Translations under genes and position numbers: made by a program
Notes under the pieces: generated by a model
Seen by the model: the letters and a program-made list of their open reading frames with translations, nothing else
What the model was told of the DNA's origin: nothing
Database searches by the model: none
Source: Brachionus manjavacas
Lineage: Eukaryota > Rotifera > Eurotatoria > Ploima > Brachionidae
Direction: 5' to 3'
NCBI GenBank assembly: GCA_019054805.1
Contig: JAHQIY010000020.1
Location: 372,001 to 436,000, forward strand
DNA length: 64,000 nt
Shown: positions 1-64,000 of the stretch, piece after piece
Position numbering within the stretch: the first letter of the stretch is position 1
Layout of the letters: every line of letters starts with the position of its first letter

Positions 1-312
1 CAGTTTTAAATTTTTTTTGCTCAAAACTTTAAAATTTTCTTATTAATATTTAAATTTAAATTTTTATTAAATCCTTGGGTTATCATAAACCTTATTTTGC
101 TGTAGAAAAAAAGGTGCTTAACATTCAAACATTTAGAAAAAACTAATTTATAAACTCTAGCGCTATATTCGCTAAAAATGGATAAAAATAAATCTATTTA
201 GCTCATTAGCCTTTAGGAGTAAAAAAACAAGCATTATAAATTTAATATTAAAAATTTTACAAATCTTAAAAATTTTCTTCAATTGAATTTAAAAAAAATT
301 AAAAAAACTTAC

Positions 313-3007
313 TTGTAAACACTGTTTTGATATGGTGCTGAGATCATTTTTTGTCAGCTCTTCGGAGCGTTCTAAATTGGCCACAGAATTTTTTAAGTTC
401 TTGAAAATAAAATCTCTTTTAAAAAATATTCAAAAATTGAATTCAAAAGATGCTAATTTACCTGACAGTCATATTCCAGCTTTGAAACATAAGCACTTGT
501 CTGACGTTTTTCACTCTTAAGTTGATCAAGTTCGCTCTAGAACAATTTTAGAGTTTTTCGGGTGAAAACTAATTAATTTAAATTAATAAATTACTTGAAT
601 TTGGCACAGTTTTTGCTCTAGGTCGGCTGATCTGGCCTCTTCTGTCTTTAACTTTTGATCTAGGCGACTATTTTCGATCATTAGCTCTTGATTTTTGAGC
701 TCAATAGTTCGAACCGAATTCTGCGAGCCTGATATCTCTGTCTTTAGCGAGTAGTTCTCGTTTTTCAAGTCCTCATAAGTACTTTTGGTCTTATTGATCT
801 TAACGATTAAGAATATAAAAATTAAAAAAAATTATTTTCCAAAATACTTCGGTTCCTTGAGTGCTCAATTTGTGTTCCAATGTTTTGTTCAGATCTCTCA
901 GAATGGTGTATTCTTGGCCAATGTTTTCCAGTTGAATGGTCAAATTTTTTGACGCCTCTCTTAGATATTCGTTTTGTTGACTCAGGGTTTCCACCTCAAC
1001 GCGCGTCTTTTCCAAATTTTTCTCCAATTTCTTCACCTTATTCTTCCATAGTTTAATTGTTTCCTGGGCCTCTTGGCGCAACTCGTCGCGCTTCTTCTCA
1101 CTAATGCCCAATTCATCCTCATACAAACGCAGTTGGCTTATGTTCTGCGACTGTTCGTACACCAGCTCATTCATTTTTTGTATTGCCAAGTCCAAATCGC
1201 TGCGCAAACTGTTGTTCGATTTTTCCATCTCGGATAGTTTTTCTGTCAAAGTCTTGTTGTCATGCTTGTATTCTAATTCCTGCAGGTCCTTTTCTTTCAG
1301 ACTCTTTCGCAGACCTTGTATGGTCTCGTTGAGCTTTTCAATTTCGCTCTTGTACATGTTGATCACTGTAATGGTCTCGTTGGGTTCGGTGCTTTTCTGT
1401 GACGGCTTTTCCAGCTTTTCGCGCAAACTCTCCAGCTCTCGACTAATGGTTTGATGAATCTGAAGCGGTATTGCCTTCGAGTCGATTGGATTTTGTTGGC
1501 CAGACTCGAATTTTTCCAACTGTTCCTTTAATCTCAGCACTTGTTGATTAAGGCTATTTTTCGACTCTTCCAAGTCGGCTATTTTTTGTCTCGTCACTAC
1601 CAATTCATTCTGAGTCTAGTTTAAAAAAATTTAATTTAATATTAAAAAAATTTTTTTAAAATTTTATTTCTATTCAATAACAACAAAATGAATCCTCAGT
1701 TTTTTTTATTTACTCAAAAAAAATTTTGTTTGTTTAGGACTCGGTTGTTTTCTTTAATTAGTCTTGTTAAAATATTAAAATTTTGATTGTTTACCTTTTG
1801 TTTTTCGTAGTCAGTCTCGGCATAGTTGGTCCGTGGAGTTTTGTGCATGTCGTCTTTGACCAAATTAGCTGTGGTCTTTTTAAAATCTTCAATCACCGAT
1901 TTAAGCTCGTCATTGACTGATTTTTGTTCGTATCTCTTTTTTATCTTACTATAAACCTTTTCAATCCGGTTTTCAAGTCTGTTCTCGAACTTTAAATATT
2001 TTTTTAAATTAATTAAAATTTTTTAATTATTCGCCTCATTTACATTTCAAGGTTAACTCTGTGAGGTAAAAAATTAGAAAAATTATCTTAAATTTTTTGA
2101 AAAATATTCTAAAATTTACTTAATTTATTAGTTTATTATTAAATTTTAAATAAATTTTTTGCACGAAAAAATTTTAAAATAATAACAATTCTTGCCAAAA
2201 ATCAAATGTAAATTTAGATAGAAAATAATTTGAGTTTTAGCTTTTTGAAAAATATTTTTAACAGTCAATTTTCTGACGAAATTATATTTTAATTTTATAA
2301 GACCAAGCCTAATTTTAGAATAAAATAAAAAAAATATTTTACCGATGTTTCTGAACTATCCGAGCTAACTTTTTTGGTCCGGCAATTTTTTTTTGAGCAA
2401 AGGGTGTCACATTTGCAGCGCAGGTCTTCGTTATTGAGCTGATCTGCCATTTTTTCCTGTTCAAAAGATATGTCTCGGACTTTTCTGTGTAGGTCGTGTA
2501 GAGACTCGTCCAAAGAGCACCTCATCGATTTGGAGCGCTTATTATACTGCTTAATTCTAGATCTAGATTCATAAAAGTCATCATCATCACTCTAAAATTA
2601 GGGATCTAGACTTTATGCTCTTGAGCGCCAAAAATATCAAAACTTACTAAGCTGGAGCGGGCATCGTATTCTTTATGGTAGTCCTTGGACTGCTTTTTGC
2701 CTCGGCGAAGACATGAACGCCGTTTAAATTGGTGCAGGTCATCATCCATTCCATTCAACTCGCGGTTTGTGTCCTTTAATAAATAAAAAAATGAAAGAAT
2801 ACTCAAAAATACATCTTAAATTGTCACATGACATTAGTGATAATGAAATTTATTTATAAAAAAATTTATCTTCTTTTTTGGAAAATTTTTTTCAAACAGA
2901 TAAAATTGGTCACTTACAGAAAGCATTTCGTTCAAATCAATCAGCCGTGCCGAGTAATACTGGTAATCTTCATTGTATGCATCGAATTTCGGAGTTTTAC
3001 GGCTCAT
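313..3007 (-). CDS. CEP128: CEP128-like centriolar coiled-coil protein (3' end beyond window)
   Basis: Eight in-phase exons can be read: 3007-2918, 2773-2648, 2591-2343, 1989-1795, 1615-848, 798-595, 536-462 and 399-313. They give about 598 residues starting MSRKTPKFDAYNEDY. The last donor (gtaagt) is intact and no stop is seen, so the gene continues left of the window. The N-terminal third is charged, with a Cys/Lys patch (CKCDTLCSKKNC). The rest is almost pure coiled coil. The segment EAQETIKLWKNKVKKLEK resembles, from memory, the vertebrate CEP128 stretch rich in AQESIRQWK, and the N-terminal pattern of a short helix ending in DDLHQFKR also fits. CEP128 is a subdistal-appendage protein of the mother centriole that takes part in ciliary signalling. 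Coiled coils are easily over-matched, so another centrosomal coiled-coil protein remains possible. Introns are 50-350 bp. Confidence 0.62.
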
Positions 3008-3339
3008 TATCAAATTTTCAAATTTTCGGATTAGTCAAAAAAATAATAATTTTTTTTAGAAAAGCAAGGGCCACTATTAGAAAAATAGAAAAAAGCTAAC
3101 CTTATTTTAATGCTCTATCACCATGGATACTCTTTTTTTTATAGAATATTTTTTTATCGAAATTGAGTTTTTTTTATTTAATTCTAGTGAAATATGTCCA
3201 TTTCGTAAGAGAGGCGAAAATTTATCATTAAATAAATTAGTTTTTTTATTTCAAGATAAATATTAAATTTTTTGTTAAAAAGGCTTCAATTATACAATTA
3301 AAAAAAAAGGTCTCTTGAATTTAATTGTGCCCATAAAGA

Positions 3340-3721
3340 TTAATTGAATAAAAGATTGGAGCGTGAAGTGGAATAAGCAATTAGCTGGGGCTTGGTGTTT
3401 CCGTAGACCGGTATGCTGAACCTGGGGTCTTGAAAGGTGCGAGTATGGTTATGGTAAACGCCGGCGCCCGCATGAACATAGCTCTTTTGCGGATTGAATA
3501 ATGTTGTTGTTTTGTCGCTGAGTGGCTTTGGTTCTTTGAAGCTAAAATCCATGTGTTGAGTGCGCTGCAGAATTCCTTCGAACGCTTTTGCCGGCTTCAA
3601 GGCGTAACTATTCTGAAACTCTTTACGAGCTTGGAAAGATTTTTTAAGAGATGCATTTTATACACCGCAAATAGCATTTACCTTCGTTGTGGAACATTAC
3701 AGCGTCGTCTAAATTTGGCAT
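3340..3721 (-). CDS. Small conserved-looking protein, 109 aa, function unknown
   Basis: Two exons: 3721-3682 (13 codons plus one base, donor gtaaat) and 3629-3340 (acceptor tttccaag), with an intron of 52 bp. The product begins MPNLDDAVMFHNEARKEF and ends SNLLFN before a TAA. It is polar and rich in aromatic residues, His and Pro, with no signal peptide, membrane segment or repeats. Motifs such as HAGAGVYHNHTRTF and the loop-like Pro/Tyr composition recall small microtubule-inner or ciliary proteins, but I do not recognise the family. It lies 333 bp upstream of the CEP128-like start on the same strand, so the two could share a promoter region. A function in cilia would be guilt by association only. 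Confidence 0.6.
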
Positions 3722-3883
3722 TTTTGATTTTGAAATAAAAAATATTTCTGAGAATTTATTTTAAAAAGAAATTTTGCCATGGAAATTATTTAGTTATAAA
3801 ATAATTTTTTTTAATAAAAAGTCAAATTTTATTGATTACTTAATTTATTGTTATTAATTTCAAACAAAAAAGAAAAGACAGTC

Positions 3884-4203
3884 AAGTCAAGAAAATTTCA
3901 AAATCTATCCAGTGGTAACTTGGGTTTTCCAAAATTCGAAAAATTCATTCCAAAAAACCTATTTGAAAGCTGTCAAAAAATGGATTTTTGGCACTTTTTA
4001 GACGATGCAAAATTTTCTTGTTTTTCACTTTTTGCCTCCTGTAAAAAGTATTAATTAATCACTCTGGTAGCTAAAAAATTGACCATTTTGTAGCCACATG
4101 AAGACTGTGTCATTGACTTTTCGAATCTTTTAGCTTTTTTTGGCCTTTAAAAGGCAAAGTCAAGAAAATTTCAAGATCTATCCAGTGGTAACTTCGGTTT
4201 TTT
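3884..4203 (+). repeat. Dispersed direct repeat, two ~45-bp copies
   Basis: The 45-bp stretch at 3884-3928 (aagtcaagaaaatttc...ctatccagtggtaactt) recurs at 4156-4203 with only a few differences. The copies lie about 270 bp apart with unrelated AT-rich DNA between them. An open frame over the first copy at 3848-4054 shows no protein-like character. Most likely a short interspersed repeat or the ends of a small decayed element. Confidence 0.6.
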
Positions 4204-7200
4204 GTCATTCTTGGTTTCATTTGATATAAATTATTTTAAATTTAAAAGATTTAACTTTTCAATTTGGATTTATTTTCAAAATCTAATTTAGTTTATTAAG
4301 AGCATTATTTATTTTTACAGATATGTGCTGATTTTGGCTATTGTCAGATAGACCGATCGTGGTGATCCATTAACTAATAGTTGGCATTAAAATTGAACTA
4401 ATAAAATTTTATGATGTTAGTTAATTTTTTTATGCTTGTGTGTTAAATCGGCCCATTTCAAAATCATTTGTTTAATGATCTATTTTCTCTTTAAAGTTTA
4501 ATTTTTGCCAAAATTAAGTCAAAACTCTTATCTCAACTAAATTGTTTCCAAGCGATATAAATGGACCCTAATTAGTTAGAGTACAAGTTTAGCTTGAAAA
4601 GAAATCATACAAATATTTGAAATAAATTTAATTGAATTAAATTTGAAATTTGAAACAAATTAAGAACATTTGAAACTAAATAGTCAAAATAAATGAAGTC
4701 ATGTTTGTCTTCTATTCAAGTACTTTTAGGTAAAAAATTTCTTTAAAAAAATAGAATTTCCCTCAAAAAACAAAAGCAAGTGTGAATATTTTTGTTATTT
4801 TTATTTATGAATGAATAGCGTATGTATTTTGATAACATTTTTGGTAATCATTTAAAATGAATTTTTCTAGCATATGTTAGTGTTGAGTACTATTTTGAAC
4901 TGATTGTTTACCCTATGGTTTATTCGAAATTTAACGCTTCGGCGAATACCTCCCGCAGCATTTTTCTTGCAAGAGTACTACTTCTTACTGTTTATTCACA
5001 TACTTCAGTTCGATTTTTAATTATTCCCCAATTTAAATGAAAGAAACAGACCAAATAAATCTTGAAAAAAAACATCTTTTGAAATTACTCCAATAAAAGG
5101 GAATTCAATAAAAATATTTTTTCTCAAAATTAAAAATTAAAAACATTTATTTATTTTTAAGCTAAAACATTGTTTCTAAAAAAATTAATTTTCATACATT
5201 AAACTTGTGAATCATGCTGGTCTGTATTTTAACTTCGAAAAAAAATGATCACAGAAAAAATAATTCTCTTAAGAATTTTGACACAATAATTAATGAATCT
5301 GAGCGTAAAATATTTTTCATTATTGTAGTTTTAATTATAGTTTTCTTTCGGTAATTTTTTTATGAATTTTAATTGCTATACTCTTTAGATTATCAAAAAA
5401 TGAACACAATGTCAAATAATTTTGAATAAATAAATACTCAATTACCAGTTTTTCAGATTATTAATATCTAGTTTTTATTATTCTGATAGATAATGAACTT
5501 AACTTATTTATTAATTTAAGAAATAGCCCGATAGTTTGGAACAGAATATAATATTTCCTTTTAGCCAAGTTTTTTAAGTTTTTATAATTCTTTTTGGATG
5601 ATCACGAGTCAGTCAGTTTTAAAATCAAATAGGAAATAAATAAATTATTCAATTAAAATCGGAACTTAAAAAATTAAAAAAGAAGGAAAGGCAAAGCTAA
5701 ATTATATAGTCATCGTTTCAGCTTACTTTATTTGAACAAAGAAAACTTATAAATATTTCTTATATCATAGAAAGCAATGAGTTTCTCGACGAAAGGCAAA
5801 GAAGCTTTGAAAATTTTTTGAACAAAGAAAAAAAGGAAATTGTTAAATGGATAAATTTTGCCTAAACAAAAAGTACCCGAAAAAAAACAAGAGGGAAATT
5901 GTAGAGTTATTTACAAAACCTTCTGAAGCCATTAATAATTGACAAAAATTACAAGTTTTTTAGCATTATTTTGGATTTTCAAAATACACAAAGATAAAAA
6001 ATTAAAAAATTCTATTAAAATCATTCTGACCCCACAACATTTTGGGATGAAACTACTCTCTTACTGAAGCAGGTAGTTTTAAAATAAATTTTTAACTCTT
6101 GTCTTTTTAGCAGTGTTTTTTTAACTGAATACTAATAAAAAATATTTAATGTCAAAGAGTTAGTTTGATTTATCACTTTTTATTTTGTTTCTAGTCTTAA
6201 TTAGCAAACTAAAATATAATATCTAAAAAATTAAATTTTCATAATTAAAATAAATTAAGATGTAAACTTCTAAAATAAAGATTTTACTTTTTATTTAAAA
6301 TAAAAAATATGCGTTCATGTTAGCTGACATTCTTGTATCACATGCTAAAATTGGTAAATTTTTTTCTTAAATATCTATGTTATATGTTTTAAAAGTAAAA
6401 ATAGTTAATAAATTAAAAAAAAAAAATTAATAAACCCAAGAGGTGTTTATTTAATTAAATAATAAATAAATAAGCCATTTCAATGAATTGAATAAAAGCA
6501 ATAACCATAAAAAAATATGATCTAAACTTTATTTTATTTCAAGATTTTTAATATGGCTTAGTCAATAAAATCCGAAGTAGATTGAAGAATTAAATTTTAA
6601 TTCAATATTGACAATTTTTAGAAATAAATTAATATTTATGTTTAAACAAAAAAGAGTAATAAATTAAAGGAATATAACTTTTATTTTTATTATCTTTTAG
6701 TCGTTGTTTTGCTTTAAAAGTCGATGCTTTGACATCAGCATGAACTAAGCAAAAACGGTGAAGTTGGGCTCAAATTTTTTTGGTGCAAGAAAAATTAATA
6801 AAATTTTTATTATAATTTTCTGGTAAAAATAAAAAAAGATTATGAATTTTTTTATAATTAATCAAATTTTAGTTTTTTTTTTGGCAAACAATTTTTAAAT
6901 GATTCAAGATTAAAATTTAAAATTTTTTTATATTTTTTAAATTTTAGATCTTTTTTTATTTTTGTTGAACCAATTTTTTTTAAAACGTAATAATTAAAAT
7001 GTATTAAAATCTTCACATAATTGTCTATCAAATTAAAAATATTAATTATTAAATTAATAAAACCTGACTAGGCATGGGGGAAAATAGCTTTTAGAAAGCA
7101 GATGCCAAGTATTTGAAAAGAATGAAATTATTTTAGTAAATAATTTTAACATTTGTGTTGGAACCAAAGCTGTTTTCTATTTCTTTTAAATGAAAATTTT

Positions 7201-10200
7201 AATTTATTCTATAGGAAAATTAAAGAGTTGAAAAATCGAGTTTTTAGATTTTTAATTTTCTTAACTAAAATCTTCACATAATGCGAAACGTAAAGAATTT
7301 TTTTCCAACTTATATTCCATGAAATTTTTCTGTCTGTTTAAACGTCTCTCTTGGATTCTTTCCTCAATTTTTTTATTTAATGTTATCCCCGGGTTCATAG
7401 GAAAAACCAAATCCTTCGATTAAATCCTCTTTTGTGAATAAAATAGTTGAAAAATTTTATACGTTATTAGTTATTTGAATTAACTCTTTTAGTTTTCTTA
7501 ACCTCTGTCACCAAAAAATGAGATTTAATTTAAGTCCTGGTTTACTTTAGTATCCAAAAATAGTTCTTTCGTTTAGCTTGTTTAAAATAGCAAAATTAAT
7601 CAAGTCAGCTCTTCCATCTTAATAAATCTATGGTGTTCAATCTCAATTTTTCTTTAAAGATTTAATTATTTTAAAAGATGAAAACTTTAAGAAATTTAAC
7701 TAATTGTTGTTTTTATGCATTTTTTTCAATTACTAGGCTAGAAAAAAGGACTATAATCCATTCTGAGCTGACTGGATTTTTTTTCTCTTAAAATATTTAA
7801 TTATTATTAATATTTCAAAAAGCTCAATGATAAATAGAGTTAAATTTTTGGCATGTATTAAATTCAGAATAAATTTTATTTTCTGCTTGCTTTCGAATAG
7901 GTTAAGTGCTATCCATGAATTAATTTAAATAATTAAAAATAAAAATATCAATTTCAAATAGGTCTTTTAATTTAAATTGTATTTTTTGCTGGACAGTTCA
8001 CTTGATGGAATTAAAAACAACTCACCAAAGCTCCTCTTATTTTTATTATAATCATTGATTAATTATGAAGTAAAGCTAATACTGATCAGAACAATTCCAA
8101 GCTCTTCTTATCAGCAAAGCGATTGAAAAATATAAAAATCAAATACATGAAAGTACAAAATTGATTAAAAATGGCAAAATTGAGCTCCAAAAATAAGTAA
8201 ATAATGACAGTTACTTATTAAGTAGTTAAGTTTAAGTTTTATTTGAATTTTCTAAAGGAAAGATTATTTTTGTATTGACATTTAATGACTGAGCAATTAT
8301 TTATTTGAATTTTTCATACAGAGTGTGAAACTAAGGGTTTAATTCTGATTTATTTTTTAGATAACAATTCAAATCTTTCATTAGTTCTTTTAGAAAAAAT
8401 TTTCAAAATTTTTCAAATGAAAATGAAAAAAATCAAGTGAGCTAATTTAATGAATATACTCAAATTTTTATATTTAAAAAGAATTTTAAGTATTTTGTGA
8501 ATTTAAATTATTTATTTTATTTTAATAATTGTTTTGGGAATACCCCGGACAGTTTCAGTCCCGTGTTGAATAGTTTTGTGATAATAAAATATAAATAAAC
8601 AAATTTTTGAACTTTTAAAATTCCATCGTGAAGAAGAATAGTGCATTTTCATACAAATCTTGCAAAAATTACAAAAATAAAATTCTTTTTCATCAATTAA
8701 ATTTGAAAAGATTGAGTTAACTTTGATGACAAAAGAACATGAAATATACTTTACTAAATTATGACAGTAAATATGAATGATCTAATAAAATATAAACACT
8801 TTTAATAATCTTGAATTTGGTGCTTTTAATTGTAAAACAACAATTTAAATGACTTAGGCTGGTTTAAATTGTAACTGTAAATCACTACAATTTGACAACA
8901 AAATAATCAACCTTTTTGAAATTTTTCTTTTATCTTTTTGTAAACTGGTTTGATGAAACATTTTGTTTTCTTTTTAACACCTAAATAAAAATAAACAAAT
9001 CCAAATAAAAAACTTTTTTAAGATATTTGTCAAAATTGTCTTTTTTATTTATTTATTTAATTAAAGTTTAAGTCCCATGGACAAATTGAAATAATAAAAT
9101 GGACAGTTAAATAATCTTTTAAAAATTATGGTTAGATAATTAAAAATAAAATTGTCATAAATAAATAGCCATATCAATCATGATTTTTTATAAAACTTAT
9201 GTCTGATTGGAAAATTTAGTTAACGCTTTATCATCTTACACACATTTTCATTTACTTAAGCCGGATCCAGTATAGTTTATTTTTGGAAATTCAAAAAAAT
9301 GCAAAGCAGATGTATCGGAAGAAATTCATTTTTTGGAAACAAAAACTGACTATAGACGGATTTCCATTGTTCTCTTGATTTTTTTAAGCTTGAGAGGACT
9401 AAGTGATCATTGAGGACTAAATAATTTTTAGAAAAATTATTTTCAGAAAAGAGTATAAAAAATTGTTTAATTTAATTCTTAATAAATTCGCCACAAATGG
9501 TACAGACCAGCAGACTTGAGTTCTTGTTTAGCTTCTTCAGTGGCTTCGATCAGTGCATTAATTTTGATTTGAATTTAAATTTTTTTTCAAAAAATAATGG
9601 CTGTCTAAAGTGGGATTTTATTCATCTTTTTTTAATTCAGCGTAAATTTATAATAAACTCAACATTTTAAATGGCTACATATTACATAATAAATAAATAA
9701 TTTGACAGCACTGAATGGAAAGACTTTATAAAATAAATAAATAAAAATATAAAGTAGATTTAAAGAAGGAAGTGAAGTTTAAACATCATCTAAAAAAAAT
9801 TCGAATATTTGAAATAGTGAATTGAATTTTGTATTGCAGTTGACAACTGTGAGTTGAGCGTGATATGACGCGAGACTTTGGATAAGTTGTTGATGTTTTG
9901 CCCTTTTGACAAGAAATTGGTACACAGGCTTTTTTGGTCTGGTTTTCTAATAATTTTAGGTTTAGGAATTTGTGGAAAGCAATAATTTTGGTTTTAAAAT
10001 AGAAAAAATTTGATGCACTTTTAAGTCATTTAATGACTTAACACAAAACTAAGATTTTTTTTTAGTTTTAAAATTTAACATAAAAGTTAAGCCTTTATTC
10101 TGAAATTTTCAATTTTATATATGTCAAAAAATTAAAAGATAAAATATTTAAATGATGACTAGTTCAAATCTTCTTACCAAGGCTGCCTCATTCTCTAAGT

Positions 10201-10298
10201 ATTTTTTGCATTTGAATTTATTTTTAATTTTTTTCTAACAATTTTTACAAAAGCAAATGATAAAAAATTAAAAAACAAATGAAAGTCTAGGAAATCAT
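4204..10298. other. Gene desert, about 6.1 kb
   Basis: Very AT-rich sequence full of A/T runs with no open frame over 60 codons and no gene that I can support. Two small GC-richer islands exist. One is at 8535-8575 (a gggaataccccgg core), which looks like a repeat tail. The other is at 9485-9550, whose minus strand reads as a 28-codon fragment ending in a stop but lacks a usable acceptor. A longer intron of a neighbouring gene cannot be excluded. Confidence 0.5.
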
Positions 10299-10609
10299 TG
10301 TTGATTTTTAATCCAAAATGTTTTTAATTCTACATCAAGATCATAATCCATACTGACATCAATTTCTCGTTTAAACTTTGTTTGTTCATTTTTTTCGGCC
10401 TTATCATTTAACAAAAATTTCTTTAAAGCTAAGTCATTCTAAATGACTTAAAACAAAAATGACAAAAAAATACATATTAAGTCAAGTAAAATGACTTAAC
10501 TTGAACGCATAGTCGAATTGCGAACAATGAGTTTTTTAGCCTTAGACCTTTGATTCTGCGAATTAGATTGATGTTGATCGACACCTTGGTGTTGATATTT
10601 TCGAAGTTT
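10299..10609 (-). CDS. Candidate pair of coding exons, unknown protein
   Basis: On the minus strand, 10609-10501 ends at a good donor (CAA|gttaag). The next exon starts at 10438 after tcatttag. Phase 0 holds across the junction and joins ...AIRLCVQ to NDLALKKFLLNDKAEKNEQ and on to MDYDLDVELK. The second exon is Lys/Glu-rich and codon-like, unlike the surrounding DNA. It either stops at a TGA near 10299 or leaves at a weak donor near 10334. Further exons were not found with confidence. I do not recognise the protein; it could equally be a decayed gene. Confidence 0.3.
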
Positions 10610-10667
10610 CTTGAAGCACAGTTTAGAATCGAAAAAGGTTTGGAGCAGAGTTGGTCAAAAGTCAAAG

Positions 10668-10860
10668 TCAAGTCAGGTCTTAATTGTCCCTTTTATATCC
10701 TAGTGGATAATGGGGAGGCGCTCAACTCCTTTTCATTTACGATGAAATGCAGAGATATTTTAAAGATTTTTTCACCCTCAGTGGGTTTTGAACCCTCGAT
10801 CCTCTGCTTGCATGACTAGCACGCTAATCATTCGGCTATACGGGCTCAAGTCAGGTCTTA
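10668..10860 (-). mobile_element. tRNA-derived SINE with 15-bp target-site duplication
   Basis: A perfect 15-bp direct repeat (tcaagtcaggtctta) lies at 10668-10682 and 10846-10860. Between the copies, on the minus strand, 10845-10773 is a degenerate tRNA head starting GCCCGTATAGCCG. It has an A-box-like part, a CAT anticodon loop between partly paired arms, and a B box GGGTTCAAAACCC. A 90-bp unrelated tail to 10683 follows. The acceptor stem no longer pairs fully, so this is not a working tRNA gene. Perfect duplication plus tRNA head plus tail is the classic structure of a SINE mobilised by LINE machinery. The perfect duplication suggests a fairly recent insertion. Confidence 0.85.
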
Positions 10861-11613
10861 CCCCGTTCTTATTTTTGATGTGTAATTTAAAAAGAAAAAA
10901 ACACAGAATTTTTGTTACGATTTTATTTTTTTTTTGAACGTAAATTTTAATAATTGCTAATTAAATTAAATAATAAAAAAATTAACACTAAAAAAAACAA
11001 GATTAACATTTAAAAAGTAAGAAGAAAAATTTGGAAACAAAAAGAGAGATCAGTAGTTGGATATATGTAAAGTTGGCTGGATCGTGGCGTGGCTAGGTCA
11101 CCATATCGAACAATAACAAATAAAAATACTGAATTTATTGGAACTTGGTTAAAATTGCAGACAAGAGATGACACCAATTAGCAAGAAGAACAAAAAAAAA
11201 GAAAAGAAAAAGAGCAAGACAGCATGTCAACAGAGCAAGTTGATGTAAGTGAGTGGTGCGTCCAACAAAGAAGATTAAGATTAATTAAGTACCAACAAAT
11301 CACCAGAATAGGAAACAACAAAAAAAGGGAAAATAAGAAGAATTATGTACATTTAGTGTATGTAAATGTGAGAACATGGGCTCGAGACTTGGTCTGATGA
11401 TCGCCTCGTCTCATTTAAATTGTCACCGAAAAAAAATCCCCCAACAAAAAAATCCTCAAATATTGGTCTATAGAATAATAAAAACATTTAGAAAAAAAAA
11501 TTAGAAAAAAAAAAAGAAAAAGACAAGATAAAAATTAACTAATTTTGATTGTAATTTAATTCTATTTGATGTGTGTGTGTGTGTGTGAGTTGATTAGCAT
11601 GTGAGTTAATTAT
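10861..11613 (-). other. 3' flank / likely 3' UTR of the bZIP gene
   Basis: Sequence downstream of the bZIP stop with no open frame. It includes a short GT microsatellite at about 11571-11589 and several A-rich tracts. It is more complex than the desert to its left and probably contains the 3' UTR. The exact poly(A) site was not resolved. Confidence 0.45.
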
Positions 11614-12929
11614 TTATCTGTTGTACAACATAAAGTGCAGTTTGGACAATTCGGCCTTGAGTATGGTCACTTGGGCCTTGAGCTTAAGATTTTCTTGTTC
11701 GAGGAATGAGGCGCGCACAGCAATTTCGTCTTCTTTCATTCTTCTGAGGTCACGTGACCGCTTGGCAGCCTCGTTGTTCTTTCGTCTGCGTTCCCAGTAG
11801 GCATCGTCCTTTTTGTCATCAGGCACAGGCTTGATTTTCTTGACGCGCTCGGCAGCAGCGTCGCGGTCAGTCCTGCGCTTGCGCGTGCTAGCAATCAGAC
11901 TAGCGACAGAGTTGGCGGGCGCAGGCAGCGCGGCCGACGACATCAGAGCAGCAGCGGCGTTTGGATCTGAAATATTGAGTAGAGAATTTATATCATTGGT
12001 GAGAGGCCCGCCGGATACAGCAGCAGCAGCGGCGGCACTTGTTAGCAAGGAGCTGTTCGGCGTGTACCCTAGACCGGCGGCCAAAAGCGAATCCATACCT
12101 GACATAGATGCGACACCGTAGCCGTTGTTGGCCGATGTTGATTCATTGAAGACAGTGGACGGGCTGATCGATCTGGACTGGTCCTGGGAGCTGGACGAGC
12201 GGGTCGGCGAGCCCATCGAGTTGCTTCTGTTCCTGGCGGCGGCCTCCTCTTCGTCGTTGTGCTCGTCGAACTCGGCGCGCTCTTCGTCCAGCTGGTCCTC
12301 GTAGTCGTTCATGTCGTACTCCTCTTCCTCGTCTATTTCCGACTTGACTTTGTCCGACTTGGCCCCGTCCGAGTTGTCGTCGCACTTGGCCCGCTTGTGC
12401 GGCTGGGGCTTGCGCGACGAGCTCTTCGGCGAGCTGTTCGACTGGATCTGGTGCAGGAGGCTGGCTGCCAGCGAGTCGTGAACGTTCAGCTTGGAGAAGT
12501 CCTTCAAGTGGGAGGCGTGCAGGGCCGCGGCCAGCTGCGAGGCGTTCGGCTGGTTGGAGAGAAGCGCCTGCATCGCCGCGGCTATCTGCGATGTCGACTG
12601 GCTCGATATGGCGGTGGACGTGGATGAGGAGGAGGAGAGCGAGCCCGGTGATGATGGGGTTTTGGGCTCGGATGTTTTGCTGCTTGTCGAGGACACAGGG
12701 CTGGGCGATGGTGACTCCAGCTCATCGGCCATCGATGACATTCTTAATTAATTTAATTTAATTTAATTTAATTTAGAAATAAAGTATTAAAAAAAAAAAA
12801 TTTTATTTTTTTTTGTTATATATACAATTTAGAGCTTTGAAGTTCTTTGGTCTTGGCATTTATCAAATTCTTGGCCAGTACATCAATACTAGTAGAGCTA
12901 GATGACGATGTGGACTTAAGTCGATGCAT
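11614..12929 (-). CDS. PAR-family bZIP transcription factor (Pdp1/HLF/TEF/DBP type)
   Basis: Two exons, 12929-12826 and 12742-11614, give 410 aa. The first exon ([14 protein letters not shown]...) joins in phase to the long exon (donor gtatat, acceptor aattaag), so the internal Met at 12741 is not the likely start. The C-terminus holds a PAR-type extension ([19 protein letters not shown]), the basic region [13 protein letters not shown], and a leucine zipper running to the end ([19 protein letters not shown]). The middle is Ser/Ala-rich with an acidic run ([17 protein letters not shown]), probably an activation or repression surface. Family members bind TTAYGTAA-type sites as dimers and act in clock, metabolic and developmental control. 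The coding part is far GC-richer than its surroundings. Which PAR paralogue it is cannot be told. Confidence 0.9.
12748..12775. repeat. ATTTA pentanucleotide microsatellite in the bZIP intron
   Basis: About five tandem taattta units lie within the 83-bp intron that separates the two bZIP exons, just beside its acceptor. Length variation here could change the distance between the branch point and the acceptor. Confidence 0.7.
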
Positions 12930-13460
12930 GTTCAATGTAATTGTGTGTGTGTGTTCGAATGTTCGAAATTGTCTAATGATTATTAAACCTTATCGTTTTT
13001 ATATATTTTTTGTTGGGAATAGAGGTCAGTTGGGCTGCGATTGGATGCAGCTAGATGTCCAATAGTCTAATCAATAGATCGATGGGCCAATCGAGGAAAT
13101 TTGATTAGAATTTTTCAAGGTCCGCCTCGATCACTAGGCGGAGATTCGATGAGTCGATGAAATTTTTTTTAGCTAATGAACTCTAACTTGATCGCCAAAG
13201 TAAAATATTGAACTTTTAGTCAATCATGCATCCAATAATTCACTGACCTTGCAGAATTATACAAAACTTGGCCTCTTTTAATTTATTCAGCAAAATAGCC
13301 GTTACGAATATTAAGCGGTTTTTTGTGTTCGTGATTAAATTATCTTATCTTGAAGCACTCATAAACTACTCTTGATTGAAATTTAATATCGATTCAATAT
13401 TGACCGCTTCTTATCAATTTGCTTTTTTTGTTTTATTATAATTTATGTTTTTTTTTTTTT

Positions 13461-13496
13461 GACCTTGCAAATTTTTTATGCTAAATTTACAAGGTC
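13461..13496. repeat. Inverted repeat of GACCTTG with AT arms
   Basis: GACCTTGCAAATTT at 13461-13474 faces AAATTTACAAGGTC at 13483-13496, a near-perfect 14-bp inverted repeat with one mismatch and a short AT spacer. It places two nuclear-receptor-type half-sites in everted orientation. Confidence 0.75.
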
Positions 13497-13704
13497 AACT
13501 AATTCAACTAATTTCGATTATCGATTTTCGATAAATTTGATCAATACCGATTTATTGATCAAATTTATATAAAATCGTGAATTATTGATTTTTTTTTTAA
13601 ATTAAATTTCCTCTTAAAAATTTCCCGAAAATCCTTGAGCCAAAAATTTTAAATCATTGACTATTAACACAAAAATTTTCTATTAAAAAAAATTCAAATT
13701 TTTG

Positions 13705-13945
13705 TTCCTAACGACCTTGACTTGAAAGAGCAGTGCACGCATTTCAAACTTGCAATATTTCGAAAATTTAAACTCAAATTCCTAACGACCTTGACTTCAA
13801 AAAGGCAGTGTATGCATTTCAAACTTGCAATGTTGTGAATATTTAAACTCATCCTAACGACCTTGACTTTAAAAAGGCAGTACATGTATTTCAAACTTGA
13901 AATATTTTGAATATTCCATATGACCTTGGTTTTCTAAAAAGCGGA
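13705..13945. repeat. Tandem repeat of ~73 bp, three copies plus a remnant
   Basis: The unit starts cctaacgaccttgact and continues through gcagt...catttcaaacttg. Copies begin at 13707, 13781 and 13853, spaced 74 and 72 bp. A fourth, shorter degenerate start lies near 13920. Each full unit carries one CAAGGTC core on the minus strand. The apparent minus-strand frame over it (13894-13694) is an artefact of the repetition. Confidence 0.85.
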
Positions 13946-15460
13946 TGTAGTCTCAAATGTTTGTCTTAAAAGGTGCATATTGTCAATAGGCAGCATAAGT
14001 TGAATGCAATGAGACCGGCCGTTAGAAAAAGTTAATTAAAAAGGTGGATCTTGCGATTGAATAGTTGATTAGAGAATCAAGAATTGGATAAATGCCAGTT
14101 TGATTGGATAATAAAAGTAAAAATAAACAATTTGATATATACCTCATTTTCCAGTTTTTCTTAAAGTGTCCACTGGTCATTTTGATAGTTTCAGCTAAAT
14201 TGCAATGTTGTGTCTTATTAGATCTAAAACAACAAGATAATTTTGTAGAAGAATGTAGAATAAAATAAAATTTCAACTAGCTTTTTGAAAGCGCATAACT
14301 AAAACTAAACGATAGAAACATTTGAATATATATATATTTTGGAAAAATCTAATTTTCATTTATTGATTATAAATCTAATCGTAAAAAAATGTTAATAATT
14401 AACAACACAGAGAAATGTTGATTGAATGGGTCATTTGCATTATGAATATTTCAAATGGCCTACAAAAATGCAATTGAGTAGCGATATGTTTCCTCGTAAA
14501 ATCGATAAATTATGCTTGAACTTGAAGTTTCATGGTCAAATCGATTCTGGGCCTATTGATAAGAAATGTTAGATTGCATTGAATGGGCGGAGCAAATGGC
14601 CAGTTTGCAATTTCATTTGAAGCAACCTTGATAAATAATTATGAAAAATTAGAACTCCAACGATAATATTGATTTTTAAAGGGTCATTTTTTTTATTTCA
14701 TTCAAAATCGCTTCAAGATGAGGTCATTTGTAATTAAAATTCAACAAGTGTTTCAAACATTTACAATTTTTTCTATTCCATATTTTATTATAATTTTCTT
14801 ATCGTCGGCCTAGGTCAACAATCGTTTGTTATTACAAGAGATTAATCGACAAAAAATCGATTTTAGTTTGCTTTTAATTTCTTTTTTTCAAGGTCATTGT
14901 TTATTGACAATACTGATCCCCTACAATTTCTCTCTCTCTCCCTCATTAGCTTCAATTCTTAAAAAAACAATGCCGCAATAATCCCACAAAATGTTGATCG
15001 AATGTGTTCGAACTCTTGATAAATTATTGTGAATAAAATCCACCTCTTAATCACCATACTCTCACAAAATCCAAGCACATTTTTCATTTCAACTTACTCT
15101 CTCCTACTAAGAGAGAGTTGATCTGGATGAACCAAAAAAAAATATTTTTTTTTTTTTTTCTTAAAAAATCAAGTCCAGAGGCGAATATTTTGTCCTGGTT
15201 GCTAAGAGTCCACATTATGTTGCCTAAAAGCCTTGAAACTCAATTTTACAAAGGTCAGTAATTTTAATAATACACTGTCAATATTGATCGAAAGAATTGG
15301 CTTGATAATACTAATAAAATTTAATATCACGACATACATTATGAAAATGTCATGATTGTAATTAAACACGAACACATACTCTCGAGATTATCGGCTCTCT
15401 CTCTTTAGAACGCTTAATAGCCAATCGACCTTGTCAAAATATTATTCAAATTTTGTGCCA

Positions 15461-17224
15461 ATATATAAAATAAACATCCCATTCTAAATATTGACTGATT
15501 AATTCAAAACCACGTTTGTTGGTCAACTTGAATATTGGATAAGATTACAAAATTGACTCTTAACCAAAACAAAAAAAACGTTAAATTGTAATTAAATACG
15601 GCGGCAAGAATAAAGCCGATCTTGAATAATTACATTTTTGGTCTATCTCGATCTAGATCTTTTAACATGACCGACTGATTTGATCGTCGATATTTTAATG
15701 GAATGTTCTAATGTGGACAATCAATCATGGTCACTTTTCCTCAAGGTGGTTGTGCAACTTAGTGAGATTGATGAGATTTATTATCACTAGTGTTTTTTAT
15801 CAAGATTTCAATCATCTTAATCAAGTATGATCTAAATTTTGACTCTTATACACGCTCCACTAACTCATAACTAACTAGTTCTAATGATCCATTACAACTC
15901 TAATACTTTTTGTTATCATTACTTAACACCTGTCCGTGTCCAATCATTATCTTATTGTTAAATCATTATTGATAATTAAAAAAAAAAGAGAGAATTTTTG
16001 TTTTCTTTTTTAAAAATTTTCAAAAATTTTATTCAAATAAAGTTTCAATGTTGTTTTTTTAGCTTTCTATTCCACTTCCATGGCTGTAACTACAAAATTT
16101 GAAAATTTAAAATGAAGAAATAGATTTGATAAATGCTTAGGATTGACCATTATAACCAAGCTTTTAAAGGAACAATTTTTTGATCAGAAAATATACTGAC
16201 TCAAATTTGACTGCTAATAAAGTTATCTGGACCACTAACTCTAGCCATAGCTACATTTAAAACAGATCAATGCTCAAATTAAAGATATTAATATACTTAG
16301 ATCTTTACAAACTCACATCAATTGTACCAAATAGATGGCTCTAGCAGAAGAATACACTCATAGCTAGAGATGCTTTATTTTCACAGCATTTAATATTGAA
16401 TTTCTGCATATCCAACATTTACTCATCATAAGTGTAGAAAAAAAAAGCTTCTTTACATTTGCTTTGTTTTTAAGTATTAAAGGAATTAAAAATAGCCACC
16501 GATTCTCCGGTACAACGAACAACTTGGACCGAAATTTCGGTATTCGTTTTATCGAAATTCCCTCATAAAACCATAGAAAAAATTAAAATTTTTTTTTTAT
16601 TGAGTTATAAAAATTAAAATAAAAATGTGGGAAAAAACAAAAAGTTAATTTTTTTCAAATAAATAAATCGGTAATAGATGGTTGTTTGGTAAAGCTACTT
16701 TCAATTATAAACTTTTCAATATTAAACAATAAATTAATTACATTAGAATTATCATCTTTTTTGGTTGAAAAATAAATTGCCTCAGTTCATTTATTCTATC
16801 GATTGCTTCTTTTGAGCTTATCACTTGTTTATTTGCATCTTGTTGCTCTTCGATTTCTGTATGATTGTTTTTTTTTCTACTGGATTGTTTGTAACTATTG
16901 AATCAATGGATAACGTTATTTATCCAGTCCGCTCATTTGATCTACAAGTCCAGCTTCACCATTTTTAGTTTCGTAGTGATACCATTCCTCTGTTTTGTGT
17001 TCACATTGCTTCAAATTTCAAAGCTTGTATTTTTCCAATGCAATTCGGGCTTATTACACTTTGATCAGTTTGCATTTTACTCTTAGTCAAAAAATGTTCA
17101 AAATCAAACTTTTCATGTTATTAATTTTAAAATAGAATATTTTTGTAAAATTTTTAGATATTGATTTTTAAGTTTGTATCAAAATCAGACATTTATTTTT
17201 GCATTCTCATCATCTCTAGTTGTG
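15461..17224. other. Intergenic sequence with a possible TIR-like palindrome
   Basis: No supported gene. A perfect 14-bp palindrome (accgaaatttcggt) lies at 16528-16541, inside a stretch (16500-16570) of cgaa/ttcg words that looks like the end of an old DNA transposon. The minus strand at 16900-17060 has short protein-like patches but too many breaks to name. Confidence 0.35.
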
Positions 17225-17560
17225 CGTGTATGAGAAACTCATTTAACTCGATTGGAGTTCTGGAAGTCTTTTTTCGCTTTCTTGGTAGAACACATCACAA
17301 AACTTCTTTCCAATTGATTTGAAATATTCTGAGGCCATTCTTTACATTTTGCTACTAATCTGTTCGTTAACTGAAAATATACCACTATGAGTGCCATTTA
17401 TTTATTTCATGTTGTGTCCTCTTCTTAAATTAATTCTGAGACTCTAATAAAAGTTAATCTTCTCATGTCTTTTCACTATTTTAAATATCTAAATTAAATA
17501 CCCTCTTACTCTTCGATCTTCTAATTAAAGAGTAAGAGTATTAAATATTGTAAATAAATA
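17225..17560 (-). pseudogene. Decayed LINE (non-LTR retrotransposon) RT C-terminus, copy 1
   Basis: The minus strand, read with frameshifts and stops, gives the C-terminal signature of jockey/CR1-type reverse transcriptases. A helix resembling RRVRGYLI..FKIVKRHEKIN comes first, then TNRLVAKCKEWPQNI, which corresponds to the usual TNRVV..WN.LP..V block. Several stops interrupt it. It is a dead 3' fragment, typical of 5'-truncated LINE insertions. Confidence 0.5.
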
Positions 17561-17899
17561 AGCAAGTGAAGAATCTAAGCTTCTTGAAACTAATTTAACT
17601 AACAGGTGCTCAAAAATGGTTGTCCGAATTTTGAATTAGAAAGAAAAATCATGATTAAATATAGATAAAATTTTAGAAATTTGACACGATGTACAAAATT
17701 TTATCTAGTTTTCAAAAACTAAAACTTTTTTTTTTTGTTTGCTTGCATGTTCAAACTCCAATGCATCAATTTATAGAGAGTTTTTCCTGATTAAAACAAG
17801 CTATTAATTATTTTTTGCAGAAGTTATTTTGAAAAAAGCTTAAAAACTTGGTAAAATAAGTGAAAGTTAGAAAATTCGTCATTTTTTTAAAAAATCTTT

Positions 17900-18260
17900 T
17901 GAACAAGTTTATATATATTAGTAGTCTTAGTAGTGAGGCCGCAGTAAATTAATCTATACTGACACCTTTCGGCATTTTGCTTCAGAGGAGCGGTGACAGT
18001 CTTTCTGTCTTTTCTTTTCCGATACCAAACACTTCTCAGCCAATGTCCGTCTTAAAGCCATTGGCAGTTTTTGCATCAACAGCACACTGTGGCAAGACAT
18101 TCCATTTTGAAACCACCCTGTTTGTCAAAATCTAAAAAAGCCACGTTTGCTAATTTCTTCTTAAGTTGAGATTCAAACTTCATTCACTAGGTTAATCTTC
18201 TCATGACTGTTAACTATTTCAAGCTTCTCTAAATGGTCACCTCTTGTTCAACGATGTTCC
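17900..18260 (-). pseudogene. Decayed LINE RT C-terminus and 3' tail, copy 2
   Basis: On the minus strand the phrase TNRVVSKWNVLPQ followed by AVDAKTANGFKTDIG is clear. This is the hallmark end of non-LTR retrotransposon ORF2 proteins, and it is followed by a stop. Upstream, shifted frames give the ...VNSHEKINLVN-like piece that precedes it in intact elements. Downstream the sequence ends in a (TA)-rich tail near 17905. Same family and strand as the copy 340 bp to the left. Confidence 0.65.
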
Positions 18261-18527
18261 AAATTAATAATGACTTAATCTATAATTTATTTATTTATTT
18301 TCTAAATAAATTCGAAGAGGACGTCAGGCTGCTCAGAATGGAACTTAGTCCTTCTTTTTTAGCCCAGCGTTAGTAAATAAAATGAGTTAAATGAAAATTT
18401 TTCTAATAAAATAAAATAAGTTTATGGTTTTTAGTTAATAGATTTTTATGTACTTAATCTATAAGATTGGCTTGTAATTTGCACACTTATTAAATCGAAT
18501 ATAAGCTTTTTATTTAGTAGCATTTTG

Positions 18528-18992
18528 AAAATTTATTAAAGATAAAAAACTGCGAGTACTTTTCATAATTTTTTAATTTTTTGAATAAGCTTTGTTTTTT
18601 AAAGAAAAAAAGCATATCACTTAACCTTTTTTTTTTCTTTTTTGTAATTTTTTATTTTGCCTATAAATCAATAAATAATAATAATAATATCATTCAAAAG
18701 CTAAATGCATAATTTTTTATTTTTTTTATTAAAAATATAATTTGGGGTGATCCCCAGGTTCGTCCGAATGGCTTTCGCCTTCGTTTAAACCCAATTATTG
18801 AAAAAAATGATTAAAATAAAATAAAGTTTTTAGTTTTCTTAAAAATAGAGAATAATTGAAATTGAAGAAAAATAATAAATAATAAAAATTTATTAAAAAT
18901 AAAAAATCTGCGAGTACTTTTCATAATTTTTTAATTTTTGAAAGCTTTTTTTTTAAAGAAAAAAGTATATCATTCAAAAGCTAAATGCATAA
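18528..18992 (+). repeat. Direct repeat, ~95 bp, two copies about 363 bp apart
   Basis: The block from aaaatttattaaagataaaaaactgcgag onwards (18528-18622) recurs with small changes at 18891-18965. A further shared word, cattcaaaagctaaatgcataa, sits at 18690 and again at 18970. The intervening DNA includes a GC-richer patch at 18745-18790 (ggggtgatccccagg). It looks like a local duplication or the long terminal parts of a small repeat element. Confidence 0.7.
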
Positions 18993-19375
18993 GCTCACAA
19001 TGTTTTTTTGTCAGTTTGAATCGGTTTCCTCTAGGAGCAGACTTCATGCAGCAGATACAGCGGGCCTCTCTCCTACAACAGCGATCTGTCTCTGTAATTC
19101 ATAGAGTCCAAAAAAAAATCAACCAACACAACAAGTTGAAGATGAAATTATTTTTAAATGTGAAATTTTTTTTATATTTTTTTGTTTGGATTAAATTAAA
19201 TAAATTTTATTTGTTTTTTTATTTTAAAAATCAAAATCTAAATTATGTGGCTGAAATGTAAGACTAAGTGTCCATTCATGTCTGAATTATTTTTTTAAAT
19301 AAAATTAAATTAATAGAGGGTAATTAAAAAAAAATTTGTTTTATTTAAATTTTGATTTAACTTGTGTTATGGTGG

Positions 19376-20330
19376 TCAACTTTACGATTTGATTATTTAT
19401 TCGAGTTACGAGTGGATGCAACGAGCTGAAAGAGATTACACAATAGGCAAAAGCTGAAAATTCAGCGAAGAGAAACGAAAAAAATCGTTAGTTAATTAAC
19501 GAGTTGGCCAGAAGGGTTTTTGAGTTTGAGCCGTATTATGCAATAATCAAGAGATCGTTAAATCATTAGGTAATCTAACGATCGTTTCTCAGCAAATTTA
19601 ATACGAAAATAAATAGGCTCATAAACATCGGACTCTTGAAGCCAACAACATATTTTCAAGTTCTCATCAAACATCATCTCATATATCAACATTTTAATCG
19701 AAATTTGAGTACACAGCCATGTTTTTTTGCTTTGTTTTTTTGTTTTGTTCTATGCTTTTTGTTCAATTCTAATTTCAGCTGCGTCAAATGTTTTTTTAAT
19801 GATTAATTAAAGATTTCATTTTCCGGCCGATTTGTGTGTATGCAAATATTTGAACAATTGCATTTTAATAAGTTAATTAAGCCGGACTGAAAACCACTTG
19901 CTTTTGTTCGCTCAAATGGCCCTCTGTTGAATTCCATCACACAACTATTTGTGATCGACCAGCAACACACGGTATCCAATTACGCTCTCAACGGACACGT
20001 TGCTGCGTGATTAACAAACATTTTTCGACCTTATCTTAAGCCAAACGCAAATATTAGATAAGATAAGAGGATAGTAAATATAAACATTGGCCTAAATGGG
20101 ATATTTATCTTACATAAATCTTAATTAACATCATTTATCATTTGTCTACATTAAACAATCAACATGTGGCTAAGCAAACACATTAAACAAATAGCCGGAT
20201 AACGCGATTTTTTTGTATTCGACTCATTTATTTAGATGATAAATGTCATGGTGGCCAAATAAGGAAATTGTGCTATTAGATCCAGCAGTGATGTTGCATT
20301 AAATAAATGCTAATCATGACCGTTATTCAG
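19376..20330. promoter_or_regulatory. Complex non-coding stretch with POU-, homeobox- and GATA-like motifs
   Basis: This 950-bp stretch is clearly more complex and GC-richer than its AT-rich surroundings, yet has no open frame. It contains an octamer ATGCAAAT (19840-19847), TTAATTAAG just after, and GATA-type sites in agataagataag (20056-20068) and cttatctta (about 20031). Such a mix suggests a cis-regulatory module, but this is a composition- and motif-based inference only; the target gene is unknown. Confidence 0.35.
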
Positions 20331-20404
20331 GGCTTAGTTTAAATCCTCAATTAATTCAAAACTAGAGGGAATAGAACTAAATCAAGACAATTTATTTAAT
20401 TAAG

Positions 20405-21205
20405 CAGCTTTTTGTTTCAACATGCTTTTAGGTCGTATTTCTAGATCATATTTAAAATTTTTGCATGTCAAAAAAAAATTATTTCCTTGTTCCGGAATAA
20501 TATCCAGGTTTAACACATAATTAAAAGGCATTAATAGGCCTTCCAATAGGCAATAGTGAATTTGTTTGGAATTTTGTTGAAGAGAAATGGAAGAAAGTAG
20601 AAAAGAGCTTATAGTCCCTTTATGGCCTAGGCTGTAAACCAAAAGCTGCACCACCGGGATTTGTTGGCTTTCTATGCAAGCAATTTTGTCAATCGATTTT
20701 TCGATACCACTTAGACCTGGTATTTGTAGGTGAAACTAAACTTGGTGAACTTGATATCAGGCAAAATTTACTAATTAAGAGAATGTTTGACATAAACAAA
20801 TATGCCAGGTTCAAACCGATGTTAGAGGCTCTACGTCTCGAAACGGTAGAACAAATTTATATGAAACACAAGATATTTTTTATGAAACAGCTTAAAAACA
20901 GTAAAGTCTGTTGGGAGTTACTCCTATTTTTACATTCGGATTACTCGACTTTTGAATAGAAAAATACCTCATATTGCAAACAGCTCAAGAACCTAGAGAA
21001 AAAGATACACTTTGATCCGATGGAATATAGTACAAAGACTTCAATAGTCATAATTGATCATATATTTTTAGATAAAAATCGTGGCTTGGTTGACTCGGTT
21101 AAGTTTGTGTGCTCGCAAATAAAAATCAATATGGAACTAAATTTGGATTACTTTTATTTTTATAAAATTTTAAATGATCTTTTGAGAGTAAACTTTTTTA
21201 CTTAG
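20405..21205 (+). pseudogene. LINE reverse-transcriptase C-terminal region, broken
   Basis: The plus strand in one frame reads GLPIGNSEFVWNFVEEKW, later KAAPPGFVGFLCKQFCQSI, and RQNLLIKRMFDINKYARFKP. This is the order seen downstream of the palm domain in jockey-like ORF2 proteins (thumb and C-terminal region). At least five in-frame stops before and after the best block show that it is dead. The last 60 codons (21020-21205) are open but incomplete. No poly(A) tail or duplication was found. Confidence 0.7.
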
Positions 21206-22248
21206 TAACAGTAGTGGAATTTTCTTTCTTTTTTTAAATTTAACTCGAATTTTATGTAATTTTTTTTGTATTTTTGCCTATTGGGCTTTAAACTAATAAA
21301 TAATAATAATTACGGTCTCATAAATTATCATGAAAATTGACTCAGAAAATATCGAAAAAGTATTGAAAAGCTAATTTACTGGTCAAATAAATTTGAAATT
21401 TTCGCAAAAATTAGTTAATATGTCACAATCCGAAAATATCGAATCTGATTTAAAAAATTTGAACAAACTCGAGGTCATAAAATCAAATTTACGAGGTACT
21501 TGAAGCACAAAAAACAGAAAAAGAAAGGAGCTTGAAATCTAAAATAATTATAAAATATAAAATAAAATATTGGTGGTTTCCAAATTGCTTTGATTTACTT
21601 GAGTCGTCAATTTTTCTTAATTTTAGCTTCAAATTAGATGCGAAAGATTCCGTGAGACTAGAAATTGGATTAGTATCTAAAGGAGGTGGACAAGGTGTGA
21701 TCAAATGCAACTGAAGTTCTTCATGTGCCACGAGTCGTTGTAGTTCTAAGAAATCTCAACTATTATTCAAGTTCAAGCAATTCAAGTTGCAATGGTGGAA
21801 ATTAAAACTTCCACATTTACTAAACTCTATTCAGTAATTTCCTATAATAGATCATTTTTCAGTAAAATAACATTCCATTTTTTTTTCATCATTTGCTACT
21901 TGATTTGCAAATGTTATTATGCAATTTGTGAATTTGACAAAAAATTTATAAATATCTAAAGTTTGCATATGAAAGGTATAAATTTGTATTTTGAATAGAG
22001 AAATTTGCAAATTGTATATTTTTACATATTGTATAGAACAGTATCAAGTTGACTACAAAAAAAACTTTTCTCGAATAACATTAAAGCTTTTTTTAAATGG
22101 ATTTGGAAAAATTCTGGTTCTCATTTCTAAGACAGGCGATTTTTCCAGCATAAACTTTTGAAATTCAATTTTTTTTGAAAGAATTTATTACGTCGAAAAG
22201 TATTGTAGTAGAGTTGCCGAACAAAAGAGAAAAAAACCTTAAGTTGAA
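21206..22248. other. Intergenic, nothing supported
   Basis: AT-rich sequence. A minus-strand open frame of 80 codons at 21731-21489 begins with a plausible segment (EELQLHLITPCPPPLDTN) but turns into low-complexity hydrophobic residues. It has no supporting splice sites that I can defend. Confidence 0.4.
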
Positions 22249-22333
22249 TTTAGTTTATTGAAATATATCAAAACTAAATTATTAAATAATCTTAGTTTAT
22301 TGAAATATAACAAGATTAAATTACTAAATAATC
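22249..22333. repeat. Tandem duplication of 43 bp at the 3' end of the WD40 gene
   Basis: tttagtttattgaaatat...aaataatc occurs twice in tandem, at 22249-22291 and 22292-22333, with four or five changes. Read on the minus strand it supplies AATAAA hexamers just downstream of the WD40/chitin-binding gene, so it may overlap the poly(A) site. Confidence 0.7.
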
Positions 22334-22355
22334 TAAAACACAATGTTTAAATACA

Positions 22356-24132
22356 TCATATCAAATGACCATACAACAGTATCAAAAATTTTTGAAATCT
22401 AGAAACTAAAATTCGATTTTGACAAGTAAGGACTATAAGAGAAGTTATGACAATGAGACTAGTTATAAGACATACAGAAAAGGTTATCAGACTAAAAAAG
22501 ACAGTCAAGTTGAATTTTGTTTTATGTGCATGCTTAGAGACAATTTGGGTAACACAAGGTGCTGGGATGTTCGATTCATGATCACATTTAAAAGAAATGA
22601 TACTAAACTTTAGTCCATTGGGACAATTGCCTCTATTGACTGTTTTTGAATTTTCACACTTAAAAAAATCCGCGCAATTATTCTCAATATTTGGATAATA
22701 GCCGTTTGGTAATGAGCTACATCGATCTTTTTCCTCTTTACTAAAAGAACGATTCCCACAAAAAACATCTTTAAATTCCTTGCAAGTTTTAGACTTTTCA
22801 TCAAAAAGCTTTTTATCAGAACACCGCATTTTTTTTACCTTATTGTCCTTGCAATAAAAATAACCTTTGGGCGCAATTTTTCTTATTTTTTAATAATTTC
22901 TACCTAAATTTACCTTGGCAATCGTCTATATTGGTTAGAGAACCATTAAAATTACATTTATCGCCTTCACTGATTCTCTTTGATTCCTTGGAATTAGATG
23001 AGCTAGAGTTTTCTTCATTTTTGTTTTTGGTCACAGATTTTGCCTTTTCCTTGTCCTCTATCCCTTTAAAAATTAAGCTCATATTCCAAATTCTAATTGA
23101 ACCATCAGTACACCCGCTAGCCAAATCACCATTGTTAAGTACTGCCAGTGATTGCATATATTTTGTTTTAACAGGATCTGTAAAGGTCGTTTTTAAGCTT
23201 CCATCATTTGTATTCCAAATTTTGATGGTTCGATCCAAAGACCCACTTGCCAAGTCGCCATTTTTGAGCACTACCAGGGATCTAATCATATAGGAATTAT
23301 ATCTCGCTTTATCAGGGTCTGTAAGGGTCTTTTTCAAGCTTCCTTCATTTGTATTCCAAATATTAATTGTCGAATCAGTTGATCCACTTGCTAAGTCACC
23401 ATTGTTAAGTAGTGCAAGTGAACGAATGGTACCTGAATGACCAGTCAGAGTCCTTTTTAAGCTTCCATTATTTGTGTTCCAAATTTTAATTATTTTACCT
23501 ATTCCACTTGCTAAGTCCCCATTTTTGAGCACTGCAAGGGGCCCAACCCATTCAGAACTATCATTTAGATTCATTTTTAATCTTCCATTATTCAAATTCC
23601 AAATTTTAATTGTCCTATCACTAGATCCACTTGCCAAATCACCATTTTTAAGTATTGCAAGTGACCAAATTACGCCTGAATGACCAGTCAGAATCCTTTT
23701 TAAGCTTCCATTATTTGTGTTCCAAATTTTAATTGTCTTATCAAAAGATCCACTTGCTAAATCGCCATTTTTTAAAACTGCAAGGGATACAACTCTTTGT
23801 GAATGACCAGTAAGATTGAATTTAACACTTCTATCATTTATATTCCAAATTTTAACTGTCGTATCTCTTGATCCACCTGCTAAGTCACCATTGCTAAGTT
23901 GTACTAGTGAGAAAACATCACCTGAATGACCATTCAAAGTAATTTTTAAAATTCCTCTTTTTTTATTCCTAATATTAATTGCACGATCATCTGATCCACT
24001 TGATAAATCACCATTGTTAAATACTGCAAGTGACTTTACTTCTCTTGAATGATCTAAAAGGATCCTTTCCACTTCACAATTGAAGATAAAAAATGTAAAA
24101 ATTTGATATAGGATAATATAATTCGCATCCAT
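22356..24132 (-). CDS. Secreted/membrane WD40 propeller with two chitin-binding (CBM14) domains, copy A
   Basis: Exons 24132-22914 and 22864-22356, with a 49-bp intron and phase 1 kept, give 575 aa. The N-terminus (residues about 4-20) is hydrophobic like a signal peptide (YIILYQIFTFFIFNC). Eight WD40 repeats follow, about residues 25-340, each with an NGDLASGS core and ending KIWN. A charged Ser/Lys linker leads to two peritrophin-A/CBM14 domains of six cysteines each (for example DCQGYFYCKD and CSSLPNGYYPNIENNC). Then comes a hydrophobic span near the C-terminus (SLITFSVCLITSLIVITSLI) and a short tail. CBM14 domains need disulfides, so the propeller should face the lumen or outside, which is unusual for WD40 proteins. 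A role in cuticle, lorica, gut lining or recognition is inference. Its paralogue lies inverted at 36287-37859. Confidence 0.88.
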
Positions 24133-24476
24133 TTGGCATAAGATAATTTTATTAATTTAGAAATTTGTGAGTTAAACTCAATTTATTTAGATTACTAAGT
24201 ATTAAAAAAATTCAAATAGCTAGGCTTATAATTTTTTTATTTTGTTAAAATTTAGTTTTAATCATAATTTCTGAAAAATTTTCTGAAAAAAATCCTTATT
24301 TATAATTTTAGATTTGATTATGTAATTTTTTGAAATTGAAAAATTTATTCCTCGTTTCTATTTTCAAAAAATAAAAATTAAACAAGTTTTTTTCTAATTG
24401 AAAAAAAAGATAGATTTAATACGATTTAATACAGTTACTTAATACGAAGAGATCATTTTGAAGTTGAGTCGATCCT

Positions 24477-24798
24477 AATTCATTCTTACTAAAAAAAACC
24501 CAATATTTTCAGTCGTCTGCATATGATATGGACTTAGAGAAGTCAGTGCAAATGATATTGATTAAGTTTCCATTATCGACCTCATATGTTACTTTGTCAA
24601 CAAACTCAATTAGATTTGTGGTGCATGATTTGCCTGGCATAAACCATGCTGCTTCTCGTTGATTAACTTGTTCATTAATAAGAAAGTCATGATTTCATCC
24701 CTTAAGATTTACTTCATTACTTTACCAACTATCGATGTTAATGAGACTGGTCTATAGTTTTTGGCACACGGTTATAATGGTAATCTCAAAAATACCTC
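24477..24798 (-). pseudogene. LINE reverse-transcriptase fragment with internal deletion
   Basis: The minus strand reads KNYRPVSLTSIVGKVM, a stop, then a frameshifted part with GKSCTTNLIEFVDKVTYEVD and CTDFSKSISYADD. These are the first RT motifs of a jockey-like element. The palm motif YADD follows DFSK directly, whereas in intact enzymes more than 50 residues separate them, so an internal deletion has joined the two catalytic motifs. Dead copy. Confidence 0.7.
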
Positions 24799-24842
24799 AA
24801 CTTTAAAAAAATGATAACCCAAGCTATCATTTTTTTAAAGTT
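24799..24842. repeat. Perfect 18-bp inverted repeat, 8-nt loop
   Basis: aactttaaaaaaatgata (24799-24816) is exactly mirrored by tatcattttttaaagtt-type sequence at 24825-24842. It lies directly at the upstream edge of the LINE RT fragment and could mark an insertion or deletion junction, or form a hairpin. Confidence 0.8.
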
Positions 24843-25169
24843 TTTTTAACAATATTAAAATAAAATTCTTAATCTTGTAAGGTATATTTTTCTGTTTGAA
24901 TTTAAGAGATTTAAACAAACTCAAAAACATAAGTTAATACTTAGTCTGCATTTTTATATCACCTTGATTATAATTAAATTTTTTCTAAAACAATTGAATC
25001 ATACGTTAAGTACTAACATCGTAAACTCTTTGTCAGAGTTGCTTTAATTCAGTCGTTGACTTAATTTATTTGGTTAAAGAAAACAAATTTTTAATTTAAA
25101 TTTATTTGTTTAATAAAAATTCGGAGTCTAAAGAATGTGTAAATTTTTAAAAAATTGTTTTTTATAAAA

Positions 25170-25286
25170 TTAATAAAGTCCATAGCATCTGAAAACATCT
25201 GTGTATGGATAGGCACCATAGAGACCAGTGCCTGGATAGACCAAACCATTAAATGGATAAACAGCGTAGTCACCAAAAAAAGTCAT
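25170..25286 (-). CDS. Gly/Tyr-rich micropeptide, 38 aa
   Basis: An uninterrupted 39-codon frame starts ATGACTTTTTTTGG and ends TAT TAA. The peptide begins MTFFGDYAVYPFNGL, contains GLYGAYPYTD and ends CYGLY. It is rich in Tyr, Gly, Phe and Pro, has one Cys, and no signal peptide. Its reality is supported by a homologue on the opposite strand 400 bp away that shares MTFFG-Y---YPF-GL-YP, GLYGAY and YTD. TATA-like sequences lie upstream (TATAAATAA, complement of 25323-25331, and TATAAAC near 25345). An AATAAA on the minus strand follows about 60 bp after the stop. Function unknown; tyrosine/glycine-rich peptides occur in cuticles, eggshells and adhesives. Confidence 0.7.
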   Translation of the reverse strand: MTFFGDYAVYPFNGLVYPGTGLYGAYPYTDVFRCYGLY

Positions 25287-25686
25287 TTTTGTTTTTATTT
25301 TAAATTTCACTCGATCTAAAGATTATTTATAAACGTTTTTTATGTTTATACTAATCAAATTTAATTAGTAAAAAAAAAAAATAGAAAAAGAAATAATTTT
25401 TGATTTTATATGATGACATTCGAATTTTATCTAAATATGGAATTCAGCAATAAATTAATTTTTTGTTTTATTTAAAATTTTTAAATTGATAAATGATAAA
25501 TAATTTTTTTAATGCAATATTTAGTTCTATTTCTAAAATTGACAATTATTGTTGTTGATTTATTTAAAAAGTATATCACTATTCAGGTAAATTTATGATA
25601 TCATATTTGAGGTATTATAAATAGAAGTTGAAAAAAAAATTCAACAAAATCGGCCTTGTAAAACAAAAAAAAATTCCATAACAAAA
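25287..25686. promoter_or_regulatory. Shared divergent promoter of the two micropeptide genes
   Basis: The 400 bp between the two start codons is AT-rich. It holds TATAAATAG at 25616-25624, 63 bp before the plus-strand ATG, and TATAAATAA on the minus strand at 25331-25323, 37 bp before the minus-strand ATG. Good TATA boxes on both sides suggest strong, regulated expression in a divergent pair. Confidence 0.55.
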
Positions 25687-25827
25687 ATGACCTTTTTCGG
25701 TAATTACACTTCTTATCCATTCACTGGTTTGACCTATCCATTCAATGGTCTCTATGGTGCATATTCATTTGCATCTTATGGAGTCTGTCCATACACTGAT
25801 GCCTACAGATACCATGGACTTTTTTAA
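25687..25827 (+). CDS. Gly/Tyr-rich micropeptide, 46 aa
   Basis: A complete frame runs from ATGACCTTTTTCGG to TTTTAA. The peptide begins MTFFGNYTSYPFTGLTYPF, continues NGLYGAYSFASYGVCPYTD and ends YRYHGLF. Compared with the divergent copy it has an extra eight residues (SFASYGVC) before PYTD. Similarity between the copies lies in the coding part, with changes that keep the Tyr/Gly/Phe pattern, as expected for selected proteins. An AATAAA follows at about 25914. There are no recognisable domains. Likely a small structural or secreted-by-other-route peptide; this is inference. Confidence 0.72.
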   Translation: MTFFGNYTSYPFTGLTYPFNGLYGAYSFASYGVCPYTDAYRYHGLF

Positions 25828-25914
25828 ATCAATTTAGCTGACTAATGGACAAAAAGAAGAATTTATTGATTGTGTCCATTTATGATTAAAATAATTTTAT
25901 TTATATTTTTTAAA

Positions 25915-27183
25915 ATAAAATATCGGAGTCTTATTATAACTTAATTTTTTAATTAAAAAAAAATATTAGAAAAAATTTGTACAAAAATTAACATGGAAAT
26001 AAATTATAATTGAAATGGGATTTTTTTATTTTTAATTATGATTTTTGTATTCTTTTAAAATTCAAAAATTATGACCAATTTTGATTAATTTTTTATTCTG
26101 AACTTAAATTAAAAAAAAATCACTTTAAATTTTAATTTTGTACAAATATAAAACACGAAAAATAGTGGTCTAAATTTATGCAAAAGTTTTTAGATAAATT
26201 GGACTATAAAACAATACTCTTTAATTCTCTAAAGTAATTTTGTTCACTCATTTTTTTTTCTCAACAAAATAGTTCATTGAACGATTTCAATTAATTGAAA
26301 TTTATAAAAAATTCAATTTAAAAAAAATAAATTTAAAGTGACTTTAGAAGCAAAGTTTGCTTTTATTTTAATTCAGAAACAAAAAAAACAAAATCTATAT
26401 TTTTATTTTTATAAATTAACTAGAAAAATCGACTCAATTTAAATTATTATTTTATCAACATAGTAAACACACTATGATCTTAATTTAATTTATTCTATTT
26501 TTAAACCATAAAATGAATTCAATTAAAATATTTTTTACTCTCTCTCTCTTTTTATTTAATTTAATTAGAAATATCAAGTCCAGGCTAAAAAAATTTTATT
26601 TTTATTTTTTAAAAATAATCAATAGAGTTCAATTTAAAAACATGGCCAATTTATCATTTTCTCTTTGTCAGTCAAAGTTGATTAATTATCCGGAGACAAT
26701 TGACGCCAAAAATCAATGGGTTCCCTCCTAATACAAATTTGTTGTTGCTGTTTTTAATTTATGTCAAGAGAGTCATAGTCTCGATTGGAAACGAGGAGGG
26801 CGCCTTCTATTTCACTAGCAACTATTTAAATTATTTTAATTTTATGAGAAAGGGCACCCAAATTGTAATAATTACAAGTTTCAAGCCATGGAGAAAAACG
26901 AGTTTTATGTATGTGTGCTTTGTTGTTATTGTTGTACTTAAGAGAAGCTTTCTATTTCTTTAAGCTCTTTTTTTTCTTTTTTTTTTTCTATAATTTTTCA
27001 TAAATTTGCATTCAACAAATCTAAAACTAGCAAGCAAATTTCAACTCGTTTAAAATTCTCTCTTTCTCACAAGCATAAAAGAATGTAATAAATAAACTTT
27101 GAAAAAAAATTTTTTTTTTTAAATTTTTTAAAATAAAATATCTGATTTAAAAAAAATTTCCAGAGATTCTTGTTTAGATCGAG
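25915..27183. other. Intergenic and promoter side of the DNAJB6-type gene
   Basis: AT-rich DNA with open frames at 26513-26731 and 26700-26963 that look accidental: low complexity, hydrophobic, no splice logic. The part 26640-26960 is more complex (cggagacaattgacgcc, gaaacgaggagggcgcc) and probably belongs to the promoter or 5' UTR of the chaperone gene that begins at 27184. Confidence 0.4.
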
Positions 27184-28167
27184 ATGAGCCCTAGATGTTA
27201 CTATGAAATATTGGAGCTCAAGAAAACAGCCACTGAACAAGAAATAAAAAAAGCGTACCGAAAGCTGGCGCTCAAATGGCACCCGGACAAAAACCCATCG
27301 AGCCAGCAAGAGGCCGATGTCAAGTTCAAAGAAATATCGGAGGCTTATGAGGTGCTGTCGGACAAGAGCAAGCGGGACATTTACGACCGGTACGGCCGCG
27401 AGGGGCTGGAGCGCGGTTCGTCCTCGACCAGCCAGTCCTCTAGGCGCTCGCAGAGACGCGAGTTCGACTTTGACCCGTTTGACTCATTTCCGTTCGGTGC
27501 GCGCGGCTTCACCTTCCGCTCACCGCAGGAAATATTCGAGGAGTTCTTCGGCACCAGCAACATATTCGATCTGTTCGATGAGGCGTCTTTGTTTGGACCC
27601 CATCGCGGATTTCGCCGACAGGCAAACCGCGACGCATCCAACTACCAAAACAAGCGGCACAGAACAACACATTCGAACCGCGATCCACACCATCATATCC
27701 ACAACCATCACCATCACCATGCGCATCACTTGAATCCGCATTTTCCGTCGACTAGCTTAATGCAGTCCATCTTCGGCTTTCCGGAATTCGGCCATGGAAT
27801 CATGTCGTTTTCTAGTTTTTCTCAGCCCGACTCAAGCATGGTCAAAAGCACCTCCAAATCCACCCGTGTTGTTAATGGAAAAAAATTCGTAACAACCAAG
27901 TAATTATTTTCTTTTCTTTTGGGGTTTGAAATTTTTCTAAAATAATTTAAAAAAAAAATTGAATTTAAATAATTTTAATCTGAGAATAAAAAAAAAATAA
28001 TCATTCTAAAAAAATTTATTTATTAATTTATTTGTTTTTTAAAAATTAAATGTTTTTAAAGAATAATGGAAAATGGAGTGGAAACAGTGATAACAGAAGA
28101 AGATGGCGTGGTTAAGTCAAGGACTGTTAATGGTATACCTCAATCGTTAGAATACCGGACCAAATAG
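27184..28167 (+). CDS. DNAJB6: DNAJB6/DNAJB2-type Hsp40 co-chaperone
   Basis: Exons 27184-27899 and 28062-28167 (intron 162 bp, phase 2) give 273 aa. The J domain occupies residues 1-70, with the HPD motif in KWHPDKNPS and a [10 protein letters not shown] helix. A Phe/Gly/Ser-rich middle ([16 protein letters not shown]) follows. Next is a His-rich stretch (about residues 155-180, [14 protein letters not shown]). The C-terminus ([13 protein letters not shown] then [17 protein letters not shown]) matches the C-terminal domain of DNAJB6 that is needed for anti-aggregation activity and oligomers. The J domain stimulates Hsp70 ATP hydrolysis. The His run is longer than I would expect in vertebrate forms. 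Coding GC is well above its surroundings. Confidence 0.9.
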
Positions 28168-31100
28168 ACAGATCGAGACGCTTCATTCGAGATGAGAGTC
28201 AGGGTTGATTTTTTTCACTTTTTTTTATTTTTGATGGTACCGAGAATGTAAATTGTGTAGTTACAACGACCAGATATGGTGCTGCTGGTCTAAATTTTAT
28301 TAGAATAGTTTAAATTTATGATTCAATCGATTCTGTTTAAATATCAATTTGCTTATGTTTAATTTTGGTTATGGGCTGGAAGAAAAAATTAATCTTGGCT
28401 TTTTGTCTCTTTATTTTAAAGATCTGTTTTTAAATAAATTTTTAGATTTTTTTTCTAAAAAAAAATTGATTTTTGTTGAAGATTTTTCTCGAAGATTTTT
28501 ATTTTGACATTTTGATAATGTTGTGACAATTTTTATTTATAACAACACAAAAAAAACAATTGTTTATTATGAAAAAATCTTTTCTTCTTAAAGAACCAGT
28601 TTAAATCATGTGATGATTTTTGTAGAAATGATACTTTAAGATCTGTCAAGCCTTAAGCGTTTAAGTTTGATGTGATCGAATTTTACATTGTTGCCTTTTC
28701 CAATTTTTACCAAAGGTAAATAACAAAAATAGTGCTGCTGGTCTTAAACAATTTAATGTGGTTAAAAAAGGAATTTTTCTTTTACTTCTTGAATCCTTAA
28801 ATTAAAATAGAAATTCAAGTCGAATATATAGCTGAGTAACTAATATATCTTGATTCGAATTATTTTTTTTATGTTGATTGTGTTTTTGGTGAAGTATTGT
28901 TAAATAATCATTCAAATAATAATAAAGATTTTCTGCACAAAATGGTTTCTTTGACTTAATGGTTTGGCGAATTTTTCAACATTTTTTACAAAAGATTGTT
29001 GAATTTAAAAAAAATTTTTTAGACGTTTTTTTTTTTAAATTTTTGTTATGCATCTTATGAACAAGAAGCCAAAAATAAGTTTACAATAGCTCAAAAAAAT
29101 TTATTCAAACTTTTGCCAACTTGAAAATTGAAAATCACATTGAAAATTTTTTGTTTAAAAAAAACATTTTTAATCTACACCGTCAAATTTAAATGAATAA
29201 TAATTAAAAATGCATGCTAGTTTTTAATATCTGTAATTTCTGATTTTGTCACTTGTCTTACTATGATTTTATTTTTCCAAATTAGATGTTAAAATTTCTT
29301 ATTTTTTTTAATAATATTGATCAATTCAATTCACTTTGTAAAAGGTATCTTTAAAAAAAAGAATCAAAAAAAACTAATCATTTTGAATTGCATCTATAAT
29401 AATTTTTTTAGGGCTTGTAGTTTAACTAGTACCGAATGTAGTTCAAAATGGTTCAATTTCACCCTCGACCAAAAAAATTCTCCAAAAATGACTTTTGAAT
29501 ATTTTCAATTTAAATCAGTTTTTTTTTCACACTAAAAATAAACAAATTTATCATGAGAATTGAGAATTAATCATGCAATAATATAATTTTAAAATAAATA
29601 AAATTTTTTAACAAAAAAAAATATTTTTTTTTGTATTTTTAGTGATCATGTCAAAAATTTAGATTAAAAAAATAAGTTGCCTTTTAAAAAAGCTTTGAAA
29701 ATATTATTTAAATAACTTAGAGTAGAATTTAATATAAGGTTCAACCAACTATCCGGAAATATAATCGAAAGTTATGCATTTATAAATTTTTTTAGACTTT
29801 TTAAGATAAAAAATGCCGTTCATGCAATTTTGTTTCTTTAAAAATATTTAAATCATTTTTAATAAATTTTTGTTGATAATGATCATTAAAATTTGATTCA
29901 ATGTGCATTTTAATTAAAAAAATCAGGTTTATCTAATTCTTGAACTCTCAGATTTTTTCAATAAAAAAAAGATGAGCAAAAAGAAAAATTATTTCTCATA
30001 TAAAAGATAATTTTTAATTGCTAATAGATTATAGATATATAATATGTATTTTTAGATATATAAAAAATTAAGTTTAATTAATATCTAAACTATTTTTGAG
30101 ATTTATTTATTTTTGGTATAAAAATGAACTCATAATAAACAAAAAAAAAACAAAAATTAAAAAAATTAATTAATCTTTGTTTTCTTTAAGTTTTATTAGT
30201 TTAACCACTGTCTATTAAAATTTTTCGCTTTTCACAAAGTTTTACTTATCTTTTTCGATTTAACTCACTTTTTTTAAGACTTGTAAAAATTAAAATTTTT
30301 GAGATAATAAATTTTGTGATCTACTTATTCGCCCGACTTGTTTTAGAAGATAAATTTTATGTTCAAAAATATCTATCTTAATATCTTGATCTTCAGTTTA
30401 ATTTTTAGTCTTTCTTGAAATTTACCTTACAATTTGTTAGTTTTCTTTCGTAATTTTTTAGTTGTAAAAAAAAAGTGTTTCTATTAAGTAGTGGAATTTT
30501 AGTCTACACGAATTTTTGGCAAATTTTCCATGATAAAATGTGGGAATAAATTAAAAGATAGAAATAAATTATTGTTAATTAATTGATTCAGATTGAAAAT
30601 CTAAGTTTTTTTTTTAATTAATAAATTTAAAAAAATTGTTATTTTTGACTCTGTTCAATGATAGCTTCTTCTTAGATTGTTTTAAGAATAAATAAACAAG
30701 GGTTCAAATATATTTAATGAAAAACATTGACACATAGGTCTATTTTGCTATCAAGCAAAGCAATCAATTATCAACTTTGTTTTTATTTACCTTTATTTAA
30801 AGAAATAAAAAATTTAAAAATAATAGTATTTGAATTATTCAAGTTAACTTTGTAACTTTTTAATTTTGATCTTTGGAGTACAATCAGAATTTTATTAGAA
30901 ATTAAGAATATAAGCCGAGCGATCTATTTGAACTGATTTAATTTAATTAAAAAATTCTAAATTCTAAAATAAATAAAAGAAAATATTCATTTAATAAATA
31001 TCCATTCAATAAATTGGTTAATTTTTTTGTTGGATTACTTTTTTGGAAGCATCAAAACTTAGAGATAAAAGAGAATAAAATTGATTGAGAAGCTATCGCA

Positions 31101-32165
31101 GTCTTTTCAGTATTTAGCTCAGAGTAACAAATTTTTTACTTTTTTCTTCTTGGCAAAAAAATATCACTACCATGTTATTTTCAAATAAGCTGAATTAATA
31201 CACAAATTAATTTCTTTAGATAAAGATGTAAAATCATCAATGGAACATTAAACAAAAAAGGTGTAAATTTTTTAAATTAAATTAACTAAACTTTTTTTCT
31301 TTAATCTGAACCTAAAAGTTCCTTAGTAAAATTCGATAATTTTATTTTTTGTTTCAGGAAGCAAAGAGGGCCGCATTATTTAACACTTTTATTCAAAAAT
31401 AATAAATAAGATAAAGCATTTAAGATTGTAAACAAGACAATAAGTAAAGTTACTCGTGAACGATTTTATCATAAATGATAAAATCTTTGCTCTCTTTATA
31501 TTAATTAAACAACCGCTTGAAAAATTTAATTTAGATGCAATGGAAAATATGATTAAAAGCTAGTTCAAAAATTTACTTTTTTCAGTTTTTAGAATTTTTA
31601 AATAAAAATTTTTTCTTATCATTGAGAACATTTTACGATTCTGATATGTTCAAATTTAGAATTTTTAAAATTGGTATTTAAAATTTATGAGCTGACAATT
31701 AGATTAATGGTGGAATACAAAAATTTTTTCTTGTTGATATTTAAAACTAGTTTATAGTCTAAAATCGAATGATTCTAAAATTTTTTCTTATCGAGTATAA
31801 AGAAGCGATAAACTCTGTTTAGATCTCGTGCTATTAAGATAGAAATACTAATGGGGTTATTTTTAATTTTTTTTCTCAGTTGAATTTGGAATATTTTTTT
31901 TCAACTTCAAAAAAAGATAAAAACCAATTATTGACCATCAATAATCAAATTTTGGCTTAAAAAAAAAACCAAAGAAAAAAATTTTTTATGATAATTTAAA
32001 ACTTTTATTTTTATCGTTTCAATTTTAAGTTAAATTCATCTTTTAGCTTTATTAGAAAAAATATAAAACTATCGAAGCATTAAGAACTGGATGCAGTGGT
32101 GATTTGGTTTTATAAAATATAAAGGAATGAAATTTTTAATTTAAATTGAAGAAAATTTCGACAAA
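28168..32165. other. Intergenic, about 4 kb
   Basis: AT-rich. The first 750 bp may be 3' UTR of the DNAJB6-type gene; an AATAAA stands at 28921. No other gene is supported. The open frame at 29317-29535 is low-complexity. Confidence 0.45.
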
Positions 32166-33418
32166 ATGGCTTCGATAAATTTAAACAACAATTTAATTGT
32201 CTCGTCCATCAACAACAACTACAAATTTGCCTTTTTTGGACTTTTGTTGGTCATTTACTTCGCCTGGATGGACATAGCATTGTTCATCAATTTACAAAGA
32301 TGGACATCGCCAAGCACCACAGAGAACAAAACAGCCAAATACACTAACACAGAGACATTTACCACATTTAAACCTCTCTCTGTCAAACTGATAATGGTTG
32401 ACCATGGCACGCATTATGTTCACGACATTTTGGCAAGATTCGCAGAAGACAATCTTCATTTTAGTTCCATATTTCCGTGGGTCACCGCCAATCTAGTCAG
32501 CTATGCCGGTCTCTTGGCGGCATTGATCGGCAGTCGTCTGATAATATCAGATAAACCAATGCATTACAGAATTGGTGCCATTTTGTTCGAGTTGAGGAAT
32601 CTTGCTGACTCGCTGGACGGTGTGGTCTATAGGTCCCGGAAGAGACAGCAGGACTTCGGCCGAATTGGTGTCTATCAGTCAAACTACGGCTCCTATGGCT
32701 ACAATGTTGACGTCATTTGTGACGGACTTGCCGGATTGTTTTTCTGCACTGCCATTCTAATCAAATTTCTCAGGCATTTGCCTTCAAAATGTAAAAAAAA
32801 TTTTTTTAATAAATTTTTTTATTTTTATTTTTATTTAGACCCTGCTAATATTTTAATTCGAAGACCTAGGTCGAGAAATTCTAGATCTAACAGTGGTGAA
32901 ATGACATATGAGCTGATAGAAATGGACTATCCGGCAGAAAGTAGTTTGGAATAAAGATGGAAAATTTTTTAAATTATTAGTTTATTGATAAAGATTCATT
33001 GGAAAGAACCAAGAGTGAAGAGCATTCACAGCGCAGACATGTTTCTTCTTTCCAAGTGAAGCTCATAGTGATCTCGTTTGGTTTTAGGCTTTTGTTCACT
33101 GGTCTCATTTGGGATCATTTTGTGCACAAATACCACGATTTATTGATGGTTTTTTCCAATAATCCCAATTTACGCAAAATGCAGGAGCAAACATTTAAAT
33201 CAATTAGTATGTGGCTGATAATGTGGTTCTGGCGATTGGGAAATGCATGTGCCATGCTCGAACATTTGTCTATCACCACTTTTTTTGGAAAACTTTGGGA
33301 CTACTTGGTGTTTACTAACTACATCGGATGGGTCTATTTAATTGTACTTAGTCTTTTGACTCAAATACACTACATCGAATTGTATGAGTCATTCAATACA
33401 TTTGCAGCTTTGTCTTAA
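32166..33418 (+). CDS. CPES: Ceramide phosphoethanolamine synthase
   Basis: Exons 32166-32790, 32839-32940 and 32994-33418 (introns 48 and 53 bp) give about 383 aa. The third acceptor (ataaag) keeps phase with a weak donor at 32941 or 32944. The CDP-alcohol phosphotransferase signature is present in the variant form of this family: ADSLDGVVYR, then GYNVDVICDG, giving D-x2-DG-x2-YR...G-x3-D-x3-D with Tyr in place of Ala. The flanking LFELRNLADSLDG resembles insect CPES. There is one N-terminal membrane segment (about residues 21-42) and several more later. The enzyme transfers phosphoethanolamine from CDP-ethanolamine to ceramide in the secretory pathway, making the invertebrate counterpart of sphingomyelin. 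A decayed duplicate lies at 41.1-41.55 kb. Confidence 0.82.
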
Positions 33419-33573
33419 ATATTTACAATTTCTGATAAATTGTTCAGTATTATGTTTTTATTTTTTATTTTTCAAGTTCCTTTATTTCGTTTCTTTTGGA
33501 ATTAGTTTCGATTGAGTTTTTGATGAAAAAATATATGCCTGTATATTTATCACAAAAATATTTATTTTATTTG

Positions 33574-33579
33574 AATAAA
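33574..33579 (+). terminator. Poly(A) signal AATAAA of the CPES gene
   Basis: AATAAA lies 156 bp after the stop codon, followed by a T-rich stretch. It is the first good hexamer in a plausible position. Confidence 0.5.
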
Positions 33580-33599
33580 ATTTTGCCATGTTTATTTTG

Positions 33600-36286
33600 A
33601 AAAAAACTTTTTTTTAGAGCTAGTTAAAAATTTACGATTAATTATAAAAAATTACATTCGAATTCTAAAACCAAGTATTGGAAAAAATTTTTTATAGGAT
33701 AAATTGGATGCATTAGCTGATACAATTACAATTTGCTGAAAATATGTTAGATTTAAAAAATTGATTTTTCATATTTATTTGATAACCAAAAAAAGATTTT
33801 TCAAAAAAAATTTTTAAGTAAAATAATTGTTAAGACTTTGATATAACCGTGAAATTTTGTAAGATTTCAGCATCAAATTAATTTTCTAGTTTGCATGGAA
33901 ATTTTTCCATTAAATAAAATAGTTTGTTCTATAATATTTATTATTAATGCTAAAATTTAATTAAAAATTATTCAATCTTGTATTAATATATTATCTTTTT
34001 TTAAATCTGAACTAAAATGAGAAAAAATCTAAAATATTTTTTTTTGAAAATTATTATAATTATTCTATATGGATAAAAAAAGAAAATTTTTGATTTTTCT
34101 CTATCTATTAAAAAAGATTCATTTAACAAAAAGTTGACTTAATGAAAAAAAAGTTGCTTTTGCGTAAGGATTGAACACAGTTTAAGATTTAATTTGGGCA
34201 AATGATTTGACTAAAAATCCACTGATACTTCCAATTTCTTTAATTTTTTAAATTTTAAACAATCGCTGATATAGTCTCATGTTTTATTAATATTAGTCAC
34301 TAAATTATTTTTAATTTTTAATCAGAAAGAAATAAACCTTGAAGCAAAATAGAAATTTTTATTTTTTATTTTAATTACCAAAAATTACTAATCCCTAAGT
34401 TCAAAAAAAGCTTTTATCACTAAAAATAAAAACGGGTTTGAATAAATAATTTTTTACCTGCTCTAAAAAATTTAAATTCAAAAATCTACAAATTATTAGA
34501 TAATATTTTTTTAGTTGTTAACAATTCTCAATTCATGTAAACTAATCTATGTATTTTTGGGAATTATTTTTGATTTAGATTGCTTTTTGTTTATATCAAT
34601 ATGAATTTTGAAACAATATAATATAATGATACAATGTCCAATATTGTCTATCTATTATTTATCTTTAAAAAAAATCCTTTTAAAATGTTTTTAAGAGCCA
34701 TAATCAATTAAAGAAGAAAAAATAATCTAATGCTAATTGTAATTAGAGCTCTGACTTTGTAAATGGAAGATAAAGATCTGTACAAATAAAGTTTTTAGGG
34801 ATTTATTTTTATGAAAATTTGCTTTTCAAGGAAAAGTTGGAAATCAAAAACCTGTTTACTCTCTCAATCGGCTCAATTTCATACTACCATTAATGGTAAT
34901 TAAAATCCTTCCAATATTCAAGTCAACAAAAATCCCTTTTTTTATAACTAAAAGCTTTAATTTTTAATTTAGATTATTATTTTTATTTTTTATTAATACC
35001 ACCTGTCGTCTAATTTTAAATCTATTAATTTTTTGATCTCTCGATAAACTGTGCTTATCAAAAAATTTTGCAGAACAATTTTTAGACTTACAGTATAAAA
35101 AGTTATTTCATTTTAAAATTTTTTTTTTTTTTCTTTGTTCCAAAATTCACAATGCCATGAAAAAGTATTATTTTTATTGAAAAGATCAAACATTTAAGGT
35201 TTAAATAATAAACAAAAAAATTAAGCTTCTTCATTATTTTTATTGTATATTAAGTCCTTTTATTTTGCAGACAGACCACTTCCGTGTCTACTTGAAAAAA
35301 TCGACAACAATTAAAAAATCCTAAGCCAAAAAGTCTTTAAGAACCCATATTTCTTGACATTATAAAATTAATAGAATATTTTCATACCAAACTTTACCTT
35401 AAAAAAAGAATAAAATTAATGATAATTTAAAAATTTATTTTTATCTCTCCTATTTTAGCGTCATCAGAAAATAATAAAATCATTCTAGCGTTGAGGACTG
35501 TTATAGTTAAATGTTTAAGTTAAAGCTAAAACAAAATTAACGTTTTTCTGATAGATAAGATTTTTTTGAGGATCTGGTTTATCAAAATCTTTATCTCATT
35601 TGATTATAAATTAAAAAAGTAATGTAATTTAAACAATTTTTAAAATTTTGAGAATTTTGTGAAAGTTCGAAGTTTTTAGCCTGAAAAATGACCAAGATAT
35701 GCCATTTCTAAGCATCTGACTCTATGAAACTTTAAGCTGCCATATTTTCTTAACTAATTGTCACATAAATAAAGTAATTATATATTCCGATCAGCTAAAT
35801 TAGTTTGTTTAAACTTTGATATCAATCATTTTTATTACTATAAATAATAAATCTTAAATTAAAATTTAAATCAGAAAAGTTGACGGATGATGCAACTTCA
35901 AAAGGAAAGATTCTGAGCAATTCGTCGGTGTTTCCTAGTCACCATTGCACATTAATAAGTAAAGAATTTTCTACTTAAAAACCAAATAAAAACTATGTAA
36001 ACCATATAACCACAATAAAAATAAAAATGATTGATATAAAGATTTAAACAATTGATGAATCTTTTAGTTAGAAATTTTATTAAATTTTAAATTTTAAAAA
36101 ATTTGATAATTGAATCTTCGATCAAAAAAAAACATCTTTTTCAAATTTCATTATAAAAGCTAATTACGCACATAATTATAAATCTTTTATTTAGCCTAAC
36201 TATTTGATTTATTTTTGATACTTAGAAATCTTAATAAATGGAGTTCAAGTTACAAATTTATAAATTAATAAAAAAATTTTTGACAA
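33600..36286. other. Intergenic, about 2.7 kb
   Basis: AT-rich, without supported genes. The last ~90 bp (36195-36286) resemble the sequence just upstream of WD40 copy A (24220-24133 on the minus strand), so the duplication that made the two genes included part of the promoter. Confidence 0.5.
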
Positions 36287-37859
36287 ATGAAAGTGAATTT
36301 TTATCAAATTTTTACAATTTTGACCTTCAATTGTTATTATGAAGCAAGAAAGATCCTTTTTGGACATTCAGAGCGAGTATGGTCACTTGTAGTACTTAAC
36401 AATGGCAATTTAGCAAGTGGATCACAAGATCGGACAATTAAAATTTGGAATAGAAACAATGAAAGCTTAAAAATGACTTTGAATGGTCATTCAGGTGATG
36501 TTTTGTCACTAGCGGTAGTGAACAACGGTGATTTAGCTAGTGGATCAAGTGATAAAACAATCAAAATTTGGAAAACAAACAACGGTATTTCTAAAATGAC
36601 TCTGAATGGTCATTCTGATTGGATTTGGTCCCTTGCAATGCTCAAAAATGGCGACTTGGCAAGCGGTTCAAGGGATAAAAATATAAAAATTTGGAATTTA
36701 AATAATGGAAGCTTAAAAATGACTTTGAGGGGTCATTCAGGTGACGTTTTGTCACTAGCAGTACTTAGCAATGGTGATTTAGCTAGTGGATCAAGTGATA
36801 AAACAATCAAAATTTGGAATTTAGGTAATGGAAGTATGAAATTCACTCTAACTGGCCATGCAAATTCGATTAACTCACTTGCAGTGCTCAAAAACGGCGA
36901 CTTGGCAAGTGCATCAGATGATAATATAATTAATATTTGGAATACAAATAATGGTAGTTTAAAAAAGACTTTGGGTCTTTATAATCGAATTGGGTCCAAT
37001 ATTGAATTTTGCAAAATTGCAGTGCTCAAAAATGGCGACTTGGCAAGTGGGTCTTTGGATCAAACAATTAAAATTTGGGATACAAAAGATGGAAGCTTAA
37101 AAAAGACTCTTACAGACCCTGATAAAACAAAATATATGCAATCAATGGCAGTACTTAACACTGGTGATTTGGCTGGCGGATATACTGATGGTTCAATTAG
37201 AATTTGGAATATGAGCTTAATTTTTGGAGGAATAGAGGATAAGGAAAAGAAAAAATATAAAAAGTCAATCTCATTAAATTCCAAGGAATTAGAGAGAAGC
37301 AAAGAAGGCGATAAGTGTAATTTTGATGGTTCTGTAATCAATATAGACGATTGCCAAGGTAAATTTAGGTAGAAATTATTAAAAAATAAGAAAAATTGTG
37401 CCCAAAGGTTATTTTTATTGCAAGGACAATAAGGTAAAAAAAATGCGGTGTTCTGATAAAAAGCTATTTGATGAAAAGTCTAAAACTTGTAAAGAATTTA
37501 ACAATGTCTTCTGTGGAGCTCGTTCTTTCAGTAATGAGGAAAAAGATTTGTGTAGCTCATTACCAAACGGCTCTTATCCAAATATTGAGAATAATTGCAC
37601 GGATTTTTTTAAGTGTGAAAATTCAAAAACAGTCAATAGAGGCAATTGTCCCAACGGACTAAAGTTTAGTATGATTTCTTTGAAATGTGATCATGTATCG
37701 AACATCACAGCACCTTGTGGTACCAAAATTGTCTCTAAGAATGCACATAAAACCGAATTTAACTTCACTATCGTGTTTAGTCTGATAACGTCTTCTATAT
37801 GTATTATAATTTGTCTAACAATCTTAACTTGCCTTATAGTTTTAACTTTCCAAAATTGA
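36287..37859 (+). CDS. Secreted/membrane WD40 propeller with two chitin-binding (CBM14) domains, copy B
   Basis: Exons 36287-37358 and 37408-37859 (49-bp intron, same place and phase as copy A) give 507 aa. Residues 1-19 (MKVNFYQIFTILTFNCYYE) act as a probable signal peptide. Seven WD40 repeats follow, for example HSGDVLSLAVLSNGDLASGS, each ending IKIWN or IRIWN. Then come a Lys/Ser linker and two six-cysteine CBM14 domains (DCQGYFYCKDNKVKKMRCSD and FKCENSKTVNRGNCPNG parts). The C-terminus has a membrane-type hydrophobic segment (SLITSSICIIICLTILTCLI), ending FQN. Several NxS/T sites lie in the second half. It has one repeat fewer than copy A and a shorter tail after the membrane segment. Poly(A) hexamer AATAAA at 37901-37906. 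Confidence 0.88.
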
Positions 37860-37964
37860 AATTGAAATTTTAATTATATTTTATATAATTGATTACAAAA
37901 AATAAATTAAAGTCAAAAAGAAAATAATTATTTATTTGGACAAGATTTTGATAAGTTTAGTATT

Positions 37965-38240
37965 TTGGGTTTTTTCATTCAAAATTGATCTAACAATTTT
38001 TTTGATTAATTTTTTCACTAAAAATAAATTTTGTAACTTTACGTAAAATTACATGAAAAAATTATTTTTTTGAGGTAAAAATCGTAGAGTTAATTAAAAA
38101 AATTTATTTTTCAGAGACAAATTTTAATATATACTCAGCTATATTTAAATATCTGAATTCATCACTTTAAAAAAAAATATGAAATTTTTTAACAAAAAAG
38201 TTAATGAAATTAAACTTACTGCTAAATCAGTTAATCTTTA
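37965..38240. repeat. Dispersed TTACGTAAAATTACG-type repeat, copy 1 (rearranged)
   Basis: 37965-38110 matches 54694-54835 in direct orientation: ttgggttttttcattcaaa..., gattaattttttcac, gtaactttacgtaaaattac, and the following aggtaaaa part. 38118-38240 matches 54836-54960 in inverted orientation, best seen in the word tttagcagtaa(g/a)tttaatttcattaac. The copy is thus internally rearranged compared with the one at 54.5 kb. Confidence 0.65.
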
Positions 38241-38755
38241 AATGAAATACCACCCGAAATTTATATTTTGTTTCGAAATTTTGAAGAACAGGTTATGGCT
38301 TCCAGTTGGGATAATGAAAGCCAGTTACTTAATATAGAAAATATATTAAAGTGTCGTTTATTTTGATTAAACGTCAATTAAAAAAAGATCAAATCGTCAC
38401 TTATTTATGGATGTCAATTTTTCTGTACCATAAATTAAATTTTTTACCATAAAATCAATGTTTTTGTACCTTAAATTAATGATTTGTACTTTATTTTAAT
38501 CATTGAGACCATAACTTTACGTTTCACTTTTTTGTACCATAAATCTTTTGTACGAGAAATTAAATGTTTTGTACCAGAAATAATTTTTTGTGTACCAGAC
38601 ATTAATTTTTTGTACTGAACATTTAATTGTTTGTTCAAAGTCTAAATAGTAACGTGACAAAAAATAAACTGAGTTTTAGAAACTTGTTATGGCGTATTTA
38701 TATTTTAAAACATAAATGTGCTTTCAAAACATAAATTTATTTTAAGGCTAATAAA

Positions 38756-39049
38756 ATGAATAATAATTATGATTTTGATGAATTTGAAGAGCTAGAAGAC
38801 TATATGTCTCCGAATGACGAAGAAGAGTCACAAGATGAAGTTGTTAACAATAAAAAGACTAAGAAGAAGAAGAAGAAGTATGTTTTCGTTGAAAAATTCA
38901 ACAATGCTAAAGATGCAACGAAATGCTTAGAAAGTGAAAAAGTATGGTCGTTTAGAAATGAACATGAAAATGACAACGGTTTACTTGTCTCTTATCGTTG
39001 TAATATGGTTAAGAAAATAGGTCCTCAACGTAGCAAGTATTACAAGTAA
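38756..39049 (+). CDS. Small acidic/basic protein with zinc-finger-like core, inside the TTAA element
   Basis: 97 aa: acidic N-terminus (FDEFEELEDYMSPNDEEE), a Lys run (KKTKKKKKK) like a nuclear signal, then a conserved-looking core (KCLESEKVWSFRNE ... VSYRCNMVKKIGPQ). From memory, this last part resembles the N-terminal DNA-binding module (FLYWCH/WRKY-GCM1 type) of MULE-like transposase proteins in animals, but the following Cys/His ligands are missing because the frame stops. Another frame just after (39057-39180) continues with SNRVLRPRKI and a hydrophobic end. The gene may therefore be a truncated or deleted derivative. If translated it could bind the GTAC arrays of its element; this is speculation. 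Confidence 0.45.
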   Translation: MNNNYDFDEFEELEDYMSPNDEEESQDEVVNNKKTKKKKKKYVFVEKFNNAKDATKCLESEKVWSFRNEHENDNGLLVSYRCNMVKKIGPQRSKYYK

Positions 39050-39674
39050 TAAAGAAAATGCACCTAAAGAAGCATCAAAATCAAATAGAGTCTTAAGACC
39101 AAGAAAGATTTTAAAACTTTATGTATTTGTATTTTTTATTATTTTAATTGTATTTCCTGTTAATCGTTACTTTGATTAAAAAACTATTTTTTTATTCGCT
39201 GTATAATTTAAGTTCGTTTATTTTCAATAAATTTAAAAATAATTAAAAGTAATTTCTTAGTACAGAATCATCATTTTTTTGGTACAAAACGCTAACTTTT
39301 ATGGTACACTCCGTAAAGATATAGTACACAAAAAAAATATTCTAAATACAGTGTTTTAATGGTACAAAAAAATTAATATATAGTACAGAAAAAATATATC
39401 TCCTTATTTATATTAATTAGTCAACATAAAAATTAGTCGATTGAATGTATGAATCGTAAATTAAAAGAAATAGTTGTCATTTTAAGTAATTAGTTATCAC
39501 ATAATAAAATTAAATGTTATAAAGTAAAGAGTCATAAAAAAAATTTTAATCATAAAAAAATTAAGAAAATATTTTCAATTATTTCATTACTAATGCTTTT
39601 AATTCCTTTTTTAGTCGACCTTCTCCTCTTTATTTTCCTAAAGGTATGTCGCAAGCTTTAGCTGGATCCTTGGC

Positions 39675-39723
39675 TTTAATCAACACCAATTATATGCTTC
39701 CACATTAATTGGTGTTGATTAAA
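39675..39723. repeat. Perfect 18-bp hairpin arms inside the TTAA element
   Basis: tttaatcaacaccaatta (39675-39692) and taattggtgttgattaaa (39706-39723) are exact complements with a 13-nt loop. They sit in the right half of the element next to a broken minus-strand coding fragment (about 39850-39725, containing YEDIHEAFDE). They could be the ends of a nested insertion or a functional hairpin. Confidence 0.8.
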
Positions 39724-40261
39724 TGGGATAACAGCTTTATTGTAGGAATTTGCTGCTAGGGTTTTTACCTTCTTCTACCTCAGTTTCAATTAAAGTGTTC
39801 TTTAAGTTTTCTTGAGCTTCGATTTATTCGTCGAAAGCCTCATGAATATCTTCATAACCCCCCGATTCCCCATAAAATTATTTATTGATTTATTGAAGTT
39901 ACATTTAATCTTTTTAATGACAATTAATACATTTAATTTACATTAATTTTATTGACGTTTAATCAAAATAAATGACGCTTTAATGCGGCCCTTAGTATAT
40001 AGACTTATCAAAGACAATAAGTGTTAATAATATTTATTGAATAAATTTGATTGAAAAGGCATCGAAGGCTGATAAACAAACAAATGGAGATTGGTCAAAC
40101 ATGGTCTGAATTAATTTTTAAATATAATTATTAAATAAATTTAATAAATTAGATTTTAAGATTTTTTACATTATTTTACTTTATTTTACAAAAATTTTCT
40201 TTAACAAAAAATGAATCTTAAGAAATTTTTTTTAATTTACGTTATTTTACGTACAATTAAA

Positions 40262-40497
40262 TTTTAATATCAAACTCTGAAAAAACCCAAATAAAAGCCC
40301 AAATCTAGCGACTTTTTTGAATATTTGAAAATCGGTAATTTTACGTAAATTAACGTTATTTACATAAAAAAACGTTAATTTTCGTTAATTATCGTAATTT
40401 TACAAAAGTTATTTTAGGTCATTACGAATTTAATCGTAAATTACATTTATTAACGTAAAATAACGTTAATTTACTTAATCGTCAGATCCTCGTAGCA
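40262..40497 (-). repeat. Dispersed TTACGTAAAATTACG-type repeat, copy 2
   Basis: The minus strand begins cgaggatctgacgat and runs through many ttaacgt/acgttaa words to a gtcgctagatttgggc core. This corresponds to 54552-54720 on the plus strand (cgaggatctgacgat ... gccgctagattttggc). It flanks the TTAA element on its right, as copy 1 does on its left. Confidence 0.65.
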
Positions 40498-40582
40498 AAT
40501 CAGTGCTGTAAATGAAAATTAATAATCCAATATCATTTTAAAACTTTTTATTAAATAAAATTTTTATTTTTTAACATTTAAA

Positions 40583-40866
40583 ATTTTATATTTTTTAGCT
40601 TTAAAACACTCAGCGACACCTTGTGGCATAGATTCAATAACTACTTCACTAAAGACTTTCAACCATTCGTCAAAAAGAACGCTTTTTAAATGCTCTACTG
40701 ACGTAATTTTTGTATTGACCATTTTTTGGTCAATATATGACCTTAAATTCTCTATTGGATTGAGATCAGGTGATCTTGGGCACCAGGGGAGAACTGTTAT
40801 TTGTTCTTGAAACCAATCTCGAACGGAATGAGTAGTATGTGCACTAGCGCCAACCCATTTTAAAAT
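40583..40866 (-). pseudogene. Tc1/mariner-type transposase C-terminal remnant
   Basis: The minus strand reads HTTHSVRDWFQEQITVLPWC directly followed by PRSPDLNPIENLRSYIDQKM, the catalytic SPDLNPIEN block with the third acidic residue of the DDE triad. A short end (WLKVFSEVVIESMPQGV) and a stop follow. The preceding DNxxxH motif is degraded to GASAH, and no N-terminus is present, so this is a dead fragment of about 95 codons. Confidence 0.8.
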
Positions 40867-41114
40867 CCAAAATTTTAGGATAAAATAATTGTTCTAAACT
40901 TTGTTGAGTATTTTTTTTGTTCAATTTTATCTGTTTTTTTTTTAAATTAGTTCTGGAGTGTTCAGAAATTTTTTTTGAACAATCTATATATCAACAGAAA
41001 GCTAATAAAATTATCTTTAAGATGGTATAGTTAACATTATATGTTAATCGATTTTAATTTTAGATTTCTATACCTTATAACATTTTTTTTAAATTTTTTA
41101 GTAATGCTCTAAAC

Positions 41115-41555
41115 GTTATAGACATACTGTATGAGTCAGACTACGGCTTATATGGCAACATTGTTGACTTTGTGTGTGACTTTCTTTGTGGTTGGTTTCT
41201 CTGCACTGGCATTCTAATCAAATTTCTAAGGCAGATATCTTTAAATTGTAAATTTTTTTTCAATTTTTTCCCTTTTTTTAATTTTTTTATTTAGACCCGA
41301 AAAATTTTTTAAAAATTTGATCTTATACTTATTTAAAATTAGAATCACTTCATCTAATTAAAAATAAAGATAATTCAAAGAAACAGATCTTTGTTTCTTT
41401 GTTCCAGGTAAAATTAACAGTGCTCTCTTTCAGTTTAAGGCTTTTGTTCATTTTGGGATCATTTTGTGCCCAAATACCACGATTTATTGATGGTTTTTTC
41501 CAATAATCCCAATGTACGCAAAATGCAGGAGCAAACATTTAAATCAATTTGCGAT
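41115..41555 (+). pseudogene. Decayed duplicate of the CPES gene
   Basis: 41125-41250 translates to YESDYGLYGNIVDFVCDFLC and GWFLCTGILIKFLRQI, matching CPES residues around YQSNYGSYGYNVDVICDGLA. A region like the CPES first intron follows at the same place (tgtaaattt ... tttatttagacc). 41405-41545 matches exon 3 (LFILGSFCA..., then a near-identical 70-bp block gatttattgatggttttttcc). Because an intron is kept, the copy arose by DNA duplication and not by retroposition. Frameshifts and loss of the DG of the signature show that it is dead. It lies 8 kb from the functional gene on the same strand. Confidence 0.85.
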
Positions 41556-41675
41556 GCAAAACTTCCACACTATCTCCAGATATGGATTTCGACCTCATTT
41601 TTGGATTCTACGTATATGAAAACCTATGTTTAGCCAAAATTTTAGGGGGGGGTCAAAAAAATTTTTTTTTTTTTT

Positions 41676-41932
41676 TTTTTTAAATTTAAATTCCATTATT
41701 TTTTAATTGATTTATTTAAAAAATTATAGACACTATCATCCTTAACCTTTTTCTATCTTTCCTATCCTTGAGGCGAAAACATACCTTTTTCATAGCTCTT
41801 TTTATTTCTCTTATAAATGAAGAATTTAGTATTGTGACTTTGGTTAAGAAAGGTAGAAAAAGCTAAAGGAAAATGTTTTCTATATTTTTTTAAATAAATC
41901 AATTGAAAAATAATGGAATTTAAATTTTTAAC
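41676..41932. mobile_element. Fold-back MITE, ~257 bp
   Basis: aaatttaaattccattatttttt... (41676-41720) is mirrored by ...aaaaataatggaatttaaattttt (41888-41931). The ~45-bp arms differ at one or two positions, and weaker mirror similarity continues inward (cttaacctttttctatc versus its counterpart). It has no coding capacity. It is preceded by an eight-G run and about 20 T at 41645-41681. Typical of a short non-autonomous inverted-repeat element. Confidence 0.75.
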
Positions 41933-41935
41933 GAC

Positions 41936-42645
41936 TCAATAACTCTATTAATTATCAAAAAAAAAATTACCAAGCAAAGTTTTACAGGTATGAGATCCTA
42001 ATCTTGGACGGTAGAGGAGTATCAAGATTCAATAGGATCTTGGAACGTCCTAATGCGGACAAAAAATTATCAATTCTCAAAATAATTAAGGAAGTTTTGA
42101 GATCTCACAAAATCTTATTGTATTCTTAGACCCTAAAAATTTAAGATAATAAAGCTTTTCATCATTAAATTCAAAATTATTTAAAATGATTAAATTAAAT
42201 TAAAAATTAAATTTTTTAAAGTATATTAATAAAAAAACGTTTAACTAAAATTATAAAAATAAAAAACTAACTAACTAATGAACTTTCTTATTAACTTAGT
42301 TAAACAGGTGGAAATGAAAAATTTAAAAATGTTCAATTATGTTTTGAAAATTTATGGTATTTTGTGTGATACTTTAATTTTCTAAAGGATCTTAATTAGG
42401 AATCTTAATAAGATTCTCATAAAAAATCCTGATGTTATCCAAATTTTTGTCTCTCTTAATTTATAATATTATAATTTTTACATTCCATTATTAAAAAAAA
42501 TTAAAATTTATTTTAATCAAATAAATTTGAATTAAGAGCAAGATGCAATAGTAATAGTAATAAAATAAAATTAATTGGGGAATAAAAATTTAATTAAAAA
42601 TTTGATTTTAGAGCGTTTTTAAGATTTCCAAATTTTTTATTTATT
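41936..42645. other. Intergenic, nothing supported
   Basis: AT-rich with no open frame. The words aggatct...aatag near 42030 and 42390 (cttaattaggaatcttaataagattctca) hint at old repeats, but nothing can be named. Confidence 0.4.
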
Positions 42646-42649
42646 TTTT

Positions 42650-43114
42650 TTTGATGCGTTAGTCAGACAATGCGGTTATTAATTTTTTAAGATATTTCGA
42701 TGCGGGCAACTTACTGAATTAATTATTGATCAAAATCTAGAGGCTTTGGAGTAAAAGTTTAAACAAAATGCAGATTTTGCCTATTTTAATGCAAAAAATA
42801 GATCCTGGATTGATCACGTCTTTGCAAAAAAAACCAAAATACTAAAAATAGAAGAAGTTAAAATTATTGAGCCATGCGAACTTAACCTTAGTGATCATTT
42901 AGCGATTTCGACAAAGTTGAGAGTATGTAGAAATATATTTAAAAGTGATTTTGGTCTTGAACAAAATTGTTCTAAAAAGAAACTGACAAAAGTACAATGG
43001 AATAATGTAAATATACAAATCGAGTACCAAACCTGCCTCGAGAAAAGATTATTGACACTGAAACTTATTGATAAATTAAAATCTTTAAATGAAAATAACT
43101 CAGAATTTTATTAA
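42650..43114 (+). pseudogene. LINE endonuclease-domain fragment
   Basis: 42770-43110 reads FAYFNAKNRSWIDHVFAKKT and then IEPCELNLSDHLAISTKLRV in one frame. These are the IDHVF and SDH motifs at the end of the apurinic-like endonuclease of non-LTR retrotransposons. Upstream the same element is broken by a stop near 42752. The open part runs 65 codons past the endonuclease and then stops, before any reverse transcriptase. A truncated dead copy, on the opposite strand to the RT fragment at 24.5 kb. Confidence 0.75.
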
Positions 43115-44179
43115 AAATTATTATTTAATATTATTTATTTTTAAATATTATTTAATTATTATAAAAATCAAGTTTTTATAATTTTTCAAAATTTTACCTT
43201 AAATAAAACAAACTACAATAAAATGTTGACAGATGTTATCTTTAAGGTTATCTTTGCATGAGCAGGACGAAAACTACCAATTTTGTATCTACAATTTAAG
43301 CAAACTAGAAACAAACTCATATTCGTTAACGCACATAACATCAAATTCAAAACTATATTTTAACCTTTTTTATTGACTTCTGAGTCAACTAATTCTTCAT
43401 TTTTTTAATTATCTTTTAAAGGTCCATACGACTTTATCTTTTAATTTTTTTGATTTTTTTGATGATTTTTAGATTTTAATTAATTTTTATGTCAAATTAT
43501 TTAAAATTTAAAATTTTTATACTTTTAAGAAAAATTATAATCAATAATAAGTTATGAAAATTTAGCAGTTTTTTTTAGTTTTATTTAGTAATTTTAGATA
43601 TTAAATAAATAATAAATAGCCGAAAAAATTGGACTAAAAAACGATTGATATTTTGAAAAGTTTTACATTTCTATTAAATCTGACAAAAGACCACTGATTA
43701 TCTCACAAAATATATCATGATGTTTCATTTTATTTTTATATTAGGCTAAAAAATCATAATTTTTATATAATTTGAATTTTTGAAAATTTTATTTATTCAA
43801 AATCTTTTGTTTATTCGAGCATTCAAGTTTTTCTTCAAAGCCTCGATACCTCCAATTAAACAAGAGATTATAATTTACCTTAATGAGAACACCAACCTGT
43901 ATGTCAAACATGTCAATTGAAAACACAATCGTTGCTATGGTTCAATGTTTTTTTTGTTAGTCACTAAAACAAATTTTAGTTTTCATTTGTAATGAAATAA
44001 AGCTTTTAGCAAAATAGAAATTTTTTTATTTTCTATAATTTATTTTTATTGTCAAAAATTACTAATTCATAAATTTAAAAAAAGTCTATTCATAGTATAC
44101 AAAAATAGGATTGATTTCCACCAACATTTTGTTTGGAATTTATGATCATTTATTCATAAATTTTTAATTAAAACAAAAA
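43115..44179. other. Intergenic, promoter side of the FATP gene
   Basis: AT-rich with no open frame worth naming. The first exon of the fatty-acid transport gene begins at 44180, after an A-rich leader (attaaaacaaaaa). Confidence 0.4.
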
Positions 44180-46987
44180 ATGAGCCTGATATCGAACTAT
44201 TTGATTGGGATTAAGAATTTCTTGCACGCATTGTACCGCGACATTTGCGGTATATTTTTGCTAATCCAAATCGAGTACAAACTCGGCTTAATCGAACGCA
44301 AACAACTAATACTGTCCGACTTTTTCCGACAATTGGTCAAAAAAAATCCATCCAAACCATGCATTATATTTGACAGCGACCATTGGAGCTATGAACGCCT
44401 AGAAGACCACAGTAACAGAATTGCCGAGATATTCACAGATGTTTTCGGCCTAAAAAAAGGAGACTGTGTTGCTCTTTTCATGGAAAATAAGCCCGAATAC
44501 GTCTCACTATGGCTCGGTCTTTCTAAAATAGGGGTGATCAGCGCTTTGATAAATACCAATTTAAAATATGACCAACTGGCCCATACTATATCAATAGCTA
44601 AGCCCAAAATAATTGTATATTCGGATCAGCTAGAAAATGGTAATTAAAACTTAAATAATTTTAATTGTCCAAATCAAAGCTCTTAACAAAAAAATCACAC
44701 AGACCTTAGATAAAATCAATTCTGTAGCTGAGAGGAACTTATTTCTTTGAAGCCTTTAATAATTAAAATTCGTTTCTTCAAAAAAGGTTTTAACACTTAT
44801 TTGCAGCGAAAAAGCGCTTTATTTTTTATTTAAAAAAAAATTTGTTTATTAATAAGAAAAAAAAATTTTTTTCGATTTATTTATTCTAAAGAAATTTTAA
44901 TGTAAATTTTTTACTTTTAGATTAAAGAAAAAAAAAATAAATTCTAAAATTTTTTTAAAAATTAGATATTTTTTCCTTTAATTTATCAGTTTTTAATTTT
45001 AAATTAAAGAAAATATTCGGAAATTTAACGACCAACTCTTTAGACTCAATTATGCAATTAAAAAAAATGTTTGCACCTTTAATTTACAATTCAAAATTAG
45101 AATACAATTTTATTAAAATGAATCAATCTATAGAAAATTTCCTATTAGCTTTTTCTCAAAACAGAAACACTGTTTATTTCACCCAAGAAAAATTAAAAAT
45201 CCAAAATCTATGTTTTTATAAAGAATTTAACTTTTGTACTGGAATATTTGTAAGAAAATAAGTCTAAGACCAATTTAAATTTATTTTTGTAAATTAACAT
45301 CATTCATTTAACTTTTTTGTTTTAAAATCTAAATAAATTTTTGAATTAATTGTGGTTAATTTTAGTAAAAAAAAAAGAAAAAATTTATTCATTTTTTTCA
45401 ATTTATCATTTTTTAACTTTAAATTTGATAAAAAATTTAAACTTTCATAGATTTTGAATCAATGAGACAATTTTTAGAAAAAAGATAACATTTTTTTAAA
45501 ATAAAAAAAAACAATTTTTTGATTTTGGTCTATTTTTATTTTTTTTAATATCATAATACTAAAAATAATTTAATTAAGCTATTGAGACATGTTTGACCCA
45601 AATAGACAATCAAATAGTCTTGGTACGCGAGCAGGGTGGCTCGAAAACTAGCTTGCATTGCTTAGATGCACTTTTGCAAAAAACGACTGGTCAAGTTGTC
45701 AGACCTAGTGAAAAAATAGTTCCTAATGGTAAATAAATAATAAGAAGATGATAATTTTCATAAATTTATTTAAAAGATATAATGATGTATATTTATACAA
45801 GTGGTACGACCGGTTTGCCAAAGCCGGCCGTAATTAAATACAATAGATACATGGCAGGGGGCCTGACGTTTTCCAGATCGGCCTATTTGGGAAATGACGA
45901 CCGGCTCTATGTGGCTCTGCCGCTCTACCATGCTAACGGAGGCATAATAGGAATGGGTACTGCACTAGTCTCTGGTGTTACTGTCGTTTTGCGCAAAAAA
46001 TTCAGTGCCTCAAACTTTTGGAAAGAATGCATCGAGTACAAATGCACAGCTTTTATTTATGTGGGCGAAATATGCCGCTTTTTGATAAACCAGCCCAAGA
46101 GTGTACTCGACAAACAGCATGGCATACGCAAGGCTATCGGAAATGGATTGCGCAGAAATGTCTGGGAGGATTTTCACCATCGTTTCGGAGTCAATTGTGT
46201 TGAGTTTTATGCTGCATCAGAGGGCAATTGTACCATGATAAACACTGTGTGCAAAATTGGTGCTTGTGGTTTTGTGCCACTAATAAACAGATTTTTTAAA
46301 ATACTTCCTATCTACGTGATTAAAATAGACGATGACATGAATCCTATCAGAGACAAAAATAGTTTCTGTGTCGAGTGCAGACCATTTGAACGAGGTCTTT
46401 TGATCGGCATGATCGGAAAATCGATCAAGACCTCGTTCAATGGCTACGCTAATAACAAGTCTGCTTCGAGCAAAAAAATAATTGAAAATGTGTTCAGAAG
46501 TGGTCAAAAAGCGTTCAATTCAGGTGATTTGATGATGTGTGATAGCTTAGGCTATTTGTATTTTTGTGATCGCCTGGGCGATACGTACAGATGGAAAGGA
46601 GAAAATGTGGCCACCATCGAGGTGGAAAATGTACTGAGTAAGATTGTTGGGGGAGCTGAGGTTTCGGTGTATGGGGTCGAAGTGCCGGGACAAGAGGGAA
46701 AAGCAGGAATGGCAGCTATTAACATTAAAAGCATTGAACTTGACTTATTTGAGCATGAGGTCAAATTAAAGTTGCCTAGTTATGCAAGGCCTGTTTTTGT
46801 GCGTCTTGTAGATCAGTTAGACTACACGGGCACCTTCAAGACTAAAAAAACTCGCCTTGTTCATCAGGGATATGATTTGGACCAGTCCAATGATAGAATT
46901 TATTTTTTCAGCATCAAAGATCAAAGATACAAGGATCTGAATAGGACAGATTATGAAGACATTTTAAAATGCAAAGTAAGGTTTTAG
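44180..46987 (+). CDS. SLC27A (FATP) family: Long-chain fatty acid transport protein / very-long-chain acyl-CoA synthetase
   Basis: Exons 44180-44639, 45579-45728 and 45777-46987 (introns 939 and 48 bp) give 606 aa, the usual family length. Residues about 10-35 form an N-terminal hydrophobic segment. The AMP-binding P-loop YTSGTTGLPK is present. So is the FATP/VLACS signature around LYFCDRLGDTYRWKGENVAT followed by IEVENVL, and a C-terminal YARPVFVRL. The enzyme couples uptake of long-chain fatty acids to activation with ATP and CoA at the plasma or ER membrane. The open frame at 45052-45261 in the long first intron shows no FATP similarity and is not used. Which SLC27A subtype it is cannot be told. 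Confidence 0.92.
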
Positions 46988-48743
46988 TAAGAGATTGTTT
47001 TTATCTTGTTAATTATTATTAAAGAGTTATTCTATTTTTTTCCATTTGCTTATTGTGTCTATTTTTGTCAAACCATTTATACTGCTTGCCATCTTAATAT
47101 AAATAATTTATTTTTTGAATAAATTTTTTATTTTTATTTTCGAATTTTTTTAATTAACAAAAAAAATTTTTGTTTTATTTAAATTGTAGATATATAGCGA
47201 GGATTGAATTAAAAAAATTCTAATTCAAGGAAATTAATTAAAAGTTGTTATTTAAAAAAAAGAACTATTATAAATATAAAATTTCTTTTGTCAAAAAAAT
47301 TTAAAAAAGTAGAGTCAATTCATTAAAGAAATGGCAAGTAACTCATAGGCAGCTATTTCGCTGAATTGACGACCAAACATCCAATGTTACGGATACAGTC
47401 CGAGCCTTCATCACCCTTAATCCGACGTTCTGCCTTTAGTACATTCAGATAGCTAAATCTATTAAAAAAGGCATAACATATTATTTATTTATTTGTTTCA
47501 AAAATTACTCTCGATTTGGCGATGATAAAAAAATATTAAAAATAGAAATTTTATAAAAATAAAGACTATTTTTTTGTCTATCCTAAGACTTTAAAATTAC
47601 CTGCTTAAAAGAAAAAAAAATTTACATAATTACTATTAATATATAATTAAAAATAATTTAATATTATATCGTTAATATTATTCATTTTGTTAATTTTAAT
47701 CACTTTGTTCTTTTTGTTCATTCTGTTCATTATATTATCAGTAGCAAGCAAGGACTTTGCATCGTGAAGACAAAGTTTGTGTTCTTTTCTTCTGCAGCTA
47801 GATAAACAATTCTCATAGCAGGGCTTTTTCCAGTTGAAACATTTTCTAAAAGTTCATATGAACGATAAAGAATTTTGAATTTTTTCATAAAATTTGTTCA
47901 TAAAATGAGAAACTATAGATAAGATGGGGAAGCAGGGCTTAATGTTACGTTTTATTTGCATGTTTATTATAATTTATTAGTTTCCAAAAAGTAAAAAATA
48001 ACATGTAATTTATCAATTAATGTGTATACTCTATTGACGATTTACGTCCAGAATTTTTTTAATAACTATTCAGTATTTGTTTTTATTCACGCGTGTCTAT
48101 GCTTAATATGCTCGTCACGCACCACTCGTTCCTCGCAAATTAAAGGGACAACTCAAGTGAAACTCAAGATTCAAAACTTGGTTAAAAAAATAAGAAAAAA
48201 TATAATGACAAATTCTTTTGATTTTTACCTTATATTTGATAATATTTAAGTTGCAGTTTCAGTTCAAAAACACCATACAATGAAATAGTGATTGTAATTT
48301 CTATAATTTCATTTATATCTCCGCAAGAAAGCATATTTCGCATCTAATAACTATTTCCCAATTAATTTGATTATTATGAGTGCAAAATTTTAATTTTATT
48401 CTAATTATGAGGATACGAAAAGGACCCTGTTTTTCATTAGAGAAGACGCATTTTATTTGATAAAAATTTTCTTTAGTGTTGAGGGTCAAAGCGGCAAAAA
48501 TTCATACATTGATCAAGCAAATGAAAACTTATTTTTACGGTGATACTGAGGTTTTTAAAAAAAATTTACTGATTAACTTTTGAGATTTTGAAAAAATAAT
48601 AACAAGAGCAAAGGCCAATAATTTCTAATTGACCTTTGAAAATAATAATGACCCATATAAGACAAAATGCGCGTCACCTTGTCATGTCCAGTCCAAATAA
48701 AAAAAACACAAGCTGTTAAAAAATAGAGAAATCATTCAGATCG
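46988..48743. other. Intergenic between FATP and AKT genes
   Basis: Apart from the candidate minus-strand exons at 47353-47845, this stretch is AT-rich. The frame at 48022-48249 is accidental. The 150 bp before 48744 would hold the AKT promoter and leader. Confidence 0.4.
47353..47845 (-). CDS. Candidate exons of a short cysteine-containing protein
   Basis: A terminal exon 47458-47353 follows a good acceptor (ttttttaatag) and reads FSYLNVLKAERRIKG then DEGSDCIRNIGCLVVNSAK and a stop. Upstream, 47845-47700 follows a ttttag acceptor and reads KCFNWKKPCYENCLSSC then RRKEHKLCLHD. Both patches are codon-like, GC-richer and cysteine-bearing amid AT-rich DNA. The donor joining them is weak (gtcctt, phase 2), and no first exon with a signal peptide was found. 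A small secreted protein is possible. I do not recognise it. Confidence 0.3.
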
Positions 48744-50492
48744 ATGATGAATGTTGAGTTTGGCAATGATGTCCAGAAAGAAGGATGGCTGCATAAGAGA
48801 GGTGAGCATATAAAAACCTGGCGCGCTCGCTACTTTGTGCTTAAAAAGAATGGCGATTTCCTCGGCTTTAATTTCATGCCGACCAAAAGCGATGTTCCCA
48901 ACAACACATTTTGTCTCAAACAATGCCAAATAGTCATCTCTGACAAGCAAAGAATGTACAGCTTTGTTCTAAAAATCCAAAACAATGAAGAAAAGACCAT
49001 AGAGAGATTTTTTGCGGCCTATTCGTCAATTGATCGAAGCGAATGGATCAGTGCCATTCGATCAGTCACGCTAAATATCAATGAAAATTTTATCATCGAC
49101 TTGGTCAAGTCTAAAATTGACAAAATTGTACTTTCTAATTTTCAAAATTTTCCTTTCCTCTTTTTTTTTTCTAAATTAAAACTGTTTCTAAGGAACTGGA
49201 CGACTTTGAGTATTTGAAAATAATTGGAAAAGGACACTTTGGAAAAGTGGTTTTAACTCGCGAAAAATCCTCAGACCGAATACTAGCCATGAAAATACTA
49301 AAGAAAAATTTAATAATTGAACAAGTTGTTTGAATTATTTATTTATTTTTGTTAGCTAATTAATCTCTCATTAAAGAACAAAATTGCTCATATTAAAGCC
49401 GAAAACTTTGTTCTCAAATCTTTGAGGCATCCATTTATCACTGTAAAAACTAGATTAAAGTTATTTCAAAATTGTCTATTTTTGTTGATTTATTTAGAGT
49501 CTAGTGTATGCATTTCAGACCAGAGACTTGCTGTGCTTGGCAATGGAGTATGTGAGCGGCGGTGATCTTTTTTATCACTTGGTCAAAGAGGGAAAATTTG
49601 GCGAACTTAAATCGCACTTTTACTCAGCCGAAATAAGCTATGCAATCGGCTACCTGCACTCCAAAGACATTATCTATCGAGACCTTAAACTCGAGAACAT
49701 TCTCCTTGATGTCGATGGACATGTCAAATTAAGTAAAATTAATTTGGAATTTTTTTCTTTTTTTGGTAACCATGGCAACTAAATTTTTCAGCTGACTTTG
49801 GTCTGTGCAAACGTCAAATTGGTCATGAATGCAAGACAAGCACTTTTTGTGGCACAATTGAGTATTTGGCACCCGAAATGATACAAAAAGAGACTGCTGA
49901 TTATGGGTATACGAGATGCGTGGACTGGTGGGCCTTGGGTGTGTTATTATATGAAATGCTCACAGGCAGACTTCCATTCAGGGCTCCAAAAAATAATTTA
50001 GACAATAGGAAAATTTTATTTGACTCAATTTTGAATAAAAAATTAGAAATTCCGTTCGATCTCAGACCAGAAACAAAGACTTTTCTGGCACAACTTTTAG
50101 AAAAGGATCCTTCCAAGCGAATTGGCTCAAGATTCGGATTTGACGAAATTAAGAACCATGCTTATTTTGGAAACATCGACTGGGACAAGCTTGAAAAAAG
50201 AGAGCTAGAGCCTCCATTTGTGCCGATGTTGTTCAATGAAATAGATACTAGCAATTTTGACAGAGAGTTTACCTCGGAAACAGTTTGCCTAAGTCCAGTC
50301 ATTAGCTCGTACATAACCAAAAATTATTTTGACTCTTTTTCTTACTATGGAAGCAGGTCGAGTCTAATTAGTAAAACTAGCTCGATTAGAAGTAGAGACA
50401 AGTTCGATTTGAGTGTGATTATTGACAGCGAACAAACGAATGAACCTGACTCATTTCAGGAAAAGTTTATACCACTTAATTTTGAATTTTAA
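48744..50492 (+). CDS. AKT: AKT/PKB serine-threonine kinase
   Basis: Five exons (48744-49127, 49193-49324, 49377-49442, 49498-49732, 49792-50492) give 505 aa. The PH domain (residues about 8-115) starts [21 protein letters not shown], almost the vertebrate AKT sequence. The kinase has [16 protein letters not shown] (catalytic Lys), [11 protein letters not shown] at 274-276, and the activation loop [14 protein letters not shown] with the PDK1 site at about Thr290. The hydrophobic motif FDSFSY carries the TORC2 site at about Ser456. The linker between PH and kinase is short, and about 48 extra residues follow the hydrophobic motif. The first donor (gtactt) is the least certain border. Acts downstream of PI3K in insulin/growth signalling. 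Poly(A) hexamer at 50593-50598. Confidence 0.93.
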
Positions 50493-50598
50493 AAAAAAAA
50501 TTTAAATTTAAAAAATTGAGATTTTAATTTTATGATCATGATTTTTTAAAAGAAATTTAATTGTGTAAAAAATCATATCATAATAATTTTTAAATAAA

Positions 50599-51934
50599 AA
50601 TTACAAATATTTTCCTGTTTTTTTTTCAGTGATCATCTTTTTTACAACAAAAAAATTAATGTCAAAAATTTTATCATCAAATTAAATCAATTTAATTTCA
50701 ATTAAAATTCCTTAAATCATACGTGTAAGGTTACGTGTCAGGCTTTTTTGTCTTTTTTTAGACTGTCCCTGTGACTGTCAATTAACATGGTAAAATTAGT
50801 TTGTGTGCTTAATGCCTTTCTTTCAACATCAGGGTCTTTTGAATATACTTTTCAAAGATCTCACTAGATTAGTTAAATTTATCATTTATCGCATAAAAAA
50901 AAGAGATGATTTTTTTGAGTAGGTCTTAAAGCCTTTAAAATCCATTTTTCAAATTTAATAGAGATTTTTATTTTATTTTTATTATTAGAAAGTAAAGTTT
51001 ATGATAAAGTTTTTTACTAAAACTAACATGTCAATTTTTTAATTAATATATAAAAAGGACCTAAAAATTTTAGATATCTTTATTTTAATTAGTTATCTTT
51101 ATTTTATTTATTGTATTTATTTTTCCATTTTTTGTTCTGAATAAATTTGTTAAATAAACGATATCTTCAAATTTATGGCTCAAGTTAGATCAAATTTTTT
51201 TTAATCTTGAATAATGTTATTTTGTTTTAAATTTTTTTCTAACAAAAAAGTATGAAAATTTTTTAAATTTTCAGCTCTAACTTTTTTGTTTAATTGATTG
51301 ATTTATTTAGTTCATTTTAAAATAATTTCGCGTAGACTCCTATTTTGCTTGGGATGGTAATAAGTCCTCCCTTTCATCCTCATGCTTGAAATACAGTGCT
51401 CCTCCTAATTAAAGATTTTTGAAATTATGGTATATTCCTTGTATCGTAGCAATATTGTAACATAATGTATTTGAGTTTTTTCATTTAAAAAAAATAAAAT
51501 ATATCGTTAACTTGAGATACAAATTTAGAAAAATGATTATTTGATAAAATAAGATTCTAGTTTGCTTATGGGTTGTCAAAGGATTTATTTCCAATTTTTT
51601 TTTATTAGATTTGACAAAAATTATAGAAGGAAATTTTTGTTTGGATTTCATTTAAAAAAATTATTTGACACAAAATTCTAATTATTTTTGTGAATAAAAG
51701 TAAAATTGTTTGATAATAATTGATTGAGCCTATTGTAGTGACTTTTTTGAGTTCGCTGGAGGAGTAGGAGTCAGCCTTATTTCAAGAAAAAAAATCTAAG
51801 AGAACAATTACCGAGTAATTATGAGTTTATTTTTATGGACATTTAAAATAAACAATCTGATATCTGATTAAACACTTGGTTTTGATTAAAAAAATACAAA
51901 GAATTAAACTTTAGATATTTGATATTTAAAATTA
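50599..51934. other. Intergenic between AKT and glucosylceramidase genes
   Basis: AT-rich. A small GC-richer patch at 51345-51415 reads protein-like on the minus strand (GGALYFKHEDERED) for about 25 codons, then breaks. It is too short to call. Confidence 0.4.
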
Positions 51935-51940
51935 TTTATT
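51935..51940 (-). terminator. Poly(A) signal of the glucosylceramidase gene
   Basis: AATAAA on the minus strand only about 24 bp after the stop codon, implying a very short 3' UTR. Confidence 0.6.
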
Positions 51941-51963
51941 AAAAAATAGAATTATCCTAAAAA

Positions 51964-53544
51964 TTAATAGAACCAAATTATTGTGCGAAATGAATGCGCT
52001 TCCAAAACTGAATTGATAAACTTTCCACTTTCTCCATCACCTATAGAATACTTTACACTTTGACTTGATTTATTTAATAGAATTAAAATAATTTGTTTAT
52101 TTTTATCATTTTTAAATGCTATATGAGCCAAATTCATATTCTTAAGTCCTTCTGATTTGAGCTCTATTCTCACCGAGCCTTCCGGAATAAACTTACTAAA
52201 ATGCCCCATGGCATAAAACATCGGCTGCTTCAAAAATTCATCCGCAGTTTTGTTAACTATTACAGGACTATCAACAAAATTATTAGCCCAATTAGGTCCA
52301 CCTTTTAAATCAAGAGCAATGTTCCAATCAGTCCACCCAGTGACCCAATGGTTTAAATCCTCGATTATATCTCGCACATAGGACTCGGCTCGTTCAAATG
52401 AGCCCAGAATAACCGCAGGTCCGAAAGATCCCAGTGCATGGCAGGCCTCAGTCGCGAATATAAACTTGTCCGCAAATTTCTCATGAGTCAACTCCAAAAC
52501 TTTGGGACTAACCAAACTATCCAAGTACCAATGAACAGCTATGCCGTGGACATATTCGCTCACTTGCGAGTTGTGTGAAAAAACTCGTTCAGCCCAACCG
52601 GGCAGAAAAAGTCTCTGGTCATCCAAAATCATTATTTTTATATCCCCGAAACCTTTTTTCCTTAAACTAGGCCCTAAGTTGTTTGCAATAAAATCAGACT
52701 GAGTCTCCGGTGTAAAGCCCATAGAATTAAAAGAAAATTTGTACAAATAACCATCAGTTGGTTCATTCTGAGCGGTCATTGCCCAAAAATGAAGGCCATT
52801 TTTTTTATAACAATCAAAAAATTTGACATAATAATCAGCCCACGTTTGATAGTACTTTCCTGCCACAGGTCCAATCAGAGTTCCATTTCCTTTGAAGTCG
52901 TTATTGGTCTTCATCCATGGTGGAGCACTCCACGCCGAGGCAAACAGCTTCACTTCTCTCGGGCTTGTTTTAATGGCAGATTGAATGAAGGGAATTTTCC
53001 ACTCGTAATCTTCTTTTGAAAGTGAAAATTTGCTCAGGTTAAAGTCACCTGCAAAATCGTCATAGCTGTAAGTTCTTGTGGAAAAGTCTACGCCAGCTAC
53101 TGGCACTCTAATTATGTTGTATTCGATTCCGTTTTTGGAAAAATAAGAATTTATTAAATTTTGGACAGTTGGAGCTGATAGGGAATATATATTGAAGCCG
53201 GACGCGTCAGTCATGGCACCGCCAAATCCAAATATTTGCTGAAACTCTTTAGATTTTGAAAATGTTAAATTTAGTTGCGAGTCTGGTGCCAGTTGTGGAT
53301 CAAATTTATGTTTGAACTTTTCTAGTCTAAGACCTGACCATGATGTAATATATTCTTGGTAAAAAGTGTCAGTGTTGGTAAAATCTACCGGGTCCACAGT
53401 GTCACAATAGCTCGAATTACACACGCAAACATAAGAGTAAAGTGTGCTGTATAATCTTTTTTCACACGGAATTCTTTCAGTATTTATGGACGAAATTTGT
53501 AAGACTAGCACCAGGATGGCAATAAAATATTTTAAAAAAATCAT
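51964..53544 (-). CDS. GBA1: Lysosomal acid glucosylceramidase (GH30 family)
   Basis: A single 526-codon frame, close to the 536 aa of the human enzyme. The signal peptide is residues 1-22 (MIFLKYFIAILVLVLQISS). A short N-terminal Cys-rich part (CEKRL...CVCNSSYCDTV) follows, as in GBA1. The catalytic TIM barrel has GFGGAMTDASG, the acid/base Glu261 in TAQNEPT and the nucleophile Glu366 in FATEACH. SAWSAPPWMKTN, TGWTDWNIALDLKGGPNW and QPMFYAMGHFSKFI are also typical. It cleaves glucosylceramide to glucose and ceramide in the lysosome. It has no introns, unlike most genes in this window. Several N-glycosylation sites are visible. Confidence 0.95.
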   Translation of the reverse strand: MIFLKYFIAILVLVLQISSINTERIPCEKRLYSTLYSYVCVCNSSYCDTVDPVDFTNTDTFYQEYITSWSGLRLEKFKHKFDPQLAPDSQLNLTFSKSKEFQQIFGFGGAMTDASGFNIYSLSAPTVQNLINSYFSKNGIEYNIIRVPVAGVDFSTRTYSYDDFAGDFNLSKFSLSKEDYEWKIPFIQSAIKTSPREVKLFASAWSAPPWMKTNNDFKGNGTLIGPVAGKYYQTWADYYVKFFDCYKKNGLHFWAMTAQNEPTDGYLYKFSFNSMGFTPETQSDFIANNLGPSLRKKGFGDIKIMILDDQRLFLPGWAERVFSHNSQVSEYVHGIAVHWYLDSLVSPKVLELTHEKFADKFIFATEACHALGSFGPAVILGSFERAESYVRDIIEDLNHWVTGWTDWNIALDLKGGPNWANNFVDSPVIVNKTADEFLKQPMFYAMGHFSKFIPEGSVRIELKSEGLKNMNLAHIAFKNDKNKQIILILLNKSSQSVKYSIGDGESGKFINSVLEAHSFRTIIWFY

Positions 53545-54548
53545 TTTTTCTTTATAATAATTTCATGTGAGCTTTTATGTCATTTGAGTTGAATGATTAA
53601 AATTTATGAGTATATGAATGCAAAAATAATTTACTTAAAATTTTTGATCTCAGCTGATACATGGAAACTTAAAATCTCAAGATTTAAAAATTTTATTTTT
53701 GCGAAAAAGTATTTATTTTGTATTTTTGAGAAAAAAGTCGCGGAATTTATGATAAAAATTTATGTTATTTTTAATATATTCATGAATCTGAAATTAAAAT
53801 TTAAAATATTAACGGGTCAAACTTGTTCATGATAATGTGATTTTCAATAATAAAAAAATAATTTTTTTCTATCATAATTATTTTCAATGTTATTTTTATT
53901 CAATTTAATTTGAGAGTTGAGAATTAAAAATAACTAGTGTTTTTTTCCGTTAGTAAAGTGTTATTTTCTTTGAAAATCCCAAAATAATGTATTAATAAAA
54001 ATTGGCTTCCTTTTTTATATAATAAAAAAGGAAGCCAATTTTTTTGCACCTTAAACGGCTTAAAGTAAAAAATTTAAGTTGGAACTTAAATTAGACTTAT
54101 TTTTGAAATAAATTGTTATCATGATATTTTATTTTAAAAAAGTTTAAAAAATAATTTAAAATATTTTCATTTAAAGCTTTTTATTTAAAAAATTTAAATT
54201 TTAAGTAAATGATAAGCTTACTTATTTATTCTTTAAACTCCATGTTTTTTCATGCATGATTATTGACACTTGAACTGTCCTAAAATTTTTGATTTGTTTT
54301 ATAGTTTTTAGAGCCTTTTTTTTTAAATATTTATCCAAGCCTTTTTTAATTTAATTTTAATATTTAAAATATTAAATATTTAAACGAGAAAAATTAAAAA
54401 AAAGTCATTTCAAATACTAAAGTTTTGAAAAAATGATTCGTCAAATAGTAAATTTTGCACAATGGTCTTATTTTTGGCTTAGTATTAGAAAATTAAAATT
54501 ATTATATCCAAAATTATATAAATACTTTATAAATACACCACTAATTTT
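53545..54548. other. Intergenic with one perfect hairpin
   Basis: AT-rich DNA. An open frame at 53593-53832 is low-complexity and not supported. The hairpin at 53997-54044 is listed separately. Confidence 0.4.
53997..54044. repeat. Perfect ~22-bp hairpin with 3-nt loop
   Basis: attggcttccttttttat (54001-54018) and ataaaaaaggaagccaat (54022-54039) are exact complements separated by three bases. Flanking A and T runs lengthen the stem to about 22 bp. The stem is unusually perfect for this AT-rich background. Confidence 0.85.
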
Positions 54549-54965
54549 CACGAGGATCTGACGATATTTTACGTTAAAAAATTTAATTTTGAAATTGCTT
54601 TAATTAACGATAAACAAAGTAAAATAAGATAAAATTACCAAGTTTTAAAAAAGCAAAAAAGCCGCTAGATTTTGGCTCTTTTTGGGGTTTCCGTTCAAAT
54701 TTTGATTTTTCCCATTTTTTGATTAATTTTTCCACAAAAAGTATATTTTGTAATTTTACGTAAAATTACGAAAAGAATTTTTTTTTTCAGGTAAAATTTT
54801 ATTTATTCAATTTTACTGTTTTTTTTTGGCATACCCTGATTAAAGAATTAACTTATTTAGCAGTAAATTTAATTTCATTAACTTTAAGTCTTTAACTTTT
54901 CAAAAAAAAATTCAAATCATTTTTTAAAAAATGATGAATTCAGAGCTTTATAAGGATATATTGGA
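54549..54965 (+). repeat. Dispersed TTACGTAAAATTACG-type repeat, copy 3 (longest)
   Basis: This copy contains, in order, cgaggatctgacgat, acgttaa words, the gccgctagattttggc core, gtaattttacgtaaaattacg, and tttagcagtaaatttaatttcattaac. The parts are found scattered at 37965-38240 and 40262-40497, so this copy is the best guide to the intact element. It has no coding capacity; probably a non-autonomous DNA element. Confidence 0.65.
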
Positions 54966-55690
54966 TAGGTATTTACTAAAATTTTTTTCTGAAAAATATG
55001 ACACCGCATTTAAACAGCATCAGCCCAAAACACTTGAAAAAAATTATTTTAAATTGGTATAAAATATTTTTATTAATTAATAGATTTTTTTTTAAATATT
55101 TAACAATTAACACAGGTAAAACTCTACCAAAATCAACAGAACTAAATCATTTAGAAATAATTAAAGGATTTTATAAAAAACAAACTATTAAAACTGAAGA
55201 CGATTCAGTAAAAGTGTTATTTTAACCAGAATCAAAATGAATATGAATGCATTCCGAAATCATGGCTTTGCATTGAAACTAATAAACCATTTCACAAAGT
55301 AAGACCATTTCACATATGTGTCCTTCTTTTTTCATAATTTTTCTAGAAAATAAAATTTTCAAAAAAAATGAAACTTTCTATTTGTGCTTATTTTTTATTG
55401 CTTTTTTTAAATATAAGATGGTGGATTCATTTCTCTAATTTATTATCACTGAAATAATTAGCCAAATGAAAAATTTATCATAAAAAATAAACTAAATTTT
55501 TATGATTAAAAAAGATATTAATTTTGCTTTTAGACAACAAAATGATGTGTAATACTTGGCCCAATATGGTATATTTATGCATTTTTCTTACAAAATTTAT
55601 GGTTCAAATAAAAATGAAGAAAAAATTCTATCAAAAATTTAAACTGAGTTAATTACTTTGTAACACGTGTTTTTATTTAGATTTTTTAAA
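54966..55690. other. Intergenic / 5' leader of TMA7
   Basis: Nothing coding is supported; the frame at 54998-55225 is not protein-like. A T-rich tract ending in ttttatttag just before 55681 looks like the acceptor of a 5' UTR intron of TMA7, ten bases before its start codon. Confidence 0.4.
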
Positions 55691-55918
55691 ATGTCCGGAC
55701 GCGATGGTGGTAAAAAGAAGCCTCTTAAGCAACCCAAGAAGGAAAAATCAGAAACAACTGAGGAGGACTTGGAGCAGCAAAAGAAAAATCGTGAAAAGCA
55801 AAAGGCTCTGGAAGAGGCCCGCAAGCTTGCCTCTCAAAAAGGACCATTAAGTAAATTACTAGTTAATTAAATATAATTTTTTAATTAAATTTATTCAGAG
55901 GGTCTCGGCAAAAAGTAA
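55691..55918 (+). CDS. TMA7: Translation machinery-associated protein 7
   Basis: Exons 55691-55850 and 55899-55918 (48-bp intron, phase 1) give 59 aa. The protein starts MSGRDGGKKKPLKQPKKEK, has a Gln/Lys/Glu helix and ends GPLKGLGKK. It matches the family along its whole length, slightly shorter than the 64-aa human form. TMA7 is a small, lysine-rich, ribosome-associated eukaryotic protein of ill-defined role in translation. The second exon holds only six codons and the stop. AATAAA follows at 55957-55962. Confidence 0.93.
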
Positions 55919-55956
55919 TTATCAATCACGCTTTACTATTGATTCAATTTTTTTTA

Positions 55957-55988
55957 AATAAAATTTTTAACTTGATTTTAATTTTATT
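55957..55988. terminator. Back-to-back poly(A) signals of TMA7 and the TMEM35-type gene
   Basis: AATAAA on the plus strand at 55957-55962 serves TMA7. AATAAA on the minus strand at 55988-55983 serves the converging gene. Transcripts from the two strands should overlap or nearly meet here. Confidence 0.6.
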
Positions 55989-56017
55989 AATGAAAAAGAA
56001 AAAACTAAACACAAAAA

Positions 56018-56567
56018 TTATTCATCTTTTTTAGATTCGTTTGACTTGATCTCATTTTGAGTTGATTCTTCCAACAATTTTTTGATCATTTCCTCCTCTT
56101 TTTTCTCTTTTCTTTTAACTTGATACAAAATAATGAACCGACAGATGATTAATAATGAAAATATAAGACTAGGGGCAATCCTTTCGAAGGAATCATTGAG
56201 GGCAAAATGAGTGTAGAATCCGCCAGCCATTACTGTTAGCAACAAAAAACTAGCCACTTCCTTCAAGGGACCTGGTATCATGACTAAAATTGTACCACAA
56301 ACAACCTCCAGCCAGCCGGTAAATAGTCGAAAATTTCTGGCATACGGTCTCCATCCAGTCAGTTTATAAAATGGGAATACCTTGTTAAATCGCCCAAATT
56401 CTTGTTGCTAAAAAAAATTAGTTCTAGATAAAAAAATATGTGCCTAAACTCACCATGTCTTTGTATATATCTGGATTGACCTTAGGTGTTACTTTTATAA
56501 GACCAACAAAAATGAAAAAAAAGCCTAGCAATAGTGACAAAGCTGTTAGGGGAAGTGATCTTATCAT
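56018..56567 (-). CDS. TMEM35: TMEM35/NACHO-family membrane protein
   Basis: Exons 56567-56454 and 56407-56018 (46-bp intron, donor gtgagt) give 167 aa, the same length as human TMEM35A. The first segment (MIRSLPLTALSLLLGFFFIF, then VGLIKVTPKVNPDIY) matches the family start LGLFFVFMGTIKLTP. RLFTGWLEVVCGTILVMIPG and KEVASFLLLTVMAGGF follow, four membrane segments in all, then a Lys/Glu-rich cytosolic tail. TMEM35A (NACHO) is an ER chaperone for assembly of nicotinic acetylcholine receptors; TMEM35B is less known. Which of the two this gene resembles in function is open. Confidence 0.85.
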
Positions 56568-58095
56568 TTTGATTATTTTTTCTTTGTGATTGAGAATAAA
56601 ATTGAACTAAAATGGGCAAACGAGTTTCCAGATTTTTCTAAATGTTTTTATTACAAAAATTATGTTTAGACCAGAAGTTTTATCAATAGACTTATTGATC
56701 TTATTCTTGTGGAAAAATCAATATTTTTATAAATAAAAATATATAATTTATGTTTAATTTTAAGAATATATACTGTTATTTGTCTTGGAAAAATTGTATG
56801 CAAACAAATTTTTGGTAAAATTAGTAAAAATTAATTTTTTGAAAGCAAGTTTTCGAACAACAATAAAAAAAGTTATTTGATAGAAACAAAAAAATGTCAT
56901 CTAGAAAATTTTTATTCTGAAAGTTGGGATCATAAAAATAGATTTAATATTAGACCTAAGATTGTTTAAAATTTGACTTTTGGAATGAAAATAGATAAAT
57001 GTTTCATGTAAATCAAAATTTGATTTTAAAACTTTTAAAATTTGGAGAACTTCGAATTTTCATGCTCTGACTTCAATATTTGTTTTTTGACTTAACAATC
57101 TGCATTTAAAAAGTAAAAAAAATGTTGCAATGGAAAATATTTAAAATTAATTAAAAAAACTTCTCTTATCTAAAATTAAATGCCCCTTTTTAGATTAAAC
57201 CAAGAAAAAACTTCAAATTCAAATTGTAGAGCAAAGATGAAAATTAAGTTTAATAAATTATTCAAAAAAAAATTTAATTATTTTTTTAATAAATACCAAA
57301 TTATTTAAATTTTAATGCGGAACTAAAATTTTAGATTTACTACAATATATGTGAAAAATGTTTAAAATTAAGCCTAAAACGATTCAAGATCTAAAAAATG
57401 TTATAAATAAGTTAAAAAAGAAAAAAGGTTTAACAATTTTTTTAATAATCTTCCATTTCGGTGTAATATGAATTTATTGTTTTTTTAACAATATAACTGA
57501 ATAACAATTGAACATACTGAATAAAATTAATAATTAAAATAACTTTTTTTTATTACCATTTAAATAAAAATTAAAGTCTTTCTTTAAAATTAGAATAAAA
57601 AATTCTTTGAAAATATCAAAATGATTGATTTTTTAAATCGATCATATACTTAATACTTTCGAAGATACTTTATCAAATGGATCGAGAACTTATTAAAGTT
57701 TATTGCAAAATTTCTACTTCAATTCTAAATTCCAGTCAAATCTATCAAAATAAAGGTTAGCTTTTATAAAGAAATAGAATTTTAATAAATAATTTGTGAT
57801 TTTTATGTTGTTTTTTAATTAAAATTGGTGATTTTTCGAAAATTTTGGTGAATTGATTATAACAGGCCTTTTTTTCTAAGGATAAATCTGCCTCGAAAGA
57901 GATAGCTTGTTAAATTTGAACTTGAATTAAAAAGATATTTTATGATTTTATGATTTTAAAAATTAAATAAATTTTAAGAAAATTTATTTAAAACTTAAAA
58001 TTTATTTTTAATAGAATAAAAAAAAATTCGAAATTTAAATTAGACTTAGTCTCAATTTTTAAAACAAATTAAATCAAAATGAAAAATTAGGTTTT
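56568..58095. other. Intergenic, about 1.5 kb
   Basis: AT-rich with no open frame. It contains the promoter of the TMEM35-type gene on its left and the 3' flank of the EGF gene on its right. Confidence 0.45.
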
Positions 58096-59413
58096 TTAAG
58101 CTAATTTCAATTCACAGTAGTCTCCGGAAAACCCACTCAGACAATCACATGTATACGAAATGTTATCACTTGAAGGAACACAATCTCCTAGAATAAATCA
58201 ATTTTAATAATTGAAAATAAAAAAAATTAAAAAAAAAAATTACCTGAATTAAAACATGGATTTATTGAGCATACACTTTTAGCCTTTTTAACATGACAAA
58301 ATGCTCCTGTATACTCTTTTAAATTTAAAAATTTTTTCTAATATATAATATAAAAAAAAGCTACAAAATATTTATACCATTGCTACACAAGCATATGAAT
58401 GTCCTGGGATCTTCAACTGTTGGTTCCAAATCGACACATTGAGCATTGTTATCACATGGCCTCATTTGAGCACAAAACTAAGCAACAAAATTATCAAAAA
58501 AAATAATCCAAAAAATATTTTATTTTCACAAACCGATTTCCTTGTATCATTTAGGTTATTTTTTTCTGTAATTATAAAAATGTTTGATTTGGTAGACTTC
58601 CATTCATCTGAATATTCATTCTCTGGCACAGCTAAAAAACTCGATCCGCTCATTTCAGAAAATTTCACTTCTGTCACAGTAGTTGTTTTCACAACTTTTT
58701 CACATAATAATCCGGAATAATTCTCCGGACAAACACAATAAAATTTATACTCAGTATCATTCAGGTCAATACACTCTGCATCATTTAAACAAGGATGGTA
58801 ATCACAAATTGAACTTTTCAATGTATCAGCCCCGCTCTTCACCAAGTCGTGATCATCAAGACTAGAATTTTGTCTGTAAGGAGCCTCTGTCTGAATACTT
58901 AATTCTTCTAATTCTATTGTACTTGTTACAATTGTTGAATTTAGTTTAATTGGTTCAGATATGCTCTCTGTAGTAGAAGTGGTAGCTAATGAGTTTGTAC
59001 CAGTCTCAACAGAAGTTGTGAAAGGACTAAATTCGCAGAAAATGCCGCTATATTCGGGCTTGAATGAAAAATTAGCCTTTTTGTTTAGAAATTTTCAAAA
59101 ATTACTTTGCAAATACACCTCGGAATTTGCCTGGACATTACGCAAGTTCCCTGGTTAAGACAAAAATCGGACAAACACTCTCTAGGCCCTTAATAAAATA
59201 TTTAATTCATTTTTTTTTGAGTTTAAGAAGTCAGGTACATATTTCACACAGATTTCCGCTAAATCCTCTATTGCACAAACACTCAATTCCGTTTTGGTCA
59301 GAACATTTGGCCAAATTCATGCATGGATTTGCCAAAGTACAGTTGTTACGGATGCTAATTGCACTCAAGCCGAGTAAAATATCAAAAACTATTAAAAATC
59401 TATACGCGGTCAT
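58096..59413 (-). CDS. Secreted protein with five EGF-like domains
   Basis: Six exons (59413-59239, 59188-59106, 59058-58534, 58477-58378, 58315-58244, 58187-58096) in phase give 348 aa. The ATG at 59413 starts a signal peptide (MTAYRFLIVFDILLGLSAIS). EGF 1 is CTLANPCMNLAKC...GFSGNLC. EGF 2 is CLSDFCLNQGTC...YSGIFC. A Ser/Thr/Glu linker of about 70 residues follows. EGF 3 is CDYHPCLNDAEC...YSGLLC. After a second linker come EGF 4 (CAQMRPCDNNAQC...YTGAFC) and EGF 5 (CSINPCFNSGDC...FSGDYC), and the protein ends ELKLA with no membrane anchor. An apparent membrane segment in the third exon frame is intron sequence. Likely an extracellular matrix or signalling protein; family not identified. Confidence 0.82.
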
Positions 59414-59876
59414 TTTTGAATTCAAATATATTTAGAAAAAATCTTTTATAGGCAAAATTTCTAAATCTTAGTTGGATCATATTGCCTAAAAATAAAAGAA
59501 ATTTGAGATTAAAATATGTAATCTGTTTGAATAGGATTTATGGATTGAGTGGTCAATAGAAAATTAAGTCAAAACAAAAATAAAAAATTCTTTTTAAAAT
59601 TTTACTAAACTAAACTTAAAAATTTGGTCTTCTTGATCGAAAAATAAATCGAAAAGTTGAGTAATTGAAATAATTGAGAGCAAAAATTTATTTTGTTAAC
59701 TTTGTATACCATTACAAAAAAATATTTACAAAAGTAAGATGATCTAAGAAATAAATAGAAATATTATTGAAAATTCCAAGAATTTTTCGATATTTTCGAA
59801 ATTCCAAACTCTTTTCGTGATTGTACATTTTATCTTGATATATAAAGCTTATTTTTTTGTGTTAATTATCATTTGT
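59414..59876. promoter_or_regulatory. Divergent intergenic region between EGF and sulfotransferase genes
   Basis: About 460 bp separate the two divergent start codons, so both promoters must lie here. The DNA is AT-rich, with no clear TATA box that I would single out. Confidence 0.4.
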
Positions 59877-60791
59877 ATGCATTTAAAAAATTTTAAAGAA
59901 ATATTTTTTATAATTTTTGCCATTATTTTTCTTAATAAAATTTATAATGGGCTTAAAACAACTAAAAAAACTGTATTAGAGAGACAGATTGAACAAGCGG
60001 AAAAATTTCTTGACCATAAGGCAATTTTTATAGGGGGATCAATGAGTTCAGGAACTTCTCTAGTCCGGTCTTTATTAGATGTACATCCATCAGTAAAGTG
60101 CGGTCCGGAGACCAAATTCATCCATTTAATCCTTGATTATATGAAAAAGATGTACAAAAATGACAAGTCATCGTTAAAGTTTATGAAAGCAGCGGGAATC
60201 AAAAATGATACCTTGGACAAATCAGTAGGTCTTGCCATTTATTATGTAATGCTTATGAACATTGGGTCCGATGTAGAACGAGTGTGCAACAAAGAGACCA
60301 GTAATAGACGCCACATTGAATATTTAAAAAAAATTTTTCCTAATTCCAAATTCATTTTTGTTGTAAGAGATGGCCGAGAGGTGACTTACTCTTTCCTAAA
60401 AAGAACTGGTTCAAACATCAAGTTTGAAGAGTTTTATAATTCCTTAAAAAAATGGAATGAAGATAATCGTGATTCATACAATCAGTGTTTAAAAACTGGC
60501 CCCGAATTTTGTATGGTATTAAGATATGACAGTTTGGTAAGAAATCCTGAGAATGAGACACGAAAAATGACTGATTTTTTAGGTATAAAGTGGTCAAAAA
60601 GAATGCTCAATCACGAAAAGTATATTGGGAGTGAGATTAAAATGTCCGATACTGAATGGTCTCAAGTTGGCATGAAAAAAAAGCTAAATAATGATTCTCT
60701 AGGCAAGTGGATTGGTAATGTACCAGATTACAATAAAAAGCTGGTCAAAAATACAATTGACATGCTTAAAGTTTTTCAATTTGAATATTAA
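59877..60791 (+). CDS. Tyrosylprotein sulfotransferase-like enzyme
   Basis: One exon from the ATG at 59877 gives 304 aa. The frame is open further upstream but without an ATG. A short cytosolic start and a membrane anchor (residues about 8-22, EIFFIIFAIIFLN) give a type II Golgi protein. The 5'-PAPS loop reads FIGGSMSSGTSLVRS, where typical TPST has PRSGTT. It is followed by LDVHPSVKCGPETKF, and the 3'-phosphate site by FIFVVRDGREVTYSFLKR. YNQC, LRYDSLVRNP and WSKRMLNHE also match TPST order. TPST transfers sulfate from PAPS to protein tyrosines in the trans-Golgi. Loss of the loop Arg and a shortened C-terminus make activity or substrate uncertain; it may be a divergent family member. Confidence 0.8.
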   Translation: MHLKNFKEIFFIIFAIIFLNKIYNGLKTTKKTVLERQIEQAEKFLDHKAIFIGGSMSSGTSLVRSLLDVHPSVKCGPETKFIHLILDYMKKMYKNDKSSLKFMKAAGIKNDTLDKSVGLAIYYVMLMNIGSDVERVCNKETSNRRHIEYLKKIFPNSKFIFVVRDGREVTYSFLKRTGSNIKFEEFYNSLKKWNEDNRDSYNQCLKTGPEFCMVLRYDSLVRNPENETRKMTDFLGIKWSKRMLNHEKYIGSEIKMSDTEWSQVGMKKKLNNDSLGKWIGNVPDYNKKLVKNTIDMLKVFQFEY

Positions 60792-61411
60792 GTTAAAATT
60801 GTTAAAATTTTTCGTATCTTAACCAATTTTGGAATTTTACAGTTAAAAAATTGCGATGATTTTCAAAAGCTTTTCAAGTTTTGTTAATAAATGAATTTAT
60901 AAAAATGACCTTTTTACCAGGAGGGATTGGAATTTTCTTTGAAAATGTTTGAGCATATTTAAACAAGGTTCTTCTACTCTTCTTTAAATCATTAGGATTT
61001 TTGCGGTCTTTAAATTAATTGAATAAATTTCAGATTTTAAATTCGATTTATCAAACCAAATTTTATTTTTTAGCATTTTTCTTTTTCTAAAATTTAACAA
61101 AATGTTTCAATTTAAATCTTTTTTTTTTTAATTTTTGATTTTCAGATGGATCCCGGCTAAAAAGTAAAAAGTTTTTCTAAGATGAAACTTGATAGATTTT
61201 AAGAATAAAATTCCTTAATGTTAAAATTTTTTTTATTTATTTAAAGTCTTTGGCCGAGGCCGCTTTCCGACCACTTCAGTGCGCTGTGAAATAAAGCGCA
61301 CCGTACAATTCAATTAATTTAATTTTAATTTTCCTCTAAAAAATACGTAAATAAAAATAAGTAAAAAATTAAAAATTAAAAAGAAGTAAATTATCATTTG
61401 TCTATTATATT
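60792..61411. other. Intergenic, with a short GC-richer patch
   Basis: AT-rich apart from 61250-61310 (ttggccgaggccgctttcc ... gtgcgctgtgaaataaagcgcac), which has a small inverted word pair. It shows no tRNA or snRNA fold that I can defend; probably a repeat remnant. Confidence 0.4.
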
Positions 61412-61740
61412 CTATTTTTCTCCGTGGTTAAATTTTATTAATACAAATAGTTTGAAACGTATCTCATTTCGGTTCTTCATGTCAAATACTTTATTTATCT
61501 TGTCCACCATCTCATTGTCCTTGCACCTAGCTCGCATTTCCGTCTTGATACAGTATTTGTTAATGCTGCAAAAGTCAAGCAGATCATCAAAGCGCTGTCC
61601 AGTATCCATTTGCAACGAGTCTCGGTATTGCTTTATTTCCCTTGTTAAATCATTCTTTATGGGGAGATTTTTAGCATGTTCTAATATTGCCTTGGTGCAC
61701 TCGTTTTTGTGTAGTATTATTAATATTATTAATGTCTTTT
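61412..61740 (-). CDS. Unidentified coding fragment, ~109 codons
   Basis: The minus strand is open from about 61740 to a TAG at 61412. It reads NECTKAILEHAKNLPIKN, then LTREIKQYRDSLQMDTGQRF and DDLLDFCSINKYCIKTEMRA. The residues are polar, helical and protein-like with four or five cysteines, and more GC-rich than the flanks. No upstream ATG fits and the left side runs into A-rich DNA (KKTLIILIILHK), so a first exon is missing or the gene is broken. A secreted or structural helical protein is possible. Not recognised. Confidence 0.4.
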
Positions 61741-62385
61741 TTTTTAATTAAAAAGATTGCTAGAGAAAATTTATTTTGACTTGATTGAAAGTTTTAATAA
61801 ATTTATGTCCTTTTTAAAAGAAAAAAATCATCCGATTCAATATAAAACTAATAAATATTTTTTAAAAATATAAAATTGAGGATATAAAATTATAATATTA
61901 AAAAATTAAAAAATATAAAATTGAGGATATAAAATTATAAAATTAAAAAATTAAAAAATATAAAATTGATTGATTAATTTAATAATAATAATAAGCTACA
62001 GCAGGAGACCTGTGGAGTATATTTTTTGATTTTTATAAAGATGCATTCCTTGTTTAAATTACTATTTAATAAAATACACGTTTTAATAAAAATTATTTTT
62101 TTTTTCTTTTGGATTTGAATAAAATTGACATTTTAGCTAATAATTGTTTTGAAAAAAATAAAATTTTATTGACAGGATAAAAATTACGAATTTTAAAAAT
62201 AGTTCTCATAGAAAAACCAATTAATTAAAGAAATTTTTTTTTATTAAAAAAATCTAAATTAAACAGTTTTTTTTCACTAAGATTGAACCGGCAAATTCAT
62301 TATTTATTTGATAGATATACGCACATAGACACAAATATATTCACAGTAAAAGATAGTTTATTTTGTGACCAAATTCAAAGTTAGT
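61741..62385. other. Intergenic, contains a 45-bp tandem repeat
   Basis: AT-rich spacer between the unknown fragment and the 3' end of the amidating-lyase gene. The only structure I see is the tandem repeat at 61866-61970. Confidence 0.45.
61866..61970. repeat. Tandem repeat, 45-bp unit, 2.3 copies
   Basis: The word taaaattga(g/t) recurs at 61871, 61916 and 61961, exactly 45 bp apart. The intervening AT-rich unit (gatataaaattataa...attaaaaaata) is nearly identical between copies. Confidence 0.85.
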
Positions 62386-63683
62386 TTATTCATAGGTAAA
62401 TTCATCGATTTCACCATTCAATTGTCCCAGATAGATAGCCGAGCCGTCAGGTGACAAAGCTATGTCATGGACACCTTCCAAATCCTTAAATAACAATAGA
62501 TACAGTTTTGTTAAAAAATTTTTCCAATTTTGTAACCCTTTCGAGCGAATTCCATCTTTGCTTAAATTGACCAAATCTTGACTCATCAGCATAGAATGTA
62601 AATCCGTATGACTCTTGAAAAATTTCACACAAAAATTTTAAACTTGAACAAAATTGAATATTTTTAGGAGAAAATTTTACCTGAGCCTTGGTTGAGACCA
62701 GCAGCCGCGTGTATTACTTGATTGTTTGAATCGTATTCAATGGCATAGCAGTTCTTCATGTCTTTGTGGGTCATTTCGTGCACTTTTTCTCTTGTTTTTA
62801 TGTCAAAGCAAACAATTCGACCATCTTGGCGACTAACTGTACAGACCAAATTTAATTTTTCTACCAAGGCAATACTATGTACCACTTGGAGCGGATGTTT
62901 TTTGTCTTCATAGATTCCCAAAAAATTGCCATTTTTATCAAATTCAACCACTCGATGGTTACAGTAGCCATCCGAGACAAACACATGACCACTTGATTCC
63001 GACACAGACACATCAGTTGGCTTGCAAAATTGATTCTCGCCATTTCCTGGTTTGAATTCAACCCCTAACACAAGCTCTGGCTCCTCTAGATTCCTTGGGT
63101 TAAATTTCATTACCTGATGTAAAGCTACATCTGTTACCCAGATATTATTATCAAAATCAATGGTCAATCCGTGAGGCATGTAGAAACGGTTAGCTCCCCA
63201 TGAAAAGATTTCTTCGGATTTTTTCACATCTATCAGAGTCAAGGTATTTTCTTTGATTGCTTTATATTTATTTTTATTAAAATTATTTCCCATAAATGAG
63301 CTTCCAAAATTAGAAATTAATTTTTTTTTTCTTAAATTTTAATTAGTTACTCATATTGCCAAACTCTGGAGCCTCGATGGAATACAATCAAATTACCATT
63401 CATATTAGTGTCCAGTCCTCCGACTTGGCCAATTTTAGTCAGCAATTTTAGCTCATCTGATGGATTGAATACTTTAAAGTATTCGACTTGCTTTTTCTCG
63501 GTTGATTTATCTGACATTAGCATCTTAGGAATCAAAACATCGTACTACTTTGAAATTGGTAGATTTAAAGCTTACTTGTTCATAAATTCGAAAAAGATCG
63601 TCCAGTTTGTGATTGAGTTCAAACGAGTGGCCATAATTGACCAGAAAAATTGAAAAAATTGCCAAAATTATTAAATTTGACAT
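62386..63683 (-). CDS. PAL: Peptidyl-alpha-hydroxyglycine alpha-amidating lyase (stand-alone PAL)
   Basis: Five exons (63683-63576, 63523-63351, 63300-62681, 62613-62537, 62484-62386) in phase give 358 aa. MSNLIILAIFSIFLVNYGHS is a signal peptide. The NHL-type propeller shows GNLIVFHRGSRVWQYDSF, FYMPHGLTIDFDNNIWVTD, VALHQVMKF, FCKPTDVSVS, VFVSDGYCNHRVVEF and the end VHDIALSPDGSAIYLGQLNG, all hallmarks of PAL including the conserved His residues that bind zinc. The enzyme cleaves peptidyl-hydroxyglycine to an amidated peptide and glyoxylate in secretory granules. The monooxygenase (PHM) half is not fused, as in insects, and must be encoded elsewhere. Introns are 47-68 bp. Confidence 0.92.
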
Positions 63684-64000
63684 GTTTTCTAAATATGATA
63701 AATTATAAATGTTAGAGAAAATTGAATGTGTTTTTTGTTCATGCGACAAAAGCATTTTGATAATGAAATCGAACGCCTTCACAGGCATAATCTTGGTTCT
63801 TTTCAATAAAACATAATTTCGGATCAATTTTTTTTCATTTTTTAAGCATAATTTCCTAGTGAATTATTTTAAACTAAAAATTATTATTTTTAAAAGGGCT
63901 TATTAAAATTTTTCTTAATTATTCAAAAAATTTATAATATTTTATTGGAAAATTATAAAAATAAAATAAAATTTAATTTGAAATTTGGGGTCCGGTAAAC
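63684..64000. other. Right edge, promoter side of PAL
   Basis: AT-rich sequence upstream of the PAL start. The open frame continues upstream of the chosen Met, but it lacks the signal-peptide logic and runs into A/T-rich DNA. Confidence 0.4.

Follow-up and report, generated by a model that had tools for sequence, protein, structure and literature searches.

WD40 propellers are textbook intracellular scaffolds, and a pair of inverted genes in the rotifer Brachionus manjavacas raises the question of whether such a propeller can also work outside the cell, on one chain with chitin-binding domains and a membrane segment, and what it would do there. We analysed a window of 64,000 nucleotides (C20:372001-436000 of a 114-Mb, 61-contig genome; feature coordinates below are window positions) and extended the comparison to the rest of that genome and to the literature. 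The answer that we prefer, and that we consider about equally likely to be right or wrong, is that the two products would be membrane-anchored extracellular proteins, putative adhesion or recognition receptors at a chitinous surface.

Gene 1 lies on the minus strand and encodes 575 amino acids, and gene 2 lies on the plus strand and encodes 507. In both, a hydrophobic N-terminus precedes the WD40 propeller, a polar linker connects the propeller to two CBM14 domains, and a C-terminal hydrophobic stretch of about 30 residues follows. In each gene a 49-nt, phase-1 GT-AG intron interrupts the first CBM14 domain; a stop codon sits between the two open frames when unspliced, and joining the exons regains the six-cysteine pattern of that domain. 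The features are as follows.

22914 to 24132, minus strand: gene 1 exon 1, with hydrophobic N-terminus, eight-repeat propeller (counted by eye), linker, and start of the first CBM14 domain (gene model, Pfam).
23083 to 24072, minus strand: gene 1 WD40 propeller, limits approximate (Pfam, blade detection).
22865 to 22913, minus strand: gene 1 intron, 49 nt, GT-AG, phase 1, giving an in-frame stop if retained (same place in five genes).
22356 to 22864, minus strand: gene 1 exon 2, with the remainder of the first CBM14 domain, the second CBM14 domain, hydrophobic C-terminus, extra C-terminal tail, and stop (gene model, alignment).
22758 to 22956, minus strand: gene 1 first CBM14 domain, first to last cysteine, intron included (Pfam, alignment).
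22554 to 22721, minus strand: gene 1 second CBM14 domain, first to last cysteine (Pfam, alignment).
22422 to 22514, minus strand: gene 1 C-terminal hydrophobic span, transmembrane or GPI signal (read directly, alignment).
36287 to 37358, plus strand: gene 2 exon 1, with hydrophobic N-terminus, seven-bladed propeller, linker, and start of the first CBM14 domain (gene model, Pfam, AlphaFold2).
36347 to 37207, plus strand: gene 2 WD40 propeller, whose strands span 21-307 in the AlphaFold2 model (AlphaFold2, PDB matches).
37359 to 37407, plus strand: gene 2 intron, 49 nt, GT-AG, phase 1 (gene model).
37408 to 37859, plus strand: gene 2 exon 2, with the remainder of the first CBM14 domain, the second CBM14 domain, hydrophobic C-terminus, and stop (gene model, alignment).
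37316 to 37514, plus strand: gene 2 first CBM14 domain, first to last cysteine, intron included (Pfam, alignment).
37551 to 37718, plus strand: gene 2 second CBM14 domain, first to last cysteine (Pfam, alignment).
37758 to 37856, plus strand: gene 2 C-terminal hydrophobic span, transmembrane or GPI signal (read directly, alignment).

The architecture of both genes is real. Pfam WD40 (PF00400) scored 151.9 bits in gene 1 and 173.1 bits in gene 2 (cut-off 27), and CBM_14 (PF01607), a disulfide domain, scored 60.2 and 60.1 bits, respectively, over two stretches each (cut-off 22.1). By eye, gene 1 has eight repeats and gene 2 has seven. AlphaFold2 modelling of gene 2 exon 1, the only one of the two folded and run on an alignment of seven sequences (this exon and six paralogs), returned 28 strands forming seven four-stranded blades at a mean pLDDT of 80.9, with low confidence in the N-terminus and linker; the top PDB matches of this model were designed and natural WD40 propellers, including 2ymu and 5yzv. 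Ten exon-2 cysteines are invariant in all seven aligned sequences, two of which are CBM14 genes with no WD40 match among the matches listed, while the first cysteine spacing of domain 1 is 11 residues, short of the consensus that we take to be 13-20. The original prediction of an inverted gene pair with a 49-bp intron, each gene joining WD40 to two six-cysteine CBM14 domains and a C-terminal hydrophobic span, is thus borne out by Pfam, alignment, direct reading, and the gene models drawn from the sequence.

A large inverted segmental duplication was rejected because the inverted similarity between the genes (minimum 40 nt) ends ~13 nt beyond the gene 2 stop. Several other features lie nearby. 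Between the two genes is a DnaJ-domain gene (27181-28170, plus strand; Pfam DnaJ, 99.7 bits) that by eye continues after an intron, and 32145-33418 (plus strand) encodes a membrane protein that matches CDP-alcohol phosphatidyltransferase weakly (E 0.004, not reaching the cut-off) and that we take to resemble ceramide phosphoethanolamine synthase. Two 46-codon ORFs at 25170-25310 (minus strand) and 25687-25827 (plus strand) form an inverted pair, with arms of 89 nt that are 82% complementary, and encode small Tyr/Gly-rich peptides that share sequence and are possibly cuticle or gland peptides. Apparent mobile-element remains were also seen, namely a degenerate stretch upstream of gene 1 (24480-24830, minus strand) that by eye resembles a non-LTR reverse transcriptase remnant, one translated frame of which is stop-ridden, and a transposase fragment at 40564-40893 (minus strand; DDE_3, E 1.1e-6). 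A bdelloid spliced leader sequence used as a query gave 0 matches.

The search for the same architecture elsewhere in the genome, which had been proposed as a check, returned 14 matches for the exon 2 query and 172 for the exon 1 query, and identified three further paralogs with both exons in open frames.

Contig C20, 470-472 kb: L009, same architecture, 49-50-nt intron at the same place.
Contig C20, 232-234 kb: L010, same architecture, 49-50-nt intron at the same place; one additional CBM14 stretch shows in the alignment.
Contig C4, 130-131.6 kb: L012, same architecture, 49-50-nt intron at the same place.

Contig C20 thus holds four of the five genes. All ten pairs among the five had dN/dS below 1, both in the propeller (0.48-0.76) and in the CBM14 part (0.24-0.68), as under purifying selection; the N-terminal segment had dN/dS near 2 in two of ten pairs, over 18-20 codons that offer too few sites to interpret. 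Because the three additional paralogs share architecture and intron and dN/dS is below 1 in every pair, we regard the five as a maintained protein-coding family rather than an artefact of annotation. Conservation is stronger in the CBM14 part, since in 10/10 pairs the propeller has the lower protein identity. Synonymous divergence (dS) was also higher in the propeller in eight of the ten pairs, tied in one, and lower in one, and it was higher in all six pairs within contig C20; genes 1 and 4, for instance, have identical introns, a CBM14 dS of 0.05, and a propeller dS of 0.60. From these values, the CBM14 exon and intron on C20 look homogenised while the propeller diverged, although non-homologous blades aligned together could inflate propeller dS. 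As for where the exons came from, a CBM14 gene adjoining gene 4 (g4b) has no WD40 match among the matches listed, a tail that is 60% identical, and, read by eye, a GT-AG intron at the same place, and it may be the source of the CBM14 tail. No exon 2 relatives were found in viral contigs, and prokaryotic WD40 matches were at most 44% identical among the best 80 of 82, the best-scoring one, at 44%, being to a Nostoc MAG.

Taking architecture and family together, we infer a route by which these proteins might work. The hydrophobic N-terminus would direct the protein to secretion, with the WD40 propeller folding outside the cell. Two CBM14 domains, placed between propeller and membrane, would tether the protein to chitin, and its attachment to the cell would fall to the hydrophobic span at the C-terminus, whether a transmembrane segment or a GPI signal. 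The top face of the propeller, its most variable surface, could then take a protein or peptide ligand, and the molecule could serve at a chitinous surface as a receptor for adhesion or recognition.

The main rival to such a ligand-binding surface protein is a structural role, in which the propeller would be a scaffold tying matrix proteins to chitin and the apical membrane, in jaws, lorica, gut lining, or eggshell, and would not recognise molecules from foreign sources or mates. Tandem CBM14 domains adjoining a membrane anchor would suit a cross-linker of this kind, as would the similar-tailed CBM14 genes of the same genome that have no WD40 among the matches listed (L047 and g4b, whose last two domains and tail resemble those of the five-gene family at 39 and 60% identity), and positive selection on the top face is not shown. 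However, the propeller diverges faster than the anchor and its repeat number differs between genes (7 vs 8 by eye), which is less expected of a fixed part, and we consider a purely structural role possible but somewhat unlikely.

The original prediction overlooked that, by its sequence, the pair belongs to a five-gene family within a larger secreted-looking WD40 set. About 39 loci, some visibly truncated (e.g., C3:2131 and C3:2140 kb), have a WD40 propeller that either follows a hydrophobic N-terminus or neighbours a PAN-like, Cys-rich, WxxW, or CBM14 module, a count that also takes in the five CBM14 genes, L011 and L021, which are without CBM14, and L019, L025, and L029, which have the hydrophobic N-terminus only. 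Often, such a WD40 exon comes after an exon that encodes the hydrophobic N-terminus and a small cysteine module: a WD40 match came next within 1 kb for at least 20 of 22 PAN-like exon matches, and came next for at least eight of ten Cys-rich exon matches (seven within 1.3 kb, one at 3.1 kb) and at least one of four Mucin2_WxxW matches. L021 keeps the hydrophobic tail while its CBM14 part is missing. We name the first of these exons PAN-like only, because Pfam PAN_3 gave E = 3.6 on the one N-terminus tested, the AlphaFold2 pLDDT was 67.5, and no PDB entry matched the model below E 0.001, with PAN/apple entries among the weak hits only. By eye, one PAN-like WD40 protein (L020) begins with a hydrophobic stretch similar to the one in the CBM14 genes, which suggests common descent. 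Individual members of the set show their own peculiarities. L025 (C3:79.6-82.3 kb) is one cysteine-poor ORF of 918 aa in which a hydrophobic N-terminus and 19 WD40 blades were detected; L013 (C13:2910 kb) has a two-blade unit three times, almost unchanged, a sign of recent blade duplication; and L026 and L027 (C31:482 kb and 542 kb) are PAN-like WD40 genes of almost identical sequence that lie 60 kb from each other and face opposite ways. It is tempting to see in these ~39 genes a secreted or surface repertoire of constant anchors (CBM14, PAN-like, Cys-rich) with interchangeable hypervariable blades, serving extracellular recognition analogous to that of fungal NWD proteins, but we hold this only tentatively and think it unlikely.

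The pattern of blade variability bears on that idea and on the closely related one that the proteins recognise non-self, symbionts, or mates in a variable manner, their blades turning over rapidly like those of fungal NWD receptors, though on the extracellular side. Across 181 of the 290 detected blades, drawn from 23 secreted-type sources, entropy was highest at blade positions 5, 22, and 7 (3.99, 3.83, and 3.68 bits). By the rules of PMC3419727, they correspond to R1-2, D-1, and R1, the main top-face contact residues of WD40 propellers. In 1373 blade pairs at 0.72-0.80 identity, the four highest nonsynonymous rates fell at 5, 22, 7, and 24, flanking V6 and D23, which matches the placing of the selected codons 7, 9, 25, and 27 around 8 and 26 in Podospora NWD genes (PMC1805685). 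Against this, the order of sites shifts in closer blade pairs (22, 7, 5, 4 in 73 pairs; 22, 24, 25, 36 in 14 pairs), and a tree-based count of 41 sites left none whose nonsynonymous excess stayed significant once corrected (lowest p = 0.015, uncorrected, at site 22). In that same count the hotspots change at close to the neutral rate, and the three top positions recur in cytosolic WD40 controls (11 control loci in the tree-based count and six in the pairwise counts, with L019, L025, and L029 omitted from the pairwise counts only). Positive selection on the blades, and with it diversifying recognition, is therefore not shown. The variability appears to mark a binding face; we judge variable recognition decidedly unlikely, and retain a surface protein with a ligand-binding propeller as the preferred reading.

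That reading depends on the propeller being outside the cell, for which the signal peptide is the weak point. The first 20 residues of genes 1 and 2 are hydrophobic, but hydropathy alone did not tell the two from control WD40 ORFs, and an approximate von Heijne-type matrix (penalty softened, cut-off 3.5) does not firmly confirm the signal peptide originally predicted. On this matrix genes 1 and 2 scored -1.7 and -0.8, below the cut-off and among the values of the 17 control WD40 ORFs (-7.9 to 4.5), while genes 3, 4, and 5 scored -1.3, 2.8, and 3.7, so that only gene 5 of the five exceeds the cut-off. Among sister genes, PAN-like exons were below 3.5 in 11 of 14 cases and above it in three; L011 scored -0.7, L021 2.9, and six other family members 4.9-9.1. 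Density of N-glycosylation sequons was rejected as evidence of export, because the excess of the secreted class over controls (1.33 vs 0.53 per 100 residues) is fully explained by composition, both values lying below shuffled expectation (1.83 and 1.13, respectively).

Cysteine content in the propeller core provides the better evidence. It was 0.51 per 100 residues (47 in 9189) in 31 secreted-class WD40 ORFs vs 4.13 (267 in 6468) in 22 others, with ranges that do not overlap (0-1.67 vs 2.36-6.64), in a comparison of 53 of the 55 WD40 ORFs of the loci retrieved; we divided these ORFs ourselves by a secreted-looking N-terminus or upstream exon, and as related genes they are not independent points. 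One ORF (L034) was classed as secreted on the strength of a Cys-rich exon 3.1 kb off, and the two left out for ambiguous N-termini (L030 and L032) are both cysteine-poor (0.72 and 0). Because these propellers share their chain with CBM14 disulfide domains and are poor in cysteine relative to other WD40 proteins of the genome, an extracellular or lumenal propeller is supported, in agreement with the placement first proposed. The same two facts would suit any oxidising compartment, including the lumen of the ER, Golgi, or secretory granules, but ordinary secretory compartments generally offer no chitin for CBM14 to bind, which makes a lumenal site of action very improbable. An error of gene modelling that fused WD40 and CBM14 exons from different transcripts, as the stop codon between the open frames might suggest, can hardly be the explanation, since the join regains a six-cysteine CBM14 domain in five genes at one conserved splice position and g4b, by eye, keeps a GT-AG intron there.

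How do these genes, read as membrane-anchored surface proteins, compare with known systems? They resemble CBM14/peritrophin-A proteins (PF01607) in their tandem six-cysteine domains over the cut-off, and differ in having a WD40 propeller as the N-terminal partner. Highly repetitive WD40 propellers (2ymu, 5yzv; PMC5587647) share the near-identical blades and are among the best structural matches, whereas the genes here join the propeller to animal extracellular modules; the terms "signal peptide", "secreted", and "chitin" are absent from the text of PMC5587647. Fungal NWD proteins (HET-D/HET-E) likewise have repetitive WD40 blades whose most variable residues occupy equivalent top-face positions, but they are intracellular NACHT receptors, while here NACHT was not among the best 25 of 32 and 33 Pfam families for genes 1 and 2, respectively, and positive selection is not significant. 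In cyanobacterial orthocaspases, too, WD40 is presumed outside and joined to a transmembrane span (PMC7475262), though these are bacterial, have a cytosolic protease-like domain, and are given no chitin-binding domain in the passage on them. Propeller or WD40 proteins also occur in secreted animal material, namely a protein listed as a cell-surface glycoprotein with "WD40/YVTN repeat-like" domains in a snail shell proteome (PMC4023409) and one protein with a WD40 domain in a tick cement proteome (PMC9734129), with no CBM14 on the same chain given in the passages concerned. In the consulted text of other sources, only TIR-NB-ARC-WD40 combinations are described for amphioxus (PMC2575513), WD40, propeller, PAN domain, and apple go unmentioned in a survey of rotifer secretory lectins (PMC8878817), and PMC7456325 and PMC11219742 hold nothing relevant to WD40-CBM14 or secreted animal WD40. 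In a full-text search of open-access papers aimed at this architecture, no entry listed named a WD40-CBM14 or secreted animal WD40 family, which fits the earlier statement that no described receptor or matrix protein with this order of domains was known.

If these propellers are extracellular, the working range of the WD40 fold would widen to chitin-binding, membrane-anchored chains, with sister genes placing it on other extracellular modules. In a small invertebrate, the genes would then also provide concrete candidates for surface molecules that serve adhesion, recognition, or the building of matrix.
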